From: Desulfobulbus sp.
GTDB taxonomy: Bacteria; Desulfobacterota; Desulfobulbia; Desulfobulbales; Desulfobulbaceae
Reading direction: 5' to 3'
DNA: 64,000 nucleotides
Assembly: GCA_011051875.1 (NCBI GenBank)
Contig: DRKI01000100.1
Coordinates: forward strand, 1-64,000
Shown here: positions 1-64,000 of the stretch, one piece after another
Numbering within the stretch: the first letter of the stretch is position 1
Layout: each line of letters starts with the position of its first letter
Program-made: the position numbers and the translations under genes
The notes under the pieces: generated by a model
Seen by the model: only the letters and a program-made list of their open reading frames with translations
Database searches by the model: none
What the model was told of the DNA's origin: nothing

Positions 1-213
1 GGAAGTTGCTGCCCACCAGAGGAAGAGGAGAAAGAGAACAAAGGTCAGCCAGAGGATAATCCGGCCTCCTCTCGGCGACTGCGCCAGGATGGCGGCCCTG
101 ATGTCCGTTGCCTGGCCGGGATCGGGTGCCGGCAGGCGCCGGAAGATGCCCTGTCGTTTCTCCGGTGTGCCCCTGTCGCTTTTTTCCGTCGTTTTTGCCA
201 TGGCTGTGGTCAT
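1..213 (-). CDS. HlyD-family membrane fusion protein of a type I secretion system (LapC-like), N-terminal 71 residues only
   Basis: Only the N-terminus is present; the gene runs off the left edge. The ATG overlaps the stop of the ABC exporter as ATGA (4 bp), so the two are translationally coupled. The visible part is a basic, Pro-rich cytoplasmic tail of about 45 residues followed by one strongly hydrophobic segment (ILWLTFVLFLLFLWWAA). That is the single inner-membrane anchor typical of HlyD/LapC adaptors, which bridge the inner-membrane exporter to the TolC channel. The periplasmic hairpin and lipoyl domains lie outside the window. The assignment rests on this topology and on the neighbouring lapB-type gene, not on any domain signature. 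Confidence 0.75.
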   Translation of the reverse strand, partial: MTTAMAKTTEKSDRGTPEKRQGIFRRLPAPDPGQATDIRAAILAQSPRGGRIILWLTFVLFLLFLWWAATS

Positions 214-2372
214 GTCTTGATCTGGCCGTTGCGCAGTGCGCTCAGGACCCGGTCCCGCGGGCCGTCGGCGATGATGGTCCCGTTGTCGATCACCACGATG
301 CGGTCCACCAGGTCGAGCAGGGAGGCGCGGTGGGTGATCAGGATCAGGGTCTTGTCCGGCAGGATTTCCTGCAGCCGCTGTTTGAGCCGCGATTCGCCGC
401 GGTTGTCCATGGCGCTGGTCGGCTCGTCCAGGATCAGGATCGGTGGATCGTGGAGAATGGCCCGGGCCATGGCCACGTTCTGGCGCTGTCCGCCCGAGAG
501 CCCCCGGCCCTGCTCGCCAACGGGCATGTCAAAGCCCATGGCATGGCGGCCCACGAACTCGGCTGTCCCGGACAGCTCGGCCGCGCGCAGGATGGTCCCG
601 TCATCCACGTGGGGTGCGCCGAGGATGATGTTTTCCCGGATCGTGCCCCGGAAGAGCACGATATCCTGCGGCACGCAGCCGATGAAGCGGCGCAGGTCGG
701 CCGGGTCGATCTGGCGGATATCGGTGGAATCCATGCAGACCATGCCGCCGGTGGGCTGGTAGAGGCCCAGGACCAGCTTGCCCAGGGTGGTCTTGCCTGA
801 TCCGGTGGGACCGATGAAGGCCACCTTCTCGCCGGGTTCGATGACCAGGTTGATGTTGCGCAGGGCCTCGGTGGCCTGGCCCGGATAGGCGAAGGAGAGG
901 TTCTTCATCTCGATCCGGCCGCGGCAGCGGCTGCGGTGGAGGAAGGTCCTGTCGTCCGGTCGGTCCACGGGCAGGGCCATGATGTCGCTCAGGGTCTGCA
1001 TGGCCATCCTGGCCTGGTGGAAGCGGGCGGCCAGGCTGATGACCTGGGACATGGGCGCCACGGCCTGCCGGGTCAGCATGACCAGGGCGATGAGCCCGCC
1101 CTGGGACATCTCGCCCCGGGTGATCCGGTAGACGCCGGCGATGACCACCCCCACCACGGTCATGTTGAAGATGAAGTTGGAGAAGTGGCTGACCGAGGCG
1201 GAAAAGAGCCGGGAGCGGGCATTCCAGCGGGCAATGTGGCCCACGGCCTCTTCCCAGGCGCGCTGGAGCTGGCTCTCCACGCCGAGCATCTTGACGGTCT
1301 CGATGCCCGAGAGTCCTTCCACCAGGATGGCGTTCTTCTGGGCCGAGGCCAGGAAGCTCTTTTCGATGGTCTTTTTCAGCGGTCCCTGGATCAGCAGGGC
1401 ATAGAGGGCCAGCAGGAGCACGGCGCTGATGTGGATCAGGACAATGGAACCGCCCAGGTACCAGATGGCGACCATGCCGATGCAGACAAAGGGCATGTCG
1501 ATGAGGGCGGTGACCGAGAAGGAGGTGATGAAATCGCGGATACTCTCGAACTGCTGCAGATTGCGGGCAAAGGCGCCCACGGACTGCGGCCTGGCCTCCA
1601 TGCGCAGGCCGAGCACCTTCTGGAACAGGGTCGCAGAGATGAGGAGATTGGTCTTGTTGCCTGCCTTGTCGATGAAGTAGCCGCGCAGTACGCGCATGAG
1701 CAGGTTGAAGAGATAGATGACCACCACGCCGGTGGCCAGCACCCACAGGGTCTCGAAGGCCGAGTTGGGGATCACCCGTTCGTAGACGTTGAGGGTGAAG
1801 AATGGGCTGGCAAGGCCGAAGAGGTTGATCAGGAGGGAGGCCACCAGCACGTCCCGGTAGATGCGCCACGAGGAGAACAGTGGTCTCCAGAACCAGTGGC
1901 CGCGGGAGGCGGCGGGCCTGGCCCGTTCCTGCCGGTCAAGTCGGAACCGGGGGCGGACAAAGATGGCATGGCCGCTATAGATCGTTTCCAGTTCCCGCAG
2001 CGGCATGCGGGATTCGCCCATGCCGGTCTCGGGCAGGAGCAGGGTGCAGGTGGCGTCTTCCCTGTCGATGTCCATGAGGATGCAGGCCCGGTGCCCGGCA
2101 AGCAGCAGGATCACCGGCAGTGCCAGGGGACTTATGGCATCCAGGCGCTTCTTCAGGACCCTGGACGCCATGCCGGCCCGTTCGGCGGCGCGGGCAAAGA
2201 TCTCCACGGTCAGCCGGTTGTCGACCAGCGGCAGGCCGGCCCGCAGACCGGTGCGGGATACCGGACGGCCATGCAGCCGTGTCAGGGTTTCCAGGCAGTC
2301 GGCAAGGGGATCGTCGAGCAGGTCGCTGTCGTTCCCCGGTGTCCAGTCGCCGGCAGGGCGGGGTGCGGTCAT
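210..2372 (-). CDS. lapB: type I secretion ABC exporter, permease/ATPase (LapB-like)
   Basis: 720 residues, the usual length for LapB/LssB-type exporters. In order: an N-terminal C39-like domain (about 1-150) without a recognisable catalytic Cys context, as expected for exporters that dock their substrate rather than cleave it; a six-helix membrane domain (about 165-460); and a C-terminal ATPase with Walker A GPTGSGKTT, signature LSGGQ (GRGLSGGQRQ) and Walker B ILILDEPTSA. It would export a large repeat-containing adhesin through the HlyD-type adaptor and the TolC-type channel. It is transcribed leftward and overlaps the adaptor gene by 4 bp. The substrate adhesin is not in the window. Confidence 0.9.
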   Translation of the reverse strand: MTAPRPAGDWTPGNDSDLLDDPLADCLETLTRLHGRPVSRTGLRAGLPLVDNRLTVEIFARAAERAGMASRVLKKRLDAISPLALPVILLLAGHRACILMDIDREDATCTLLLPETGMGESRMPLRELETIYSGHAIFVRPRFRLDRQERARPAASRGHWFWRPLFSSWRIYRDVLVASLLINLFGLASPFFTLNVYERVIPNSAFETLWVLATGVVVIYLFNLLMRVLRGYFIDKAGNKTNLLISATLFQKVLGLRMEARPQSVGAFARNLQQFESIRDFITSFSVTALIDMPFVCIGMVAIWYLGGSIVLIHISAVLLLALYALLIQGPLKKTIEKSFLASAQKNAILVEGLSGIETVKMLGVESQLQRAWEEAVGHIARWNARSRLFSASVSHFSNFIFNMTVVGVVIAGVYRITRGEMSQGGLIALVMLTRQAVAPMSQVISLAARFHQARMAMQTLSDIMALPVDRPDDRTFLHRSRCRGRIEMKNLSFAYPGQATEALRNINLVIEPGEKVAFIGPTGSGKTTLGKLVLGLYQPTGGMVCMDSTDIRQIDPADLRRFIGCVPQDIVLFRGTIRENIILGAPHVDDGTILRAAELSGTAEFVGRHAMGFDMPVGEQGRGLSGGQRQNVAMARAILHDPPILILDEPTSAMDNRGESRLKQRLQEILPDKTLILITHRASLLDLVDRIVVIDNGTIIADGPRDRVLSALRNGQIKT

Positions 2373-2398
2373 GGCCGGTATCCTTTCGGGCGGTACGG

Positions 2399-2428
2399 TT
2401 GTGGGAGCAGGGGCATCTGTGCTAAGAT
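2399..2428 (+). promoter_or_regulatory. candidate sigma-70 promoter for the 109-aa gene
   Basis: TTGTGG (2399-2404), an 18-bp spacer, then TAAGAT (2423-2428). It sits in the 170-bp gap between the divergent lapB start (2372) and the small plus-strand gene (2543), which would give a leader of about 110 nt. Judged by eye only. Confidence 0.3.
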
Positions 2429-2542
2429 GACCGTGTGCGGGCAGATGACGGGAGCGGCACCGGCGGCTCGTCGTGCGCGCTCCCCTTATTGATATACAAT
2501 CACAGGAAAGCCTTGCGGGTCAATGTATTCACAGGAGGAACC

Positions 2543-2872
2543 ATGCTCTATATCGAACGGGACCAGGACGGTCACATCGTCGCCATCCGCCAGGGACAGG
2601 CGGCGGACGGCCTGGAACCGGCTTCGCTCCTGGACGAGGAGGTGCTCTCCTTTCTCCGGGGTTCGGGCGAGATTGACGCCTTGGCGCAGGTGCTTTCCAT
2701 GTCCGATGCCTCGATTATCCGGGTGCTCGAGGACCTGGTCGATGTCCTGGTAAGAAAAAAGGTCATCCTTTTTACCGACCTGCCTGCCGAGGCCCAGGAA
2801 AAGATCCGGCAGCGGCAGCGGATGCGGCGGCGGATCGGCCACGACCAGATCATGGTGGACGATATTCTCTAA
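2543..2872 (+). CDS. small conserved protein between lapB and lapD, function unknown
   Basis: 109 residues starting MLYIERDQDG, with AGGAGG at 2533-2538 placed well before the ATG; longer in-frame starts upstream have no ribosome site. The first 30 residues look like a short beta-rich module (YIERDQDGHIVAIRQG). An acidic helical middle and a strongly basic tail (KIRQRQRMRRRIG) follow. Small proteins with a similar start are, from memory, found beside LapD/TolC-type genes in other proteobacteria and are sometimes mislabelled as tryptophan synthase beta-like; I cannot verify this here. No signal peptide or membrane segment. It lies on the strand opposite to all surrounding lap genes, so it must have its own promoter. 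Confidence 0.7.
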   Translation: MLYIERDQDGHIVAIRQGQAADGLEPASLLDEEVLSFLRGSGEIDALAQVLSMSDASIIRVLEDLVDVLVRKKVILFTDLPAEAQEKIRQRQRMRRRIGHDQIMVDDIL

Positions 2873-2898
2873 ACGGCCCGGGGGATGATTCCGCACGG

Positions 2899-4857
2899 TC
2901 ATGAAGCCCTCTCCGCCGGCTCGGGCCTGGCGATGAAAAAGCCCTTGGCCGCATCCATGTTCAGCTCCTTCACCATCCGCCACTGCTTTTCGGTCTCCAC
3001 CCCCTCTGCCATCACCTCGATATCCAGGCTGTGCGCCACGCTGCACAGGGAGCAGACAAAGAAGAAGGTGTCGCTCTCCCGCTCGGTCAGCTCAGCGGTG
3101 TAGGCTGCGTCAATCTTGACATAATCGGGCCGGAGCGATCTCAGGTAGCCGAAGTTGGTCAGGCCCTGGCCGAAATGGTCGATGCCAAGGCCGTGACCCA
3201 GGTGGCGTATCTGGCGGCCGAACTCGCGGACCAGCTCCAGGTGGGCCACGGCGCCAAGTTCGGCAAATTCAAAACTGATCCTGGCCGCCCCGGCCGGCCG
3301 ATTCCGCAGCGCCTCAAGGATCCAGACCCGGAATTCCCGGTCCCCGAGGGAGAAGGGCGACAGGTTGACGGCCAGATCCTCTTCCTGTCCGTCGAGTTCC
3401 AGGACCTTTTCCAGGATCATCCGGTCCAGGGCGCTGATCCGTTGCAGCCGCTGGGCAAGCGGGATGAACAGGGCCGCGTCCAGGATCGTGCCCCCAGGTT
3501 CAACGATCCTGGCCAGGATCTCGCGGTGGACCACCTTCCTGTGGTCGTCGCAGCGGATCGCCGGCTGGAGGTGAAGCCGGACGGATCGCGTTGCCAGGGT
3601 CCTGTCCAGCATCTCCTTCCATTGCTGCTCACCCCTGCTCTTGTTCCCGCCTGTCTCGGAGAGGGGCAGGACCACTGCCCTGTTGGCCCCTTCAGTTCTG
3701 GCCCGCGACAGGGCCGTGTCCGCCGCGGCCAGCAGGTCGGCGAAACCTGCGGCCCGGTTATAGACCACCCCGCCCACGTGGCCGATCCCCCTGGCCGGAT
3801 CACGCTGGATGGCCGCCAGGCGGGTGAAGTCTGTGGCGATCGCCCGGGCGGTCGCCTCGGCCTCTGTCCTGCCGCTGTCCGGGAGGAACAGGGCAAAGTC
3901 GCCCCCGGTCAGCCGGGCCAGGCCGCATTTTTCCGTGCCGTGGCACTGCCTGCGGAGGATGGCGGCAACCTGGCGGATCAGTTCATCGCCAGCCTGGAAA
4001 CCCTGTTCCCGGTTCAGCTCCTGCAGGTTGTTGATCTGGACGAGAAGGAGCGCGCCCTTGATCGTGCCGTCACCGGCGGCAAGGGAACCGGTCACCTGGC
4101 CGCGGAGATAGCGGCGGTTGCCCAGGCCGGTGAGGGAATCCTGGTAGACCTTCCTGCGGAGCATTTCCGCCACCCGGGCCTGGTCGGCGAAGATCTCCCT
4201 GATCCTGGCCGTCATCCTGTTCATGGCCAGGACCACCTGCCGCAGCTCCCTGGTCCGGGGAAGCCGTTCCTGGACCTGGTAGCTCCGCTGGCACACGGCA
4301 AGGGCCTGCTGTTCCACCCGCTTGAGGGGCCTGAGGAGAAAGCGGAGGCCAAGCCCGCCCGCCAGGGCGACCAGGACAGCGGTGAGGGAGAACCAGAGCG
4401 TGGTGTTGACCACTGTCTCCCACAGGGTGCGGTAGGCATAGCCGGGATGGCTCTGCACATAGATGGTGCCGGTGCGGCGCCAGCCGTTCATGATGGTGGC
4501 GGTGGCGGCCGGGCTCTGCAGGGGCAGCCAGCGGATGAACCAGGCGGGCACCCCCTGGTAGCGGACCTGGAGACACCGGTTGACCAGGGGCCTGCCCGCC
4601 AGGTCGCTGAGGCGGATGACCTGGTAGTATCCCCGGTCGAAGACAGCATTGATCATGGCCTCCATGGCCGGGACGTCCATTGTCGCCATGTGGGTCGAGA
4701 GGGACAGGCCCATGGCCGTGGCCGTGTCCTGGGCATGGGAGGCGAGCTGGTCCTGGAGAAAGGCGCGGGTGGAGTGCAGCCTTGTGGCCCAGGTTCCTGT
4801 GAACAGGAAGAAGAGGAGGGTCAGGGTGAAGAGGAGGAGTTGGCGATAAAGTGTCAT
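2899..4857 (-). CDS. lapD: LapD-like c-di-GMP receptor with degenerate GGDEF and EAL domains
   Basis: 652 residues. N-terminal transmembrane helix (about 7-26), a periplasmic domain of the LapD/MoxY type (about 27-155) with a Trp-rich stretch (VPAWFIRWLPL), a second helix (about 157-178), HAMP-like linker, GGDEF domain and EAL domain. The diguanylate cyclase signature is reduced to TGGDF and the EAL motif to HREILARI, so both enzymatic activities are probably lost. That is exactly the state of LapD, which binds c-di-GMP in its EAL domain and then sequesters the periplasmic protease LapG. The ATG at 4857 is preferred because AGGTGA precedes it; a GTG at 4866 is possible. It follows lapG by 36 bp and is probably co-transcribed with it. 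Confidence 0.88.
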   Translation of the reverse strand: MTLYRQLLLFTLTLLFFLFTGTWATRLHSTRAFLQDQLASHAQDTATAMGLSLSTHMATMDVPAMEAMINAVFDRGYYQVIRLSDLAGRPLVNRCLQVRYQGVPAWFIRWLPLQSPAATATIMNGWRRTGTIYVQSHPGYAYRTLWETVVNTTLWFSLTAVLVALAGGLGLRFLLRPLKRVEQQALAVCQRSYQVQERLPRTRELRQVVLAMNRMTARIREIFADQARVAEMLRRKVYQDSLTGLGNRRYLRGQVTGSLAAGDGTIKGALLLVQINNLQELNREQGFQAGDELIRQVAAILRRQCHGTEKCGLARLTGGDFALFLPDSGRTEAEATARAIATDFTRLAAIQRDPARGIGHVGGVVYNRAAGFADLLAAADTALSRARTEGANRAVVLPLSETGGNKSRGEQQWKEMLDRTLATRSVRLHLQPAIRCDDHRKVVHREILARIVEPGGTILDAALFIPLAQRLQRISALDRMILEKVLELDGQEEDLAVNLSPFSLGDREFRVWILEALRNRPAGAARISFEFAELGAVAHLELVREFGRQIRHLGHGLGIDHFGQGLTNFGYLRSLRPDYVKIDAAYTAELTERESDTFFFVCSLCSVAHSLDIEVMAEGVETEKQWRMVKELNMDAAKGFFIARPEPAERAS

Positions 4858-4893
4858 GGAAGTCACCTGTGCTCGGTTTCTGTCCGTTGCGAG

Positions 4894-5676
4894 TTACCTG
4901 GCATGGTTCGGCCGGATGAGGGTGTCCGGCATCCGGGCGAGAAGCTGCTGCCAGCGGCTGAGCCGGTCGCTTCCCCCCACCTTCCTGCCCCGGCCGCGCT
5001 GCTTGGCCAGCCAGAGCCCCTTGCCGTTGAAGCTGTAGACCGGCACCAGGTCGGTCCGCTTCGAGGCGGGCTCTATGGCCCCGGTCAGGTTGTCGAGGAC
5101 CAGGGGAACCGCACCCGGCTCGGGATAATAGGCAAGCACCATGTGCGCCCTGTTCAGGCGAATGGCCTTGACATAGGTGAGATAGAGCCTGTCCTCGGGC
5201 ACGTCCAGGGCCCGGAGGGTGAAGTACTTGGCCAGCGCGAAGTCCTCGCAGTCGCCGCCGTTACTGGCGAGAAATTCCACCGGCGTGGCCCAGTAATCCT
5301 CCTGCCGCCAGTGGATGGTATCATCAATGAAGTGCATGCGGTTGAAAAATCGGTTGACCCTCTCCAGTTTTTCTCTCTCTGTTCCCAGGTTTCCTTCGCG
5401 GATGAGCCGCTGCCAGGCCAGCAGCCGGTTCCGGGCACCGGGACCGTAGCTTTTTTCGGCCTTCTGCAGGATCTGCCGGTCAATGGTAAAAGGCTGTTTC
5501 CCAGGCAGAAGAGCCGGGGCAAGGATAAGCAGGGCGAGGCAGGAGACGACCATGGCCGGGAGGCTGTCCCTGGAAAACAGGGTGCGGTGCCGGCCGGGTT
5601 GTCCTGTTGTTGGCTTGATGGGGCAGGGTCTCAAATCGGTTCGGGAACAGGGGATGATGGCCGGGGGCGGAGACAT
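4894..5676 (-). CDS. lapG: LapG-like periplasmic cysteine protease (transglutaminase-like, BTLCP family)
   Basis: 260 residues from the ATG at 5676, which has GAAGGACG just upstream. A shorter start at 5553 (219 residues) gives a cleaner signal sequence (MVVSCLALLILAPALLPG) but lacks a ribosome site. The catalytic triad is visible: Cys143 in GGDCED, His178 in NRAHMVL and Asp195 in LVLDNL. The LapG family cleaves the N-terminal retention module of LapA-type adhesins and releases them from the cell surface when c-di-GMP is low. The gene lies between the TolC-type channel and lapD on the same strand, the usual partner order. Confidence 0.88.
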   Translation of the reverse strand: MSPPPAIIPCSRTDLRPCPIKPTTGQPGRHRTLFSRDSLPAMVVSCLALLILAPALLPGKQPFTIDRQILQKAEKSYGPGARNRLLAWQRLIREGNLGTEREKLERVNRFFNRMHFIDDTIHWRQEDYWATPVEFLASNGGDCEDFALAKYFTLRALDVPEDRLYLTYVKAIRLNRAHMVLAYYPEPGAVPLVLDNLTGAIEPASKRTDLVPVYSFNGKGLWLAKQRGRGRKVGGSDRLSRWQQLLARMPDTLIRPNHAR

Positions 5677-5719
5677 TCGTCCTTCGGCCGGGAGGTCAAT
5701 TGTCTGCGGATGGGGATGG

Positions 5720-7135
5720 TTACGGCGGCCGCTGCCGCTTTCCTCCTTCGACCCGGCTCTCCCGGGGCCATGCCAGTCCCAGGGCGGGCACGAACCTGCC
5801 GATGCCGTTGAGAACCCGGCACCGGGCATAGATCTCGTCATACTCGGCATTGACATACTCCCTGTTGGCGTCGATACGTTCCGCCTCCGAGTCGAGCACG
5901 TCGAGCAGGGTCCGTTTACCGATGTTCCACTGTTTGCCGTACGCCTGCGCCGTGACCGTGGCAAACTGCATCCGCAGCCTGAGGAAGGGCAGCCGGCCGG
6001 ACAGGGCCCGATAGGCCATCCATGACAGGCGGATGGACTCCTCTACCTGACGCAGGGTATGGTTGCGGATCTCCCGGGCCTCGTTCACCAGGTGCATGGT
6101 TTCCAGTTTCCTGGCCTGGTCCTTCCAGCCGTGGAACAGGTTGTAGCGCAGCCGCAGCATGGCGCGCAGATTGTCTCTTTCCTGGTATGTGTAGTTGGTT
6201 TCATCCTCGTGGATCTGGTCCACCTCGATGTCGATGACCGGCATGAAAGGGCTGCGGGCGACCTTGTCCTGGGCCTTGCGCGCATCGAGATCGGCATGGG
6301 CGGATTTCAGGGTCGGATGATTCTCCACGGCCAGGCGTCTGGCTTCTTCCAGCGAGGGCGGCATCTGGCCGTTATCGATGTCCGGCCTGGCGAGGTCAGC
6401 CGGACGGTGCCCAACCACGGCCGTGTAGCTGGTCTCGGCATCGACCAGGTTCTGTTCCGCGACCACCACGTTGGCATGGGCAAGGTTGAGGCGGCTCCGG
6501 ACCTGGTCCATGTCCGCCTTGCGGTCAATGCCCGATCTGCTGCGCAGACTGATCTGGTCAGCGATGCGCTGGTGGATGGTCAGGTTTTCCCGGGCAAGCT
6601 CGAGCAGGGCCTGGTTGCGCAGGACCTCCAGGTAGACCTTGGCTGTCCTGAGGGCCGTGTTCTCGGCCGCGCTCCGAACCAGGAAGGCCTGGGAGCGTAC
6701 CCGGGCCTCCTGGCGCTCCACTTCGCCTCTGGTGGCCATGCCGGTGAAGACATTCTGGCGCAGGCTCAGGCGCAGTTCCCGGGGCGAGAGATCGTCGGCA
6801 AAGGGTTCCTCCACATGGTCCCTGCCCACACCGGCGATGAGGTCGAGGACCGGAAAATAGCCTGACCTGGCCTGCCGGAGCTGCTGATCGCGGGCAAGCC
6901 GGTTATAGCCGGCGGAAAGAACGTCGGGATTGGTGGTGATCATGGTCTGGACTGCCTCCTGCAGGGTTTCAGCGCCGAGGGTGGCGGTGAACAGGAGGAG
7001 GCAGGCGGGGACAAGGAGCATCCCCAGGGCTGCCGGGGCGGTTCTACTCCCGAAACGCACCCACTGGCCCCGGGCCGACAGGGAATGGCGTCGAGTGGGC
7101 CGGCGCGGGGTGGAGGCCTGGTGTTGTTTTTTCAT
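5720..7135 (-). CDS. TolC-family outer membrane channel of type I secretion (LapE-like)
   Basis: 471 residues from the ATG at 7135. The N-terminus is a long basic leader ending in a hydrophobic stretch with a likely signal-peptidase site (LLLFTATLGA before ETLQEAV); the long n-region makes the exact start uncertain. The mature part has the two-fold repeated outer-membrane efflux protein pattern: LQEAVQTMITTNPDVLSA near the start, long helical segments (RIADQISLRSRSGIDRKADMDQ), and a C-terminal repeat with YNLFHGW and GKRTLLDVLDSE. It would provide the outer-membrane duct for the LapB/HlyD exporter. The start region overlaps no other gene; a divergent DUF721 gene begins at 7373. Confidence 0.87.
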   Translation of the reverse strand: MKKQHQASTPRRPTRRHSLSARGQWVRFGSRTAPAALGMLLVPACLLLFTATLGAETLQEAVQTMITTNPDVLSAGYNRLARDQQLRQARSGYFPVLDLIAGVGRDHVEEPFADDLSPRELRLSLRQNVFTGMATRGEVERQEARVRSQAFLVRSAAENTALRTAKVYLEVLRNQALLELARENLTIHQRIADQISLRSRSGIDRKADMDQVRSRLNLAHANVVVAEQNLVDAETSYTAVVGHRPADLARPDIDNGQMPPSLEEARRLAVENHPTLKSAHADLDARKAQDKVARSPFMPVIDIEVDQIHEDETNYTYQERDNLRAMLRLRYNLFHGWKDQARKLETMHLVNEAREIRNHTLRQVEESIRLSWMAYRALSGRLPFLRLRMQFATVTAQAYGKQWNIGKRTLLDVLDSEAERIDANREYVNAEYDEIYARCRVLNGIGRFVPALGLAWPRESRVEGGKRQRPP

Positions 7136-7372
7136 CGGTACCGGGGGTGGCTGTTGAGCTGTTGGGGGCAGGCCGTGTCTGCCCTGCCTTGTGTATCGAA
7201 GCGAAGGGCTTTGCGCATGCGTTGCGGGGTGATGACTCTCTTGGGAGTCCATCAGGAATATCTTCTCATCTTTTTGGACGCCGGTCAAATGTTGAGCGGT
7301 TTTTTTTAAGTGTTCCGGGTTTTTATTGATTTTTTTCCGAGCAGGTGGCAGAGATGTCGCAAATGGACTAAC

Positions 7373-7855
7373 ATGATTGGTATGGAAAGGGACAAGGGCC
7401 CCCGCCTGCTGGGGCGGCAGATGGAACAGATATATGGCAGCAGGGGATGGCATCACCCGTGGCAGATCTTCGCCCTGGTCCGGGAGTGGCCGGAGATCGC
7501 CGGGCCGGAGATCGCCGGCCAGAGCATGCCGGCCTATCTGCGGCGGGACGTGCTCTGGGTGTATGTACGCAGTTCCGCCATGATGCAGTACGCCCAGATG
7601 CAGAAACCACAACTGATCGAAGCGGTGAACCAGCGGCTCGAGGGACTCGCGATCAGCGATATCCGCTGGATGCTGGAGCCGGCCGACCTGCCGGAACCGG
7701 TCGTGCGGGACTGGCGGCCCAGCGGGCCCGCGCCCGATCCGGAGCGGGAAGAGGCCTTCCGCAGGATGGCCTCCACAGTGGCCGATCCGGAGTGCCGGGC
7801 CGCACTTTTGGCCCTGTGGCGATCTTTTCAGCGGGATCCCGGGCAGGAGAAATGA
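7373..7855 (+). CDS. DUF721 (DciA-like) family protein
   Basis: 160 residues. The first 100 residues follow the DUF721 pattern: an N-terminal helix, the segment LVREWPEIAGPEIAGQSMPAYLRRDVLWVYVRSSAMMQYAQMQKPQLIEAVN (strand-rich core with a conserved W and a P in the middle), then a basic/acidic tail. Proteins of this family in other bacteria (DciA) help load the replicative helicase, but many short members are uncharacterised. Start codons at 7373 and 7382 are both possible; neither has a strong Shine-Dalgarno. It is divergent from the TolC-type gene and followed by a 350-bp gap. Confidence 0.7.
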   Translation: MIGMERDKGPRLLGRQMEQIYGSRGWHHPWQIFALVREWPEIAGPEIAGQSMPAYLRRDVLWVYVRSSAMMQYAQMQKPQLIEAVNQRLEGLAISDIRWMLEPADLPEPVVRDWRPSGPAPDPEREEAFRRMASTVADPECRAALLALWRSFQRDPGQEK

Positions 7856-8205
7856 ACAAGTCCTGCCTTGCCCTTGCCCGAGAAATGGTATATTCTATCA
7901 GATTGTGCGCGCGTTTTGCCACATGAGATGGAAACTGCGTTGAAAAACCGGCCCGGACCGGCCAGTGATCAGGGCGGGAGAAATGATACCCTGTGGTTGC
8001 CTGATCCGGTTATGGCGCTATGGGGACAGATGCCGGCCAGCAGAGGGGGCGGGCAGGCGGCGGTGTCCATTTTCGCACCAGCGGCCGCCCGGCATGACGA
8101 CCTTGCCTGATTCGGGCTGCCCAGCGTGGATATGCTGTTCCGGCGTACAGTCACTGTTCCTGTTCCTGTTCCGTTTCCGCCTTACTCCGAGCCCCGGTGA
8201 ACCCG
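7856..8205. other. 350-bp intergenic gap with a possible promoter
   Basis: No credible gene. A plus-strand candidate promoter is present near 7864-7891: TTGCCC, about 15 bp, then TATATT. The remainder, including a short CT-rich stretch before the cysteine synthase fusion gene, holds no hairpin followed by a T-run and no known riboswitch pattern that I can recognise. Confidence 0.3.
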
Positions 8206-10542
8206 ATGAGACCCCAGTACAAACAGATTACAGAGCTGATCGGCGGGACGCCCCTTGTCCTGATTTCCCGCATGAACCCGGTGCAGGGAGTGACGATTCT
8301 CGGCAAGCTGGAGTCCCGCAATCCCGGTGGATCGGTCAAGGACCGGATCGCGCTGTCCATGATCGAGGCGGGCGAACGGAGCGGCGAGCTGACCCGGGAC
8401 AAGATCCTGCTCGAGGCGACCAGCGGCAATACCGGCATCGGCCTGGCCATGGTCTGCGCGGCCAAGGGCTATCGCTGCCAGCTGGTGATGCCGGAGTCAG
8501 CCTCGGTGGAGCGGCGCCAGATCATGCAGGCCTATGGCGCCGAGATCATCCTCACCCCGGCCAAGCGGTCCACGGACGGCGCCATCGAGAAGGCCTATGC
8601 CATGGCGCGGGAACACCCGGACCTCTATTTCCTCACCGACCAGTTCAACAATCCCGACAACTGGAAGGCCCACTACCACATCACCGGTCCCGAGATCTGG
8701 GAGCAGACCAGGGGTGAAGTGACCGATATCATCGTCACCCTGGGTACCTCGGGTACGGCCATGGGCCTGTCGAAGTGGGCCGCCGACCATCATCCGGAGG
8801 TACGGATCATTGCCGTGGAACCCTTCTACGGCCACAAGATCCAGGGGCTCAAGAACATGAAGGAGTCCTACCGGCCCGGGATCTTCGACAAGTCCCTGCC
8901 GCACAGGATCGTCAATGTTCCGGACGAGGATGCCTTCCGCACCGCCCGCATGCTGGCCAGGAAGGAGGGGATCCTGGTCGGAATGAGCAGCGGCGCCGCC
9001 ATGTTCGCGGCCATGCAGCGGGCGCGGGAGATCAGCGGGGGGACCATCGTCACCATCTTCCCCGACGGCGGCGAGCGTTACCTGAGCACGCCTCTTTTCG
9101 TGCGCCAGGTAAAAAGCAGTCCCAGGGCGCCGGAGCTCAAGCTCTACAACACCATGACCCGGAAGAAGGAGATCTTCCGGCCCATCCGTGGAGACCGGGT
9201 CACCCTGTATGCCTGCGGGCCCACGGCCTACGAGTCCCCGAACCTTGCCCACTGCCGCCGTTTCATCGTTGCCGATCTCATCATCCGCTACCTGGAGCTG
9301 AAGGGCTACACGGTGGAGTCCTATATGAACTTCACCGATATCGACGACAACACCATTGCCGGCGCCGAGGCCGCCGGCCTGCCCCTGCAGGAGTTTACCG
9401 AGAAGTACATCGACGAGTTCATGCAGGCCATGAATACCCTGGGCGTACGCCGGGCCACCGGCTATCCCCGGGCCTCGGTCCATGTCCAGGACATGATCGA
9501 GATCGCCCACGAGCTGATCCACAAGGGATATGCCTATGAAAAGCACGGCTCCATCTACTTTGATATCTCGAAGTTCAAGCGTTACGGCCGGCTGTCCGGG
9601 ATCGACCTGAGCAAGATCAGGGTGGGGCGGACCGTAGATCTCGACGACTACGAGAAGGACAATCCCCGCGATTTCACCCTGCTCAAGCGTTCCACCCTGG
9701 CGGAGCTGAAAAAGGGGATCTTTTTCGAGACCGACTGGGGCAACGTGCGGCCGGGCTGGCATATCGAGTGTTCCGCCATGTCCACCCGCTATCTCGGCGA
9801 GACCCTGGACATCCATACCGCCAGCCAGAACCTGGTGTTCCCCCACCACGAGAACGAGATCGCCATTGCCGAGTCGCTCACCGGCAAGCCGCTGGCCAAT
9901 TACTGGCTCCACTCCGGCCTGCTGCTCAAGGACGGCCGCAAGATGGCGGCCGAGGCCGGCAACGTGGTCACTCTGCAGGAGGTCCTGGACCGTGGCTACA
10001 CGGATCGCGAGATCCGGTTCATGCTGCTGGGCGTCCATTACCGCAAGCCACTGCGTTTTTCCTACAAGCGGCTCGACGCGGTGCGCAAGGCACTCAAACG
10101 GATCGACGAGTTCACCCGCAAGCTCCTCTGCCAGCCACCCGGCCTGCCCCACCCGGAGGTGGCGGTCTACATCTCCGGCCTGGAGCGCCGTTTCTGCCGG
10201 GCAATGGATGACGACCTCAACATCTCGGCCGCCCTGGGGGCGCTCTTTGACTTTATCAAGAAGACCAACCCGGTCCTGCAGGCGGCCAGCCTGGACCGGG
10301 AACAGAAAAACGAGATTCTTGATGTCCTGAAACGGATCAACACCGTGCTCGGGGTCCTGCGCCTGGAGCACTGTCCCCTGGCACCGGAGATCGACCGGCT
10401 GATCCGGGAGCGTGAGCGGGCACGGCAGAAGAAGGACTGGACAGCAGCCGATTCCGTGCGCGAGGAACTGCTCCGCAAGGGCGTCACCATCCACGACACG
10501 GTCTCCGGGCCGGTCTGGGAGCAGTCCGGGGAGGGAGACTGA
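8206..10542 (+). CDS. fusion of cysteine synthase (CysK/CysM fold) and a divergent cysteinyl-tRNA synthetase
   Basis: 778 residues in one uninterrupted frame. Residues 1-305 are a complete PLP-dependent cysteine synthase: Lys45 in GGSVKDR, the TSGNTGIG substrate loop, the phosphate loop GTSGTAMG, GMSSGAAM and FPDGGERYLST. Residues about 308-778 align along the full length of CysRS (LKLYNTMTRKKE at the start, GWHIECSAM, FPHHENE, DALR-type MDDDLN, and the C-terminal RERARQKKDWTAADSVREEL). Zinc and cysteine ligands are kept (Cys337, Cys522, HHENE). The ATP-site signatures are not: HIGH is NLAH (346-349), KMSKS is KMAAE (579-583), and GGGSDL is TASQNL. Either it is an unusual synthetase or a CysRS-derived ligase fed directly by the synthase. 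The ATG at 8206 follows GGTGA; a GTG at 8197 is an alternative. Confidence 0.9.
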   Translation: MRPQYKQITELIGGTPLVLISRMNPVQGVTILGKLESRNPGGSVKDRIALSMIEAGERSGELTRDKILLEATSGNTGIGLAMVCAAKGYRCQLVMPESASVERRQIMQAYGAEIILTPAKRSTDGAIEKAYAMAREHPDLYFLTDQFNNPDNWKAHYHITGPEIWEQTRGEVTDIIVTLGTSGTAMGLSKWAADHHPEVRIIAVEPFYGHKIQGLKNMKESYRPGIFDKSLPHRIVNVPDEDAFRTARMLARKEGILVGMSSGAAMFAAMQRAREISGGTIVTIFPDGGERYLSTPLFVRQVKSSPRAPELKLYNTMTRKKEIFRPIRGDRVTLYACGPTAYESPNLAHCRRFIVADLIIRYLELKGYTVESYMNFTDIDDNTIAGAEAAGLPLQEFTEKYIDEFMQAMNTLGVRRATGYPRASVHVQDMIEIAHELIHKGYAYEKHGSIYFDISKFKRYGRLSGIDLSKIRVGRTVDLDDYEKDNPRDFTLLKRSTLAELKKGIFFETDWGNVRPGWHIECSAMSTRYLGETLDIHTASQNLVFPHHENEIAIAESLTGKPLANYWLHSGLLLKDGRKMAAEAGNVVTLQEVLDRGYTDREIRFMLLGVHYRKPLRFSYKRLDAVRKALKRIDEFTRKLLCQPPGLPHPEVAVYISGLERRFCRAMDDDLNISAALGALFDFIKKTNPVLQAASLDREQKNEILDVLKRINTVLGVLRLEHCPLAPEIDRLIRERERARQKKDWTAADSVREELLRKGVTIHDTVSGPVWEQSGEGD

Positions 10543-10604
10543 CCAGGGCGGGAAATCCGGTTGATTTCTCGGCAGCTCCCCGGTACATTGCAGACCACAG
10601 GTCA

Positions 10605-10681
10605 GCGCCAGTAGCTCAGCTGGATAGAGCACCGGCCTTCTAAGCCGTAGGTCGCAGGTTCGAATCCTGCCTGGCGTACCA
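10605..10681 (+). tRNA. tRNA-Arg (anticodon UCU)
   Basis: 77 nt with encoded CCA. The acceptor arm is GCGCCAG/CTGGCGT (first pair G-U), the D-arm GCTC/GAGC, the anticodon loop CTTCTAA giving TCT, and the T-arm GCAGG TTCGAAT CCTGC. The top pair of the anticodon stem (C-T) is a mismatch. It reads AGA/AGG codons. It sits 62 bp behind the cysteine synthase fusion gene on the same strand and is followed at once by a strong hairpin. Confidence 0.97.
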
Positions 10682-10686
10682 AAATC

Positions 10687-10733
10687 AAGCCAATAAAATC
10701 AAACAATACGGTTTGATTTTATTGGCTTTTCTT
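10687..10733 (+). terminator. strong hairpin terminator behind tRNA-Arg
   Basis: A perfect 18-bp inverted repeat: AAGCCAATAAAATCAAAC (10687-10704), a 6-nt loop, and its exact complement (10711-10728), ending in TTTTCTTG. It starts only 5 nt after the CCA end. The stem is AT-rich and unusually long for a terminator. Confidence 0.75.
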
Positions 10734-10800
10734 GTGCTTGTCATAATCTTGCGGCCCCGACATCACAGGGATACTAACTCGTTGTTGTCACCGCCTCAAC

Positions 10801-10916
10801 ACTGTACGCCTGCACCAGTGCCCCGAATCTGTGCAGGCGCGCCGATCCGCTATACCCCCGGTATGCGGAGCGGCGGGACCGTGCAGAGGCGGGGTGCCTG
10901 TGAAGGCTTACGGAAA
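10801..10916 (+). repeat. dispersed repeat family A, copy 1 (complete-looking)
   Basis: About 115 bp whose two ends are imperfect inverted copies of each other: GTACGCCTGCAC...CCCCGAATCTGTGCAGG at the left and CCGTGCAGAGGCGGGGTGCC...GGCTTACG at the right. An inner palindrome (GCCGATCCGCTATAC / GTATGCGGAGCGGC) lies between. Related sequence occurs at 16691-16741, 18852-18945 and 59313-59358. It lies in the gene-free stretch 10734-11050. The rest of that stretch holds only a 10-bp inverted repeat (CTCGATAATA near 10985, TATTATCGAG near 11050) that may mark the end of ald. Confidence 0.65.
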
Positions 10917-11050
10917 AACGGGCATGGGGCTCGATTTACCCGCAATTTATTCTGAATACCCGGTTTGAGTGGTTGGGGCTGGGCACTCGATAATAGGCAT
11001 TACTCGAGAATATCCCATCGGGCATTCAGTTTCCTGGCCACTCACCATTA

Positions 11051-12178
11051 TTATCGAGCTGGCGGGACGTGCCAGGTGGGCGGATTGGAAGGTAGATCGG
11101 GAAAAGCCTTGGCCACCGCCTTGCACGTGATCCGGCCGTCACGCATGTTGAGAGCGGCCTGAAATCCTTTGCCCTGGCGTATGAAGCCGTCGAGGCCCAG
11201 GCTTGCGAGCTGGCGGCAGAAGGGCAGGGTGGCATTGCACAGGGCCCGGCTGGATGTTCTTCCGACGGCGCCGGGCATGTTGGAGACGCAGTAGTGAACC
11301 ACGCCGTCGACCACGAAGACCGGATCGCTGTGGGTGGTGGGGTGGCTGGTCTCGAAACAGCCTCCCTGGTCGATGGAGACATCCACAAGGACCGCGCCTT
11401 TCTTCATGCGCGACAGGAGGCGCCGATTGATGAGCACCGGGGTCTTGCCGCCCGGAATCAGGACCGCTCCCACAACAAGGTCGGCCCTGACAGCGTGGTC
11501 TTCCACGACATGCGGATCACAATAGACCGTGGTCACATTGGCGGGCATGACTTCGTCCAGGTAACGGAGCCGATCTATGTTGATGTCCATGATGGTGACG
11601 TTGGCGCCCAGCCCGGCCGCGGTGCGGGCCGCATTGGTACCCACCACGCCGGCGCCGATGACCAGGACGGTTGCCGGCGCCACCCCCGCTACGCCGCCCA
11701 GCAGGATGCCCCGGCCCATCATCGGTTTTTCCAGGCACTTGGCGCCTTCCTGGATGGACAGCTTGCCGGCGATCTCGCTCATGGGCGTCAGGAGCGGGAG
11801 GTGTCCTTTCCCGTCGGCAAGGGTCTCGTAAGCCACTGCCGCGATCCGCTGTTCAAGACAGGATTCGGTGAGGCGGCGTGAGGCGGCAAAGTGGAAGTAG
11901 CAGAACACGATTTGGCCCGGCCTGAGGAGGGCGCATTCCCCGGGTTGCGGTTCCTTGACCTTGACGATCATCTCGGCCCTGGCATATATCTCTTCCGCAT
12001 CCCTGATGAGGATGGCACCGGCTTGTTCATAGGCCGTGTCTCCGTATCCACTGCCCAGACCCGCGCCTTTCTGGAAGAGAACCTGGTGACCGTCGTCGGT
12101 CAGCAGCTGGACACCCACCGGCAGCATGGCCACCCGGTACTCGTCTTTTTTCGTTTCCGCCGGTACACCGATGATCAT
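11051..12178 (-). CDS. ald: alanine dehydrogenase
   Basis: 375 residues, normal length for Ald. It catalyses NAD-dependent oxidative deamination of L-alanine to pyruvate and ammonium, and the reverse. Seen: the N-terminal MIIGVPAETKKDEYRVA signature, the substrate-binding Lys in KVKEPQ, the catalytic His in CYFHFA, the Rossmann motif VIGAGVVGTNA followed by MDINIDRL, and the loop HPTTHSDPVFVVDGVVHYCVSNMPGAVGRTS. The ATG at 12178 has AGGAG 8 bp upstream. It is divergent from the srkA-like gene (187-bp gap). Ammonium-related chemistry fits the nitrogen genes further right, but it is not linked to them. Confidence 0.95.
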   Translation of the reverse strand: MIIGVPAETKKDEYRVAMLPVGVQLLTDDGHQVLFQKGAGLGSGYGDTAYEQAGAILIRDAEEIYARAEMIVKVKEPQPGECALLRPGQIVFCYFHFAASRRLTESCLEQRIAAVAYETLADGKGHLPLLTPMSEIAGKLSIQEGAKCLEKPMMGRGILLGGVAGVAPATVLVIGAGVVGTNAARTAAGLGANVTIMDINIDRLRYLDEVMPANVTTVYCDPHVVEDHAVRADLVVGAVLIPGGKTPVLINRRLLSRMKKGAVLVDVSIDQGGCFETSHPTTHSDPVFVVDGVVHYCVSNMPGAVGRTSSRALCNATLPFCRQLASLGLDGFIRQGKGFQAALNMRDGRITCKAVAKAFPDLPSNPPTWHVPPAR

Positions 12179-12365
12179 GGCATATGCTCCTGCTGTGTGC
12201 TGTTGCCGTGGATTCCGGCCACTGAACCGACATGCGGCGCTCTCCCGGCGGGCCGGAAAACTCTCTTGTCCACAGTAGCAGATTATGGGAAAACATGCTA
12301 TCGAATGGGTGGCCGGCGCCGGGTCCCCGATGCCGGGAGAGTGTCGTGACATCACGGGAGTTTCA

Positions 12366-13370
12366 ATGAATATACATGAGCCGGAACAGCAGGGGCCCTT
12401 CCATGCGCTTACTCCGGACCGGGTCCTTTCCCTGGTGGAAGGCGCGTTGGGCAGGAGATGTGTCAACCTGTGCCGCCCGCTGAACAGCTATATAAACCGG
12501 GTCTATGAGCTCGAAGACGAGGATGGCCGGGGGCTGATCGTCAAGTTTTACCGTCCGGGCCGCTGGTCCAGGCAGGGACTGCAGGACGAGCATGATTTCC
12601 TTCTCGAGCTAGCCGACCAGGAAGTTCCGGTCATCGCGCCGCTCTCCATGCGGAACGGTTCAACCCTGGGCAGTGATGGCCACCTGTTTTTTACCGTTTT
12701 CCCGAAAAAGGGTGGCCGCCTGGTAGATGAGTACAGTGATGGGCAGTGGCTGGAGTTGGGACGGCTGATCGGCCGTGTGCACATGGTTGGGGCTGCCCGG
12801 AGTCCTGCGGACCGGCCCCTGCTGGTCCCGGGGCAGACCACCAGGGCCCAGGTGGATTACCTGGTGGGCGGGGGCTTCATCCCGTCCGATCTGATCGGGT
12901 CGTTTTCATCTCTGGCCGCCCGGCTCATCGATGAAACCGGGCCTTTGTTCGAGGATGCGGAACTGATCCGCATCCACGGGGACTGCCATAGCGCCAATCT
13001 CATCTATCGTCCGGATGAATCTTTTTTCCTGGTCGACCTTGACGACATGGTGGTCGGACCACCGGTCCAGGATATCTGGATGCTGCTGCCCGGAGAGCCG
13101 GAAGAGGCGTCTGTGGAGTTGGACATCTTTCTCGAGGGTTACGAGACCTTCCGTATGTTTGACCGCCGAAGCCTTCGGCTTATCGAGCCCTTGCGGGCCA
13201 TGCGTTTCATCCATTATGCTGCCTGGTGCGCCAGGCAGGTCGCCGAGGACGGTCAGGCGCCGGTCATGATGAATTTCGGGACCCGGGAGTACTGGGAAGT
13301 AGAGATCCGGGATCTTGCGGATCAGCTGGAACGGATTGTGTCCATGCTGCGGCCGTCCGGAAACATGTGA
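12366..13370 (+). CDS. SrkA/RdoA (YihE)-like stress response protein kinase
   Basis: 334 residues, close to SrkA. It has the APH/choline-kinase-like fold: catalytic loop IHGDCHSANLIY (HGDxHxxN) and metal-binding LVDLDDMVVGPPVQD, an early RPLNSYINRVYELEDEDGRGLIVKFYRP segment with the ATP-binding Lys, and a C-terminal helical part (AMRFIHYAAWCARQ). In E. coli SrkA is a Ser/Thr kinase that protects stressed cells. GGGAG precedes the ATG. It is followed after 7 bp by a sensor histidine kinase gene, so the two are probably one transcript. Confidence 0.88.
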   Translation: MNIHEPEQQGPFHALTPDRVLSLVEGALGRRCVNLCRPLNSYINRVYELEDEDGRGLIVKFYRPGRWSRQGLQDEHDFLLELADQEVPVIAPLSMRNGSTLGSDGHLFFTVFPKKGGRLVDEYSDGQWLELGRLIGRVHMVGAARSPADRPLLVPGQTTRAQVDYLVGGGFIPSDLIGSFSSLAARLIDETGPLFEDAELIRIHGDCHSANLIYRPDESFFLVDLDDMVVGPPVQDIWMLLPGEPEEASVELDIFLEGYETFRMFDRRSLRLIEPLRAMRFIHYAAWCARQVAEDGQAPVMMNFGTREYWEVEIRDLADQLERIVSMLRPSGNM

Positions 13371-13377
13371 TACAGCG

Positions 13378-14964
13378 ATGCGATTTCTACGGGAACATTG
13401 GCGGTGTTTTCGCGGCGTTTTCACGGCAAGCGACGTCAGCTTTCTTCTGTTGCGCCTGTCAACCGTCCTGGGCGGATATATCTGGCTGCTTGCCGCGCCT
13501 CTGTCCTCGGCAGATGCCATCGACCTGTTCAAATCGCTCATCGTCTTTTTCTTCTATTCCCTCTTTATCTACCTCCTGATCTTTCTCAACCCGGCCCGAA
13601 TCCGCCAAGTCTATGGCCTCTCCCTTATTCTCGATCTTTTCTTTATCTACTGGATGGTGCACCTGCAGAACAGCTTTGCCAACAGCTTCTTTCTGGGCTA
13701 TTACCTGCTGGTCGCGCTGCACTCCTTTTATTTCGGTATTTCGTTCGGCCTGCTGGCCGCGGCCCTGGCAACCGTACTCTACAGTCTGAACTTTCTGCCT
13801 TTCGCGGCGCAGGTCCACTGGACCGAGCTCGGAATCCGGGTCAGTTTCCTGTTTCTGATCGCGCTGCCGCTGGGCTTCATTTCCCAGAAGATGCAGCAGG
13901 ACCGGAAACGGATCGAAGAACTGAACCGGCAGCTCGCCGATTCCCTGGAGAGCCTGGAACGGATGCAGGACAAGATGGTCCGCAGCGAAAAACTCCTGGC
14001 CCTGGGGCGGTTGACCTCGGACATCGCCCACGAGATCCGCAATCCGCTCTCTGCCCTGGGCGGACTCAACAGGCGGATGCTCAAGACCCTTCCTCCGGAG
14101 AGCAAGGAGCGCAAATATGCCGAGACCATCGCCAGGGAGGTGAACCGGCTGGAGGCTATTCTCCGGGACATCGTCACCCTGACCATGGTGGGTGAACACC
14201 TGCAGCGCGATGATATCAACCGGGTCATCGCCGGGGCGGTCAGCTATGCCCGGACCATCTGCCTGGAGGGAGAGCGTGTCCGCCTGGTCGAAAACTATGC
14301 TCCCGACCTGCCCCGGGTCTACCTGGAGCCAGATCAGCTGCGGCAGGTCATGGGACAGCTGGTGTGCAATGCCGTGGATGCCATTGAGGGCGAAGGGGTT
14401 ATCACCATCAGTACGGGCACCAGGTTCAAGAACGAGATCCTCTGGGTGACCGTCTCGGTACACGATACCGGCCCCGGGATCCCGGAAGAGCAAATGGAAC
14501 GGCTTTTCGAACCATTCTATTCCACCAAACGGACCAACCAGGTCACAGGGCTCGGCCTTGCCATTGTCCACAAGATCATGGAAGATCACCGTGGTTTTGT
14601 CCAGGTGGAAAGCGGCGGAAAGGGTGAGGGCACCACCTTTACCCTCTATTTTCCCTACCAGCCCGAGGAAGAGGACGGTAAGAAGCCCTGCTGGGAATAC
14701 CTTCACTGCGGTATCGAGTCCGATCCCTCCCGCAGTTGCCCCGCCTATCCCTATTTCGGCCGAATCTGCTGGGCCATTGCCGGCACCCTCTGCGAGGGCA
14801 AGGTGATGGGTACCTTTGCCGAGAAGACCCACGACTGCCGCCAGTGCCCCGTGTTTCAGGATATGTGGCGGGAGTGCAGGCAGGATGGCCGGGAACCCGA
14901 ATGTCCCCGTCTCCTGGGTGAGCGGCATGCCCGGACCGGCGGACACAAATCTCCGACCACCTGA
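13378..14964 (+). CDS. membrane sensor histidine kinase with C-terminal Cys-rich CW module
   Basis: 528 residues. N-terminal region with about five or six membrane helices (about 25-175) and no large periplasmic domain, a coiled-coil linker, HisKA with H-box SDIAHEIRNPLSALGG, and HATPase_c with N-box QLVCNAVDAIE, DTGPGIPEE and TGLGLAIVHKIM. The last 95 residues add a Cys/Trp-rich module with CWEYLHC, CPAYP, CWAIAGTLC and CRQCPVF, resembling the two-CW modules of deltaproteobacterial sensors, which may bind metal. No response regulator lies next to it, so its partner is unknown. It starts 7 bp after the srkA-like gene. Confidence 0.9.
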   Translation: MRFLREHWRCFRGVFTASDVSFLLLRLSTVLGGYIWLLAAPLSSADAIDLFKSLIVFFFYSLFIYLLIFLNPARIRQVYGLSLILDLFFIYWMVHLQNSFANSFFLGYYLLVALHSFYFGISFGLLAAALATVLYSLNFLPFAAQVHWTELGIRVSFLFLIALPLGFISQKMQQDRKRIEELNRQLADSLESLERMQDKMVRSEKLLALGRLTSDIAHEIRNPLSALGGLNRRMLKTLPPESKERKYAETIAREVNRLEAILRDIVTLTMVGEHLQRDDINRVIAGAVSYARTICLEGERVRLVENYAPDLPRVYLEPDQLRQVMGQLVCNAVDAIEGEGVITISTGTRFKNEILWVTVSVHDTGPGIPEEQMERLFEPFYSTKRTNQVTGLGLAIVHKIMEDHRGFVQVESGGKGEGTTFTLYFPYQPEEEDGKKPCWEYLHCGIESDPSRSCPAYPYFGRICWAIAGTLCEGKVMGTFAEKTHDCRQCPVFQDMWRECRQDGREPECPRLLGERHARTGGHKSPTT

Positions 14965-15060
14965 CAGAACCGGAACACTGCACCGGTTCCCTTCGGGAAA
15001 AGATGACGTTGCAAAACCATCCGGCCAGCGGACATGCCGCGGCCGGGCCACAGGATACTC

Positions 15061-16644
15061 ATGAACAGGAATATCAGGAAAGAGATAGAACGGCGGCGTA
15101 CCTTCGGGATAATCAGCCATCCCGACGCCGGCAAGACCACCCTGACCGAGAAACTGCTCCTCTTTGGTGGTGCCATCCAGATGGCCGGGGCGGTGAAGTC
15201 ACGCAAGACGGCCAACCACGCCATGAGCGACTGGATGGCCATAGAAAAGGACCGCGGCATCTCGGTCACCACCTCGGTGATGAAGTTTCTTTATCGCGAT
15301 TTCGAGATCAACCTGCTGGACACGCCGGGCCACAGGGATTTTTCCGAAGATACCTACCGGGTGTTGACCGCGGTGGACAGCGCACTCATGGTGATCGACT
15401 CCGCCAAGGGGGTGGAGCCCCAGACCCGCAAGCTGATGGAGGTCTGCCGGATGCGCGACACGCCGATCATCACCTTCATCAACAAGCTGGACCGGGATGG
15501 CATGGATCCCCTCGACATCCTGGCCGATATTGAAGATACCCTGCAGATCGAATGCGCTCCGCTCTCCTGGCCCATCGGCATGGGCAAGCGGTTCAGGGGA
15601 GTCTATGATCTCCACCGCAGGCAGATCAATCTCTTCACCCCCAGCCGCGACACCCGGCCCGAGGACTGCGTCGTGGTCCGTGACCTGGATGACCCGGTGC
15701 TGAAGCAGATGCTGGGCCGGGAGGATGCCGATACACTGCGCGAAGACATCGAACTACTGGAGGGAGCCGCCAATCCCTTTTCCCTGGAAGAGTACCGGAA
15801 GGCCGGGCAGACACCGGTCTTCTTCGGCAGCGCCATCAATAACTTCGGCGTGCGCGAGCTCCTGGACGCCCTGGTCGAACTCTCGCCGCCGCCCGGCCCC
15901 CGGCCCACCACCACCCGGCTGGTTCGGCCCGAGGAAGAGGAGTTTTCCGGGTTCACCTTCAAGATCCAGGCCAACATGAACCCGGCCCACCGGGACCGGA
16001 TCGCCTTTTTCCGTATCTGTTCCGGCCGGTTCCGGCGGGGCATGAAGGTGCGGCACCACCGGCTGGGCAAGGAGATCTCGCTCGGCAATGCCACGGTCTT
16101 CATGGCCCGTAACCGGACCAATGTCGAAGAGGCCTATGCCGGGGATATCATCGGAATCCACAACCACGGCACCATCAGGATCGGCGATACGTTCACGGAA
16201 AAGGAACCCCTGAAATTCAGCGGTATCCCCAGTTTCGCACCCGAGCACTTTCGCAGGGTGCTCCTCAATGATCCGCTCAAGACCAAGCAGTTGCACAAGG
16301 GGCTGGTGCAGATGGCGGAAGAGGGAGCGGTGCAGCTGTTCCGGCCGCTCATGGGAAGCGACTATATCCTGGGCGCGGTCGGGGTGCTCCAGTTCGATGT
16401 CACCATGGCTCGGCTCAGGGCGGAGTACGGGGTGGACGCGGTGTACCGGGACGTGAAGTATGGGGCCGCCCGCTGGGTCACCTGTGATGACCCGGCCCTG
16501 CTCAAGGAATTCAGGCTGAAGAACCAGGCCGATCTTGCCGTGGACGCGGAAGGGCACCTGGCGATCCTGGCCGATGGCGAGTGGCGGCTGTCCCGGATCA
16601 TGGAGCTCTCGCCCGGTATCGGGTTTCACAAGACCAGGGAATAG
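15061..16644 (+). CDS. prfC: peptide chain release factor 3
   Basis: 527 residues (RF3 is about 529). A translational GTPase that removes RF1/RF2 from the ribosome after termination. GTP-binding motifs: [16 protein letters not shown] (G1), DRGISVTTS (switch I), [14 protein letters not shown] (G3) and FINKLDRDG (G4). The RF3-specific middle ([13 protein letters not shown]) and C-terminal domain ([28 protein letters not shown]) are intact. The ATG at 15061 is chosen from homology ([24 protein letters not shown]). Confidence 0.96.
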
Positions 16645-16680
16645 GGACCGGCCGCCCCGGTCTCCCGGCCCCAGTTCGGT

Positions 16681-16750
16681 GCGCTGTCGCAACTCGGGCC
16701 GGTGCGACCGTGCAGAAACGGGGTGTCTGTGACAACTTACGCGCTGTCGC
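16681..16750. repeat. dispersed repeat family A, copy 2, between 10-bp direct repeats
   Basis: The core 16691-16740 contains GACCGTGCAGAAACGGGGTG and GACAACTTACG, the right half of family A. It is bounded on both sides by GCGCTGTCGC (16681-16690 and 16741-16750), which looks like a target-site duplication. The right-hand 10-mer is part of wspR; the wspR stop codon (16737-16739) is inside the repeat. Confidence 0.6.
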
Positions 16751-17768
16751 TGTGGAAGCCGGTGCTCTGCACCCGGTTGCGGCCGTTGTTCTTGGCCTGG
16801 TAGAGGGCCTGGTCGGCGGCGGCGATGAGGTCGTCAGGCCGGGAACCCTGTTCAGGAACCGTGGTGGCCACCCCGACACTGATGGTGACGTGATCGGTGA
16901 TTTTCGAGTTTTCATGAGGGATCTGCCGGGCCTCCACATTGGCCCGCATCTCCTCGGCCACGGCCAGGGCGCCCTTGACCCCGGTCTCCGGCAGAATGGC
17001 GGCAAACTCCTCACCGCCGTAGCGGGCCACCATGTCGGTCTCCCGCCGGACCGACTGTTCCAGGATCCCGGCCACCTGGCGCAGGCAGTCGTCGCCGCCC
17101 TGGTGGCCGTAGGTATCGTTGAACAGCTTGAAGAAGTCGATGTCCAGCATGATGATGGATATGGAGGATCCGTGCCGGATGGCCCGTTGCCATTCCTTGC
17201 GCAGGAGCTGGTCGAACCGGCGGCGGTTGGGCACCCCGGTCAGGCCGTCCAGGGAGGAGAGCCGTTCCAGCACCTTGTTGGCCTCGGCCAGTTTGCGCTG
17301 GCTCCGGCGCAGGGCCTCGAAGGCCTCGTCCCGCTGTTTCTGGCTGATGTAGGCCCGGGAATGGTAGCGGATTCGGGCAATGAGTTCGATCCGGTCAGGA
17401 AGCTTGACCAGGTAGTCGTTGGCGCCCAGCTCGAATGCCTTGCTCTTGATCTCCGGCTCCTCCTTGGTGGAGAGCACGATGATGGGCACCTGGGCCGTCA
17501 CCGGGTTGGCACGGAAGAACTTGACCATGGTCAGGCCGTCCAGCTCGGGCATGACCAGGTCCTGGAGGATGATGGTTGGTTCGAGACTGGTGGCCATTTC
17601 GACGGCCTTGGTGGGGTTCTGGCAGTAGTGGAAATCGAGTTCCTCGCTTGCCAGGGCCCGGCGGACCGCCTCGGCGATCATCTGCTGGTCATCCACCAGC
17701 AGGACCGTGATCCTGTAATCCTGGATCTCGTGAAGAGAGTGATCTATATCCTGCAGCTCGTCAGTCAT
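16737..17768 (-). CDS. wspR: WspR-like response regulator diguanylate cyclase
   Basis: 343 residues: a REC domain (about 20-145) with the phospho-acceptor Asp70 in ILQDLVMPELDG, a coiled-coil stalk (about 145-175), and a GGDEF domain with an intact GGEEF signature. An RxxD inhibitory site (RETD) lies five residues before it. It makes c-di-GMP when phosphorylated by the WspE kinase. It is the last gene of the wsp operon and overlaps wspF by 8 bp. The final codons and the stop coincide with a family A repeat, so the native C-terminus may have been altered by insertion. Confidence 0.93.
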   Translation of the reverse strand: MTDELQDIDHSLHEIQDYRITVLLVDDQQMIAEAVRRALASEELDFHYCQNPTKAVEMATSLEPTIILQDLVMPELDGLTMVKFFRANPVTAQVPIIVLSTKEEPEIKSKAFELGANDYLVKLPDRIELIARIRYHSRAYISQKQRDEAFEALRRSQRKLAEANKVLERLSSLDGLTGVPNRRRFDQLLRKEWQRAIRHGSSISIIMLDIDFFKLFNDTYGHQGGDDCLRQVAGILEQSVRRETDMVARYGGEEFAAILPETGVKGALAVAEEMRANVEARQIPHENSKITDHVTISVGVATTVPEQGSRPDDLIAAADQALYQAKNNGRNRVQSTGFHSDSA

Positions 17769-18798
17769 GGTTACATGTTCCCCTTTGCGGGTTCAATAGC
17801 TCAAGTATTCTTGCGCCGATATCTTCAAGTGGCAGGACCTCGCAGACCGCGCCCACCTCAACAGCCGCCTTGGGCATTCCGTAGACAACGCAGCTTTCCC
17901 TGTCCTGGGCAATGGAGTAGTGGCTGTTTTTGCGCAGGGCGAGCAACCCTTCGGCGCCGTCCCTGCCCATGCCGGTCAGGATGACGCCGATACAGTTGCC
18001 GTGCCAGTACCGGGCCACGCTTTTGAAAAAGACATCGGCCGAGGGATGATAGAAGTTGTCCTTCGGGTCGACCGAGTAGGTCAGGTTGTTGCTGGGAGTC
18101 ATGACCACATGGTCGGCGGTGGCAGGAATGAGTACCGTCCCCGTGCGCGGCCGCTCCCCGTTCTCCAGCACCTTGACCCGAATGGAGACCTGGGTGTCAA
18201 GCCATTCTGCCAGGCCGCCGGCAAACTGCTTGTCCATGTGCTGGACCACCACCACCGCCGCCGGCAGGTCGGCCGGCAACCGCTTCAGGATCCTGAGCAG
18301 GGCCTGGGGGCCGCCGGTGGAGCTGCCGATGGCCACCAGCCAGTGCTTACCCGTGCCCCTTTGCAGGCTGGCCGGAACTCCGGCGGGCGATGCGCTTTTG
18401 GATCCGCCCGGCAGGCCGGAGATCCTGGCGATCCGGTCGATTTTCTGCAGCAGGTCGCGGGCCCCGTTCTGGCCGCCGCCCAGGACCGGGGTGGCGACCA
18501 CGTCCAGGGCGCCCGCTCCCATGGCCTCGAAGACCTTGCCCGAGTTGCCCGAAACGCTGGCTGTGACCACCAGGATGTTGCATGGACTGGCCTGCATGAT
18601 CCGGCGTGTCGCCTCGACACCATCCATCACCGGCATCACCAGGTCCATGAGGATCAGGTCCGGCGGATCTTCCGCAGCCCTTGCCACGGCCACGGCACCG
18701 TTTTCCGCGGTCCAGAGAATCTGGTGATCCGATGGGAGGAGGGCCCTGCGCAGTGCCTCCACCGCCATGGGCATGTCGTTGACTATTCCTATCTTCAC
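17761..18798 (-). CDS. wspF: WspF-like chemotaxis methylesterase (CheB family)
   Basis: 345 residues: REC domain with DLILMDLVMPVMDG, a linker, and a CheB methylesterase domain with the catalytic Ser region AIGSSTGGPQALL, His in VVVQHMDKQF and Asp in ILTGMGRDGAEG. It demethylates the WspA receptor and so resets the pathway. In pseudomonads loss of WspF locks WspR on. It starts with GTG at 18798, preceded by CGGAG. A family A repeat separates it from wspE upstream. Confidence 0.93.
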   Translation of the reverse strand: MKIGIVNDMPMAVEALRRALLPSDHQILWTAENGAVAVARAAEDPPDLILMDLVMPVMDGVEATRRIMQASPCNILVVTASVSGNSGKVFEAMGAGALDVVATPVLGGGQNGARDLLQKIDRIARISGLPGGSKSASPAGVPASLQRGTGKHWLVAIGSSTGGPQALLRILKRLPADLPAAVVVVQHMDKQFAGGLAEWLDTQVSIRVKVLENGERPRTGTVLIPATADHVVMTPSNNLTYSVDPKDNFYHPSADVFFKSVARYWHGNCIGVILTGMGRDGAEGLLALRKNSHYSIAQDRESCVVYGMPKAAVEVGAVCEVLPLEDIGARILELLNPQRGTCNHD

Positions 18799-18851
18799 TG
18801 TTTCTCCGTAACAGGTCGCAGGTTGCTATCCCGGTGTTTTCAATCCTCAGA

Positions 18852-18945
18852 ACTGTACGTCGGCACAGGTGCCCCGTCTCTGTGCCGGCGTGCCGGTTCG
18901 CCATGGGCCCTCTATGCGGGGCCGGCGCGCCCGTGACAACTTACG
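18852..18945 (+). repeat. dispersed repeat family A, copy 3
   Basis: About 95 bp in the 207-bp gap between wspE and wspF. The left end GTACGTCGGCACAGGTGCCC and CTCTGTGCCGGCG matches copy 1; the right end GTGACAACTTACG matches copy 2. The right arm is shortened. Confidence 0.6.
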
Positions 18946-19005
18946 TTTTTCCGTGTCTGTACGGCCCGCCACGGAGCCGGACGGCTCCTGCCGGCTCATG
19001 CGGGG

Positions 19006-21774
19006 TCAGTCCGGTTCCGGTCCTCCGATCAGCTCCTCGACGGCCCTGACCAGGGTCTCGTCCTGGAAACTGCCCTTGGTCAGGTAATAATCGGCCCCGG
19101 CCTCGAGTCCCCTGTTCCGGTCCTCCTGCCGATCCTTGTAGGAGACAATGATGATCGGCAGCATCTGGAATTCCTTGTTGCCCCGGATGGTGGTCACCAG
19201 CTCGATGCCGTCCATGCGCGGCATGTCGACATCGGTGATGAGCAGGTCGAACGGCTCCTTGCGCAGCGTATTCCAGCCGTCCTGCCCGTCCACCGCCACC
19301 CGGACGTCATAGCCCCTGCCGGAGAGCATCTTTCGCTCCACCTCCCGGACGGTGATGGAATCGTCGACCACCAGGATCCGTTTCCGGCGGCTGCCCACGA
19401 CCTGTTCTTCCTGGTCGATGCGCTGGATGCGGTTGCCGGAGATCAGGTGGTCGATGGAGCGGACCATGTCCTCCACGTCGACGATCAGTACCGGCGTGCC
19501 GTCCTCGAGGATGGCGGCGGCATTGATATCCTGGATCTTCTGCAGCCGCCGGTCCAGCGAGTGCACCACCAGGTCGCGGATGCCGATGAAGGAATCCACG
19601 ATCAGGCCGTAGCGGTTGTGGCGGTCGCTGAGGACGAGGACCGGCATGTGACCTTCCGGGTCAGGCTCCGATTTTTCATCCTTCTCCAGGACCTGCCTGG
19701 CCGAGATCAGCCCGATCCGTTCCTGGTTGAAGGTGACATACTGGCGCCCCTCCACCTCCCTGACATTTTCGGGCCGCAGCTTGAGGACATGGTCGATGGC
19801 GACCAGGGGAAAGGCGTAATCCTCGCCGCTGATCTCCACCAGCAGCGACCTGGTGACCGACAGGGTGAGCGGCAGCTGCATCTCGAAGGTGGTGCCCCGG
19901 CCGGCGCCGGTGGTGGTGCGGATGATGCCGCGCACCTCGTGCACCGCGCTGTGGACCACGTCGAGGCCGACACCGCGGCCGGAGATCTTGCTCACCTGGT
20001 CGCGGGTACTGAAGTTGGGCAGGAAGAGAAACTCGAGCAGTTCGCTCTCGTTGAGTTCCCGGGCCATCTCCTCGGCGATCATCTTCCTGGCAATGATGGT
20101 TCGCCGCAGCTTTTCAAGATCGACTCCGCGGCCGTCATCGCTGACCACGATGTTGAGCATGCCGGCGCTGTGCCTGGCCTCCAGGCGGAGCAGCGCCTTT
20201 TCCGGCTTGCCGGCCTGGCGTCGTTCCTCGGGCGACTCGATACCGTGGTCCAGGGCGTTTCTGATCAGGTGGTTCAGGGGTGATTCGATCGTGTCCAGGA
20301 TGTCCCGGTCGACAAGGGTGTCGGCGCCGATGATCTCAAACTGGACCTGTTTGCCCAGCTCCCTGGCAAGATCACGGACCATGCGGGGAAAACCGCGGGT
20401 CCAGTCGGAGAAGGGACGCATCCGGTTGGCGATCACCTCCTGGTGCAGGTGATGGGAGATCTCGGTGGAGCGGCGGGCATGGTCCTCGATCTCCACCAGG
20501 CACTCATTGACCAGTTTGCGGCAGTCATCCATGCCACGCAGGAGGCTCCGCACGTTGTTCTCTTCCGGCAGCGCCGCATGGCCGCCGAAGTACAGGGTGT
20601 CCAGGTGGTTGTTGAGGAGACGGTATATCTTGTCCTGCCGGTGCTTGAGTTGCAGCATCTTGAGGGCAAAGGTGGGCAGCCACCGTGCCTCCACCTGGAC
20701 CTCGCCGGCCAGGCCCATGAGGCGGTTGAGGCCCTCGGCCGAGATGCGCAGTGACTGGTCCGGCGCCCGGGTCTCCGGCACCACGGTGGGTTTTTTCGAC
20801 GCAGTGGCTACCGGTTGGGCGGCAGGAGCGGGTGCCGCCGGGGACGAGCCGCCGCGGGATCCATTGTTTCGGTCCGCGGCCGCCTCCCGGTAGGCCCTGG
20901 CCAGGTCGGCCATGGTTTGCAGGTTGTCATCCAGCCACTGCTGCTGGCCGGCATCGTCCTGGCGGGCCAGTTCGGCCAGGAGGTCCACTCCTGCCAGCAG
21001 CCGGTCGATGGTTTCGCTGTCAGGGACCATTCTGCCTTCCTGGCCGGCCACGAAAAGGTCTTCCAGGGCATGGGCCAGGTTGACCACGGGATCGAGGTTC
21101 ACGATGCGGGCCGCGCCCTTGATGGAATGGGCGGCGCGCATCAGCGCCACCATGGCCTCCTGCGACGAGGCGTCCTGTTCCAGGAGCAGCAGGTTGTCGC
21201 TGAGCGCCTGGCTGTGGCCCTCCACTTCCTGGCGGAACAGGTCCATCATGGACATGGCGCTCAGGTCGGCCGGGGCGTTTTCGTCCTGTTCGGCCGGGGC
21301 CGCTTCCGGATGGGCCGGGGATTCCGGTCCCGCGGCCGTTTCCTCCGCCTCCCGGGCGGCCGTACCGGTGGAGGCCAGTTTTCTGTAGTTCTCCTCGAGC
21401 TGCTCCACCTTGTACCGTTGCTGTTCGAGCCAGTCCGGCAGTTCCTCTCCAGTGACCGTGGCGGTCTCGCCCAGCAGGTCGACCCCGGCAAACAGGAGGT
21501 CGATGGCATCGGCATCGAGGGTGAGCCGGCCGTCCTGGGCGGCGACGAAGATATCCTCCATGGCATGGGTCAGGCTGACCAGGGCCGCGAGGTCGACGAT
21601 GCGGGCCGCCCCCTTGAGCGAGTGGGCCGCCCGCATCAACGATGCCAGGGCATCGGCGTCGCCGGGATTGTTCTCAAGGACCAGGAGATTGTCGGAGAGG
21701 GTGGCGCAATGGTTTTCAGCCTCCATGCGGAAGAGATCCAGCATGGACATTGCACTGAGGTCCTGGCTGCTCAT
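19006..21774 (-). CDS. wspE: WspE-like hybrid CheA histidine kinase with two HPt domains and C-terminal receiver
   Basis: 922 residues. Two HPt domains in tandem: the first around His51 (MRAAHSLKG) and the second around His216 (MRAAHSIKG). Each is preceded by almost the same block (DLSAMSMLDLFR at about 6, DLSAMSMMDLFR at about 170), so the second is an internal duplication. An Ala/Pro/Glu-rich linker follows each one. Then come the kinase core (HLIRNALDHGIESPEER, DDGRGVD, GRGVGLDVV), a CheW-like domain, and a receiver with LLITDVDMPRMDG. It phosphorylates WspR and WspF. The start overlaps the wspD stop by 4 bp (ATGA). Confidence 0.94.
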   Translation of the reverse strand: MSSQDLSAMSMLDLFRMEAENHCATLSDNLLVLENNPGDADALASLMRAAHSLKGAARIVDLAALVSLTHAMEDIFVAAQDGRLTLDADAIDLLFAGVDLLGETATVTGEELPDWLEQQRYKVEQLEENYRKLASTGTAAREAEETAAGPESPAHPEAAPAEQDENAPADLSAMSMMDLFRQEVEGHSQALSDNLLLLEQDASSQEAMVALMRAAHSIKGAARIVNLDPVVNLAHALEDLFVAGQEGRMVPDSETIDRLLAGVDLLAELARQDDAGQQQWLDDNLQTMADLARAYREAAADRNNGSRGGSSPAAPAPAAQPVATASKKPTVVPETRAPDQSLRISAEGLNRLMGLAGEVQVEARWLPTFALKMLQLKHRQDKIYRLLNNHLDTLYFGGHAALPEENNVRSLLRGMDDCRKLVNECLVEIEDHARRSTEISHHLHQEVIANRMRPFSDWTRGFPRMVRDLARELGKQVQFEIIGADTLVDRDILDTIESPLNHLIRNALDHGIESPEERRQAGKPEKALLRLEARHSAGMLNIVVSDDGRGVDLEKLRRTIIARKMIAEEMARELNESELLEFLFLPNFSTRDQVSKISGRGVGLDVVHSAVHEVRGIIRTTTGAGRGTTFEMQLPLTLSVTRSLLVEISGEDYAFPLVAIDHVLKLRPENVREVEGRQYVTFNQERIGLISARQVLEKDEKSEPDPEGHMPVLVLSDRHNRYGLIVDSFIGIRDLVVHSLDRRLQKIQDINAAAILEDGTPVLIVDVEDMVRSIDHLISGNRIQRIDQEEQVVGSRRKRILVVDDSITVREVERKMLSGRGYDVRVAVDGQDGWNTLRKEPFDLLITDVDMPRMDGIELVTTIRGNKEFQMLPIIIVSYKDRQEDRNRGLEAGADYYLTKGSFQDETLVRAVEELIGGPEPD

Positions 21775-22463
21775 AGGTATCTCATCAGGGTATCAAAAAG
21801 GATCTTGTCATTGAGAAAGCCGACTTCAAATTCCTCGACGCAGAGGATTCCCTTGCTGAAAGCGGCCTTGGATCCGGACACGGTTATGGGGAGCTGCTGC
21901 AGCATACCCTCGGCATAGCGGAAAGTGCCATACACCTCGCTGACCGGAAAGACGATTCGCTGGCCTTCCCTGGCCGCCACCACCAGCCGTTCGGGCGAAA
22001 GGTAGCGCTGCCAGGTCGTGGGTTTCTCGAAGCGGTCGATACCGAGAACCGCGCCGATGGAAAAACAGATCTCCAGCTTGCCGCGGATATTGACCAGGCC
22101 CCGGAGCACCTTGTTGCTTTTGTGGGGCAGGCTGTGGATCTTGCCCATGTCCACCACTTCCTGGATCAGGCCCGCCGGCAGGCCCAGCCATTCACCTCCG
22201 GCCCGGAAGATGAAGGCAGAGCGGATGGTGGAGACCTTTTTTTCCGGGGGCCGGGCAAAGGCCCTGGTCCATTCAATCCGGTCTCCGTCATCGATCACGC
22301 GTTCGAGCAGGCGGCGGCCGGTGTGGGAGTAGACCGGGCAGTTCCGGCAATGACCCAGTTCGGCAAGCCTGGGACACCGCTCCTTGCCTTCCCCCCAGAT
22401 GCCGACCTGGTTCCAGCAGTCCTGGACCGGTGTCCGTTCCTCTCTGAGATGCTGGTCTGACAC
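21771..22463 (-). CDS. wspD: WspD-like CheW adaptor with N-terminal Cys motif
   Basis: 230 residues. The first 60 residues carry CWNQVGIWG, CPRL and HCRNCPVYS, a Cys motif seen in WspD proteins. A CheW domain follows (about 75-225: FRAGGEWLGLPAGLIQEVV, GLVNIRGKLEICFSIG). It couples the WspA receptor to the WspE kinase. It starts with GTG at 22463, 6 bp after the wspC stop. Confidence 0.9.
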   Translation of the reverse strand: MSDQHLREERTPVQDCWNQVGIWGEGKERCPRLAELGHCRNCPVYSHTGRRLLERVIDDGDRIEWTRAFARPPEKKVSTIRSAFIFRAGGEWLGLPAGLIQEVVDMGKIHSLPHKSNKVLRGLVNIRGKLEICFSIGAVLGIDRFEKPTTWQRYLSPERLVVAAREGQRIVFPVSEVYGTFRYAEGMLQQLPITVSGSKAAFSKGILCVEEFEVGFLNDKILFDTLMRYL

Positions 22464-22469
22464 GTCTCT

Positions 22470-23720
22470 TTATCCTCGCTCCAGAACCTTGCGGGCCCTT
22501 CGCCGGTAGTGGCGGGCCCTGTCATGATCACCGGCCTGTTCCGCCAGCAGCGCGAGCAGGACCAGGCTCTCCTCGTGCTGCGGGTCCAGGTACAGGGCCT
22601 TGCGCAGCAGCCGGACCGCCTCCTCCGGTTGTCCCTGGCTGTCGCGGATCACGCCGAGAAGATAGTACCAGCGGGCCGAGGGATCGTTCGGCCCGGCCAT
22701 GTGCTGCTCACACAGGGCCGCGGCCTCGGCCAGCCGGCCGGTGTCAGCCAGGTGCATGACCTGGTCAAAGGAATCGTCCTCCGGCCTGGCGGGCACAGGT
22801 TTCTGCGCCGGGACAGGTTTTTTTGCCGGCCCGGGCCAGGTATTCAGTTGTATGGCGGTAAACGGCTGTCCGTCCTGTTGCCTCGGCGGCGGCGGATCGG
22901 CAGGGAGCCTGGTTTTCTGCGTCGGCCGGCGGAAGGCGAAGGAGCTCACGTCGGGCGAGCGGCTGAACGGGGTGTTCAGAAACAGGTTTGCTTCGGCATG
23001 GCCCGTGAACAGTGTGCCGCCGGGGACGAGCAGGTGGAAGAGGTTGGTAAAGACCTTTTCCTGGGCTTCCCTGCTGAGATAGATCAGGATATTGCGGCAG
23101 AAGATGACATTGAAGACACCAAGCCGGTCGGTGAACCCGGTATCGAGGATGTTGCCGCGGCAGAAGCGCACCAGGCTGCGGACCTGGTCCCGGAGGAGAT
23201 AGCCCTTGTCGGTCCTGGCGAAGAAGACGTCCCTGAAGGAGATGTCTGGAGAACGGAAGGAATTGTTGCCGTAGATACCGCGGGCGGCGATCTCCAGGGC
23301 CCGTTCGCTGATGTCTGCACCGGTGACCTCGAAATGGGTCGGCGGGATGCCGGCCAGGAGCAGGGCCATGACCGCCGAGTAGGGTTCCTCCCCGGTGGAG
23401 CAGGGCAGGCTCAGGATGCGGAACGGCAGGGGCTGGTTCTGCATTTTTGCCGTGCGTACCAGGTCGACCAGAATCTCAAAGGGTTCCTGGTGCCGGAAAA
23501 ACCAGGTCTCGGGGATCACCACCTCCTCGATCAGCCTGTCCAGCTCTTCCGCGGATCCTGCCAGGAGCCGCGCATAACCGACCATATCGTCGACTCCCAG
23601 CGCCTCCATACGACGCTGGATGGCTCGCTCGAAGGTGGAGCTGCTCACGGTCTCGATATTGAGACCGATGCTCTGCTCGAGACGGTCGATGATGTGCTGT
23701 CTGGCGGGATCCATTGACAT
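22470..23720 (-). CDS. wspC: WspC-like CheR methyltransferase with TPR tail
   Basis: 416 residues. CheR methyltransferase (about 1-270): VVIPETWFFRHQEPFEIL, the SAM-binding LSLPCSTGEEPYS, TGADISERALEIA and NVIFCRNILIYLS. After a Pro-rich linker there is a TPR-like tail (about 320-416: AAALCEQHMAGPNDPSARWYYLLGVIRDSQGQ). It methylates WspA. The ATG at 23720 gives MSMDPARQ; an ATG six bases further in is equally possible. The region between this gene and wspB (85 bp) holds nothing recognisable. Confidence 0.92.
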   Translation of the reverse strand: MSMDPARQHIIDRLEQSIGLNIETVSSSTFERAIQRRMEALGVDDMVGYARLLAGSAEELDRLIEEVVIPETWFFRHQEPFEILVDLVRTAKMQNQPLPFRILSLPCSTGEEPYSAVMALLLAGIPPTHFEVTGADISERALEIAARGIYGNNSFRSPDISFRDVFFARTDKGYLLRDQVRSLVRFCRGNILDTGFTDRLGVFNVIFCRNILIYLSREAQEKVFTNLFHLLVPGGTLFTGHAEANLFLNTPFSRSPDVSSFAFRRPTQKTRLPADPPPPRQQDGQPFTAIQLNTWPGPAKKPVPAQKPVPARPEDDSFDQVMHLADTGRLAEAAALCEQHMAGPNDPSARWYYLLGVIRDSQGQPEEAVRLLRKALYLDPQHEESLVLLALLAEQAGDHDRARHYRRRARKVLERG

Positions 23721-23804
23721 TCGCCTGCAAGAAACCGGAAGCCGGGGTAACAAACGGGCCGGGCGGCAACACTCCGTGTCACCGGGTGCGGCGCCGGTTC
23801 CGTC

Positions 23805-24254
23805 TCAACGGTAGAGCAGCTCCTCCATAGTCGCCCGGGGGAGCATTTTCCTGATGTCAAACCACTGCACCATCTCTTCGCTTCCCGGCTGGGCAATATA
23901 TTCGTTCAATGCCTCGTCGATGAGCACCCCCGATGTGCGCCGGCAGCTCTGGCTTGACTTGACCACATCGGTGACCCGTTCGGCGATCAGTCCCACCAGT
24001 CTGTCGTCTTCCTCGGAGAGGGGATAGTGGACCAGGATGATGCGGGTGGAGTAGACCTCGCGGCAGGGCACGTTTTCGGTGAGCGCGCAGAGGTCGAGCA
24101 CCGGCACGGCCTGGCTGTGGTAGTTTATGATCCCGGCCACGAATGGTGGCGCCGCCGGAATTTTCTTGAGCCGGAGAAGCGGTATGATCTCGACGACCTC
24201 GCGGCAATCCAGGGCAAACCTGCCATTGCCTGTTTCAAAGAGCAGGAGCAGCAT
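23805..24254 (-). CDS. wspB: WspB-like CheW adaptor
   Basis: 149 residues, a single CheW domain: LFETGNGRFALDCREVVEIIPL at the N-terminus, AGIINYHSQAVPVLDLC and LVGLIAERVTDVVK. It is the second adaptor linking WspA to WspE. It follows wspA by 19 bp on the same strand. Confidence 0.9.
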   Translation of the reverse strand: MLLLLFETGNGRFALDCREVVEIIPLLRLKKIPAAPPFVAGIINYHSQAVPVLDLCALTENVPCREVYSTRIILVHYPLSEEDDRLVGLIAERVTDVVKSSQSCRRTSGVLIDEALNEYIAQPGSEEMVQWFDIRKMLPRATMEELLYR

Positions 24255-24273
24255 AAGGTCGCCTCCGGCGGAT

Positions 24274-25914
24274 TCAGGCGATTTTGAAGCGGGAAATGGC
24301 TTCCTGCAGGCCCAGGGCCGCTTGCTGCAACTGTTCGATGGTCATGCTCATCTGGCTGATGGACTGTGCAGACTGCTGGGCCGCCTCGTTGAGCTGACTG
24401 GTGGCGTCACTGATCTGTTTCGCTCCCAGGGACTGGGCCTCGATACCTTCGCTGATGGTGGCCACCTGGGGCCGGAGCACCTGGACATGCTCGATCACGC
24501 CCTCGATCCGTTCGCTTCCTTCCCGGATGTCGGTGACACTGACCCGAACATCCTCGGCAAACTTGTCAATGGCCATGACCGCCGACGAAACCGCCGACTG
24601 GACGCCCTGGACCATCTGCTCGATATCGTAGGTGGCCACCGCTGTCTGGTCGGCCAGGCGCCGGATCTCGGTGGCGACCACGGCAAAGCCGGTGCCGTAC
24701 TCTCCCGCCTTTTCCGCCTCGATGGCCGCGTTGAGGGAGAGGAGGTTGGTCTGGTCCGCCACCTTGTTGATGGTCTTGACCACGCCGGCGATATCGGCCG
24801 CCTTCTCGCTCAGGATCGAGAGCTTGGCCACGATGGAGCCGGTGGCCTCCTCCATCTTGACCATGGTCTTGTCGATATGGCTCAGCCCGGCATGGCCGTT
24901 TTCAGCGGCATAGGCCGCGTTCTTGGTCAGGCTGTTGACGCTCTTCATGGTCGACATCAGGTTGGCCGAGGTGGCCGCGATTTGGGTGGTGGAGGCCGCG
25001 ATCTCACTGGTGGTGGCGGCATGCTCGTTGGCCGTGGCCTCCTGCTGCCTGGTCGTCGCCGCCAGCTCGGTGATGGAGCTGGTCACCTGGATGCCGGCCT
25101 TCTGGATCTCCTTGACCAGCTCGGCCAGGTAGCTCGCCATCTGGTTGAATCCTTTGATCAGGACTCCGAACTCGTCCCTGGCATCATATTCCAGCTGGTA
25201 GGTCAGGTCGCCCCGCATGACCCGGTTCAGGGCGTCGGTGAGGTGGCGCAGCGGTTCCTCGATGCTGCGCATCAGGAAAAAACCGGCAAGAAGGGCGATG
25301 CAGAGGCCGGTGGCCAGGGTGATGATGAAGGCCTTGCGGGAAAGATCGTAGCGTTCCTCGGCCTGCAGATACTCCTTCTGTACCGTGATCACCCTGTCCA
25401 TGATCAGGTTGTTGACCTTTTTCTCGAACTCCTGCTCAAAGGGTTCGAGCTCTTCGGCAAACAGGGCGTCCACCTTGTCGACGTCCTCTTCCTCCAGGGC
25501 GATGATGGCGCTGTTGACAAGTGACTTGGCCTTGTGGAAAAGGGGAAGTGACCGGGCGAACCAGTTGCCGCCGCCGTCCAGCCGGTCATCGCTGTTTTTC
25601 TCCAGTTCGTTCAGGTTTTCCTCGATGCCGGCCTTGGCTTTCTTGAGTCGTATGGCGGCCTCCTTCATGGAGATCTGCTCATAGAGCACCCGTTCGACGT
25701 TGCCGGTGACATTGAACTTGAAGAGTTCATTGAGCTGCCGCAGTTCCTCCATGGGCCGGACATGGCTTTCGTAAACCCTGGAGAGCGATTGCTTGGTACT
25801 GCGCATGCCGAGCAGGCCGCCCGCTCCCGATGCGACGAGCAGAAGGAGCAGAAAGAAGATGAAAAACAAGAGCCGCCAGCGAACGCTGATCTTGTTGATG
25901 AATGCCGGGGTCAT
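24274..25914 (-). CDS. wspA: WspA-like methyl-accepting surface-sensing receptor
   Basis: 546 residues. N-terminal helix (about 13-32), a periplasmic four-helix-bundle sensor (about 35-195, mostly charged helices), a second helix (about 198-217), HAMP, and the cytoplasmic signalling tip [38 protein letters not shown]. In pseudomonads WspA reports surface contact. It is the first gene of a complete wspABCDEFR operon (25914 to 16737). No clear promoter could be read in the gap upstream. Confidence 0.93.
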
Positions 25915-26076
25915 GGTCGCTCCCTGTTGAAAAACAGTGTCTGGTGATCCGTGATCAGGTGGTGCCGCGCAGAGTCTCGCCGCACTCGTTCACCTCTTTG
26001 CGCGATCGCGATCGCCTGCAGAGAAGGGCATCGGGGTCTTCGCTTGCCTGCAGACAATCTAGGGGGTGTATGCCAG
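25915..26076. other. gene-free gap upstream of wspA (left part)
   Basis: The gap between wspA and the exonuclease gene is 375 bp (25915-26289). Its left half holds a 14-bp palindrome GCGATCGCGATCGC (26002-26015) and two CTGCAG sites about 35 bp apart. No gene or confident promoter is visible. The right half is repeat family B. Confidence 0.35.
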
Positions 26077-26167
26077 TGCAGTTCGGTCACGCACAGCTGT
26101 GGCACCCTGCAACCGCTTGCAAGTCCTGTATTGATCCTGGGTAATTGGATATCCCGTGATCGGTTAC
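26077..26167 (+). repeat. dispersed repeat family B, copy 1
   Basis: About 90 bp: CAGTTCGGTCACGCACAGCT, then GTGGCACCCTGCAACCGCTT, GCAAGTCCTGTATTGATCC, and GGATATCCCGTGATCGGTTA. It matches 40541-40631 (same orientation) and 43803-43900 (inverted) at most positions, and is partly echoed at 53181-53225. It contains short palindromes such as CTTGCAAG. Confidence 0.7.
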
Positions 26168-26289
26168 GATTTCACTTCCATACCGTCATGATATCAGCTC
26201 GGGATGGGGCAAACAAATTTTTTTTCCGGAATCAGCGGTACGGAAGGAGAGCGGGGTTGAAACTTCGCCGGGCCGGGAGAGGGCGCGGG

Positions 26290-26922
26290 TCAGGTCATTT
26301 GTGCCAGGGCCAGGTGGATCTCCCGGCTGACCCAGGCATCGGTGGCGGCATAGGTGAGCTGGGCCGGGGTGAGCTGCTCCCTGGCCCAGTTGGATGTCTG
26401 GGCGGTCTTGGTGATGCGCAGGTCGAGGAGGACGGCGGCCAGGCCACGCAGGCCGTGGTTCCTGATGCCGGCTTTCCTGGCCATCCGGCCGATATCCACG
26501 AAGCCGGCCTGCCGGAAGGACGCTATCCTCTGCAGCTCGCGGATGTCGAAATCAATGGAGACGCCGGCCTTGATGATGGCGGGGTCGGAGAGGATGGCGC
26601 GCACGGGCTGCGGCAGGCCGATGGCCCTGAGCTGAAAGATCCAGACCTCCTGCTCGCCGGCAAGCTGGAGGAGCGAGGGCAGGTAGCGCTGGCCTTTCCT
26701 GAAGGCTGGCCTGGTCTCGGTGTCAAAACCGAGCAGCCGTTCGCGCCCCAGGCGCCGGGCGGCTTCCTGCACCTCCTCCCGGGTCCGGATCAGGTGGATG
26801 GGTCCGGTCCATTTCTTTATGGGCCGGGCGTTGATCTCCTCCCTGGTCATGCGGCGGTCAAAGCCGCTGCGTGCCCTGCCCGGCGGCCCTGGTGTTTTCA
26901 TGCCTGTTCGCTGCTGGTCCAT
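26290..26922 (-). CDS. 3'-5' exonuclease domain protein (RNase D-like, DEDD family)
   Basis: 210 residues from the ATG at 26922; several in-frame starts exist and none has a clear ribosome site. Exonuclease motifs are present: ExoI LLGFDTETRP (DxE), ExoII AGVSIDFDIRELQ, and ExoIII YAATDAWVSREI (Y-x3-D). There is no HRDC domain, so it is a stand-alone 3'-5' exonuclease rather than full RNase D. It lies just downstream of ureG on the same strand (69 bp), possibly read through from the urease operon. Confidence 0.88.
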   Translation of the reverse strand: MDQQRTGMKTPGPPGRARSGFDRRMTREEINARPIKKWTGPIHLIRTREEVQEAARRLGRERLLGFDTETRPAFRKGQRYLPSLLQLAGEQEVWIFQLRAIGLPQPVRAILSDPAIIKAGVSIDFDIRELQRIASFRQAGFVDIGRMARKAGIRNHGLRGLAAVLLDLRITKTAQTSNWAREQLTPAQLTYAATDAWVSREIHLALAQMT

Positions 26923-26991
26923 GCGGGCCAGGATACCGGAAGAGAGGAGAAGACGCAACCGTGGCGGCGGACGCGGAGACACGGGACCGGT

Positions 26992-27609
26992 CTACTGCTG
27001 CTCCAGCATGCCCTGGTGGTTGATGAAGGAGATGATCTCTTCCAGGCCCTGGCCGGTCTTCATGTTGGTGAAGACAAAGGGCCGGCTGCCGCGCATGCGC
27101 AGGGTGTCACGCTCCATGGTCCCGAGGCTGGCGCCGACCATGGGCGCGAGATCGATCTTGTTGATGACCAGCAGGTCGGAGCGGGTGATGGCCGGTCCGC
27201 CCTTGCGCGGGATCTTGTCGCCGGCCGCAACGTCGATGACATAGATGAACAGGTCCGCCAGTTCGGGACTGAAGGTGGCGCTCAGGTTGTCGCCGCCGGA
27301 CTCGATGAAGATCAGTTCGAGGTCCGGGAAGCGGCGGCCGAGATCCTCCATGGCGGCCAGGTTCATGGAGGCGTCCTCGCGGATGGCGGTGTGGGGACAG
27401 CCGCCGGTCTCCACGCCCATGATCCGTTCGGCCGGCAGCACGTTCCTGGTGGTGAGAAACCTGGCATCCTCCTGGGTGTAGATGTCGTTGGTGACCGCGG
27501 CCAGGGAACAGGTGGCCTGCATGGCGCGGCAGAGGGCCTCGAGCAGGGCGGTCTTGCCCGAGCCCACCGGCCCGCCGATACCCACCCGCAGGGGTTGGTT
27601 CTGGTGCAT
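26992..27609 (-). CDS. ureG: urease accessory GTPase UreG
   Basis: 205 residues, the standard length. P-loop [31 protein letters not shown] (nickel-binding CPH motif), [20 protein letters not shown] and guanine-specific VINKIDLAP. It hydrolyses GTP to drive nickel delivery to the urease active site, in complex with UreD and UreF. Last gene of the ure run. Confidence 0.97.
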
Positions 27610-27651
27610 AATCGTTCTCCGCTGTGATGACTGTTCCCCCGGCTTCCATCC

Positions 27652-28344
27652 TCAGGAGCGATAGAGCCGGGTGTACTGATCCTGGTGGCGGCTGGAGGCG
27701 ATGGACAGGGCCTGGCAGGCCGAGCCGATCTCTCCGTCGGCCAGGGTCGCTGCCCGTTCCACGGCCCGGACCACCTCCGGGCCGAGCCTGAGCAGGATCT
27801 GCTGCCCTTCGCTCTGGCCCAGGGGGATGATCTTGATCCCGGCCATGACCTGGTTTTCCAGCCAGGCCCAGGCATAACCCAGGGCCGCGCGGCGCGGGCC
27901 GATCCGCCAGTGGACCGCGGCGCAGGCAAAGCCCGCCAGCTGGCAGGATTCCAACAGGTGCGGCCAGCGGTCGACCTGCTCCACCTCCAGGACCCGCAGG
28001 AGCGAGAGCAGGGCCCGGCCCCGGTTGCTTTCCTCCATGCGCAGCTCGTCGGTCTCCCGGCAGGCCCGCAGGATGTCGCACCACCGGGCCAGTACCCCTT
28101 CCTGTTCCTCCCGGCAGGCCCGGTGCATGCGCAGAAGCAGCGGCAGGTCGACCCGGGCCATACTCTCCTCGAGCAGGTCGCCGAGCCATGCGGCCAGGTC
28201 CTGCCGGTCCGTGATCCAGCCGGCCTCCACGGCCCATTCCAGTCCCTGGGAATAGCTGAAGGCACCGGTGGGCTGGCCGGGGCTCACCAGGTGCAGGAGC
28301 CGGACCAGGCCGAGCTGCTCATCCATGACGGCCATGGGGCACAT
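27652..28344 (-). CDS. ureF: urease accessory protein UreF
   Basis: 230 residues from the ATG at 28344; ATGs at 28335 and 28326 are also possible. All-helical UreF pattern: LHLVSPGQPTGAFSYSQGLEWAVEAGW near the start, LARWCDILRACRETDELRMEESNRGRAL and a C-terminal ISIASSRHQDQYTRLYRS-type end (here SIASSRHQDQYTRLYRS). It acts as adaptor between UreD and UreG during nickel insertion. It overlaps the end of ureE by about 26 bp. Confidence 0.92.
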   Translation of the reverse strand: MCPMAVMDEQLGLVRLLHLVSPGQPTGAFSYSQGLEWAVEAGWITDRQDLAAWLGDLLEESMARVDLPLLLRMHRACREEQEGVLARWCDILRACRETDELRMEESNRGRALLSLLRVLEVEQVDRWPHLLESCQLAGFACAAVHWRIGPRRAALGYAWAWLENQVMAGIKIIPLGQSEGQQILLRLGPEVVRAVERAATLADGEIGSACQALSIASSRHQDQYTRLYRS

Positions 28345-28756
28345 AGGCGCCGCCCTCGGGCTCAAAGGGCTGTTCGGAAGCGGTCACCCGCAGGCCCAAC
28401 CCTTCCAGCATCCGGTCCAGGACATGATCCCGCAGGTAGCGGATCTCGCCGCGGAGGATCTGCACCTCCGCGTGCCGGTTGCCCAGGTGGTAGCATGCCC
28501 GCGCCAGCAGCAGCGGATCATCGCTCACCACCCGCGACACCGCCTCGGTCGCACCCCGGACCCGGACCAGGACACCGTCGTCCGAGGCCAGCAGGTCACC
28601 GGGGCGCAGCACCGTGCCCCGGGGCAGGAACAGGCCGGCCTCCTCGCCCGTGTCGAGGGTCACCCGCAGCCGGCTCCTGGTCCGCTGTCGCCGGGTCATG
28701 GTGAGGGTGGCATCCTCGCGCTCCCCGTTCTCTACTTTCCGTGTCAGGCAGAGCAT
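28319..28756 (-). CDS. ureE: urease nickel metallochaperone UreE
   Basis: 145 residues from the ATG at 28756, which has AGGGA upstream; a start at 28774 would add six residues. The N-terminal peptide-binding domain (RTRSRLRVTLDTGEEAGLFLPRGTVLRPGD) and the metal domain with YHLGNRHAEVQI are typical. The C-terminus is short (PHGRHG) and lacks the long His-rich tail found in some UreE proteins, so nickel storage capacity is small. Confidence 0.93.
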   Translation of the reverse strand: MLCLTRKVENGEREDATLTMTRRQRTRSRLRVTLDTGEEAGLFLPRGTVLRPGDLLASDDGVLVRVRGATEAVSRVVSDDPLLLARACYHLGNRHAEVQILRGEIRYLRDHVLDRMLEGLGLRVTASEQPFEPEGGAYVPHGRHG

Positions 28757-28818
28757 GGCCGTCCCTGATCGCATGGTATGAATTCCGCGGGTCTCACGTG
28801 GTCGACCATTGTAGGTGG

Positions 28819-30518
<1,700 letters not shown>

Positions 30519-30522
<4 letters not shown>

Positions 30523-30836
30523 CGTTCCTCCTCCAGGGGGCCCATGACCTCGGCCCGGAAACCGTAGACCCGGCGCGCGCCGGCAAACGCCACCAGCTCC
30601 ACCTCGCGGCGCTGGCCCGGCTCGAACCGGACGGCGGTGGATGCGGCGATGTTGAGCCGGAAGCCGCGGGCCCGTTCCCGGTCAAAGGAGAGGGCCGGGT
30701 TGGTCTCGGCAAAGTGGTAGTGGGAGCCGACCTGGATGGGCCGGTCGCCGGTGTTGGCGACCTCGAGCCGCACCACGGTCCGGCCGCTGTTGATCTCGAT
30801 TTCCCCCTCGCGGGTACGTATCTCTCCTGGGATCAT
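30519..30836 (-). CDS. ureB: urease beta subunit
   Basis: 105 residues, starting [19 protein letters not shown], with the conserved [21 protein letters not shown] and [22 protein letters not shown] segments. A structural subunit of the urease trimer. It is separate from ureA, as in most proteobacteria. Confidence 0.97.
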
Positions 30837-30868
30837 GGTGTCCTCGTTATGTTCCGGGCTGACAATGG

Positions 30869-31171
<303 letters not shown>

Positions 31172-31201
31172 GGTGTTCTGTCCTCGTGCTGAAGTTGCGG
31201 T

Positions 31202-32041
31202 TCAGGTGGCCCATATCCTGGGCGGACAGGGAGGACGGCCAAGGAGCCGGGGCCTGAGCAGGCTCCAGATCTCCGCAAACAGGCTCCGCGCCTCCATGGT
31301 CGAATCTCCCAGGTACCTGGCCACCAGCAGGTCGTCGGCCAGGGTGGCGCCGGCCATGGCCCGGCCCTGTCCGGCGAGCAGGGGGCGCAGGGACTCCAGG
31401 TGATGTGGCGCCGCGCCCGTGGCCACAAGGGTAGCGCAGACCGGCAGACCACGCAGGCCGGCCGGCCGGTCCAGGTCGCGGCCCGCCCTGATCCGGAGCC
31501 GTTCCTGGAGCAGGGGACGCCCGTTCCTGGAGACGCGCAGGGTCGCGGTCAGGGCGCCGCTGTCGAAACGGGCATGGTTGACCGGCAGCCCCAGGCAGAG
31601 GATCTCCCAGCCCACGAAGGAGGCATTTCCCGCCAGCTCGATCTCGGTGGCCAGGACGGCCCGGGCACCGGGAAAGAGGATGGTCTCCTGGGGCAGCCAC
31701 TCCAGGCAGCCCTGCTCCCGGACCTGCAGCCGTTGCTCCTGCACCGCCGTGGCCCCGGCCGAACGGTAGAACTTGGTCGCGCCCGGCGTGGTGAGCAGGG
31801 CAGCGGCCTGTTCTTCCACCTGCACACCTGTGTGCAGCCGGTCGCCGCCGACCACGCCGCCCGGCGGGTGGAGGATGCAGGCGTGGCAGACCCGCGCCTC
31901 GGGATACAGGGGCCGCTGCACCACGAGCGGACCCCGGTGCCGGTTGCGGACCAGCAGGGTGCGGTCCCGGCCCGGGGCGAAGACCAGGCGCAGGCGGGCC
32001 TGCCATCCTGCTGTCTGGCGGGATTGCACAGGCGCGGTCAT
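31202..32041 (-). CDS. ureD: urease accessory protein UreD
   Basis: 279 residues. UreD/UreH hallmarks: HILHP-like [44 protein letters not shown] and [10 protein letters not shown]. It is the scaffold that binds apo-urease and UreF/UreG. The ATG overlaps the urtE stop by 4 bp (ATGA), which joins the urea transporter and urease genes into one coupled unit. Confidence 0.95.
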
Positions 32042-32733
32042 ACGGTCAGGTACCTGCGGACCAGGTGGTCGTCGAGTTGCTCCAACCCGCCGTGGACCAC
32101 GATGCTGCCCCGGTCCATGATGGCGAACCGGTCGGCCACGGCCCGGACAAAGCGCAGCTTCTGTTCCACCAGCAGCACGGTCATGCCCATCTCGTCGATG
32201 AGCCGGGTGATGATGGCGCCGATCTCCTGGACGATGTTGGGCTGGATCCCCTCGGTGGGTTCGTCCAGGATAAGCAGTTCCGGCTCCAGGACCAGGGCCC
32301 TGCCGATGGCGAGCTGCTGCTGCTGGCCGCCGGACAGGTCCCCGCCCCGCCGGCCCTGCATCTCGGCCAGGACCGGGAAGAGCTCGAAGACGATCTCCGG
32401 GATCCCCTTTTTTTTTCGCCGGCCGGTGGCAAGACCGATCTCGAGGTTCTCCCGGACCGTGAGGCGGGAGAAGATCTGCCGGCCCTGGGGCACGTAGCCG
32501 ATGCCGAGCCCGGCGCGCTGCTCGGCCGCCGCCCGGGTCAGGTCGGTTCCCCGGAAATCGATCCGGCCCGAGGCCGGACGCAGCAGGCCCATGATACAGC
32601 CGAGCAGGGTGGTCTTGCCGACCCCGTTTCTCCCCATCAGGCAGGTGCAGCGGCCATGGGGGACATGCAGGCCCACATCACGCAGGATGTGGCTTTCGTC
32701 GTAGTATTGATGGAGATGTTCGATGCGGAGCAT
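32038..32733 (-). CDS. urtE: urea ABC transporter ATPase UrtE
   Basis: 231 residues from the ATG at 32733 (a GTG at 32739 is an alternative). LivF-type ATPase: Walker [35 protein letters not shown], signature [15 protein letters not shown] and Walker [15 protein letters not shown]. It pairs with UrtD to energise urea import. Confidence 0.95.
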
Positions 32734-32784
32734 GGTCACGTATTGGTCATGAGGCGCGTAGGCGCGGTTATCCGCGGATTGCGG

Positions 32785-33611
<827 letters not shown>

Positions 33612-33615
<4 letters not shown>

Positions 33616-34748
33616 GGCGTCTCCTCCCCCGGCGCGGCCGGCAGAATATCGGGTCGGGGACCGGTCCGGCGGGTGCGCCGGCGGAGCAGGCCGACCACAC
33701 CGTCGGGCAGGAAGAGGGTCACCAGCACGAAGAGTCCGCCCAGGCAGAAGAGCCAGGCATCCGGCATGGCAGCGGTGAGAAAACTCTTGGCATAGTTGAC
33801 CATCAGGGCCCCGACCACGGCCCCGTACAGGGTGGAGCGGCCGCCCACCGCCACCCAGATCACGATCTCGATGGAGGCCAGGGGCGAGAACTCGGTGGGG
33901 TTGATGATACCCACCTGCGGCACGTAGAGGGCGCCGGCGATCCCGGCCAGCATGGCCGAGAAGGTGAAGACCCAGAGCTTGGCGTTTTCCACCCGGTAGC
34001 CGAGAAAGCGCACCCGGTCCTCCTGGTCGCGGATGGCCCGGCAGACCCGGCCCAGGCGGGAGGCGGTGATGAATCGGCAGGCCAGGTAGCCGCCGGCCAG
34101 GGCCAGGGCCGAGGCCGTGAACAGGCCGGCGCGGGTGGTGTCGGCCTGGAGGGGAAAACCAAGGATGTCCTTGAAGTCGGTGAGGCCGTTGTTGCCGCCG
34201 AATCCCATCTCGTTGCGGAAAAAGGCGAGCATCAGGGCATAGGTCAGGGCCTGGGTCATGATGGAGAGGTAGACCCCGCCGACCCGGGAGCGGAAGGTGA
34301 ACCAGCCGAAGGTGAGCGCCAGCAGGCCCGGCACCAGGACCACCATCAGGGCTGCGAACCAGAACCAGTTGAAGCCGTGCCAGAACCAGGGCAGGTGGTG
34401 CCAGTTGAGAAAGACCATGAAGTCGGGAAGCAGCGGATTGCCATACACGCCCCGGGGCCCTATCTGGCGCATGAGATACATGCCCATGGCATAGCCGCCC
34501 AGGGCGAAGAATGCGCCGTGACCCAGGGTCAGGATGCCCAGGTAGCCCCAGACCAGGTCCACGGAGATGGCCAGGAGCGCATAGCAGAGGTACTTGCCGA
34601 CCAGGGCCATGGTATAGGTCGAGACGTAGAGGGGCGAGCCCGGGTCAAGGGCAAGGTTGGCCGCCGGCACCAGGACGGCGGCCAGAAGCAGCAGGATGAG
34701 CAGGATCCCGCCGCCGGTGTCTTTGGAGAACAGAGCTGCGCGGATCAT
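33612..34748 (-). CDS. urtC: urea ABC transporter permease UrtC
   Basis: 378 residues, LivM-type permease with about nine hydrophobic helices. UrtC-typical segments: DLVWGYLGILTLGHGAFFALGGYAMGMYLMRQIG, RNEMGFGGNNGLTDFKDILGFPL and NYAKSFLTAAMPDAWLFCLGGLFVLVTLFLP. Three bases separate it from urtB. Confidence 0.96.
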
Positions 34749-34751
34749 GGG

Positions 34752-36386
34752 TTATGCCTCGGCGCGGCCCTTCTGCGGAAACAGGCCGCTGGGACGCTTC
34801 TGGATGAAGAGGATGATGAAGACCAGGATCATGATCTTGGCCAGGACGGCGCCGGTCCAGGGTTCCATGAACTTGTTGGCCACGCCGAGGGTGAGGCCGC
34901 CGAGCAGGGTGCCCCACAGGTTGCCGACACCACCGAAGACCACCACCAGGAAGGAATCGATGATATAGGCCTGGCCCAGGTTCGGTCCCACGTTGGTGAG
35001 CTGGCTCAGTGCCACCCCGGCCATGCCGGCGATGCCCGAGCCCAGGCCGAAGGTGAGGGCGTCGACCCGGGCGGCACGCACGCCCATGGCCCTGGCCATG
35101 GCCCGGTTCTGGGCCACGGCCCGGACCTGGAGCCCCATGGCGCTCTTCTTCATGATCCAGTAGAGGCCACTGAAGACCAGGGCCGTGAAGGCAAGGATGG
35201 TGAGCCGGTTCATGGTCAGGGAGAGGACCGGGTTGACCTGGATCATGCCGCTCATCCAGGCCGGGGAGGCGACGCTGCGGTTGAGCGGCGAGAAGATGGT
35301 CCGCACCGCCTGCTGCAGGATCAGGCTGATGCCGAAGGTGGCGAGCAGGGTCTCCAGGGGGCGTCCGTAGAGGAAGCGGATCACGGTTTTCTCGATCACG
35401 ATGCCCACACCGCCGGAGACCAGGAACGCGACCGGAACCGAGAGCAGCAGGGCCAGGCCGACGGAGCCGGGCAGAAGCTGTTGCAAGACGTAGGAGGTGT
35501 AGGCGCCGAGCATGATCAGCTCGCCGTGGGCCATGTTGATGACCCCGATGACGCCAAAGGTGATGGCAAGACCGATGGCGGCCAGCACCAGCACCGAGCC
35601 CGTGCTGAGGCCGAAGAAGAGGGTCTCGGCCAGGCCGGACCAGGCGATGCGCGTCTCGATGGAGGCCAGGGTGGCGCGGGCGCGGCTACGCACCGCCTCG
35701 TCTTGTTCGTCTGCGATCAGCTGCACAAGCTCGTTGCGCACCGCCGGGTTGAGGTTGCCGTCCAGCCCGGCCAGGGCGTCCAGCCGGGTCCGGGAGTCAC
35801 TGCTGCGCAGGCCGCCGATGGCGATGGCCGTGGCCAGGGCGTCGCGGACCCGGGGGTCCTGTTCCCCGGCCCGCAGTTTTGTCAGCAGGCCGATGGAGCC
35901 CGGATCCAGGGTGCTGAGCATGGCATTGACCGCGGCCAGCCGGACCGCCGGGTCCGGATCCGTGAGGTCCAGCCGCGCCAGCACGGCCTTGATGTGTCTG
36001 CGGAGCCGGTTGTTGATGGTCACCTTGCGCAGGGCCCGCTTCCGCACCGTGCCTTCGGCGGTTCCGGAAAGGGCGCCGGTGATCCTGTAGGCGCGGCCCT
36101 GTTTTTCGGCCAGGACCAGGGCGCCGGTTTTCTTGACATGGAAGAGGCGTCCTGCCAGGAGGGCGGTCAGGATGGACCTGGCCCTGGTATCGCCGCTGTC
36201 GGCCAGCAGGTCGATGGCCTGGGCCTTGCTCTGAAAGTCGCGGGCCGCCAGCAGGGTGATGCCTTGGTCAAAGGGGGTGGCGGCCGCAGCCGGCCGGCCC
36301 GGCAGGCAGAGCAGGCAGAGCAGGACAAGCAGGGCGGCCGGCAACGGGTGCGGCCGCAGGATGCGCGGCGCATGGATAGCGGTCAT
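34752..36386 (-). CDS. urtB: urea ABC transporter permease UrtB
   Basis: 544 residues from the ATG at 36386. Like other UrtB proteins it is longer than LivH. A signal peptide (about 1-34) and a periplasmic HEAT-like region (about 35-245, with repeats such as DPAVRLAAVNAML and DPRVRDALATAIAIGGL) precede the membrane domain with LSTGSVLVLAAIGLAITFGVIGVINMAHGE. Confidence 0.95.
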   Translation of the reverse strand: MTAIHAPRILRPHPLPAALLVLLCLLCLPGRPAAAATPFDQGITLLAARDFQSKAQAIDLLADSGDTRARSILTALLAGRLFHVKKTGALVLAEKQGRAYRITGALSGTAEGTVRKRALRKVTINNRLRRHIKAVLARLDLTDPDPAVRLAAVNAMLSTLDPGSIGLLTKLRAGEQDPRVRDALATAIAIGGLRSSDSRTRLDALAGLDGNLNPAVRNELVQLIADEQDEAVRSRARATLASIETRIAWSGLAETLFFGLSTGSVLVLAAIGLAITFGVIGVINMAHGELIMLGAYTSYVLQQLLPGSVGLALLLSVPVAFLVSGGVGIVIEKTVIRFLYGRPLETLLATFGISLILQQAVRTIFSPLNRSVASPAWMSGMIQVNPVLSLTMNRLTILAFTALVFSGLYWIMKKSAMGLQVRAVAQNRAMARAMGVRAARVDALTFGLGSGIAGMAGVALSQLTNVGPNLGQAYIIDSFLVVVFGGVGNLWGTLLGGLTLGVANKFMEPWTGAVLAKIMILVFIILFIQKRPSGLFPQKGRAEA

Positions 36387-36459
36387 GGGAATCTCCGCAT
36401 CGTTTCTTGAAAGTGGCGGCCGCAGATGCGACCGCCCTGTTCCGAGTAGGTTCAGCACG

Positions 36460-37749
36460 TTATTTGCTTCCGGAGCACTTGCCGGACTTGACGTTGAAAT
36501 TGCCACAGGCAAGGGGTTCCCTCCAGTCGGCGATCAGGTCCCTGGAACCGGGCAGGTAATCTGACCAGGCGTCGCCGGCCTCCATGCCCGGGGTACGCCA
36601 GACGATCTCGAACTGGCCGTCATCCTGGATCTCGCCGATGAGCACCGGCTTGGTGATGTGGTGGTTGGGCATCATGGCCGCATAGCCGCCCGAGAGGTTG
36701 GGCACGGTGACGCCGATAATCGCCTTCTGCACCGCGTCCGGATCGGTGGTGCCGGCCTTTTCCACCGCCTTGACCCACATGTTGAAGCCGATGAAATGGG
36801 CCTCCATGGGATCATTAGTCACCCGGTTGTCGTCCTTGATGAAGGCGTGCCAGGTATCGATGAAGTCCTCGTTGATCTTGGTGTCAACGCTCATGAAGTA
36901 GTTCCATGCCGCCAGGTGGCCGACCAGGGGCTTCGTGTCAATGCCGGAGAGTTCCTCTTCGCCCACGGAGAACGCGATGACCGGGATCTTGTCGGCGGTG
37001 ATGCCCTGGTTGCCGAGTTCCTTGTAGAATGGTACGTTGGCGTCGCCGTTGATGGTGGAGACCACCGCGGTCTTCTTGCCGGCCGAGCCGAATTTCTTGA
37101 TTTCGGCGACAATGGACTGCCAGTCCGAGTAGCCAAAGGGTGTGTAGTTGATCATGATGTCCTTGTCCTTGACCCCCTTGCTTTTGAGATAGGCCTCCAG
37201 GATCTTGTTGGTGGTCCGGGGGTAGACATAGTCGGTTCCTGCCAGGACCCAGCGTTCGATGCCCATTTCGTTCATCAGGTAGTCAACGGCCGGGATCGCC
37301 TGCTGGTTGGGCGCAGCACCGGTGTAGAAGACATTCTTCGACGACTCCTCACCCTCGTACTGGACCGGGTAGAAGAGCAGGCTGTCCAGTTCCTCGAAGA
37401 CCGGCAGCACGGACTTGCGCGACACCGAGGTCCAGCAGCCGAAGACCGCAGCCACGTGATCCTTCTCGATCAGCTCCCGGGCCTTTTCAGCAAACAGTGG
37501 CCAGTTGGAGGCCGGATCGACCACCACTGCCTCCAGTTTCCTGCCCAGCAGGCCGCCCTTCCTGTTCTGCTCGTCAATGAGCATGAGCATGGTGTCCTTG
37601 AGCGTGGTCTCGCTGATGGCCATGGTGCCGGAGAGGGAATGCAGGATGCCGACCTTGATGGTGTCGTTGCCTGCGCGGGCCTGGCCCGGCGCGGTGATTC
37701 CCGCCAGCAGGAACGCTGCCAGGAGCAGGGCTGCAAATCGTGTTGTCAT
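36460..37749 (-). CDS. urtA: urea ABC transporter substrate-binding protein UrtA
   Basis: 429 residues with a signal peptide (MTTRFAALLLAAFLLAGITAPGQARA). Mature part: IKVGILHSLSGTMAISE, AVFGCWTSVSRKSVLPVFE, LLFYPVQYEGEESSKNVFYTGAAPNQQAIP and YAAMMPNHHITKPVLIGEI, all typical of UrtA rather than amino-acid binding relatives. GGAGG precedes the ATG. First gene of the urt-ure run, behind a sigma-54 promoter. Confidence 0.97.
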   Translation of the reverse strand: MTTRFAALLLAAFLLAGITAPGQARAGNDTIKVGILHSLSGTMAISETTLKDTMLMLIDEQNRKGGLLGRKLEAVVVDPASNWPLFAEKARELIEKDHVAAVFGCWTSVSRKSVLPVFEELDSLLFYPVQYEGEESSKNVFYTGAAPNQQAIPAVDYLMNEMGIERWVLAGTDYVYPRTTNKILEAYLKSKGVKDKDIMINYTPFGYSDWQSIVAEIKKFGSAGKKTAVVSTINGDANVPFYKELGNQGITADKIPVIAFSVGEEELSGIDTKPLVGHLAAWNYFMSVDTKINEDFIDTWHAFIKDDNRVTNDPMEAHFIGFNMWVKAVEKAGTTDPDAVQKAIIGVTVPNLSGGYAAMMPNHHITKPVLIGEIQDDGQFEIVWRTPGMEAGDAWSDYLPGSRDLIADWREPLACGNFNVKSGKCSGSK

Positions 37750-37828
37750 GGGTTTCCTCCTTGCATAGTGATGATGTCGGGTTGTTCCATGGCCCGGCCC
37801 CTGGCCGGGCATGTTGTCACCTGGATAC

Positions 37829-37844
37829 AGCAAGGGGTGTGCCA
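37829..37844 (-). promoter_or_regulatory. sigma-54 (RpoN) promoter of the urt-ure operon
   Basis: On the minus strand TGGCACACCCCTTGCT is an exact match to the TGGCAC-N5-TTGCT form of the -24/-12 element, with GG and GC correctly spaced. It lies about 80 bp upstream of the urtA ATG, giving an expected leader of about 65-70 nt. Sigma-54 control needs an activator such as NtrC. Confidence 0.85.
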
Positions 37845-37940
37845 GCGGAAACCGTTGCGGCGCAAGGATTCTTTTCCTGCTGTTTCACCAGGCAAACCGG
37901 GGTATCATGAAATGATACGCATGACGTCTTCTGTCGTGAG

Positions 37941-37956
37941 TTAAACATTGTTGTAA
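37941..37956 (-). promoter_or_regulatory. candidate activator site shared with the glnK-amtB upstream region
   Basis: Minus strand TTACAACAATGTTTAA, 97 bp upstream of the -24 element. It matches TTACAATAATGTTGTA upstream of glnK at 13 of 16 positions. A palindrome TACAAAATTGTA lies close by (37984-37995). The position suits an enhancer-binding protein of a sigma-54 promoter. Which protein binds is unknown. Confidence 0.45.
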
Positions 37957-38067
37957 TATGACAATTCCTGAATGTAAATTTCTGTACAAAATTGTAGGTG
38001 CATGTGGGATTGGGGGAGCAGGGGAAACAGTGGCGGTGGCAGGTGAGGCCGGCCGGGGGAGGTGCTG

Positions 38068-38547
38068 ATGACAGGGGAGCGTAAGGATAGTCCTGGCCCG
38101 AGGCTGGACAGGATGCCTGAGCAGAGACCGCCTTTTCTACGGGTCTTGAAGCGGAGCGGGCTCATGTTCTGGTCCATGGCGCCGCTCCTGGTCGGAATCA
38201 TGGGCCTGGTGGGGCTGCTGGAGACCCTGGTGACGCCGAAGATGCTGGCCACGTTCTTCCGCGGCAGGCCCGTGGCCGATACCCTGGTCGGCACCCTTGC
38301 CGGCGCCGCGGCCACCGGCAACCCGGTGGTCAGCTACCTGCTGGGCGGCGAGCTCCTGCAGCAGGGGATCTCGCTTTACGCGGTGACCGCCTTTGTTCTC
38401 TCCTGGGTGACGCTGGGGGTCATCCAGCTGCCCCTGGAGGTGGAGATGTTCGGGGTCCGTTTCATGGTCCTGCGCAACCTGCTCGCCCTGGCCGGGACCA
38501 TGCTCATCGCGGTGCTGACCGGACTCACCGTGCAGGTGCTGTCGTGA
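38068..38547 (+). CDS. permease half, UPF0718/ArsP-like family (first half)
   Basis: 159 residues with perfect GGAGGT before the ATG. After a charged N-terminus come about four hydrophobic helices with the Gly-rich segment GTLAGAAATGNPVVSYLLGG. That pattern resembles one repeat of the PF03773-type permeases, which are usually about 300-350 residues with two such repeats. Here the second half is a separate overlapping gene. Substrate unknown; family members have been linked to organoarsenical export, but nothing here proves that. It is divergent from urtA. Confidence 0.65.
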   Translation: MTGERKDSPGPRLDRMPEQRPPFLRVLKRSGLMFWSMAPLLVGIMGLVGLLETLVTPKMLATFFRGRPVADTLVGTLAGAAATGNPVVSYLLGGELLQQGISLYAVTAFVLSWVTLGVIQLPLEVEMFGVRFMVLRNLLALAGTMLIAVLTGLTVQVLS

Positions 38548-39056
38548 AGACGGAAAAAGGGCGGCAGTCCTCTGTTTTTCGGGGCCGGCTGTTCCTGCTC
38601 CTGGTGGTGCTGGCCTATCTCGTGCTCGCCTGGTACAATGCGCCGGCCGCGTTCCATGCCCTGCGCAGGGGCGGTCTGCTTCTCCTGCGGCTGCTGCCGG
38701 TCTTTGCCGTGGTCATCGGCCTGATCGCCACGGTCAACTACTTCCTGCGGCCGGCGCTGATCGTGCGCTGGCTGGGCCGGGAAAGCGGGCTGCGAGGCTG
38801 GCTGCTGGCCCTGCTGGCAGGGGTGATCAGTCACGGCCCCATGTACGCCTGGTATCCCATGGTTCGGGATCTGCGCAGTCACGGCGGCCGGGACGGCCTG
38901 GTGGTGGTCTTCCTCTTTGCCCGCTGCATCAAGGTGCCGCTTCTGCCGATCATGGTCGATTCCTTCGGTCTGCGCTTTACCCTGGTCCTCAGCGGCTATA
39001 TCCTTGCCGGTGCCCTGGTGCAGGGTTGGCTCATGGAACGGATACAGCGTAACTGA
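38544..39056 (+). CDS. permease half, UPF0718/ArsP-like family (second half)
   Basis: 170 residues; the ATG overlaps the stop of the preceding half by 4 bp (GTGA), so the pair is made together. About five helices, with LLALLAGVISHGPMYAWYPMVRDLRSHGG matching the position of GTLAGAAATGNPVVSYLLGG in the first half, and FARCIKVPLLPIMVDSFGLRFT. It probably forms a heterodimer with the first half. A frameshifted single gene is unlikely, since the second half has its own start and normal codon use. Confidence 0.62.
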   Translation: MKTEKGRQSSVFRGRLFLLLVVLAYLVLAWYNAPAAFHALRRGGLLLLRLLPVFAVVIGLIATVNYFLRPALIVRWLGRESGLRGWLLALLAGVISHGPMYAWYPMVRDLRSHGGRDGLVVVFLFARCIKVPLLPIMVDSFGLRFTLVLSGYILAGALVQGWLMERIQRN

Positions 39057-39127
39057 CCGGACTGGCGGTATGCCTGTCCGGCCATGGTTGCCGGAACCCG
39101 CAGTGGCCCGGGCAGCGGCGGCGGTGG

Positions 39128-40438
39128 TTACCACTCCTCGATCCGTTTGCGGAACCACTGGATCTGCCGGTCGCGGATCTCCCGCAGGTCCAGGTGGTAG
39201 ATATCGGGGGGAAAGAGAAACTCCGCCACACCGGTGTCAAAGAGACGCTTGACCTCGTATTCGTCGTGGGCCACGTCCCGCTGGTAGATGTAGTTGAGGT
39301 AGGAACGGTTGGTGTGGATGATGAACTCCACCCGCATGCCGCCCAGGCGGGCGAAGAACTTGAGCATGGGGGTCTTGTGCGAGCTCCCGGTGGCGCTGGA
39401 GCGATACTCGCCGCCGGTGAGGGTGTCGGAGATGTCCTCGAGCGTCATGAACGAGTCGGCCCGCACCGCGCTCCTGGTGAGATGGCGCAGGAACCGCTTC
39501 ACGTCACCCACCGAGTTGAGAACCGCCATCAGGCCCAGCTCGTCATCCACGGCGGTGGCCGGGTTTTTTTCGTTCTTGCGCAGCAGTTTGAGTACCTTGG
39601 CCGCGGGTGGTTTTTTCCGGATCGTGACGTAAATCGGGATGTCCCGGTCCCGGTCCCTGAACAGCCTGCGCTTGATCAGGGTCAGTTTCTCTCCCCTGGC
39701 CGGGGTGATTGTTCGGGCCTCTTCTTCGTCCAGCACCCTGACCTTTGTGCAGGAGAAGTCGTCCGGGTCGTGGAAGCTGTGCAGGTAGCTGATCTCGAGT
39801 TCGCCGATCTTCAGGCTCGGACTCCAGACGTAATCATTGAGAAAGTCCAGGAAATCAGCAAACTTGGTCTCGATGTCGGTCTCCCGTTCGCGCTGGTCGA
39901 TGGATCCGGCCAGGCCCATGAGGACCAGCTTGCGCTTGGCCTCGAAGCGTGCCTTTCGGTGGAAGCGGTCATCAAAGATGATGAGCAGCAGCTGCATGGG
40001 GTCGGAGGTGGTCTCGATCTCGTTGGTGATCTCGATGTGGGCCCTGTAGGGAGCCAGGACCTTGGCCGAGAGCGAGTTGACCACGTCGTCGGCGGTACGG
40101 GCATAGTCGCGCAGGTAGCGGACCACCTCGCGGGGTGAGCCCTCGATGCCGAACATGTTGCCGAGCAGCCGGTGGGCCCGTTCCCCGTTGCGCGCCCGCA
40201 GCTCCCGGTCGTGGATCAGGGGCAGGATCTCGTCAAAGTTGCAGATGCCCAGGAAGTCGAATATCTGGTTGCGTACGGCCCGGTACTTGGTCTTCAACAA
40301 CTGGTCACTGCCCAGGCCGCGAACCCAGGCCTTGGTCTCGCGGGAAAAGGGATGGGCAAAGGGCGGCGTCTCGCCCACGGCAAAGGGGCCGTCCTGGAGC
40401 ATGGCCGTGAAGATGGATTTCTGGTTGAGGATATTCAT
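39128..40438 (-). CDS. conserved-looking protein of unknown function, 436 residues
   Basis: I do not recognise this protein. It is soluble, rich in charged residues, with no signal peptide or membrane helix. The N-terminal half is helical (VRNQIFDFLGICNFDEILPLIHDRELRARNGERAHRLLG). The middle has a Lys/Arg-rich stretch (LTLIKRRLFRDRDRDIPIYVTIRKKP). The C-terminal part looks alpha/beta (MLKFFARLGGMRVEFIIHTNRSYLNYIYQ). It starts MNILNQKSIFTAMLQDGP and is monocistronic: convergent with the permease pair, with repeat family B at its 5' side. Codon use matches the neighbours, and the long intact frame supports a real gene. Confidence 0.75.
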   Translation of the reverse strand: MNILNQKSIFTAMLQDGPFAVGETPPFAHPFSRETKAWVRGLGSDQLLKTKYRAVRNQIFDFLGICNFDEILPLIHDRELRARNGERAHRLLGNMFGIEGSPREVVRYLRDYARTADDVVNSLSAKVLAPYRAHIEITNEIETTSDPMQLLLIIFDDRFHRKARFEAKRKLVLMGLAGSIDQRERETDIETKFADFLDFLNDYVWSPSLKIGELEISYLHSFHDPDDFSCTKVRVLDEEEARTITPARGEKLTLIKRRLFRDRDRDIPIYVTIRKKPPAAKVLKLLRKNEKNPATAVDDELGLMAVLNSVGDVKRFLRHLTRSAVRADSFMTLEDISDTLTGGEYRSSATGSSHKTPMLKFFARLGGMRVEFIIHTNRSYLNYIYQRDVAHDEYEVKRLFDTGVAEFLFPPDIYHLDLREIRDRQIQWFRKRIEEW

Positions 40439-40478
40439 GGCAGGGGGTCATCCGCGTCCGGGGTCATGGCTTCGTATG

Positions 40479-40631
40479 CGATCACAGGGCACCCCGTCTG
40501 CACGCGCTCGCATCTCCCGGTATACGGGGTGTATCATTATGCAGTTCGATCACGCGCAGCTGTGGCATTCTGTGGCCGCCCACGGGATCCGTGTCGATCC
40601 GGGTAATGGCATAACCCGTGATCGGTCACGG
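40479..40631 (+). repeat. dispersed repeat family B, copy 2 (long form)
   Basis: About 150 bp. Left part CACAGGGCACCCCGTCTGCA, CGCGCTCGCATCTCCCGGTA; right part CAGTTCGATCACGCGCAGCT, GGGTAATGGCATAACCCGTG and ATCGGTCACGGGATG. The whole length matches the inverted copy at 43803-43965, whereas copy 1 shares only the right part. The stop codon of the amidotransferase-like gene (40626-40628) lies inside its right end. Confidence 0.7.
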
Positions 40632-41372
40632 GATGTCTGTTCTTCGCGTTCGGTCTGTGAGGGTGATAAAGTTTTTTATCAGTTTTGTAAAGGTCTCCAT
40701 GGTCTTTGGCAGGTGATGCCGGGCCTCGTCGACCAGCTGTCTGGCAGCGATGCTGTCCGGAACCGGCACCGGTATGGACCGGCCGCCGGCAAGCCAGCGC
40801 GTGACATCATCGGGATGGGCTGCGTAATTGTCGCACTGCAGGCCGATGATGGCGGGCCGCCCCCTGATGGAAAAGGCCTCGACAACGCAGTGACTGGAGG
40901 TGGCAAGGGGGACCATGTCGGCGGGCACCGGTGTCTGGATGGCCTGGTCGTGCCATTTGAAGAGCAGCAAGGGGGTGTCGATCTCGTGAAAGACCGGATG
41001 CATCCGGCCTGCGTGGGTCAGGTGTCCCTCCCGGAAGCCGACTCCGGACACGAAGTTGGCGCCGATGGAGGCCTTGAAGGCATCGGCGAGCATCAGGTGT
41101 CCCAGGTTGAAGCCGAGACATGGCCTGTCCAGGGAAAGCCATGCCTGCACCAGTCGTCTCTCCTCTCTGAGGAGCGAGCGCATGGAGCTGCTGGCCGGGT
41201 CCAGGGGGCCGCCGAGCAGGATCAGGGCATCATAGTCTGCCGGATCCGGGGCTGCCTGCTCCCACAGCCTGACCACGTGGAAACGGGTATGGAGGCCAGG
41301 CAGGGAGTCCAGCAGCAGCCGGCCCGGTCCGGCCCACTCGAGGTGCTGGAGAATGAGAATTTTTCTGCTCAT
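40626..41372 (-). CDS. class I glutamine amidotransferase-like protein without catalytic residues
   Basis: 248 residues with the fold pattern of GMP-synthase-like GATase1: ILILQHLEWAGPG, YDALILLGGPLD, the nucleophile-elbow region DRPCLGFNLGHLMLA, and a C-terminal GLQCDNYAAHPDD. The catalytic Cys is Asn89 (normally G-x-C-x-G), and the His-Pro-Glu dyad region is QCDN (179-182). It is therefore probably a non-catalytic relative, perhaps a regulator or binder. It lies on the same strand 198 bp behind amtB. Its last codons and stop come from repeat family B. Some homologues act as detached amidotransferases; that role looks excluded here. Confidence 0.78.
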   Translation of the reverse strand: MSRKILILQHLEWAGPGRLLLDSLPGLHTRFHVVRLWEQAAPDPADYDALILLGGPLDPASSSMRSLLREERRLVQAWLSLDRPCLGFNLGHLMLADAFKASIGANFVSGVGFREGHLTHAGRMHPVFHEIDTPLLLFKWHDQAIQTPVPADMVPLATSSHCVVEAFSIRGRPAIIGLQCDNYAAHPDDVTRWLAGGRSIPVPVPDSIAARQLVDEARHHLPKTMETFTKLIKNFITLTDRTRRTDIP

Positions 41373-41570
41373 GGCATGGTCCGGGCAGGGGCAGGTAGCG
41401 TTTCGGTTTCCGCCGGCAGCGACAGGAGCGGCCGGCCGGACTGGTCTGTGAAGATACGGCCGCCCCCGCCTGGAGGAGGGTGCGGAGGCAGCCGCTTTGG
41501 GGAGGATGTTGCGGGATGTCCGGGGGCGCAGGGCAGGGGCGCCGACCGGAGCATCCCGGGCAGGTTGGCG

Positions 41571-42908
41571 TCAGTTGGTGGTCTGGAAATCGTTGTAGGC
41601 ATGGGCGGCATGTTCCGCGATGTCGACACCGATCAGTTCCTCTTCCTCGCTGATCCGCAGGCCGAAGATGATATCAATGGCCTTGAAGAGGATGAATGCG
41701 GTGCCAAAGGCCCAGACAAAGGCGGCGCCGATGCCGATGAGCTGGGTGGTGATGATGGCCATGCTGGTGCCGCCCATGTTGAAGAGGCCGGCGGCCAGGG
41801 TTCCCCATGCGCCGCAGACACCATGGACCGAGACCGCGCCCACCGGGTCGTCGATGTGCAGGCGGTCGATGGTGACAACCGAGATGACCACGATTACGCC
41901 GGCTACCAGGCCGATGATCACCGAGCTGGCGGGGGAGACGTTGGCACAGCCTGCCGTGATGCCGACCAGGCCGGCAAGGGCGCCGTTGAGGCTCATGCCG
42001 ATGTCCGGCTTCCTGAACATGATCCAGGAGACCGTCATGGCTGCCAGGACGCCGGCGGCCGCGGCCAGGTTGGTGTTGACGAAGATCATGGCGATGGATG
42101 TGTCACCGGTGGTGGTGGAACCCGGGTTGAAGCCGAACCAGCCGAGCCAGAGGATGAAGACACCGATGGCGGCCATGGGGATGTTGTGGCCCGGGATGGC
42201 ACGCACCTCGCCATTAGGCCCGTACTTGCCCTTGCGGGCACCGAGGACGATGGCGCCGGCCAGGGCGCACCAGCCGCCGACGGAATGGACCACGGTGGAG
42301 CCGGCAAAGTCGATGAAGCCCTTGGCCTCGAGCCAGCCGTTACCATGGAGCAGGGAACCCCAGGCCCAGGAGCCGAAGATGGGGTAGATGAATGCGCAGA
42401 CGACAAAGCTGTACATGATATAGGAGGTGAACTTGATACGTTCGGCGACCGCACCGGAGACGATGGTGGCGGCGGTGGCGGCGAACACGCACTGGAACAT
42501 CCAGAAGGCCAGCACCCACGGGTCACTCTCCGGTCCCTTCCACTCTGACAGGAAAAAGTCGCTGGTACCGAACCATCCGGTCTTGGTGGCGCCGAACATG
42601 AGGCCGAAGCCGATGGCCCAGAAGGCAATGGAGCCCATGGAGAAGTCGAGCAGATTCTTCATCATGATGTTGCAGGCCGACTTGGCGCGGGTGAAGCCCG
42701 ACTCGACCATGGCGAATCCGGCCTGCATGAAGAAGACGAGCGCGGCGGCCACCAGGGTCCATACGTAGTTGAGGTTGGTCTGCACCGCGGCCACGGCGGC
42801 GGCATTGCCCTCCACGGTGACCTTGACGACCTCTTCGTCGGCCAGGGCCGGAATGGCTGAGACAGCCGCCAGGACGATCAGGGCCAGGAAAAAAGTTTTC
42901 TTTCGCAT
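41571..42908 (-). CDS. amtB: ammonium transporter AmtB
   Basis: 445 residues from the ATG at 42908 (GGAGAG upstream). Signal peptide (MRKKTFFLALIVLAAVSAIPALA), then eleven expected helices. Amt hallmarks: FFMQAGFAMVESGFTRAKSACNIMMKNLLDF, the Phe gate region, FAGSTVVHSVGGWCALAGAIVLG (first channel His), and DPVGAVSVHGVCGAWGTLAAGLF (second His). The GlnK-binding C-terminal tail is short (EEEELIGVDIAEHAAHAYND). It conducts ammonium and is blocked by GlnK when nitrogen is plentiful. Confidence 0.97.
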   Translation of the reverse strand: MRKKTFFLALIVLAAVSAIPALADEEVVKVTVEGNAAAVAAVQTNLNYVWTLVAAALVFFMQAGFAMVESGFTRAKSACNIMMKNLLDFSMGSIAFWAIGFGLMFGATKTGWFGTSDFFLSEWKGPESDPWVLAFWMFQCVFAATAATIVSGAVAERIKFTSYIMYSFVVCAFIYPIFGSWAWGSLLHGNGWLEAKGFIDFAGSTVVHSVGGWCALAGAIVLGARKGKYGPNGEVRAIPGHNIPMAAIGVFILWLGWFGFNPGSTTTGDTSIAMIFVNTNLAAAAGVLAAMTVSWIMFRKPDIGMSLNGALAGLVGITAGCANVSPASSVIIGLVAGVIVVISVVTIDRLHIDDPVGAVSVHGVCGAWGTLAAGLFNMGGTSMAIITTQLIGIGAAFVWAFGTAFILFKAIDIIFGLRISEEEELIGVDIAEHAAHAYNDFQTTN

Positions 42909-42978
42909 TGGTTTCTCTCCTCGTGATTGTCTGAATATTTTATAGAAATTCGAATGCCGCGATACGCCGGCATGCCTG

Positions 42979-43437
<459 letters not shown>

Positions 43438-43492
43438 TTATTTTGTTTGGATCATGTTCTGGTGTTCCCGGGAGATGGGCCAGGGACAAGTT

Positions 43493-43508
43493 TTACAATA
43501 ATGTTGTA
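43493..43508 (+). promoter_or_regulatory. candidate activator site upstream of glnK, palindrome TACAA-N5-TTGTA
   Basis: TTACAATAATGTTGTA contains a perfect TACAA-N5-TTGTA inverted repeat. It is 176-191 bp upstream of the glnK ATG; the matching urt site is 192-207 bp upstream of the urtA ATG. A further related sequence, AACAATAATG, reads on the minus strand at 43411-43420. Confidence 0.45.
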
Positions 43509-43613
43509 GTATGATTTAGCATCTTGCAAATTTGTTAGATATTTGCCGGTTCCCCGGGCGCCGGTGTTTCAAGGCGGTCCGGTACCCGCCCGGCAGGGCT
43601 CTGCACGGCCGGT

Positions 43614-43649
43614 GGCGGCGGCCGGGCAGCACCTGTCCGGGCCGCCGCC
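43614..43649. terminator. GC-rich hairpin in the glnK/thiC-like intergenic region
   Basis: GGCGGCGGCCGGGCAG (43614-43629) and CTGTCCGGGCCGCCGCC (43633-43649) form a long near-perfect stem with one bulge, followed on the plus strand by CTTTCCCTGTTTT. No gene ends just before it, so it may insulate the promoter at 43666 or belong to an unrecognised transcript. Confidence 0.4.
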
Positions 43650-43665
43650 CTTTCCCTGTTTTACA

Positions 43666-43694
43666 TTGACTGGGGGCGGAACCGCTGGTATCCT
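43666..43694 (+). promoter_or_regulatory. good sigma-70 promoter reading toward the thiC-like gene
   Basis: TTGACT (43666-43671), exactly 17 bp, TATCCT (43689-43694). The next recognised gene starts 640 bp downstream, so this promoter would make a very long leader through repeats B and C, or a separate small RNA. A GGTGA-ACGG-TCACC hairpin lies at 43724-43737, shortly after the expected start. Confidence 0.5.
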
Positions 43695-43802
43695 CGCTAT
43701 CATGTGGTGGTGTGTTCTTTTCGGGTGAACGGTCACCAGCACCCATCTTCGTCCGGTCAGGCCTCCTCCCCCGGCAGGCCATGGACTCGTCGGCCTGCCT
43801 GA

Positions 43803-43965
43803 ATGATGTGACCGATTACGGGATATCCAAGTACCCCGGATCCATACAGGACTTGCAAGCGGTTGCATGGTGCCACAGCCGTGCGTGATCGAACTTCACG
43901 AGTCCGTATCCCGGGAGGTTCGAGTGCGTGCAGGTGGGTGCCCTGTGACCGCTTGCAAACGGATA
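43803..43965 (-). repeat. dispersed repeat family B, copy 3 (long form, inverted)
   Basis: About 160 bp, inverted relative to copies 1 and 2. It begins TGTGACCGATTACGGGATAT and contains CATACAGGACTTGCAAGCGG, GTGATCGAACTTCACGAG, CTCCCGGGA-type sequence and GGTGGGTGCCCTGTGACC. Its outer end forms a 9-bp inverted repeat with the following sequence (TGCAAACGG 43954-43962, CCGTTTGCA 43980-43988). Confidence 0.7.
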
Positions 43966-44080
43966 TGGTGTTCTGGTAACCGTTTGCAGTCTGGAGATTA
44001 TGCCAGGGTGATGGCGTCCGGTGAACGGGTACCTTTTCGGGGCCTCCGCACCGAAGGAGAACAGTAAACCTAAACTGAGC

Positions 44081-44183
44081 GATTTTCATTTTGCCCCGGG
44101 ATGCGCACCTGGTGGTGTCGCAATCCAGTATGCCTGCATGGGGAACACCACCAGGCGAAGCAGATTGGGGCAAAGTGGAAATC
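44081..44183. repeat. repeat family C: 103-bp imperfect palindrome in the leader of the thiC-like gene
   Basis: The outer arms GATTTTCATTTTGCCCC (44081-44097) and GGGGCAAAGTGGAAATC (44167-44183) pair at 15 of 17 positions. The inner arms CCTGGTGGTGT (44108-44118) and ACACCACCAGG (44145-44155) pair perfectly. A partial copy of the left end is at 59271-59311. It could be a MITE-like insertion or a structured RNA leader. No TPP riboswitch core or cobalamin box was recognised in the region 43700-44330. Confidence 0.6.
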
Positions 44184-44330
44184 CCGGAGGGTTTCACTCA
44201 ACTGCAACACTTTGAAAAACCATGTATAGTCATTTATCTTTTTCCGTTTGCAGATGGATGAAACACTCAATTCAGGAAGAAACATTGCCCTGCCGCTGGT
44301 GGAGCAGATCATTATCCGGAGAACAATCTG

Positions 44331-45671
44331 ATGAGTATTCGTGAAGATGCACTGGCCGGCAGAAAGACCGACCTGTTCGTGAAGTGTGCCGCAAATGAAA
44401 ACATGGATGTTGATACACTGATGGCCGGGGTTGCCGACGGCAGTATCGCCATCACCAGGAACTGTCACCATGATTTCGACAGGATCATGGCCATCGGCAG
44501 GGGAACGCGGACCAAAGTCAATGCCAATATCGGCTCGTCCAGGGATATCTCCAACCTCGACGAGGAGCTGGAAAAGTTGCGTGTGGCCATCAAGGCCGGC
44601 GCCGACACGGTCATGGACCTTTCCATGGGCGGCGACCTCGACGCGGTCCGCCGCGGTATCCTGGCCGACTGCCCGGTGCCGCTGGGCACGGTTCCCATCT
44701 ACCAGGCCGTGGCCGAGACCGTGGAGCAGCAGCAGAAGGATATCGTCGAGGTCACCGAGGACCACATCTTCAAGACCATCGAGAAGCAGGCAATGGACGG
44801 GGTGGATTTCATGACCCTGCACTGCGGCATCACCCGCCATCTGCAGGAGCGGATGCTGCACCAGAAACGGCTGATGGGGGTGGTCAGCCGCGGCGGCTCC
44901 TTTCTCCTGGAGTGGATGAGCCACCACCGCAAGGAAAATCCCCTCTACGAGCACTTCGACGACCTGCTGGCCATCCTCAGGGAACACGAGGTGACCCTGA
45001 GCCTCGGTGACGGCATCCGGCCCGGCTGCCTGGACGACGCCACGGACCGCAACCAGGTCCAGGAGCTGATCCATCTCGGCGAGCTGACCGAGCGGGCCTG
45101 GGCCGCCGGTGTCCAGGTGATCATCGAGGGTCCGGGCCACATGCCCATGGACCAGATTACGGCCAACGTGCTCCTGCAGAAGCAGATGTGCAAGGGTGCG
45201 CCATTTTATGTTCTTGGTCCCCTTGTAACCGACATCGCGCCGGGGTATGATCATATTACCGGGGCCATCGGCGGCGCCATCGCCGCGGCCGCAGGCGCGG
45301 ACTACCTCTGTTACGTCACCCCGGCCGAGCATCTCAAGCTGCCCGACATCGACGATGTGCACGAAGGGGTCATCGCCTCCAAGATCGCGGCCCATGCCGC
45401 GGACCTGGTCAAGGGGATCCCCGGTGCCCGGGAACGGGACCGCGAGATGGCCCGGCGGCGCAACAACCTGGACTGGAAGGGGCAGATCGAGCTGTCCATC
45501 GACCCGGACAAGGCGGCCCGGTTCCGCCGGGAGGGACAGAGCGACAAGGGCCCCACCTGCTCCATGTGCGGTTCCTACTGTGCCATCCAGGTGTTCAACC
45601 GCTCACAGCACAATCTGGAAAAGGAGTTCGGAAATGGTGGATGCGGGAGCAATTGCGGGCAGAATCAGTGA
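44331..45671 (+). CDS. ThiC-family radical SAM enzyme (HMP-phosphate synthase ThiC or 5-hydroxybenzimidazole synthase BzaF)
   Basis: 446 residues. ThiC family features: RTKVNANIGSS, AGADTVMDLSMGGDLDAVRR, CPVPLGTVPIYQAV, GVDFMTLHCGITR, VSRGGSFLLEWM, LSLGDGIRPGCLDDATD, EGPGHMPMDQI, GPLVTDIAPGYDHITGAIGGA and CYVTPAEHLKLPD. The C-terminal cluster motif is CSMCGSYC (CX2CX3C), whereas classical ThiC has CX2CX4C. The N-terminus (ITRNCHHDFDRIMAIGRG) also departs from classical ThiC. These points, and the lack of a visible TPP riboswitch, favour BzaF, which makes the lower ligand of anaerobic B12 from the same substrate (AIR). No thiamine or cobalamin genes adjoin it to decide. GGAGA precedes the ATG. 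Confidence 0.88.
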   Translation: MSIREDALAGRKTDLFVKCAANENMDVDTLMAGVADGSIAITRNCHHDFDRIMAIGRGTRTKVNANIGSSRDISNLDEELEKLRVAIKAGADTVMDLSMGGDLDAVRRGILADCPVPLGTVPIYQAVAETVEQQQKDIVEVTEDHIFKTIEKQAMDGVDFMTLHCGITRHLQERMLHQKRLMGVVSRGGSFLLEWMSHHRKENPLYEHFDDLLAILREHEVTLSLGDGIRPGCLDDATDRNQVQELIHLGELTERAWAAGVQVIIEGPGHMPMDQITANVLLQKQMCKGAPFYVLGPLVTDIAPGYDHITGAIGGAIAAAAGADYLCYVTPAEHLKLPDIDDVHEGVIASKIAAHAADLVKGIPGARERDREMARRRNNLDWKGQIELSIDPDKAARFRREGQSDKGPTCSMCGSYCAIQVFNRSQHNLEKEFGNGGCGSNCGQNQ

Positions 45672-46008
45672 TGTGGCAGGATCCCTTGCCGACAGGATGG
45701 GGACCTGGGTCCAGTCCACTCACCTGCCGGAGCAGATCCGTGAGGTCGATTATGTCGGCCTCTTTACCAATCCCTGGTTTCTTGTTCCCTTCATCTGCCT
45801 GGTCGCCTACCAGATCTACAAGATGGCCTTCCGCGACATGCTCATCATGGCGCTGATCTTCGGGGTCTGGTTCGCATCGGGCACCGAGTACATGCAGACC
45901 CTGGTGGTGGGCGACGAGCTGCAGGTGACCAAGGTGCTGCCGGTCCTCTTTGGCGGCGCCGTGGTCATGGGCATTATCATCTATCTTCTCTTTGGCCGCT
46001 CGGACTAG
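45634..46008 (+). CDS. small integral membrane protein overlapping the thiC-like gene
   Basis: 124 residues starting with the ATG at 45634 inside the end of the thiC-like gene (38-bp overlap), with AAGGAG well placed. An N-terminal amphipathic region is followed by three hydrophobic stretches (NPWFLVPFICLVAYQIYK, MLIMALIFGVWFASG, VLPVLFGGAVVMGIIIYLLFG). I do not recognise the family. Translational coupling to the thiC-like gene and 15 bp to the next gene suggest a three-gene operon. Confidence 0.8.
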   Translation: MVDAGAIAGRISDVAGSLADRMGTWVQSTHLPEQIREVDYVGLFTNPWFLVPFICLVAYQIYKMAFRDMLIMALIFGVWFASGTEYMQTLVVGDELQVTKVLPVLFGGAVVMGIIIYLLFGRSD

Positions 46009-46023
46009 GATCAGCAGGTCTTC

Positions 46024-47100
46024 ATGGAATTTCGCAATGCCATCTTCGTGGTCACCGAGGAGCGCTCCTGCCCCATCTACAACGTGGGCGAGGAATTCAA
46101 GGTCGAGGATATGGGCCTCACCGTGCCCGAGGCCAAACCGGCCTGCCTGATGCTGGTCCGCGAGATCATGAAGGCCGTGGGCGAGGAGCGCAGCTTCGAG
46201 CGGTTTACCCAGCAGGGGATTCAGCGGTCCAAGTTCGAGTGCGGCGGCTGCACCGGCATGATCCGTTTCGAGTACAAGAAGGAAAAGGAGTTCGCCACCC
46301 TGCAGATGAAGCTCTTGGCCGCTGCCGAGCAGCGGGCCCGGATGCGGCATATCGACAAGTTCTATGGCCTGCTGCGGCGCCTCGATATCTTTGAACCCCT
46401 GGACGACGACAACCTGCGTGACCTCTCCGCCCTGCTCAAGCTCAAGGAATACGCCGCCAACAAGATCATCCTCAGCCAGGGCGAGCCGGGAACCCATCTC
46501 TACATCATCCTCGAGGGCAGGGTGGCGGTCATCGGCAGCGACGGCCAGACCCTTTCCGAGATGGGCGAGGGCGAGATCTTCGGCGAGATGAGCCTGCTTT
46601 CCGGCGAGCCGGTGACCACCTCCATCCATTCCCGGGCCAGGACCAGGCTGGCCAGCCTGGCCAGCAAGGATTTCAAGCATGTGCTCAACAAGTATCCCGT
46701 ACTCCAGGTCTTCTTCTACCGCATGCTGGTGGATCGGGCCCAGGCCAATACCCTGCGGGCCGGCACCATCAGCTCCGGCATGACCGGCGAGCTTGCCGAG
46801 ATCAATCCCGTGGAGCTGTTCCAGCTCATCAATTCCAGCCAGAAGACCGGCCGGGTGGAGCTGGTCCTGGACGACGGCAAGGCCGAGGTCCTCTTCCACG
46901 AGGGCGAGGTCGTCGATGTCCGGTACCGGGACCTGCAGGGCAAGGATGCCCTCTTTGCCCTGCTGGGCAGGACCCGGGGGCGTTTTGTCTACACCTCCGG
47001 TATCCCGGAGAAGGCAAAGAAACTGCCGGTGATGGGTGGTTTCATGGGACTGATCATGGAAGGAATGCAAAGGATCGACGAAGAAGAGGTGACGTCGTAA
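46024..47100 (+). CDS. cyclic nucleotide-binding domain protein with C-terminal DUF4388 (PATAN-like) domain
   Basis: 358 residues in three parts. About 1-95: a small Cys-containing domain (CPIYNVGEEF, CLMLVREI, FECGGCTG), reminiscent of TIGR04076-type proteins. About 110-235: a cNMP-binding domain (LFRRLDIFEPLDDDNL-type start here LLRRLDIFEPLDD, ILSQGEPGTHLYIILEGRVAVI, GEIFGEMSLLSGEP). About 255-358: a DUF4388 domain (GELAEINPVELFQLINSSQKTGRVELVLDDGKAEVLFHEGEVVDVRYRD). There is no DNA-binding helix-turn-helix. Probably a cytoplasmic signalling protein; its role is unknown. It follows the small membrane protein by 15 bp. Confidence 0.85.
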   Translation: MEFRNAIFVVTEERSCPIYNVGEEFKVEDMGLTVPEAKPACLMLVREIMKAVGEERSFERFTQQGIQRSKFECGGCTGMIRFEYKKEKEFATLQMKLLAAAEQRARMRHIDKFYGLLRRLDIFEPLDDDNLRDLSALLKLKEYAANKIILSQGEPGTHLYIILEGRVAVIGSDGQTLSEMGEGEIFGEMSLLSGEPVTTSIHSRARTRLASLASKDFKHVLNKYPVLQVFFYRMLVDRAQANTLRAGTISSGMTGELAEINPVELFQLINSSQKTGRVELVLDDGKAEVLFHEGEVVDVRYRDLQGKDALFALLGRTRGRFVYTSGIPEKAKKLPVMGGFMGLIMEGMQRIDEEEVTS

Positions 47101-47143
47101 GGGCGGCTGTTGCCGGGGCGCGGTGAAGGTGGGCGGAGCAGGT

Positions 47144-47626
47144 TCAGTACCTGGTCCCGCCGGAGAGGGCCGGCCATTGCGTCATGACCCGGAGCGCCGC
47201 CTGTCGCTCTCCCTGCCGGGTGAGGAGGTCGCGCCTGTCCGGCGGCAGGCAGACCTGGCGGTAGATTCGCGCATCGTCAAACCCGATTGCCGCGGCGTCA
47301 TCACGGGTTGCGGCAAAGGTGAGCGAGGCCAGCCGTGCCCAGTGAATGGCGGCCAGGCACATGGGGCAGGGCTCGCAGTTGACAAAGATGTCACATCCCG
47401 TCAGCCAGTAGCTGTTGCTCCGGGTACAGGCGTCGCGGATGGCCACGATCTCGGCATGGGCCGAGGGGTCATTGGTGGCCAGCACCCGGTTCCATCCCTG
47501 ACCGATCACCTCTTCCCGCCGGACGATGACAGCGCCGAACGGGCCGCCGTCACCCCGTTGCATGCCGGTCTCGGCCAGTTCGATGGCCAGGGCCATGAAT
47601 TCTTTTTCCTTCTCCGTCAGCACCAT
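47144..47626 (-). CDS. guaD: guanine deaminase (CDA fold)
   Basis: 160 residues, the length of Bacillus-type guanine deaminase. Zinc and catalytic motifs NDPSAHAEIVAIRDAC (HAE) and VNCEPCPMCLAAIHWAR (PCxxC), plus GGPFGAVIV and the family-specific DDAAAIGFDDARIYRQV. It converts guanine to xanthine and ammonium, which fits the nitrogen-scavenging theme. tRNA adenosine deaminase (TadA) is less likely because of the GFDDxxIY segment. Convergent with the preceding gene. Confidence 0.85.
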   Translation of the reverse strand: MVLTEKEKEFMALAIELAETGMQRGDGGPFGAVIVRREEVIGQGWNRVLATNDPSAHAEIVAIRDACTRSNSYWLTGCDIFVNCEPCPMCLAAIHWARLASLTFAATRDDAAAIGFDDARIYRQVCLPPDRRDLLTRQGERQAALRVMTQWPALSGGTRY

Positions 47627-47650
47627 GCCGTGTTCCCTCGGCCATCCTCA

Positions 47651-48865
47651 TCATATCTTTCTGAAGACCAGGCAGGCATTGGTGCCGCCGAAGCCGTAGC
47701 TGTTGGACAGAACCGTGGTCAGGGGGTGCTCGCGTATCTCGGTGACGATGTTCATGTCCGCGGCCCCGGGGTCCAGCTTCTCGATGTTGGCGGACGCGGC
47801 AATGAAGCCCTCGCGCAGCATGAGCAGGCTGTAGATGGCCTCGTGCACTCCGGCCGCGCCCAGGGAATGGCCGGACAGGGACTTGGTGGAGCTGATGGGC
47901 GGAATGCGGGAACCGAAGACCTCCCGGATGGCGCGAAGTTCCACCAGGTCGCCGAGCGGGGTGGAGGTGCCGTGCGCATTGATGTAGTCGATGGGGCTGT
48001 CCACGTCGGCCAGGGCCAGCCGGAGGCAGCGTGCCGCGCCCTCGCCCGAGGGAACCACCATCTCGTGGCCGTCGGCCGTGGCGCCGTAGCCGATCACCTC
48101 GCCATACATGGTGGCGCCGCGCCGCCTTGCATGTTCGAACTCCTCCAGGACCACGATACCGGCGCCGTTGGCGACCACGAAACCGTCCCGGTCCACATCA
48201 TAGGGCCGGGAGGCCAGCTCCGGGGTCTTGTTGAACCGGGTGGAGAGGGCGCCCATGGCATCGAACATCGCGGTCTGGGTCCAGTGTTCCTCGTCCGAGC
48301 CGCCGGCAAAGACGATGTCCTGTTTTCCCATCAGGATCTGTTCCATGCCGGCACCGATACAGTGGGCGCCGGTGGCACAGGCGGAGGCGATGGCATAGCA
48401 GACCCCCTTGATCCGGAACGGCCCGGTCAGGCAGGCCGAGACCGTGCTGCTCATGGTGCGCGGCACCATGAAGGGCGAGAGCCGTCTGAGTCCGCGGCTG
48501 CGCATGATGTCGGTGGTGGCCACCACGTTTTCGGCCGAGGTGCCGCCGGAACCGATGATCAGGCCGGTGCGTGGGCTGGAGACCTGCTCCGGTGCAAGGC
48601 CCGCGTCCCTGACGGCCTGCTCCATGGCAATGTAGGCATAGGCGGCTGCATTCCCCATGAAGCGCAGGATCTTCTTGTCGATGTAGTGGCGTGGATCGAT
48701 GTCGGTGAAGGAGCCGATGCGGGAGCGCAGGCCGATCTCCTCGTACTGCGGGATGTACCTGGCTCCGGACCTGCCCTGTCTGAGCGAGTCGAGGACCGCC
48801 TCCGTACTGTTGCCGAGCGGCGAGACGATCCCCATGCCCGTGATGACGACGCGGCGCATGGTCAT
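47651..48865 (-). CDS. fabB: beta-ketoacyl-ACP synthase I
   Basis: 404 residues, FabB type throughout: [13 protein letters not shown], catalytic Cys in [42 protein letters not shown], His in [11 protein letters not shown] and [23 protein letters not shown], and the end [15 protein letters not shown]. FabB elongates fatty acids and is needed for unsaturated chains when paired with FabA; fabA is not in the window. The start at 48865 overlaps the SDR stop (ATGA). Confidence 0.94.
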
Positions 48866-49659
48866 GGAGACTGGTCGTCCCGGTCCCGGCTGCCCGGCCC
48901 GGCGTCCCGCCGACGGTGGATGGCAAAGGGGGCGCACCCCTGGCAGACGGGCATGACCTCGACAGAGTTGATGTTGACGTGCGGCGGCACGCTGGTGACC
49001 CAGTGGACGATCTCGGCGATATCGTCAGGAGTGAGCGGCTCGGTCCCCTGGTAGACCTGATCGGCCCGGGTCCGGTCACCGTGGAAGCGGACAATGGAGA
49101 ACTCGCTTTCGGCCAGTCCGGGCTCGATATTGGTGACCCGGACCCTGGTGGCCACCAGGTCGGCGATCAGGTTGCGCGAGAACTGCCGGACAAAGGCCTT
49201 GGTGCCGCCGTAGACATTGGCACCGGGATAGGGATAGATACCGGCCACCGATCCCATGTTGATGATGTGGCCGCGGTCACGTTCAACCATGCCTGGCAGG
49301 ATCGTCCTGGTGAGATGGCAGAGGCCCTTGATGTTGGTATCGATCATGGTCTCCCAGTCGTCCGGGTCCGCCTCGTGGGCACCTTCCAGGCCCAGGGCGA
49401 GACCGGCGTTGTTGAGCAGTACGTCGATCTGCCGGAAAGCCGGCGGCAGGGCACGGACCATGGCCCGGACCCGGTCGCGGTCGCGCACGTCCAGCCGCAC
49501 CGCATGCAGCGGCGTGGCGGCCAGCCGCCCTGCCAGTTCGTCCAGTCGTTTCTGCCTGCGGCCGATGATGATCAGCCGCCACCCTTCCCTGGCGAACCGT
49601 TCCGCGCAGGCCCGGCCGAAGCCGGAGGTGGCGCCGGTGATGAGGATTGTCTTGCTCAT
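48862..49659 (-). CDS. short-chain dehydrogenase/reductase, YdfG-like
   Basis: 265 residues. Rossmann motif [41 protein letters not shown], catalytic Ser in [28 protein letters not shown] (Y-x3-K), and [12 protein letters not shown], close to E. coli YdfG, an NADP-dependent serine/3-hydroxy acid dehydrogenase. The C-terminal 25 residues beyond the family ([19 protein letters not shown]) look like an added tail. Coupled to fabB by a 4-bp overlap; whether it serves fatty acid synthesis is unknown. Confidence 0.88.
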
Positions 49660-49740
49660 GTCTGCCTCTGGGGGGGTCAAGTCGTAATTGACTAAGAAAA
49701 CAGGTTTAATTTCAAAAAACAACATTTTTCAATGATAGCC

Positions 49741-49768
49741 TGGAATTTTCAGGGCTTATGGTTATACT
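49741..49768 (+). promoter_or_regulatory. candidate promoter for the ferritin gene
   Basis: TGGAAT (49741-49746), 16 bp, TATACT (49763-49768), in an AT-rich gap that stands out from its GC-rich surroundings. The ferritin ATG is at 49842. No Fur box was recognised. Confidence 0.35.
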
Positions 49769-49841
49769 AGCAATCATTCCTCTCCGGCCGGCGCATGCCA
49801 AGGGAGAGCCACCTGAGAATTGTCAAGGAGACCACGGAACA

Positions 49842-50354
49842 ATGCTGAAGAAAAAGATCCTCAAGGCCCTCAATGAACAGATAAACGCCGAGATGTATTC
49901 CAGCTACCTCTACCTGTCCATGGAGTCCTATTTCCAGTCGGTGAGTCTTGGCGGCTTTGCCGCTTGGATGCGGGCCCAGGTCCAGGAAGAGCTGATGCAC
50001 GCCATGAAGTTCTACGATTTTGTCAACGAGCGGGGCGGACGGGTCACCCTGAACGCGATCAACAAGCCCGAGCGCGACTGGGAGAGTCCCCTGGCCGCCT
50101 TTCAGCATATCCTGCGCCATGAACAGCTGGTGACCTCGCTGATCAACGACCTGGTGGACCTGGCTGCCAGGGAAAAAGATCATGCCACCGGCATCTTCCT
50201 GCAGTGGTTCGTCACCGAGCAGGTGGAGGAAGAGGCCACGGTGGGTGAGATCGTCAACCGGCTGGAGCTCATCGGCAACGACTCCTCGGGGCTCTTTTTC
50301 CTGGACGCCGAACTGGGCAAGCGGGTCTTCAATGCCTCCCAGGCCGAGGCCTAG
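49842..50354 (+). CDS. ftnA: ferritin (non-haem, FtnA type)
   Basis: 170 residues. Four-helix bundle with ferroxidase residues: INAEMYSSYLYLSMESYF, QVQEELMHAMKFYDFV (ExxH), HEQLVTSLINDLVDLA and EQVEEEATVGEI. Starts MLKKKILKALNEQ; AAGGAG lies about 12 bp upstream. It stores iron as a 24-mer cage. The next gene starts 15 bp downstream. Confidence 0.95.
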   Translation: MLKKKILKALNEQINAEMYSSYLYLSMESYFQSVSLGGFAAWMRAQVQEELMHAMKFYDFVNERGGRVTLNAINKPERDWESPLAAFQHILRHEQLVTSLINDLVDLAAREKDHATGIFLQWFVTEQVEEEATVGEIVNRLELIGNDSSGLFFLDAELGKRVFNASQAEA

Positions 50355-50369
50355 AAGGCTGGAGGGGAC

Positions 50370-51074
50370 GTGAGCACTCGCAGGCTGAAGAAAGAGGTGC
50401 TGGCCCTGCTGGCGGAACCGGACCTGGAGACGATCCTTGACCGGCTGCGCCGGTATCCTGCCAAGGACGTGGTCAATGTGCTCTTCTCCGCCATCTGTCA
50501 TACCGACGAGCTGGTGCGCTGGCACGGGATCAGCGCCATGGGAGAGATGGTGGCGCGACTGGCCGGCCAGGACATGGAAGAGGCCCGGATCATCATGCGC
50601 CGCCTGCTCTGGAGCCTCAACGACGAGTCGGGCGGCATCGGCTGGGGCGCACCCGAGGCCATGGCCGAGATCATGGTTCACCACGCGGGACTGGCAGAGG
50701 AGTATGTGCACATGCTCATCTCCTACATGCACGAGGATGGAGAGGAGATCTGGCAGGACGGCAATTTCCTGGAACATGAACTGCTTCAGCGCGGTCTGCT
50801 CTGGGGGATCGCCAGGCTGGCCGATCGCCGGCCCGCCCTGCTGGCGGAGCGCGGGGTGGGGGAGGAGATCCTGCCCTATCTCGGGTCCCCTGATCCCGGT
50901 GTGCGCGGTATGGCCGCCCTGGCAGCCGGCAGGCTTGGCCTGGCCCGGGCCCGGCAGGTTCTGCAGGAGATGCTGGCCGACAAGGCCGAGGTGCGGCTCT
51001 ACGAGGATGGTGTGCTGCGCACGGTCACGGTGGCCGGGCTGGCCGGGCAGGCCCTGGCCCGGATCGCCCCGTGA
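50370..51074 (+). CDS. HEAT-like repeat protein (DVU0298-like)
   Basis: 234 residues starting with GTG, with GGAGGGG before it. Helical repeats: DELVRWHGISAMGEMVARL, IMRRLLWSLNDESGGIGWGAPEAMAEIMVHH, LWGIARLADRRP and DPGVRGMAALAAGRLGLARARQ. The segment LNDESGGIGWGAPEAMAE is characteristic of a family found in sulfate-reducing deltaproteobacteria and, from memory, named after DVU0298. Function unknown, probably a protein-protein scaffold. It overlaps the next gene by 4 bp (GTGA). Confidence 0.8.
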   Translation: MSTRRLKKEVLALLAEPDLETILDRLRRYPAKDVVNVLFSAICHTDELVRWHGISAMGEMVARLAGQDMEEARIIMRRLLWSLNDESGGIGWGAPEAMAEIMVHHAGLAEEYVHMLISYMHEDGEEIWQDGNFLEHELLQRGLLWGIARLADRRPALLAERGVGEEILPYLGSPDPGVRGMAALAAGRLGLARARQVLQEMLADKAEVRLYEDGVLRTVTVAGLAGQALARIAP

Positions 51075-52339
51075 CCATGGTGCCCTTTTCCCGTGTGGCC
51101 CTGCTCCAGTTCGAGGTCCGGCCCGGCGACCCGGAGGCCAACCTGGAGCAGGTCCGATCCCTGTTCGGGCGGCTCGCGCCGCCATCCGGCACCCTGGTCC
51201 TGCTGCCCGAGCTCTGGTCCTGCGGTTTTGCCGGCGGCCGCATGGCGCATCATGCCGCTGCCACGCCGGACCTGCTCCGGGCCTTGCGGCAGCTGGCCGG
51301 CCGGAGGGGCACTTGGTTCGCCGGCTCCCTCCCCGAGCCGTCCGCCTGCGGCCTGCCCCGCAACACACTCTTTCTCACCGGCCCGGACGGCGTGGCCGGC
51401 AGCTACAGCAAGCAGCATCTCTTTGCCTTCTGGAAGGAGGACCGGCTCTTCTCGCCCGGGGACCGGCCGCGGCCCATGGTCACTCCCGGCGGCCTGCTGG
51501 GGGGCCTGGTCTGCTATGACCTCCGTTTTCCCGAGTTGGCCAGGGACCAGGCATTCGCCGGCTGCGGCCTGCTGGTGGTCAGCGCCCAGTGGCCCATGGC
51601 GCGGCTGGATCACTGGCAGACCCTGCTGACGTCGCGGGCCATCGAGAACCAGGTCTTTGTCGCGGGCTGCAACAGTTGCGGCCGCACCGCGTCCACCGAA
51701 TTCGCCGGCCACTCCATGGTGGTGGCGCCCGACGGCCGGCCGCTGCTGGAGCTTGGCAGCGGGCCCGGCGCCGAGCAGTGTGAGCTGGACAGTGGTCTGC
51801 TCACCACTCTCCGCGCCCGGTTCTGCAGTGTGGGCGAGCGGCCGTGGCTGCGGTACGACCGCGACAAGGTGATCAGCCAGGAGCGGCTGCCGGCCGTGCT
51901 GGCGGCCATCCGGCGCCAGGGCAGCAGGATCGCCTTCACCAATGGCTGCTTCGACATTCTGCACGCCGGCCATGTCAGCTACCTGGAGCAGGCCCGCCGC
52001 ACCGGCGACTGCCTGGTGGTGGGGCTCAACTCGGACCGCTCGGTCCGCCAGCTCAAGGGCGAGGGCAGGCCGGTCAACGGTGAGCAGGAGCGGGCCAGGG
52101 TGCTCGCCGCCCTGGGTTGCGTCGATTTCGTGGTCATCTTTGACCAGGAGACCCCCATCGACCTGATCCGGGCCCTGCTGCCCGATGTCCTGGTCAAGGG
52201 CGCGGACTGGCCCGAGGAAAGGATCGTGGGCGCGGCCGAGGTCAGGGCCGCCGGCGGCCGGGTGGAGCGGATCGCCTTTGAGCACGAGGTCTCGACTTCG
52301 GCCGTGATCGAGGCCATCCGCAACCAGGGAGTTTCCTGA
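51071..52339 (+). CDS. fusion of carbon-nitrogen hydrolase (nitrilase superfamily) and heptose 1-phosphate adenylyltransferase (RfaE2/HldE C-terminal domain)
   Basis: 422 residues in one frame. About 1-260: nitrilase superfamily with the Glu-Lys-Cys triad (LLPELWSCG, YSKQHLF, GLVCYDLRFPE) and SRAIENQVFVAGCNSCG, closest in style to omega-amidase/YafV types. About 285-422: nucleotidyltransferase FTNGCFDILHAGHVSYLEQAR (HxGH), LNSDRSVRQLKGEGRPVNGE, LPDVLVKGADWPEERIVGA and FEHEVSTSAVIEAIR, matching the adenylyltransferase half of E. coli HldE. The heptose kinase half is absent and must be elsewhere. GTG at 51071 or ATG at 51077. Confidence 0.9.
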   Translation: MTMVPFSRVALLQFEVRPGDPEANLEQVRSLFGRLAPPSGTLVLLPELWSCGFAGGRMAHHAAATPDLLRALRQLAGRRGTWFAGSLPEPSACGLPRNTLFLTGPDGVAGSYSKQHLFAFWKEDRLFSPGDRPRPMVTPGGLLGGLVCYDLRFPELARDQAFAGCGLLVVSAQWPMARLDHWQTLLTSRAIENQVFVAGCNSCGRTASTEFAGHSMVVAPDGRPLLELGSGPGAEQCELDSGLLTTLRARFCSVGERPWLRYDRDKVISQERLPAVLAAIRRQGSRIAFTNGCFDILHAGHVSYLEQARRTGDCLVVGLNSDRSVRQLKGEGRPVNGEQERARVLAALGCVDFVVIFDQETPIDLIRALLPDVLVKGADWPEERIVGAAEVRAAGGRVERIAFEHEVSTSAVIEAIRNQGVS

Positions 52340-52448
52340 CAGAAGAGCGTTTGCGGCAGGCAAGGGTTGTGGTATATCATCGTGAAGTCAAGTACAGGTT
52401 GTGCTGGCCCGTTGCCGGGCTGCACCGGAACCAAGGAGAACAGACAGC

Positions 52449-52643
52449 ATGCAGGTTATCAGGATCAAGGGAATGAAGTGTCCGCACTGCCAGGCATCGG
52501 CCAAAAAGGCCCTGGAGGCCCTGGAGGGGATCAGGAACGTGGAGGTTGATCTCGAGAAGGGAGAGGCCCGTTTCGATGGGGATGTTCCCAGGGAGCGGCT
52601 GCAGGAGGCCATTGTCAAGATAGGTTTTGAGCTGGTCGATTAG
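52449..52643 (+). CDS. small heavy-metal-associated (HMA) domain protein
   Basis: 64 residues: MQVIRIKGMKCPHCQASAKKALEALEGIRNVEVDLEKGEARFDGD, a CopZ/MerP-like ferredoxin fold with the metal-binding GMKCPHC. No signal peptide, so a cytoplasmic metal chaperone or sensor. AAGGAG is 10-15 bp upstream. An ArsR regulator follows 107 bp downstream; no metal pump is next to it. Confidence 0.9.
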   Translation: MQVIRIKGMKCPHCQASAKKALEALEGIRNVEVDLEKGEARFDGDVPRERLQEAIVKIGFELVD

Positions 52644-52750
52644 ATGGCTGCGCCAACAGTCGGTAATCGTGCCGGTATCCCCGCCTGGGCGGGACGGTTG
52701 CCCGGATCCGGCAGGGGAGAGCGGACAGATTCCAGTGCGGGGGAGGAACC

Positions 52751-53131
52751 ATGGCCGGCGCTGAGATGAAAGAGTGCCTGCGGGTGCTGAAGGCAATGTC
52801 CGACAGCAGCCGGCTCAGGGTTCTGAAGATGCTGGAGGGGCGTGAACTGTGTGTCTGCGAGATCCAGAGCCTGCTTGCCCTGTCCCAGTCAACGGTCTCC
52901 AAGCATCTCAAGATCCTGGAGGATGCGGGCCTGGTGGACCGGCGCCGGGACGGACAGTGGGTGCTCTACAGCCTGTCCGCCGGGGAGCGGTCGGTCTATG
53001 CGCGCGAGATGCTGGAGCGGCTGCATTCCTGGCTGGGGGACGATCCCGAGGTCAGGGCCCTGCTTGAGAGGGTTCCCCGGGTAAACAGGACCTCGTGTGC
53101 CCGCCAGTTCCGGCAGGAGCGAACAGGATAA
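52751..53131 (+). CDS. ArsR/SmtB-family transcriptional regulator
   Basis: 126 residues. Winged helix: MSDSSRLRVLKMLEGRELCVCEIQSLLALSQSTVSKHLKILEDAGLVDRRRDGQWVLYSL. The ELCVCEI element carries the CxC pair used by ArsR proteins for As(III)/Sb(III) or related ions. A C-terminal Cys (NRTSCARQFR) might complete the site. It normally represses its own operon, but no obvious target genes (efflux, reductase) are adjacent. Confidence 0.9.
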   Translation: MAGAEMKECLRVLKAMSDSSRLRVLKMLEGRELCVCEIQSLLALSQSTVSKHLKILEDAGLVDRRRDGQWVLYSLSAGERSVYAREMLERLHSWLGDDPEVRALLERVPRVNRTSCARQFRQERTG

Positions 53132-53180
53132 CGCGATGGTGCGCAATCACGACGGGCCTTACCCCCTCCCCGGCAGGGCC

Positions 53181-53225
53181 GTAACCGGTCACAGGATGTC
53201 CAACTGCCCGGAATCAAAACAGGAG
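53181..53225 (-). repeat. dispersed repeat family B, fragment (copy 4)
   Basis: GTAACCGGTCACAGGATGTC, then CAACTGCCCGGAATCAAAAC and AGGAG, resembles the first 45 bp of copy 3 in the same orientation. It fills most of the 100-bp gap between the ArsR gene and aspS. Confidence 0.5.
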
Positions 53226-53233
53226 CTGTAGTT

Positions 53234-55018
53234 TCACTCCTCCTTCCAGTCTGGCCTGAGAAAGAGTTCGGTGAGCTGCTTGCGGGCCACCGGCGCCGGC
53301 GCATCGGTAAGGGGACAGGTCGCCTTCTGGGTCTTGGGGAAGGCGATGACGTCGCGGATGGATGAAGATCCGGTGAGGAGCATCATCAGCCTGTCCACAC
53401 CAAAGGCGATACCGCCGTGCGGCGGAGCGCCGAGTTCCAGGGCCCGGAGCAGGAAGCCGAATTTTTCCCGCGCCTCCTCCTCGCCGATGCCCAGGGCCTT
53501 GAAGACCTGCTCCTGGACGGTCTTGTCGTGGATACGGATGGAGCCGCCGCCGATCTCGTTGCCGTTGAGCACCAGGTCATAGGCCCGGCTCCTGACCCGG
53601 CCCGGATCGGTGGCCAGCAGGTCGAGATCTTCTTCCCGGGGCGCGGTGAAGGGATGGTGGACCGCGGTGTGCCGTTTCTGATCGTGGTCGTACTCGAGCA
53701 GGGGGAAATCGGTGATCCAGAGGAACTCGAAGCCGGAATCGCCGGTCAGCTCCAGGCGGCGGGCCAGTTCGAGCCGAAGCTCGGCCAGGACCTGGTGGAC
53801 GATGTCGGTCCGGTCGGCACCAAAGAGGATCAGGTCGCCGGGCCGTACGTCCAGGGCCTCGCCCATGGCGCGGATCTCGTCATCGGTGAAGAACTTGGTG
53901 ATGGGCGACTGCCACTCGTCTTCCCTGATCTTGATCCAGGCCATGCCCCGGGCCCCGAAGCGACCGGCGTACTCGGTCAGGTCGTCCAGGTCCTTGCGGG
54001 AAAAGGTGGCGCAGCCGCGGGCATTGATGGCCTTGACCGAGCCGCCCTTGTCGATCACCGAGCGAAAGACCTTGAAGCCACAGCCCTTGAGGGTCCCGGT
54101 CAGGTCCACCAGCTCCAGCCCGAAACGGGTGTCGGGCCGGTCGGTGCCGAAGCGGCGCATGGCCTCGTCATAAGTCATGCGCGTAAACGGCAGGGAGAGC
54201 TCGATGCCCCGGGTAGCCGCGAACAGGGTCTTGATCATGCCCTCGGTGATGGTGATGATCTCCTCCTCGGTGACAAAGCTCAGCTCCATGTCGATCTGGG
54301 TGAACTCGGGCTGCCGGTCGGCGCGCAGGTCCTCGTCCCGGAAGCAGCGCACGATCTGGAAGTAGCGGTCCATGCCGGCGATCATCAGGATCTGCTTGAA
54401 GAGCTGCGGCGACTGGGGCAGGGCGTAGAAGCGGCCGGCATTGACCCGGCTGGGGACCAGGTAGTCGCGGGCCCCCTCGGGCGTGGAACGGGTAAGCATG
54501 GGAGTCTCGATCTCCAGGAATCCCCGGTCGCTCAGGTAGGAGCGGACCGCCTGCAGTCCCTGGTGGCGCATGATCAGGTTGGCGGCCATCTCGGGCCGGC
54601 GCAGGTCCAGGTAGCGGTATTGCAGGCGCAGGTTGTCGGAGACCTCGATCTCCTCGTCCAGCGGAAAGGGCGGGGTCTCGCTGGTGTTGAGGATGCGCAG
54701 CTCGTCCACCAGCACCTCGATGGCGCCGGTGGCCAGCTTGGGATTCTCCATGTCCGGTGGTCTGCGCTCCACCCTGCCGCGCACCGCGATGACCCATTCG
54801 CTGCGCAGCCGGTGCGCCTTGGCATGCACCTCTTCGTTGATGGCGGGGTTGAAGACCACCTGGGTGATTCCCCACCGGTCCCGCAGATCGATGAAGATCA
54901 CTCCGCCGTGGTCCCGCCGGCGCAGGACCCAGCCCATGAGGACCACCTCCTGGTGGAGCTGGTCAGGGCCGAGTTCATTGCAGTTGTGTGTGCGCCGCAG
55001 CGCTCCCATTGCATCCAT
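53234..55018 (-). CDS. aspS: aspartyl-tRNA synthetase
   Basis: 594 residues, bacterial type. An OB-fold anticodon domain ([26 protein letters not shown]), motif 2 with [27 protein letters not shown], the bacterial GAD insertion (about 290-410), and motif 3 [21 protein letters not shown]. It charges tRNA-Asp. It follows hisS by 47 bp on the same strand, the common hisS-aspS pair. Confidence 0.97.
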
Positions 55019-55065
55019 TGTACTCTACTCCGTCATGTGTGACCCCTGCCCGGCGCGGGAAGAGG

Positions 55066-56334
55066 TCAGCTGTTTTCTCGCACCCTGGAGGCCAGGGAGT
55101 GCGCCTGTTCGGTGGCGTCGGCCAGCAGGGGCACGCTCTCCTGTTCCCTGGTCTCCATGTTGCGCAGGGTAGCCTTTCCACGTTCCAGTTCGTTGTCGCC
55201 GATGATCAGGGTGAAGGCCGCGCCGGTCCGACCGGCCTGCTTCATCTGGGCCTTGAGGCTGCGGCCGCTGTGATCCATGGCCGCCTTCAGGCCCATACGG
55301 CGGAGCTGGTGCACCAGCCCGAACGCGTAGGCAGCGGCTGCTTCGCCCAGGGCGGCGACAAAGATGTCCGCGTGCGGTCCGGGCAGCGATGTCTCCTGCT
55401 GCGCCATGAGCAGGGCGATGCGCTCCATGCCCATGGCAAAGCCGATACCCGGCAGGGGTGGGCCGCCGAGCTGTTCGATGAGGCCGTCGTAACGGCCGCC
55501 GGCGCCGATGGCGGCCTGGGCCCCGAGATCGCCGGTGATGAACTCGAAGGTGGTGCGGGTATAGTAGTCCAGGCCCCGGACCATGAACCGGTTGACGCGG
55601 TGATCTATGGCCAGGGAGTCCAGGCAGCGGCGGACCTCGGCAAAGTGGCCGTCGCAGGGCCCGCACAGGGCGTCAAGGATGGAGGGCGCTTCCTGGACCT
55701 GTTCCCGGCAGCCCGGATTCTTGCAGTCCAGGACCCGCAGGGGATTGGTATCCATGCGGCGGCTGCAGTCCCGGCAGAGCTGGTCTCGCCGCTCCTCCAG
55801 GAAGCTGACCAGCCGGCGCCGGAATCCGGGCCTGCAGTCCGGGCAGCCCAGGGAGTTGATCTCCAGGCTGGCGGTGATGCCGAGCTCGTCGAGCAGCATC
55901 CGGCCCATGGCCATGAGTTCGGCGTCCACCTGCGGCTCGGAAGCGCCGATGACCTCCACGTCCATCTGGTGGAACTGCCTGAGGCGACCCTTCTGGGGCC
56001 GTTCGTGGCGGAACATGGGGCCGATGGTGTAGAGGCGCTGCACCGGCTGCTGCACGTGCAGGCCATGCTCGATGAAGGCGCGCAGCAGGGAGGCTGTGCC
56101 CTCGGGCCGCATGGTGATGCCCTTGTCGGCAAAGGTGTACATCTCCTTCTCGACAATATCCGTGGCCTCGCCGATGGAACGGGCAAAGAGCTCGGTCTTC
56201 TCCAGGATGGGCAGCCGGATCTCGCGGGCGCCGAACCGTTCGAAGATGTCCCTGGCCACCTTCTCCATGTACTGCCACCGGAGCGCCTCGTCGGGCAGGA
56301 TGTCTTTGAAGCCGTTGATGGCCCTGATCTTCAA
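55066..56334 (-). CDS. hisS: histidyl-tRNA synthetase
   Basis: 422 residues, starting with TTG at 56334. GGAGG stands 7 bp before this TTG, and the protein then begins LKIRAINGFKDILPDEALRW (read as Met at the start), the normal HisRS N-terminus; no ATG fits. Motif 2 MFRHERPQKGRLRQFHQMDVE, histidine loops RGLDYYTRTTFEF and GGRYDGLIEQLGG, motif 3 GIGFAMGMERIALLM. It has a strong promoter at 56421-56450 and is followed by aspS. Confidence 0.97.
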   Translation of the reverse strand: MKIRAINGFKDILPDEALRWQYMEKVARDIFERFGAREIRLPILEKTELFARSIGEATDIVEKEMYTFADKGITMRPEGTASLLRAFIEHGLHVQQPVQRLYTIGPMFRHERPQKGRLRQFHQMDVEVIGASEPQVDAELMAMGRMLLDELGITASLEINSLGCPDCRPGFRRRLVSFLEERRDQLCRDCSRRMDTNPLRVLDCKNPGCREQVQEAPSILDALCGPCDGHFAEVRRCLDSLAIDHRVNRFMVRGLDYYTRTTFEFITGDLGAQAAIGAGGRYDGLIEQLGGPPLPGIGFAMGMERIALLMAQQETSLPGPHADIFVAALGEAAAAYAFGLVHQLRRMGLKAAMDHSGRSLKAQMKQAGRTGAAFTLIIGDNELERGKATLRNMETREQESVPLLADATEQAHSLASRVRENS

Positions 56335-56420
56335 GTCGTCCTCCGTCTGTAGAAAAGACGTTCGCCGGTCCCTGGGGCTCCAGGAAAACCGGCACCGGGT
56401 CAGAGAAATAAAAATTATAA

Positions 56421-56450
56421 ATTTTACTCGAATTACGGGGAAAAAGTCAA
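56421..56450 (-). promoter_or_regulatory. sigma-70 promoter of hisS-aspS
   Basis: Minus strand TTGACT (56450-56445), 18 bp, TAAAAT (56426-56421), embedded in a rare AT-rich stretch. The expected start is near 56413, giving a leader of about 80 nt to the hisS TTG. Confidence 0.6.
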
Positions 56451-56735
56451 GCTGATCCGCCGGATTTATGGTATAAACGTTCATTCTCGGTGTACCAGGA
56501 ACAAGAGGTAATGAAAACAGGTGGATAGAAGAACAGGAACGGGATTGCCCAGCCACGGGCGACATCGGATCCGGCCCCCTGTTTCCGCTGTTGCAGCGGC
56601 TTGTCCCGCTCGCTTGTCCCGCTTGGCGCGGGTTATGGACAAAATGCCATTTGTCCCATGGTTTCCCGTCGTTTTTCTGGTATACTGTATTGATTGAAAA
56701 GGTATACGCCCCGGTGCAACCGGGGCAGAGCGGAC
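56451..56735. other. gene-free stretch between hisS and the nitronate monooxygenase-like gene
   Basis: The whole gap is 463 bp (56335-56797) and includes the hisS promoter at one end and the next gene's promoter at the other. In between there is no gene. It contains the GC hairpin GCCCCGGT-GCA-ACCGGGGC (56708-56726), TATACT at about 56680 without a well-spaced -35, and three direct occurrences of CTTGTCCC/TTTGTCCC between 56599 and 56656. A small RNA is possible but unsupported. Confidence 0.3.
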
Positions 56736-56764
56736 TTGACAACACGGGGTGTTCGCGGCATTAT
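56736..56764 (+). promoter_or_regulatory. candidate sigma-70 promoter of the nitronate monooxygenase-like gene
   Basis: TTGACA (56736-56741), 17 bp, CATTAT (56759-56764). The start would be near 56771, about 27 nt before the ATG at 56798, with AAGGA in between. Confidence 0.55.
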
Positions 56765-56797
56765 TGGGCCCTACGTTCTTGAGTGAAAAGGATATAG

Positions 56798-57763
56798 ATG
56801 AAATTACCACCACTTAAAATCGGCTCCCTGGTGGCCCGTATTCCCATTATCCAGGGCGGGATGTCCATCCGGGTCTCCACCTCGGCCTTGGCCGTGCCTG
56901 TGGCCGAGTGCGGCGGCATCGGCACCATAGGCGGTTCGGGCCTGCCGGTCCCTGAACTGCAGGAGGATATCCGCAAGGCCAAGCGTGCTACCGACGGCGT
57001 GATCGCCGTCAATATCATGTACGCGATGAAGGACTTCTACGAACTGGTCATGGGGTCCATCGAGGCCGGCGCGGACATGATCATCACCGGAGCCGGTTTT
57101 TCCCGTGACATCTTCAAGATCGGCAAGAAATACAATATTCCCATTGTCTCCATTGTTTCGTCCCCGGCCTTTGCCAGGCTGGCCGAACGTCTCGGTGCCG
57201 CGGCCATCGTTGTCGAGGCGTCGGAGGCGGGCGGCCACCTGGGCACGGACCGGAAACTGCGTGATATCTTTCCCGAGGTCAGGAAGGTGGTCTCCAAGGT
57301 TCCCCTGATCGCGGCCGGCGGCATTACCAACGGTTTCGAGATGGCGGAGATGATGGACCGCTACGGCGCCGACGGCGTCCAGATCGCCTCCCGTTTCGTG
57401 CTCAGCGAGGAATGCTCCGTCTCCCGCGAGTTCAAGGAGACTTTTCTCAAGGCGCGCAAGGAGGATATCATCCTGGTCCAGTCCCCGGTGGGCATGCCGG
57501 GCAGGGCAATAAGAACGCCGTTTGTCGAGAAGATGCAGCGGGGTGAAGATGTATCGGCCAAGGAATGCAAGTTCAAGTGTCTCAAGAAATGCAGTTACAA
57601 GTACTGCATCAATGACCGGCTCATGGCCTCCTGCACCGGAGACGTGGAGCATGGGCTTGTCTTCTCCGGCGCCAATACCTACCGCATGAACGAGATCCTG
57701 CCGGTGCGCGAGATCTTTGACCAGTTTGTCCGGGATGCCCAATCGGTATACCGGGAAAAATAA
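56798..57763 (+). CDS. nitronate monooxygenase / 2-nitropropane dioxygenase-like FMN protein
   Basis: 321 residues, FMN TIM barrel: IPIIQGGMSIRVSTSALAVPVAECGGIGTIGGSG, VNIMYAMKDFYELV, GAGFSRDIF, EASEAGGHLGTD (substrate/His region) and AAGGITNGFEMAEMMDRYGADGVQIASRFV. The C-terminal part carries a Cys-rich segment CKFKCLKKCSYKYCINDRL that could bind a metal or cluster; it is typical of one subfamily in anaerobes. Physiological substrate unknown; FabK-type enoyl-ACP reductase is a possible alternative. Confidence 0.88.
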   Translation: MKLPPLKIGSLVARIPIIQGGMSIRVSTSALAVPVAECGGIGTIGGSGLPVPELQEDIRKAKRATDGVIAVNIMYAMKDFYELVMGSIEAGADMIITGAGFSRDIFKIGKKYNIPIVSIVSSPAFARLAERLGAAAIVVEASEAGGHLGTDRKLRDIFPEVRKVVSKVPLIAAGGITNGFEMAEMMDRYGADGVQIASRFVLSEECSVSREFKETFLKARKEDIILVQSPVGMPGRAIRTPFVEKMQRGEDVSAKECKFKCLKKCSYKYCINDRLMASCTGDVEHGLVFSGANTYRMNEILPVREIFDQFVRDAQSVYREK

Positions 57764-57819
57764 CCAGCCCTTGAATCCGTTGAATCCCCATTGCAGAGCA
57801 GCCGGTACTTTTCCCACTG

Positions 57820-59205
57820 ATGACCATGACAGCAGCAGTTGACAGCGGGAGCAGCGAACCGGACCATGGTGGCGGCGTGACCGCCAGGGTGATCCCCGAA
57901 TCCGAGCATCCCATCCGGGAACAGGATATCGACCTCGAGGCCCTCAAGGTCCTCTACCGTCTGCGTGATGCCGGTTTTTCCGGCTACCTGGTGGGCGGTG
58001 GCGTCCGCGATCTTTACCTGGGCAAGCGGCCAAAGGATTTCGATATCTCCACCAATGCCAGGCCGGGCCAGTTGCGGAAGCTCTTTCGCAATTCCCGCAC
58101 CATCGGCCGACGGTTCCGCCTGGTCCAGGTCTTTTTCCGCGGCAACAAGATCATCGAGGTCTCCACCCTCCGTTCCCAGTCCGAGTACGACATCAACGAC
58201 CCTGACAAGGTCCTGCCCAGCAACAACACCTTCGGCACCCTGGAGGAGGACGCCTTCCGCCGGGACCTGACCATCAATTCGCTTTTCTACGAGATCGAAA
58301 ACAGGAGTATCATCGATTACGTGCACGGGGTGGAGGACCTGGACCGGGGCGTAATCCGCATCGTCGGGGAGCCGGAGCGGCGCATTATCAGGGATCCGGT
58401 ACGGATGATGCGGGCGGTGCGGCACGCGGCCCGCAACAGTTTTACCATCGAGAAGAAGACCTGGCAGGCCATTGTCGACAACCGGGACAAACTGACCCTC
58501 TGCCCGCCGTCGCGTATTCGCGACGAGCTGCTCAAGGATCTGCGCTCGGGCGCCAGCCGGCCCTGGGCCGAGATCTGTATCCGTTCGGGGCTCTGGTTCA
58601 CCCTGTTTCCCTTTTACCGGGATCTGCTGACCGGCAGAAACGCCGGTAAGGGACGCGAGGAGCTTCTCGCGGTGCTGGGGGCCCTGGACCGGCTGTACGG
58701 CGCCGCCGGCGACCGCCGGGTCAATGTGCCCGAATACATGCTCTTTGCCGCCATGCTCCTGCCCTGGGCCTGTCATCGTTTTGACCTGCCCGGTATCCAG
58801 ACCCTCAAGGGAGCGGCTTACAACCAGCTCATGCGCAGTATCAGGGGAGAGCTTGACCAGGTCTTTGGCGAACAGTTCAACGTCAAGCGGATGACCAAGG
58901 AGACCATTGCCACCCTCCTGGTTCACCTGGTCACCTTCCGCCAGCACCATCGCAATGGCAGATGGCCCAAGTGGCTGAAGAAAAAAAGCTATTTCTCAGA
59001 CTGCTCCCGCTTCTACGGGCTGTACCAGGAGGCGCGGGGCGAGGCAGAGGTCGATGTTGCCCTCTTTGTCGACACCTCTGCCGAAGAGCAGGCCGCGCCC
59101 GTGGGCGGCCGCGGCTCCGGCAATGGCCGCTCCAGGGGCAGGCGCGGTATCAACCCTGCCTTTTCGAGCAGGAAGAGCGGTGTCTTCGGCCTGCGTAAAG
59201 GATGA
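57820..59205 (+). CDS. pcnB: poly(A) polymerase PcnB (class II CCA-adding/poly(A) family)
   Basis: 461 residues. Nucleotidyltransferase core YLVGGGVRDLYLGKRPKDFDISTNA (GG-x-D-x-D), RRFRLVQVFF, EEDAFRRDLTINSLFYE and DPVRMMRAVRHAAR. The segment FTIEKKTWQAI and the C-terminal basic tail (RGRGSGNGRSRGRRGINPAF-like, rich in Arg/Gly) are typical of PcnB rather than CCA-adding enzymes. It polyadenylates RNA 3' ends to promote decay. ATG at 57820 or 57826. Confidence 0.9.
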   Translation: MTMTAAVDSGSSEPDHGGGVTARVIPESEHPIREQDIDLEALKVLYRLRDAGFSGYLVGGGVRDLYLGKRPKDFDISTNARPGQLRKLFRNSRTIGRRFRLVQVFFRGNKIIEVSTLRSQSEYDINDPDKVLPSNNTFGTLEEDAFRRDLTINSLFYEIENRSIIDYVHGVEDLDRGVIRIVGEPERRIIRDPVRMMRAVRHAARNSFTIEKKTWQAIVDNRDKLTLCPPSRIRDELLKDLRSGASRPWAEICIRSGLWFTLFPFYRDLLTGRNAGKGREELLAVLGALDRLYGAAGDRRVNVPEYMLFAAMLLPWACHRFDLPGIQTLKGAAYNQLMRSIRGELDQVFGEQFNVKRMTKETIATLLVHLVTFRQHHRNGRWPKWLKKKSYFSDCSRFYGLYQEARGEAEVDVALFVDTSAEEQAAPVGGRGSGNGRSRGRRGINPAFSSRKSGVFGLRKG

Positions 59206-59270
59206 TGTCCCCCGATTCAGGGTGAGATTTTTTCTCGCCCCGCCTTGCATCCCGACGGTCAGGGCTTATA

Positions 59271-59358
59271 ATAAACCTGAATCAAGCGATTTTCATTGTG
59301 CTCCGGGATTCCGGGCCGGCGTGACCGTGCAGAGAGGGGCTGGTTGTGTCACCTTGCG
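59271..59358 (+). repeat. composite of repeat family C (left end) and repeat family A (right end)
   Basis: 59271-59311 (ATAAACCTGAATCAAGCGAT, then TTTCATTGTGCTCCGGGATT) matches the left end of family C at 44066-44101. It is followed without a gap by GGGCCGGCGTGACCGTGCAG and TTGTGTCACCTTGCG (59313-59358), the right half of family A. It occupies the 236-bp gap between pcnB and the EEP-family gene, which holds nothing else recognisable. Confidence 0.55.
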
Positions 59359-59441
59359 CCGCGTTGCAATCGTTCTGCCGCCGACTACCCGTGCAGAATA
59401 CCATTGATCCCGTTGCCCCCGCCAGACGAGGTTTGTTGCAA

Positions 59442-60206
59442 GTGCGTTTTCTGCTTTATAATATCCGTTACGGCGCCGGTATCGGCGCCCATTTTCATCT
59501 GCCGCTCCCCTATGCGGGCTACCTGAAGCGGTCCACCAGGAACCTGGACAGGATTATCTCGTTCATAAGGTCGATCCAGCCCGACATTGTCGGCCTGGTC
59601 GAGGTGGACAACGGCTCATTCCGTTGCGACAGCAACTGCCAGGCCGAGGTTATCGCCAAGGCACTGAACTACAACCACCTGGTGGAGACCAAGTATGGCG
59701 TCGATTCCGTGGCCAACAGGCTGCCCCTGCTCAACAAGCAGGGCAACGCCCTGCTCACCCGCCAGCCCATTGTCAGCTACCGCTACTACTATTTCAAACA
59801 GGGTGTGAAACGGCTGATCATCGAGGCCCGCCTGGAGGACGTGACCATCTTCCTGGTCCATCTCTCTCTAACCTACCGTAACCGCCAGTACCAGCTTGAA
59901 CAGCTCTATCAGCTCATCAAAAAGGTAAACGGCCCCCTGATCGTGGCCGGTGACTTTAATGTCCTCTGGGGAGACCGGGAGCTGGAGCTGTTTCTTGCCG
60001 CCACCGGTCTGCTTTCCGCCAATAACGAGGGCGCTCCCTCCTATCCGAGCCGGGCTCCGAAACGGCAGCTCGATTTCATTCTCCACTCCCGGGAGCTGCG
60101 GGTCACCGATTTCCAGGTCCCGTCGGTCACCCTGTCCGACCATGCGCCGCTGCTTTGCGATTTCACCCGGGCCGGAATGACGGACAGGGCGCTGCAACCC
60201 GCCTGA
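59442..60206 (+). CDS. endonuclease/exonuclease/phosphatase (EEP) family protein
   Basis: 254 residues from the GTG at 59442 (ACGAGG upstream). EEP motifs: FLLYNIRYGAG, PDIVGLVEVDNGS (catalytic Glu), IFLVHLSLTYRNRQYQLEQL (H-x-S), PLIVAGDFNVLWGDREL (GDFN), RQLDFILHS (LDxI) and LSDHAPLLCDF (SDH). No signal peptide. Members include DNases, phosphodiesterases and sphingomyelinase-like hydrolases; the substrate cannot be told. Convergent with the laccase-domain gene, 20 bp apart. Confidence 0.88.
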   Translation: MRFLLYNIRYGAGIGAHFHLPLPYAGYLKRSTRNLDRIISFIRSIQPDIVGLVEVDNGSFRCDSNCQAEVIAKALNYNHLVETKYGVDSVANRLPLLNKQGNALLTRQPIVSYRYYYFKQGVKRLIIEARLEDVTIFLVHLSLTYRNRQYQLEQLYQLIKKVNGPLIVAGDFNVLWGDRELELFLAATGLLSANNEGAPSYPSRAPKRQLDFILHSRELRVTDFQVPSVTLSDHAPLLCDFTRAGMTDRALQPA

Positions 60207-60226
60207 CCGGCCAGGGCCTGAAGATT

Positions 60227-60994
60227 TCAGGCGGACAGCATGATCACCGAGCCGTTGCGGCCGGTGATGCCGTCACCCACCACCTTTGCCCGGCGAAAGG
60301 AAAAAAAATCCCTGCTGCACCTGGTGCAGATCCCGGCGAGCCTGATATTGTCTTCCCGAACCCCGCACTGCTGCAACTGCCACCTGCTTATTTCCCAGAA
60401 GTTGAAGTAATCCCGGCCTGAACGGAAGCCTGCAAAGGCAGGGGGCAGTTCCTGGCCATGGTTGATGAACTGGCTGCAGCAGGGTCCGAGGGAGGGGCTG
60501 ATAAAGGCCAGCAGCCGGGAGGGATCGGTGGCAAAGGCCGCCATCATCTTGGCGATGGTGCGGCCGATGACGTTGCGCACCGAACCGCGCCAGCCGCTGT
60601 GCACGGCCCCGATCGCCCGGTGCTCGGGGTCGTGGAGCAGGACCGCCTGGCAGTCGGCCTGCAGGACCAGCAGGCCCAGGCCCGGCCGGTCGGTGACCAG
60701 GGCGTCCACTCCCTGGATCCCGGTCCCGTTCATGGGGCCGGTGACCAGGTGAACCCGGTCGGAGTGGACCTGCGTGGCCGAGACCAGGGCTTCGATGCCC
60801 AGGACCCGGCATACCCGCCTTCGGTTGCCGGCAACCCTCACCGGATCGTCGCCTACCCCGTAGCTGAGATTGAGGGAGGAAAACGGCTCAGGGCTCGTGC
60901 CGCCGTGGCGGGTAAACATCGCCACCCGGACAGCGGAAAACCTGCTTTCCAGCCACCTGAGACCGTTTTCTGTGCGCCAGGCAAGCCTGTTCAT
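60227..60994 (-). CDS. pgeF: laccase-domain protein / purine nucleoside phosphorylase (YfiH/PgeF family)
   Basis: 255 residues. Family motifs: FTRHGGTSPEPFSSLNLSYGVGDDP, ATQVHSDRVHLV, LQADCQAVLLHDPEHRAIGAVHSGWRGSV (Cys and His of the zinc site) and GICTRCSRDFFSFRR. Often labelled polyphenol oxidase; LACC1/YlmD studies support purine nucleoside phosphorolysis and adenosine deamination, and in E. coli a peptidoglycan-editing role. Confidence 0.92.
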   Translation of the reverse strand: MNRLAWRTENGLRWLESRFSAVRVAMFTRHGGTSPEPFSSLNLSYGVGDDPVRVAGNRRRVCRVLGIEALVSATQVHSDRVHLVTGPMNGTGIQGVDALVTDRPGLGLLVLQADCQAVLLHDPEHRAIGAVHSGWRGSVRNVIGRTIAKMMAAFATDPSRLLAFISPSLGPCCSQFINHGQELPPAFAGFRSGRDYFNFWEISRWQLQQCGVREDNIRLAGICTRCSRDFFSFRRAKVVGDGITGRNGSVIMLSA

Positions 60995-61017
60995 GTCGTT
61001 GCAAAGGATCGCGGCAG

Positions 61018-61054
61018 ATAAAAAAAGGGAAAACCCCGGACAGGGTTTTCCCTT
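61018..61054 (-). terminator. Rho-independent terminator of the porin gene
   Basis: A 12-bp perfect stem, AAGGGAAAACCC (61025-61036) with GGGTTTTCCCTT (61043-61054). On the minus strand a run of T follows immediately (the A-run from 61020). It lies 28 bp behind the porin stop codon. Confidence 0.85.
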
Positions 61055-61081
61055 GTTGCTGCGCAGACCTGCCGCTTCTGG

Positions 61082-62674
61082 TTAGAAGTAGGCCTCGAAG
61101 GTCAGGTAGATCTGGTTGGCACTCTCGACCGGATTCAACCCCATGGCCTGGAGCTCGAACTTCTCGTCGTCGAGATCGTAGGGCTTGGCGTTCCAGTCAA
61201 AGCCGCCGGAGTAGTTGTAGTCATAGTACTGCCAGCCGAGACGGACAAAGGTCTTGGCGTACTTGGAGATGGCCTCGCCGGTGGGCAGGTCATAGATCAG
61301 GTAGAGCTCAAAGACCTGGCCGCGGGTGGCGAGCTTGGACATGTAGAGATCGTCATGCCCCGGGGTAAAGGCGATCCAGTACTGGGAACCGTAGTTATAC
61401 TCGGCACCGAGCTTGAGGCCCATGTCATCAATGTCGTAGCGGACACCGACATAGATGTTGTAGCCATCCTCGGAGTCGGTATTGGGACCGGTGGTACCCA
61501 TCTGCATGCCGACAAAGTCATTGAACAGACCGTTGCTGTTGGGATCAGTATGGCTCCAGCCACCGGCGATGAAGTAGTTGAGGTTGCTGATCCGGTCCAT
61601 GTACACCGTGGAGGTGTGGAAGATGTTGCCAAGCTGCTTCCGATCGCCCATGCCGGACATGTCATCCGTTCCGAAAAATTCGTTGATCAGCGGATCCTGG
61701 AAGTTGGGATAGCTGAAGATGTTGGTCACGGCAAAGGACTGGAAGTTCCAGAATCTGGGACCCTTCTTCATGATATCCCAGTCAATGCCCATGAAGTCGG
61801 TGTCGGCAAGTTTGCTGGAAGCCGAGTCGCCCTGGAGCCCGTTCTCGAAACCACGGCCGTAGCAGAAACGGAAGCGACCCGTTCCCATGGCCTCGCTGCC
61901 CCAGGCATAGGCATAGCCCAGAGAGATTCCGTCAAAGGGGTAGTCCATGTAGGCGATGGGAGTGCCCATGCGCTGGTCGGTGCCCATGCGCAGGTGGGCG
62001 GGCGGTCCGTCGGTGGTGGGCCTGCGGCCGATGGAGAACCAGATCGGCATCCCGCCGATATTGTTCCAGTTCACGAACGCGCGATCGACCCGGAGGGCAT
62101 TGTCGGACGGGTTGCGGGTGGAGTTGCCGTCAAACTGCGGAAAGATGGTGCCGGAATCATCCCGGAAGGCGGATTCCATGCCCCAGACCTTGTACATGGC
62201 CAGGCGGGCCTTGAACTCGACGTTCTCGGTAGCCTTGACCCGCATGTTGAGACGGAAGCGGTTGGTGAAAATGGTATCGTTGGAGAGGTCACCGGTGGCT
62301 GTCGTGGCATAGATGGGCGCCCCGGTCGCCGGATCGACACCGCTCATCAGCAGCGGTGTGCCGGCTGCAAAGACCGTGTCGGCCTTGTAGAAGTCGGCCC
62401 GGGCCCTGAAATCACCGTAGAACTTGAACCTGGCCGCAAGATCCCAAGACTCGGATTTCTCGTCGAGCATTTCACCCATGTCATCGACCTTGTCGCCATA
62501 CTCGGTGATGGTCTCATTCTGCTTGGCAAGTTGTGCTTTCAGGGCGTCAAGCTGACGGGACAGTTCCTCGATCTTGCTCGTCAGATCCTGAGGCGCCTTG
62601 CCGGCACTGGCAGAGGCCACTGCGGGCAGCGCAATCAGCCCGGCCAGTGCCAGCATGGAAAATTTCTTGACCAT
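61082..62674 (-). CDS. DUF3373-type outer membrane beta-barrel protein
   Basis: 530 residues. Signal peptide MVKKFSMLALAGLIALPAVASASA, then a coiled coil (about 30-72: LTSKIEELSRQLDALKAQLA), as in SLH/coiled-coil porins, then alternating aromatic-rich strands (FKFYGDFRARADFY, FRLNMRVKATENVEFKARLAMYK, YNIYVGVRYDIDDMGLKLGAEYNYG) ending in Phe (LTFEAYF), the usual barrel end signal. It resembles the DUF3373 family of deltaproteobacteria; transport substrate unknown. AGGAGG precedes the ATG. It has its own promoter and terminator, as expected for a highly expressed porin. Confidence 0.85.
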   Translation of the reverse strand: MVKKFSMLALAGLIALPAVASASAGKAPQDLTSKIEELSRQLDALKAQLAKQNETITEYGDKVDDMGEMLDEKSESWDLAARFKFYGDFRARADFYKADTVFAAGTPLLMSGVDPATGAPIYATTATGDLSNDTIFTNRFRLNMRVKATENVEFKARLAMYKVWGMESAFRDDSGTIFPQFDGNSTRNPSDNALRVDRAFVNWNNIGGMPIWFSIGRRPTTDGPPAHLRMGTDQRMGTPIAYMDYPFDGISLGYAYAWGSEAMGTGRFRFCYGRGFENGLQGDSASSKLADTDFMGIDWDIMKKGPRFWNFQSFAVTNIFSYPNFQDPLINEFFGTDDMSGMGDRKQLGNIFHTSTVYMDRISNLNYFIAGGWSHTDPNSNGLFNDFVGMQMGTTGPNTDSEDGYNIYVGVRYDIDDMGLKLGAEYNYGSQYWIAFTPGHDDLYMSKLATRGQVFELYLIYDLPTGEAISKYAKTFVRLGWQYYDYNYSGGFDWNAKPYDLDDEKFELQAMGLNPVESANQIYLTFEAYF

Positions 62675-62814
62675 TCTTGTTCCTCCTAGGTGTTGGATTA
62701 TTTCAGGACAATCTCTGTATGCTGATGGTCACACACTGTGGTTGCCGCCGCCGGACGCGCTCGTCTGCGGCAATCGCACCATGAAACCCGCGAACACTGG
62801 TAACCTTGAAGGGA

Positions 62815-62843
62815 TTAGTATCGTATTTGAGAGGCCTTGTCAA
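62815..62843 (-). promoter_or_regulatory. promoter of the DUF3373 porin gene
   Basis: Minus strand TTGACA (62843-62838, consensus), 17 bp, TACTAA (62820-62815); GATACT with a 15-bp spacer is an alternative -10. The leader would be about 130 nt and contains no recognised regulatory element. Confidence 0.5.
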
Positions 62844-62914
62844 CACGATCAGGACAAAAAGTAAAAAAAATTGTACCAGGGGGAAAAAGAACAGAATAGG
62901 GGAGCGGAAATGAT

Positions 62915-62939
62915 GGCACGGCCGCAGTGCGGCCGTGCC
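62915..62939 (-). terminator. hairpin behind clpA
   Basis: A perfect 11-bp GC-rich stem, GGCACGGCCGC (62915-62925) with its complement (62929-62939) and a 3-nt loop, 14 bp behind the clpA stop. The following minus-strand sequence (ATCATTTCC) has only a weak T-run. Confidence 0.55.
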
Positions 62940-62953
62940 ACGGGCGAGGAGGG

Positions 62954-64000
62954 TTACTTGGGAATGCTGAATGTCATCTTGTTGTTCTTCCGTCCGACCT
63001 TGATAGTTCCACCCTTGGCGAGGTTACCGAAAAGGATCTCCTCGGTGAGTACGTCGCCGATCTCCTTCATGATCAGCCGCCGCAGGGGCCGGGCGCCATA
63101 GGCCGGATCATAGCCCTCACGGGCCAGCCAGCTGCGGGCGGCCGGTGTCAGCTCGATGCGGACGTTCTTTTCGGCAAGCTGCGCCTGGAGTTCGGTGATC
63201 ATCTTGTCCACCACCTTTTCCACGGTGGAGAGTTCCAGGGCGCCGAAGGTGATGATGGAATCGAGCCGGTTGCGGAACTCGGGCGAGAAGAGGCTCTTGA
63301 TGGCCTTCTGTTCCCTGCCCTTGGAATCGCCCAGGAAACCGATGGCCTGTTCGCTCATCTCGCGGGCGCCGGCATTGGTGGTCATGATGATGATCACGTT
63401 GCGGAAATCGGCCCGCCGGCCGGCATTGTCGGTCAGGGTGGAGTGGTCCATCACCTGGAGCAGGATGGAAAAGACGTCAGGATGCGCCTTTTCGATCTCG
63501 TCCAGCAGGAGCACGCTGTAGGGATGCTTGCGGATGGCATCGGTGAGCAGCCCTCCCTGGTCGAAACCGATATATCCGGGAGGCGCGCCGATCAGTCGGG
63601 CCACGGCGTGCTTTTCCATGTATTCGCTCATGTCGAACCGCTCGAAGTGCACCGACAGGGCCGAGGCAAGCTGACGCGCCACCTCGGTCTTGCCCACGCC
63701 GGTGGGACCGGCGAACAGGAAGGAACCCGTGGGTGACTGCGGATTGCCCAGGCCGGCCCGCGACCGCTTGACCGCCTTGACCACGGCGTCAATGGCCTCG
63801 TCCTGGCCGAAGATGTACTTCTTCAACCGTCCTTCCAGGCCGCGCAGCTCGCCGAGATCGTTGCCCGACTTGGAACTCACCGGAACCCTGGCCATCCTGG
63901 AGATGATCCGTTCCACGTCGCGCACGCTCACCGTCCGGCCGGTTCTCCCGGCGAGCCGGAAGGCGGCTCCGACCTCGTCCATGACGTCGATGGCCTTGTC
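62954..64000 (-). CDS. clpA: ATP-dependent Clp protease ATP-binding subunit ClpA, C-terminal part (cut by right edge)
   Basis: The last 348 residues are present; the N-terminus lies beyond the right edge. The visible frame starts DKAIDVMDEVGAA, the end of the first AAA domain. It continues with the second AAA domain: Walker A FAGPTGVGKTEVA, FDMSEYMEKHAVARLIGAPPGYIGFDQGG, Walker B LLLDEIEKAHPDV and sensor/Arg finger regions. The ClpP-docking loop AIGFLGD and the C-terminal D2-small domain with YDPAYGARPLRRLIMKEI are intact. ClpA unfolds proteins for ClpP. The IGF loop without a long M-domain favours ClpA over ClpB. Confidence 0.93.
   Translation of the reverse strand, partial: DKAIDVMDEVGAAFRLAGRTGRTVSVRDVERIISRMARVPVSSKSGNDLGELRGLEGRLKKYIFGQDEAIDAVVKAVKRSRAGLGNPQSPTGSFLFAGPTGVGKTEVARQLASALSVHFERFDMSEYMEKHAVARLIGAPPGYIGFDQGGLLTDAIRKHPYSVLLLDEIEKAHPDVFSILLQVMDHSTLTDNAGRRADFRNVIIIMTTNAGAREMSEQAIGFLGDSKGREQKAIKSLFSPEFRNRLDSIITFGALELSTVEKVVDKMITELQAQLAEKNVRIELTPAARSWLAREGYDPAYGARPLRRLIMKEIGDVLTEEILFGNLAKGGTIKVGRKNNKMTFSIPK

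Follow-up and report, generated by a model that had tools for sequence, protein, structure and literature searches.

The gene at positions 8206–10542 on the plus strand of the window, by which we mean the whole 64,000-nucleotide stretch of Desulfobulbus sp. DNA that was analysed, encodes a cysteine synthase joined to a protein derived from cysteinyl-tRNA synthetase (CysRS). In our best explanation, to which we assign a probability of about 0.5, a working CysM-type synthase that probably uses O-phosphoserine would be combined with a CysRS-derived domain that binds tRNA-Cys, is not a synthetase and probably has a regulatory role. The single origin of the fusion, its distribution, its coexistence with a canonical CysRS, the pattern of motif loss, the conservation of anticodon residues and the purifying selection on the gene were established directly. 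No description of a cysteine synthase–CysRS-like fusion was found in the open-access literature, to which the search was confined, so that an earlier report is possible. Current annotation models would name the gene either cysteine synthase or CysRS, masking the fusion.

Organization of the fusion gene

One unbroken frame joining both enzymes had been proposed in a preliminary description made from the sequence alone, and our analysis confirmed it: the frame encodes 778 amino acids and carries the domains of both enzymes. From the N- to the C-terminus, these Pfam-type domains are PALP (residues 8–287), tRNA-synt_1e (324–626), DALR_2 and CysS_C, and the window protein scores above the cut-offs of both TIGR00435 (CysRS) and TIGR01136 (cysteine synthase). 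An alternative GTG start at 8197 would add three residues. The features of the locus are:

8206..10542 (+), CysM-type cysteine synthase/CysRS-like fusion gene, 778 aa, single open frame
8206..9105 (+), PLP-dependent cysteine synthase half (PALP, CysM-like); GGSVKDR, TSGNTG and GTSGT invariant or nearly so across the fusions
8851..8853 (+), Lys216, aligned with Arg220 of Mycobacterium tuberculosis CysM, invariant in the fusions
9106..9135 (+), flexible and unconserved linker joining the halves, about residues 301–310; pLDDT below 50 at 300–307, entropy highest of all segments
9136..10095 (+), CysRS-like catalytic half, residues 311–630; PF01406 302 bits, fold like that of E. coli CysRS (1u0b)
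9214..9216 (+), Cys337, zinc ligand equivalent to E. coli C28 by alignment with CysRS
9241..9252 (+), NLAH (residues 346–349) at the HIGH position, by motif comparison
9769–9771, 9844–9846 and 9856–9858 (+), the other zinc ligands C522, H547 and E551
9817..9834 (+), TASQNL (residues 538–543) at the GGGxDL position, by motif comparison
9940..9954 (+), KMAAE (residues 579–583) at the KMSKS position, second lysine gone, by motif comparison
10378..10539 (+), CysS_C anticodon-binding tail; R736, R740, W745, D749, R752 and D764 correspond to E. coli R423, R427, W432, D436, R439 and D451
10605..10681 (+), tRNA-Arg(UCU), 62 bases 3' of the fusion gene, a neighbour conserved within the order
10687–10728, terminator-like hairpin beyond tRNA-Arg(UCU)

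The fusion gene stands alone; its upstream flank is a DciA-like gene of the same orientation, and downstream an alanine dehydrogenase gene lies on the opposite strand. The arrangement with tRNA-Arg(UCU) was seen at most examined loci of the window's order and was absent from the examined loci of other orders; this tRNA gene is probably merely co-transcribed. Neighbourhood comparison revealed no conserved operon partner and no neighbour hinting at regulation. Elsewhere in the window, a type I secretion-like locus (210–2372, 4894–5964 and 5720–7612, all on the minus strand) comprises a peptidase-type ABC transporter (assigned by eye), an outer membrane efflux protein (Pfam OEP) and a protein resembling LapG-type transglutaminase-like cysteine proteinases (again by eye), and 13315–14961 (+) encodes a histidine kinase whose C-terminal stretch is rich in cysteine (CWEYLHCG...CPVFQDMW).

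The AlphaFold2 model of the window protein reached a mean pLDDT of 88.7; that of a fusion lacking the zinc site reached 88.9 and shows an intact fold. Both predicted halves match solved CysK/CysM and CysRS structures, and the window model covers the E. coli CysRS–tRNA-Cys complex (1u0b) across 482 columns; with a pTM of 0.58 for the window protein, the relative placement of the halves is uncertain.

Distribution and origin of the fusion

Unbroken homologues of the fusion occur in most genomes of the window's family. At broader scale, 171 of 194 genomes of the order carry the fusion, as do 156 of 395 sampled from the phylum; a few of the homologues counted are cut off by contig ends. A wider contig scan gave at least two fusions among the matches listed, both of the window's order by name; the relatives known by name are Desulfobulbus and Desulfocapsa MAGs. 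The preliminary description had considered a sequencing error at two normal genes; because more than 100 unbroken homologues are spread across family, order and phylum, a frame error or chimera is ruled out.

Phylogenetic analysis united the CysRS halves in one clade (support 100) that excludes every canonical CysRS, even one encoded in the same genome, and the synthase halves in one clade separate from standalone CysK (support 99). The single apparent standalone protein within the synthase clade (L226) is an open frame that stops just inside the CysRS half. Since each half forms its own clade, a single fusion event followed by shared descent is the simplest reading of these trees. One genome (G079) carries two full-length copies, each 68% identical to the window protein. 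In the complete genome G018, of the same family, the fusion frame (L136) is shorter, with 704 amino acids and a match to residue 598, possibly reflecting a frame change near the gene end; this genome yielded no other cysteine synthase match. Expression of D. vulgaris DVU0663, annotated cysK, is raised in biofilm (PMC3431258), and this gene may be homologous to the fusion.

A canonical CysRS accompanies the fusion

Whether the genome holds a second, canonical cysS had been named as a point to check, and such a gene, with HIGH, KMSKS and GGG, was found on contig C34; its product is about 40% identical to the CysRS half of the window protein. Searching with this canonical CysRS, we detected a separate CysRS gene alongside the fusion in 76 of 80 fusion genomes. 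These 76 include two genomes (G317 and G371) whose separate CysRS is more divergent; there, a CysRS of a different type (L233 and L236, with CGGTDHIDVHH and KKMAKS) replaces the usual one.

For the remaining four genomes (G005, G006, G001 and G069), in which no separate CysRS was found, we turned to the downstream neighbour of cysS in four genera, a gene which we named AmmeMemoRadiSam B-like from its sequence. This gene is present in 4/4 tested genomes having cysS and is missing in all four of the genomes in question as well as in G070 and G014, which also have no listed cysS. Because the usual neighbour is missing too, missing contigs are the best explanation for the absence of cysS from these six MAGs, and we rejected the idea that the fusion is their sole CysRS. 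The second neighbour of cysS is uninformative as an assembly test, its linkage not being universal among genera. One ordinary tRNA-Cys is encoded in the window's genome and about one per genome was recovered by pattern search, which gave no sign of a dedicated second tRNA-Cys.

The CysRS half has lost activation residues and kept anticodon-reading residues

To follow the fate of functional residues, we compared 101 distinct full-length fusions with 110 canonical CysRS, using E. coli numbering. The second lysine of KMSKS, K269, is found in 110/110 canonical enzymes and was lost in 100 of the 101 fusions, the alignment of the sole exception (L177) being doubtful. The first HIGH histidine, H37, is kept in 35 fusions versus 109/110 canonical enzymes and lost in 66, being Asn in the window protein, and G226 is kept in 4/101 versus 110/110. 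Zinc-site residues are more often retained (C28 in 87, C209 in 88 and E238 in 80 of the 101 fusions; each in 110/110 canonical sequences), with both zinc cysteines gone in 13 fusions. H37, K266, K/R269 and the entire zinc site occur together in 16/101.

The anticodon-binding tail shows the opposite pattern. R423 is present in all 101 fusions and all 110 canonical enzymes; R439, D436 and D451 are each present in 101/101 fusions, and every fusion has R or K at position 427 and an aromatic residue at position 432. In the E. coli CysRS–tRNA-Cys complex, G34 forms hydrogen bonds with R427 and D436 and is stacked by W432 (PMC12684709); the window protein has these contacts as R740, W745 and D749. 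In a phylogeny comprising 40 fusions and 39 canonical enzymes, losses of H37, K266, K/R269 and the zinc site each require several changes, the anticodon residues zero. A zinc-less member scores 136 bits versus 302 for the window protein in the catalytic domain, and 45 versus 37 bits in the tail.

For the window protein, the motif readings of the preliminary description (NLAH, TASQNL and KMAAE) proved correct, and the zinc/cysteine site and the tRNA-binding C-terminus are preserved as it had stated: C337, C522, H547 and E551 complete the site formed in E. coli by C28, C209, H234 and E238, and the CysS_C tail keeps its anticodon residues. NLAH/KMAAE is not universal across the fusions, however, since the motifs vary by lineage. 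Within the order they mostly read [NH][LIMV][AGS][HL]CRR and KM[SAT]xx; those of other lineages extend from HLGxxRR/KMSRS, a form that could still aminoacylate, down to no recognisable motif. Two residues are invariant in the fusions without being so in canonical CysRS, R352 beside the HIGH position and R495; together with a short insertion at about 498–504, they may serve as an interface with the synthase half or bind a new ligand.

Purifying selection on the CysRS half is strong (dN/dS about 0.05); pairwise values for its catalytic part are 0.04–0.06 among members of the window's genus, and a zinc-less pair gave about 0.1. The catalytic half drifts faster than canonical CysRS: across same genome pairs, its mean identity is 59% versus 70% for the canonical enzyme, and the drift is greatest in the zinc-less clade (55% versus 76%). 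Tail identity is 52% overall versus 50% in canonical CysRS, and 53% versus 65% in the zinc-less sample of three pairs only. Judged from these comparisons, the constant feature of the fusions would be the tRNA-reading residues and an active synthase, and the variable one the parts needed for cysteine activation, though conserved tail residues could be partly structural. The tight constraint on the catalytic half in the window's order suggests that it may do more than hold tRNA, by binding cysteine or a nucleotide or by catalysis.

The synthase half is probably an O-phosphoserine sulfhydrylase

The PDB matches of the synthase half are CysM/CysK enzymes at 40–47% identity, and the PLP lysine K45 within GGSVKDR is present together with the TSGNTG and GTSGT loops; sequence and genome content together predict synthase activity, O-phosphoserine use and tRNA binding for the fusion. 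The window's genome also carries a cysE–cysK pair. We surveyed synthases and CysE in 30 well assembled genomes, chosen for completeness and not at random. A second synthase plus CysE occurs in 17/30, mostly adjacent, and one genome (G339) has a second synthase-like gene without CysE. In the other 12 the fusion is the sole cysteine synthase and CysE is absent, no CysE-like match being better than about 3e-12. In those 12 genomes neither another cysteine synthase nor CysE is visible, which makes O-acetylserine an unlikely substrate; such genomes might still obtain cysteine or O-acetylserine by another route.

K216, invariant in the fusions, aligns with Arg220 of M. tuberculosis CysM, which we take to set O-phosphoserine specificity, so that a positive charge is kept at this position. 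The M. tuberculosis sequence used as reference is identical to PDB 3dwg, and this enzyme is annotated as O-phosphoserine sulfhydrylase in the PDB. A lysine occupies the corresponding O-phosphoserine-site position in a Thermococcus enzyme (PMC5120207). The alignment gives a second, independent reason to expect O-phosphoserine, and from this one residue and the genome content we conclude that the fused synthase is probably a CysE-independent O-phosphoserine sulfhydrylase. A SepRS/SepCysS route was ruled out, as the 24 genomes searched gave no SepRS match above the cut-off and just weak partial matches.

A proposed role and its alternatives

The CysRS-derived half probably no longer serves as the cell's cysteinyl-tRNA synthetase. 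It has kept the fold, the zinc/cysteine site in most lineages and the residues reading the GCA anticodon everywhere. In our proposal this half is a tRNA-Cys binder, possibly also a cysteine binder where a lineage retains the zinc site, and such binding would inform the synthase half of the cysteine supply to translation, comparable to the roles of the GCN2 HisRS-like domain and of HisZ elsewhere. Retention of tRNA recognition without charging suggests sensing or docking. We favour sensing because the halves are covalently joined and because translation-linked control would be sensible where sulfide is rarely limiting, and on these grounds we hypothesise that the CysRS half regulates the synthase; the well-kept zinc pocket in the window's order leaves room for cysteine sensing as well. 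The far-reaching form of this idea, that the charging state of tRNA-Cys, read by a built-in, catalytically retired CysRS, directly controls the principal cysteine synthase across much of the phylum, we put forward only tentatively.

Docking without sensing would mean that the CysRS half holds the synthase on tRNA-Cys or the translation machinery, where it would feed the canonical CysRS. Such tethered supply fits kept tRNA recognition, lost chemistry and an active synthase; however, no partner or docking motif was found, the neighbourhood is unconserved and free cysteine diffuses fast, which makes it unlikely in our view.

We also doubt, above all for the window protein, that the fusion is a second CysRS, still active despite relaxed motifs and channelling cysteine made by the attached synthase half, an option of the preliminary description. 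The intact zinc and tRNA sites of the window protein, the 16 fusions with H37, K266, K/R269 and the whole zinc site, the TIGR00435 score and the strong purifying selection on the catalytic half speak for it. Against this, the KMSKS lysine is gone in 100/101 fusions and the first HIGH histidine in the window protein, every complete assembly has a separate CysRS as well, and sister lineages keep the gene despite loss of the zinc site and all signatures.

Slightly less probable still is small-molecule control as in HisZ, with the CysRS half acting as a feedback-inhibition sensor of cysteine, or of cysteine plus a nucleotide, and tRNA binding incidental. The zinc/cysteine ligands kept in most fusions and the fusion-specific R352 and R495 in the catalytic half would suit such a sensor, but 13 fusions have lost both zinc cysteines and none the anticodon residues, so the constraint common to all fusions lies on the tRNA side.

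The two other options of the preliminary description fared worse. A tRNA-dependent or small-molecule cysteine ligase, MshC-like or for non-ribosomal peptide use, is very improbable: class I paralogues have been recruited in such ways (PMC2922099), but here the activation motifs are degraded, partner genes are absent from the neighbourhood and the tRNA domain is kept, unlike in MshC. Least probable is a CysRS-type cysteine persulfide synthase, an activity reported for CysRS and needing PLP; single mutation of K73, K76, K266 or K269 strongly lowers it in E. coli CysRS (PMC5660078), the window protein has N, A, K and A there (three of four lysines gone), no fusion has all four, and the PLP of the fusion belongs to its synthase half. 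The earlier interpretation thus stands for the fusion, the altered ATP-site signatures, the kept zinc and tRNA sites and the second cysS, and is disfavoured in its three functional options. Beyond it, we find that the tRNA-reading residues are constant and that the fused synthase is often the sole cysteine synthase of a CysE-less genome.

Many of these organisms have ample sulfide, so the means by which they limit cysteine synthesis are of interest. If the regulatory reading is correct, a single polypeptide would link the making of cysteine to translation. The fusion would represent a CysE-independent, probably O-phosphoserine-based route, on which several lineages would rely as their sole cysteine synthase. 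The fusions also form a clear natural series, with synthetase chemistry lost step by step and RNA recognition retained, making the idea that a synthetase paralogue can become a tRNA sensor directly testable.

Comparison with known systems

The fusion shares with CysRS (TIGR00435) the fold, the zinc ligands in most members and the anticodon-binding tail; it differs in having no second KMSKS lysine, in its altered HIGH and GGG motifs, in being joined to a synthase and in being a second copy beside a separate CysRS. With the O-phosphoserine sulfhydrylase CysM of M. tuberculosis, to which it is 39% identical, and with cysteine synthase B it has in common the PLP fold II and, with the former, a positive residue at the Arg220 position; genomes with the fusion often lack CysE, although the window's own has it. 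The fusion differs in bearing a CysRS-derived C-terminal half, its substrate being predicted from sequence and genome content. The cupin-linked MetRS paralogue (PMC2922099) is likewise a supernumerary class I synthetase joined to a second domain, but it concerns another amino acid, is a proposed peptide ligase and lies in a conserved operon. MshC, a bacterial CysRS paralogue too, acts on a sugar amine, and sequence matches to solved MshC structures end before the C-terminal tRNA domain; an MshC would be expected to have intact activation motifs and no anticodon-binding domain, whereas the fusion has degraded motifs and the tail.

In the HisZ–HisG system, a synthetase paralogue serves an amino-acid biosynthetic enzyme. 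HisZ is a separate subunit without a tRNA-binding domain, whereas the fusion keeps this domain in the same chain as the enzyme. The HisRS-like domain of GCN2 is a degenerate synthetase half joined to another enzyme, with the tRNA-binding parts retained. If tRNA-Cys sensing holds true, the fusion would be a bacterial counterpart of this sensor, built from a class I CysRS instead of a class II HisRS and acting on a biosynthetic enzyme, not a kinase.
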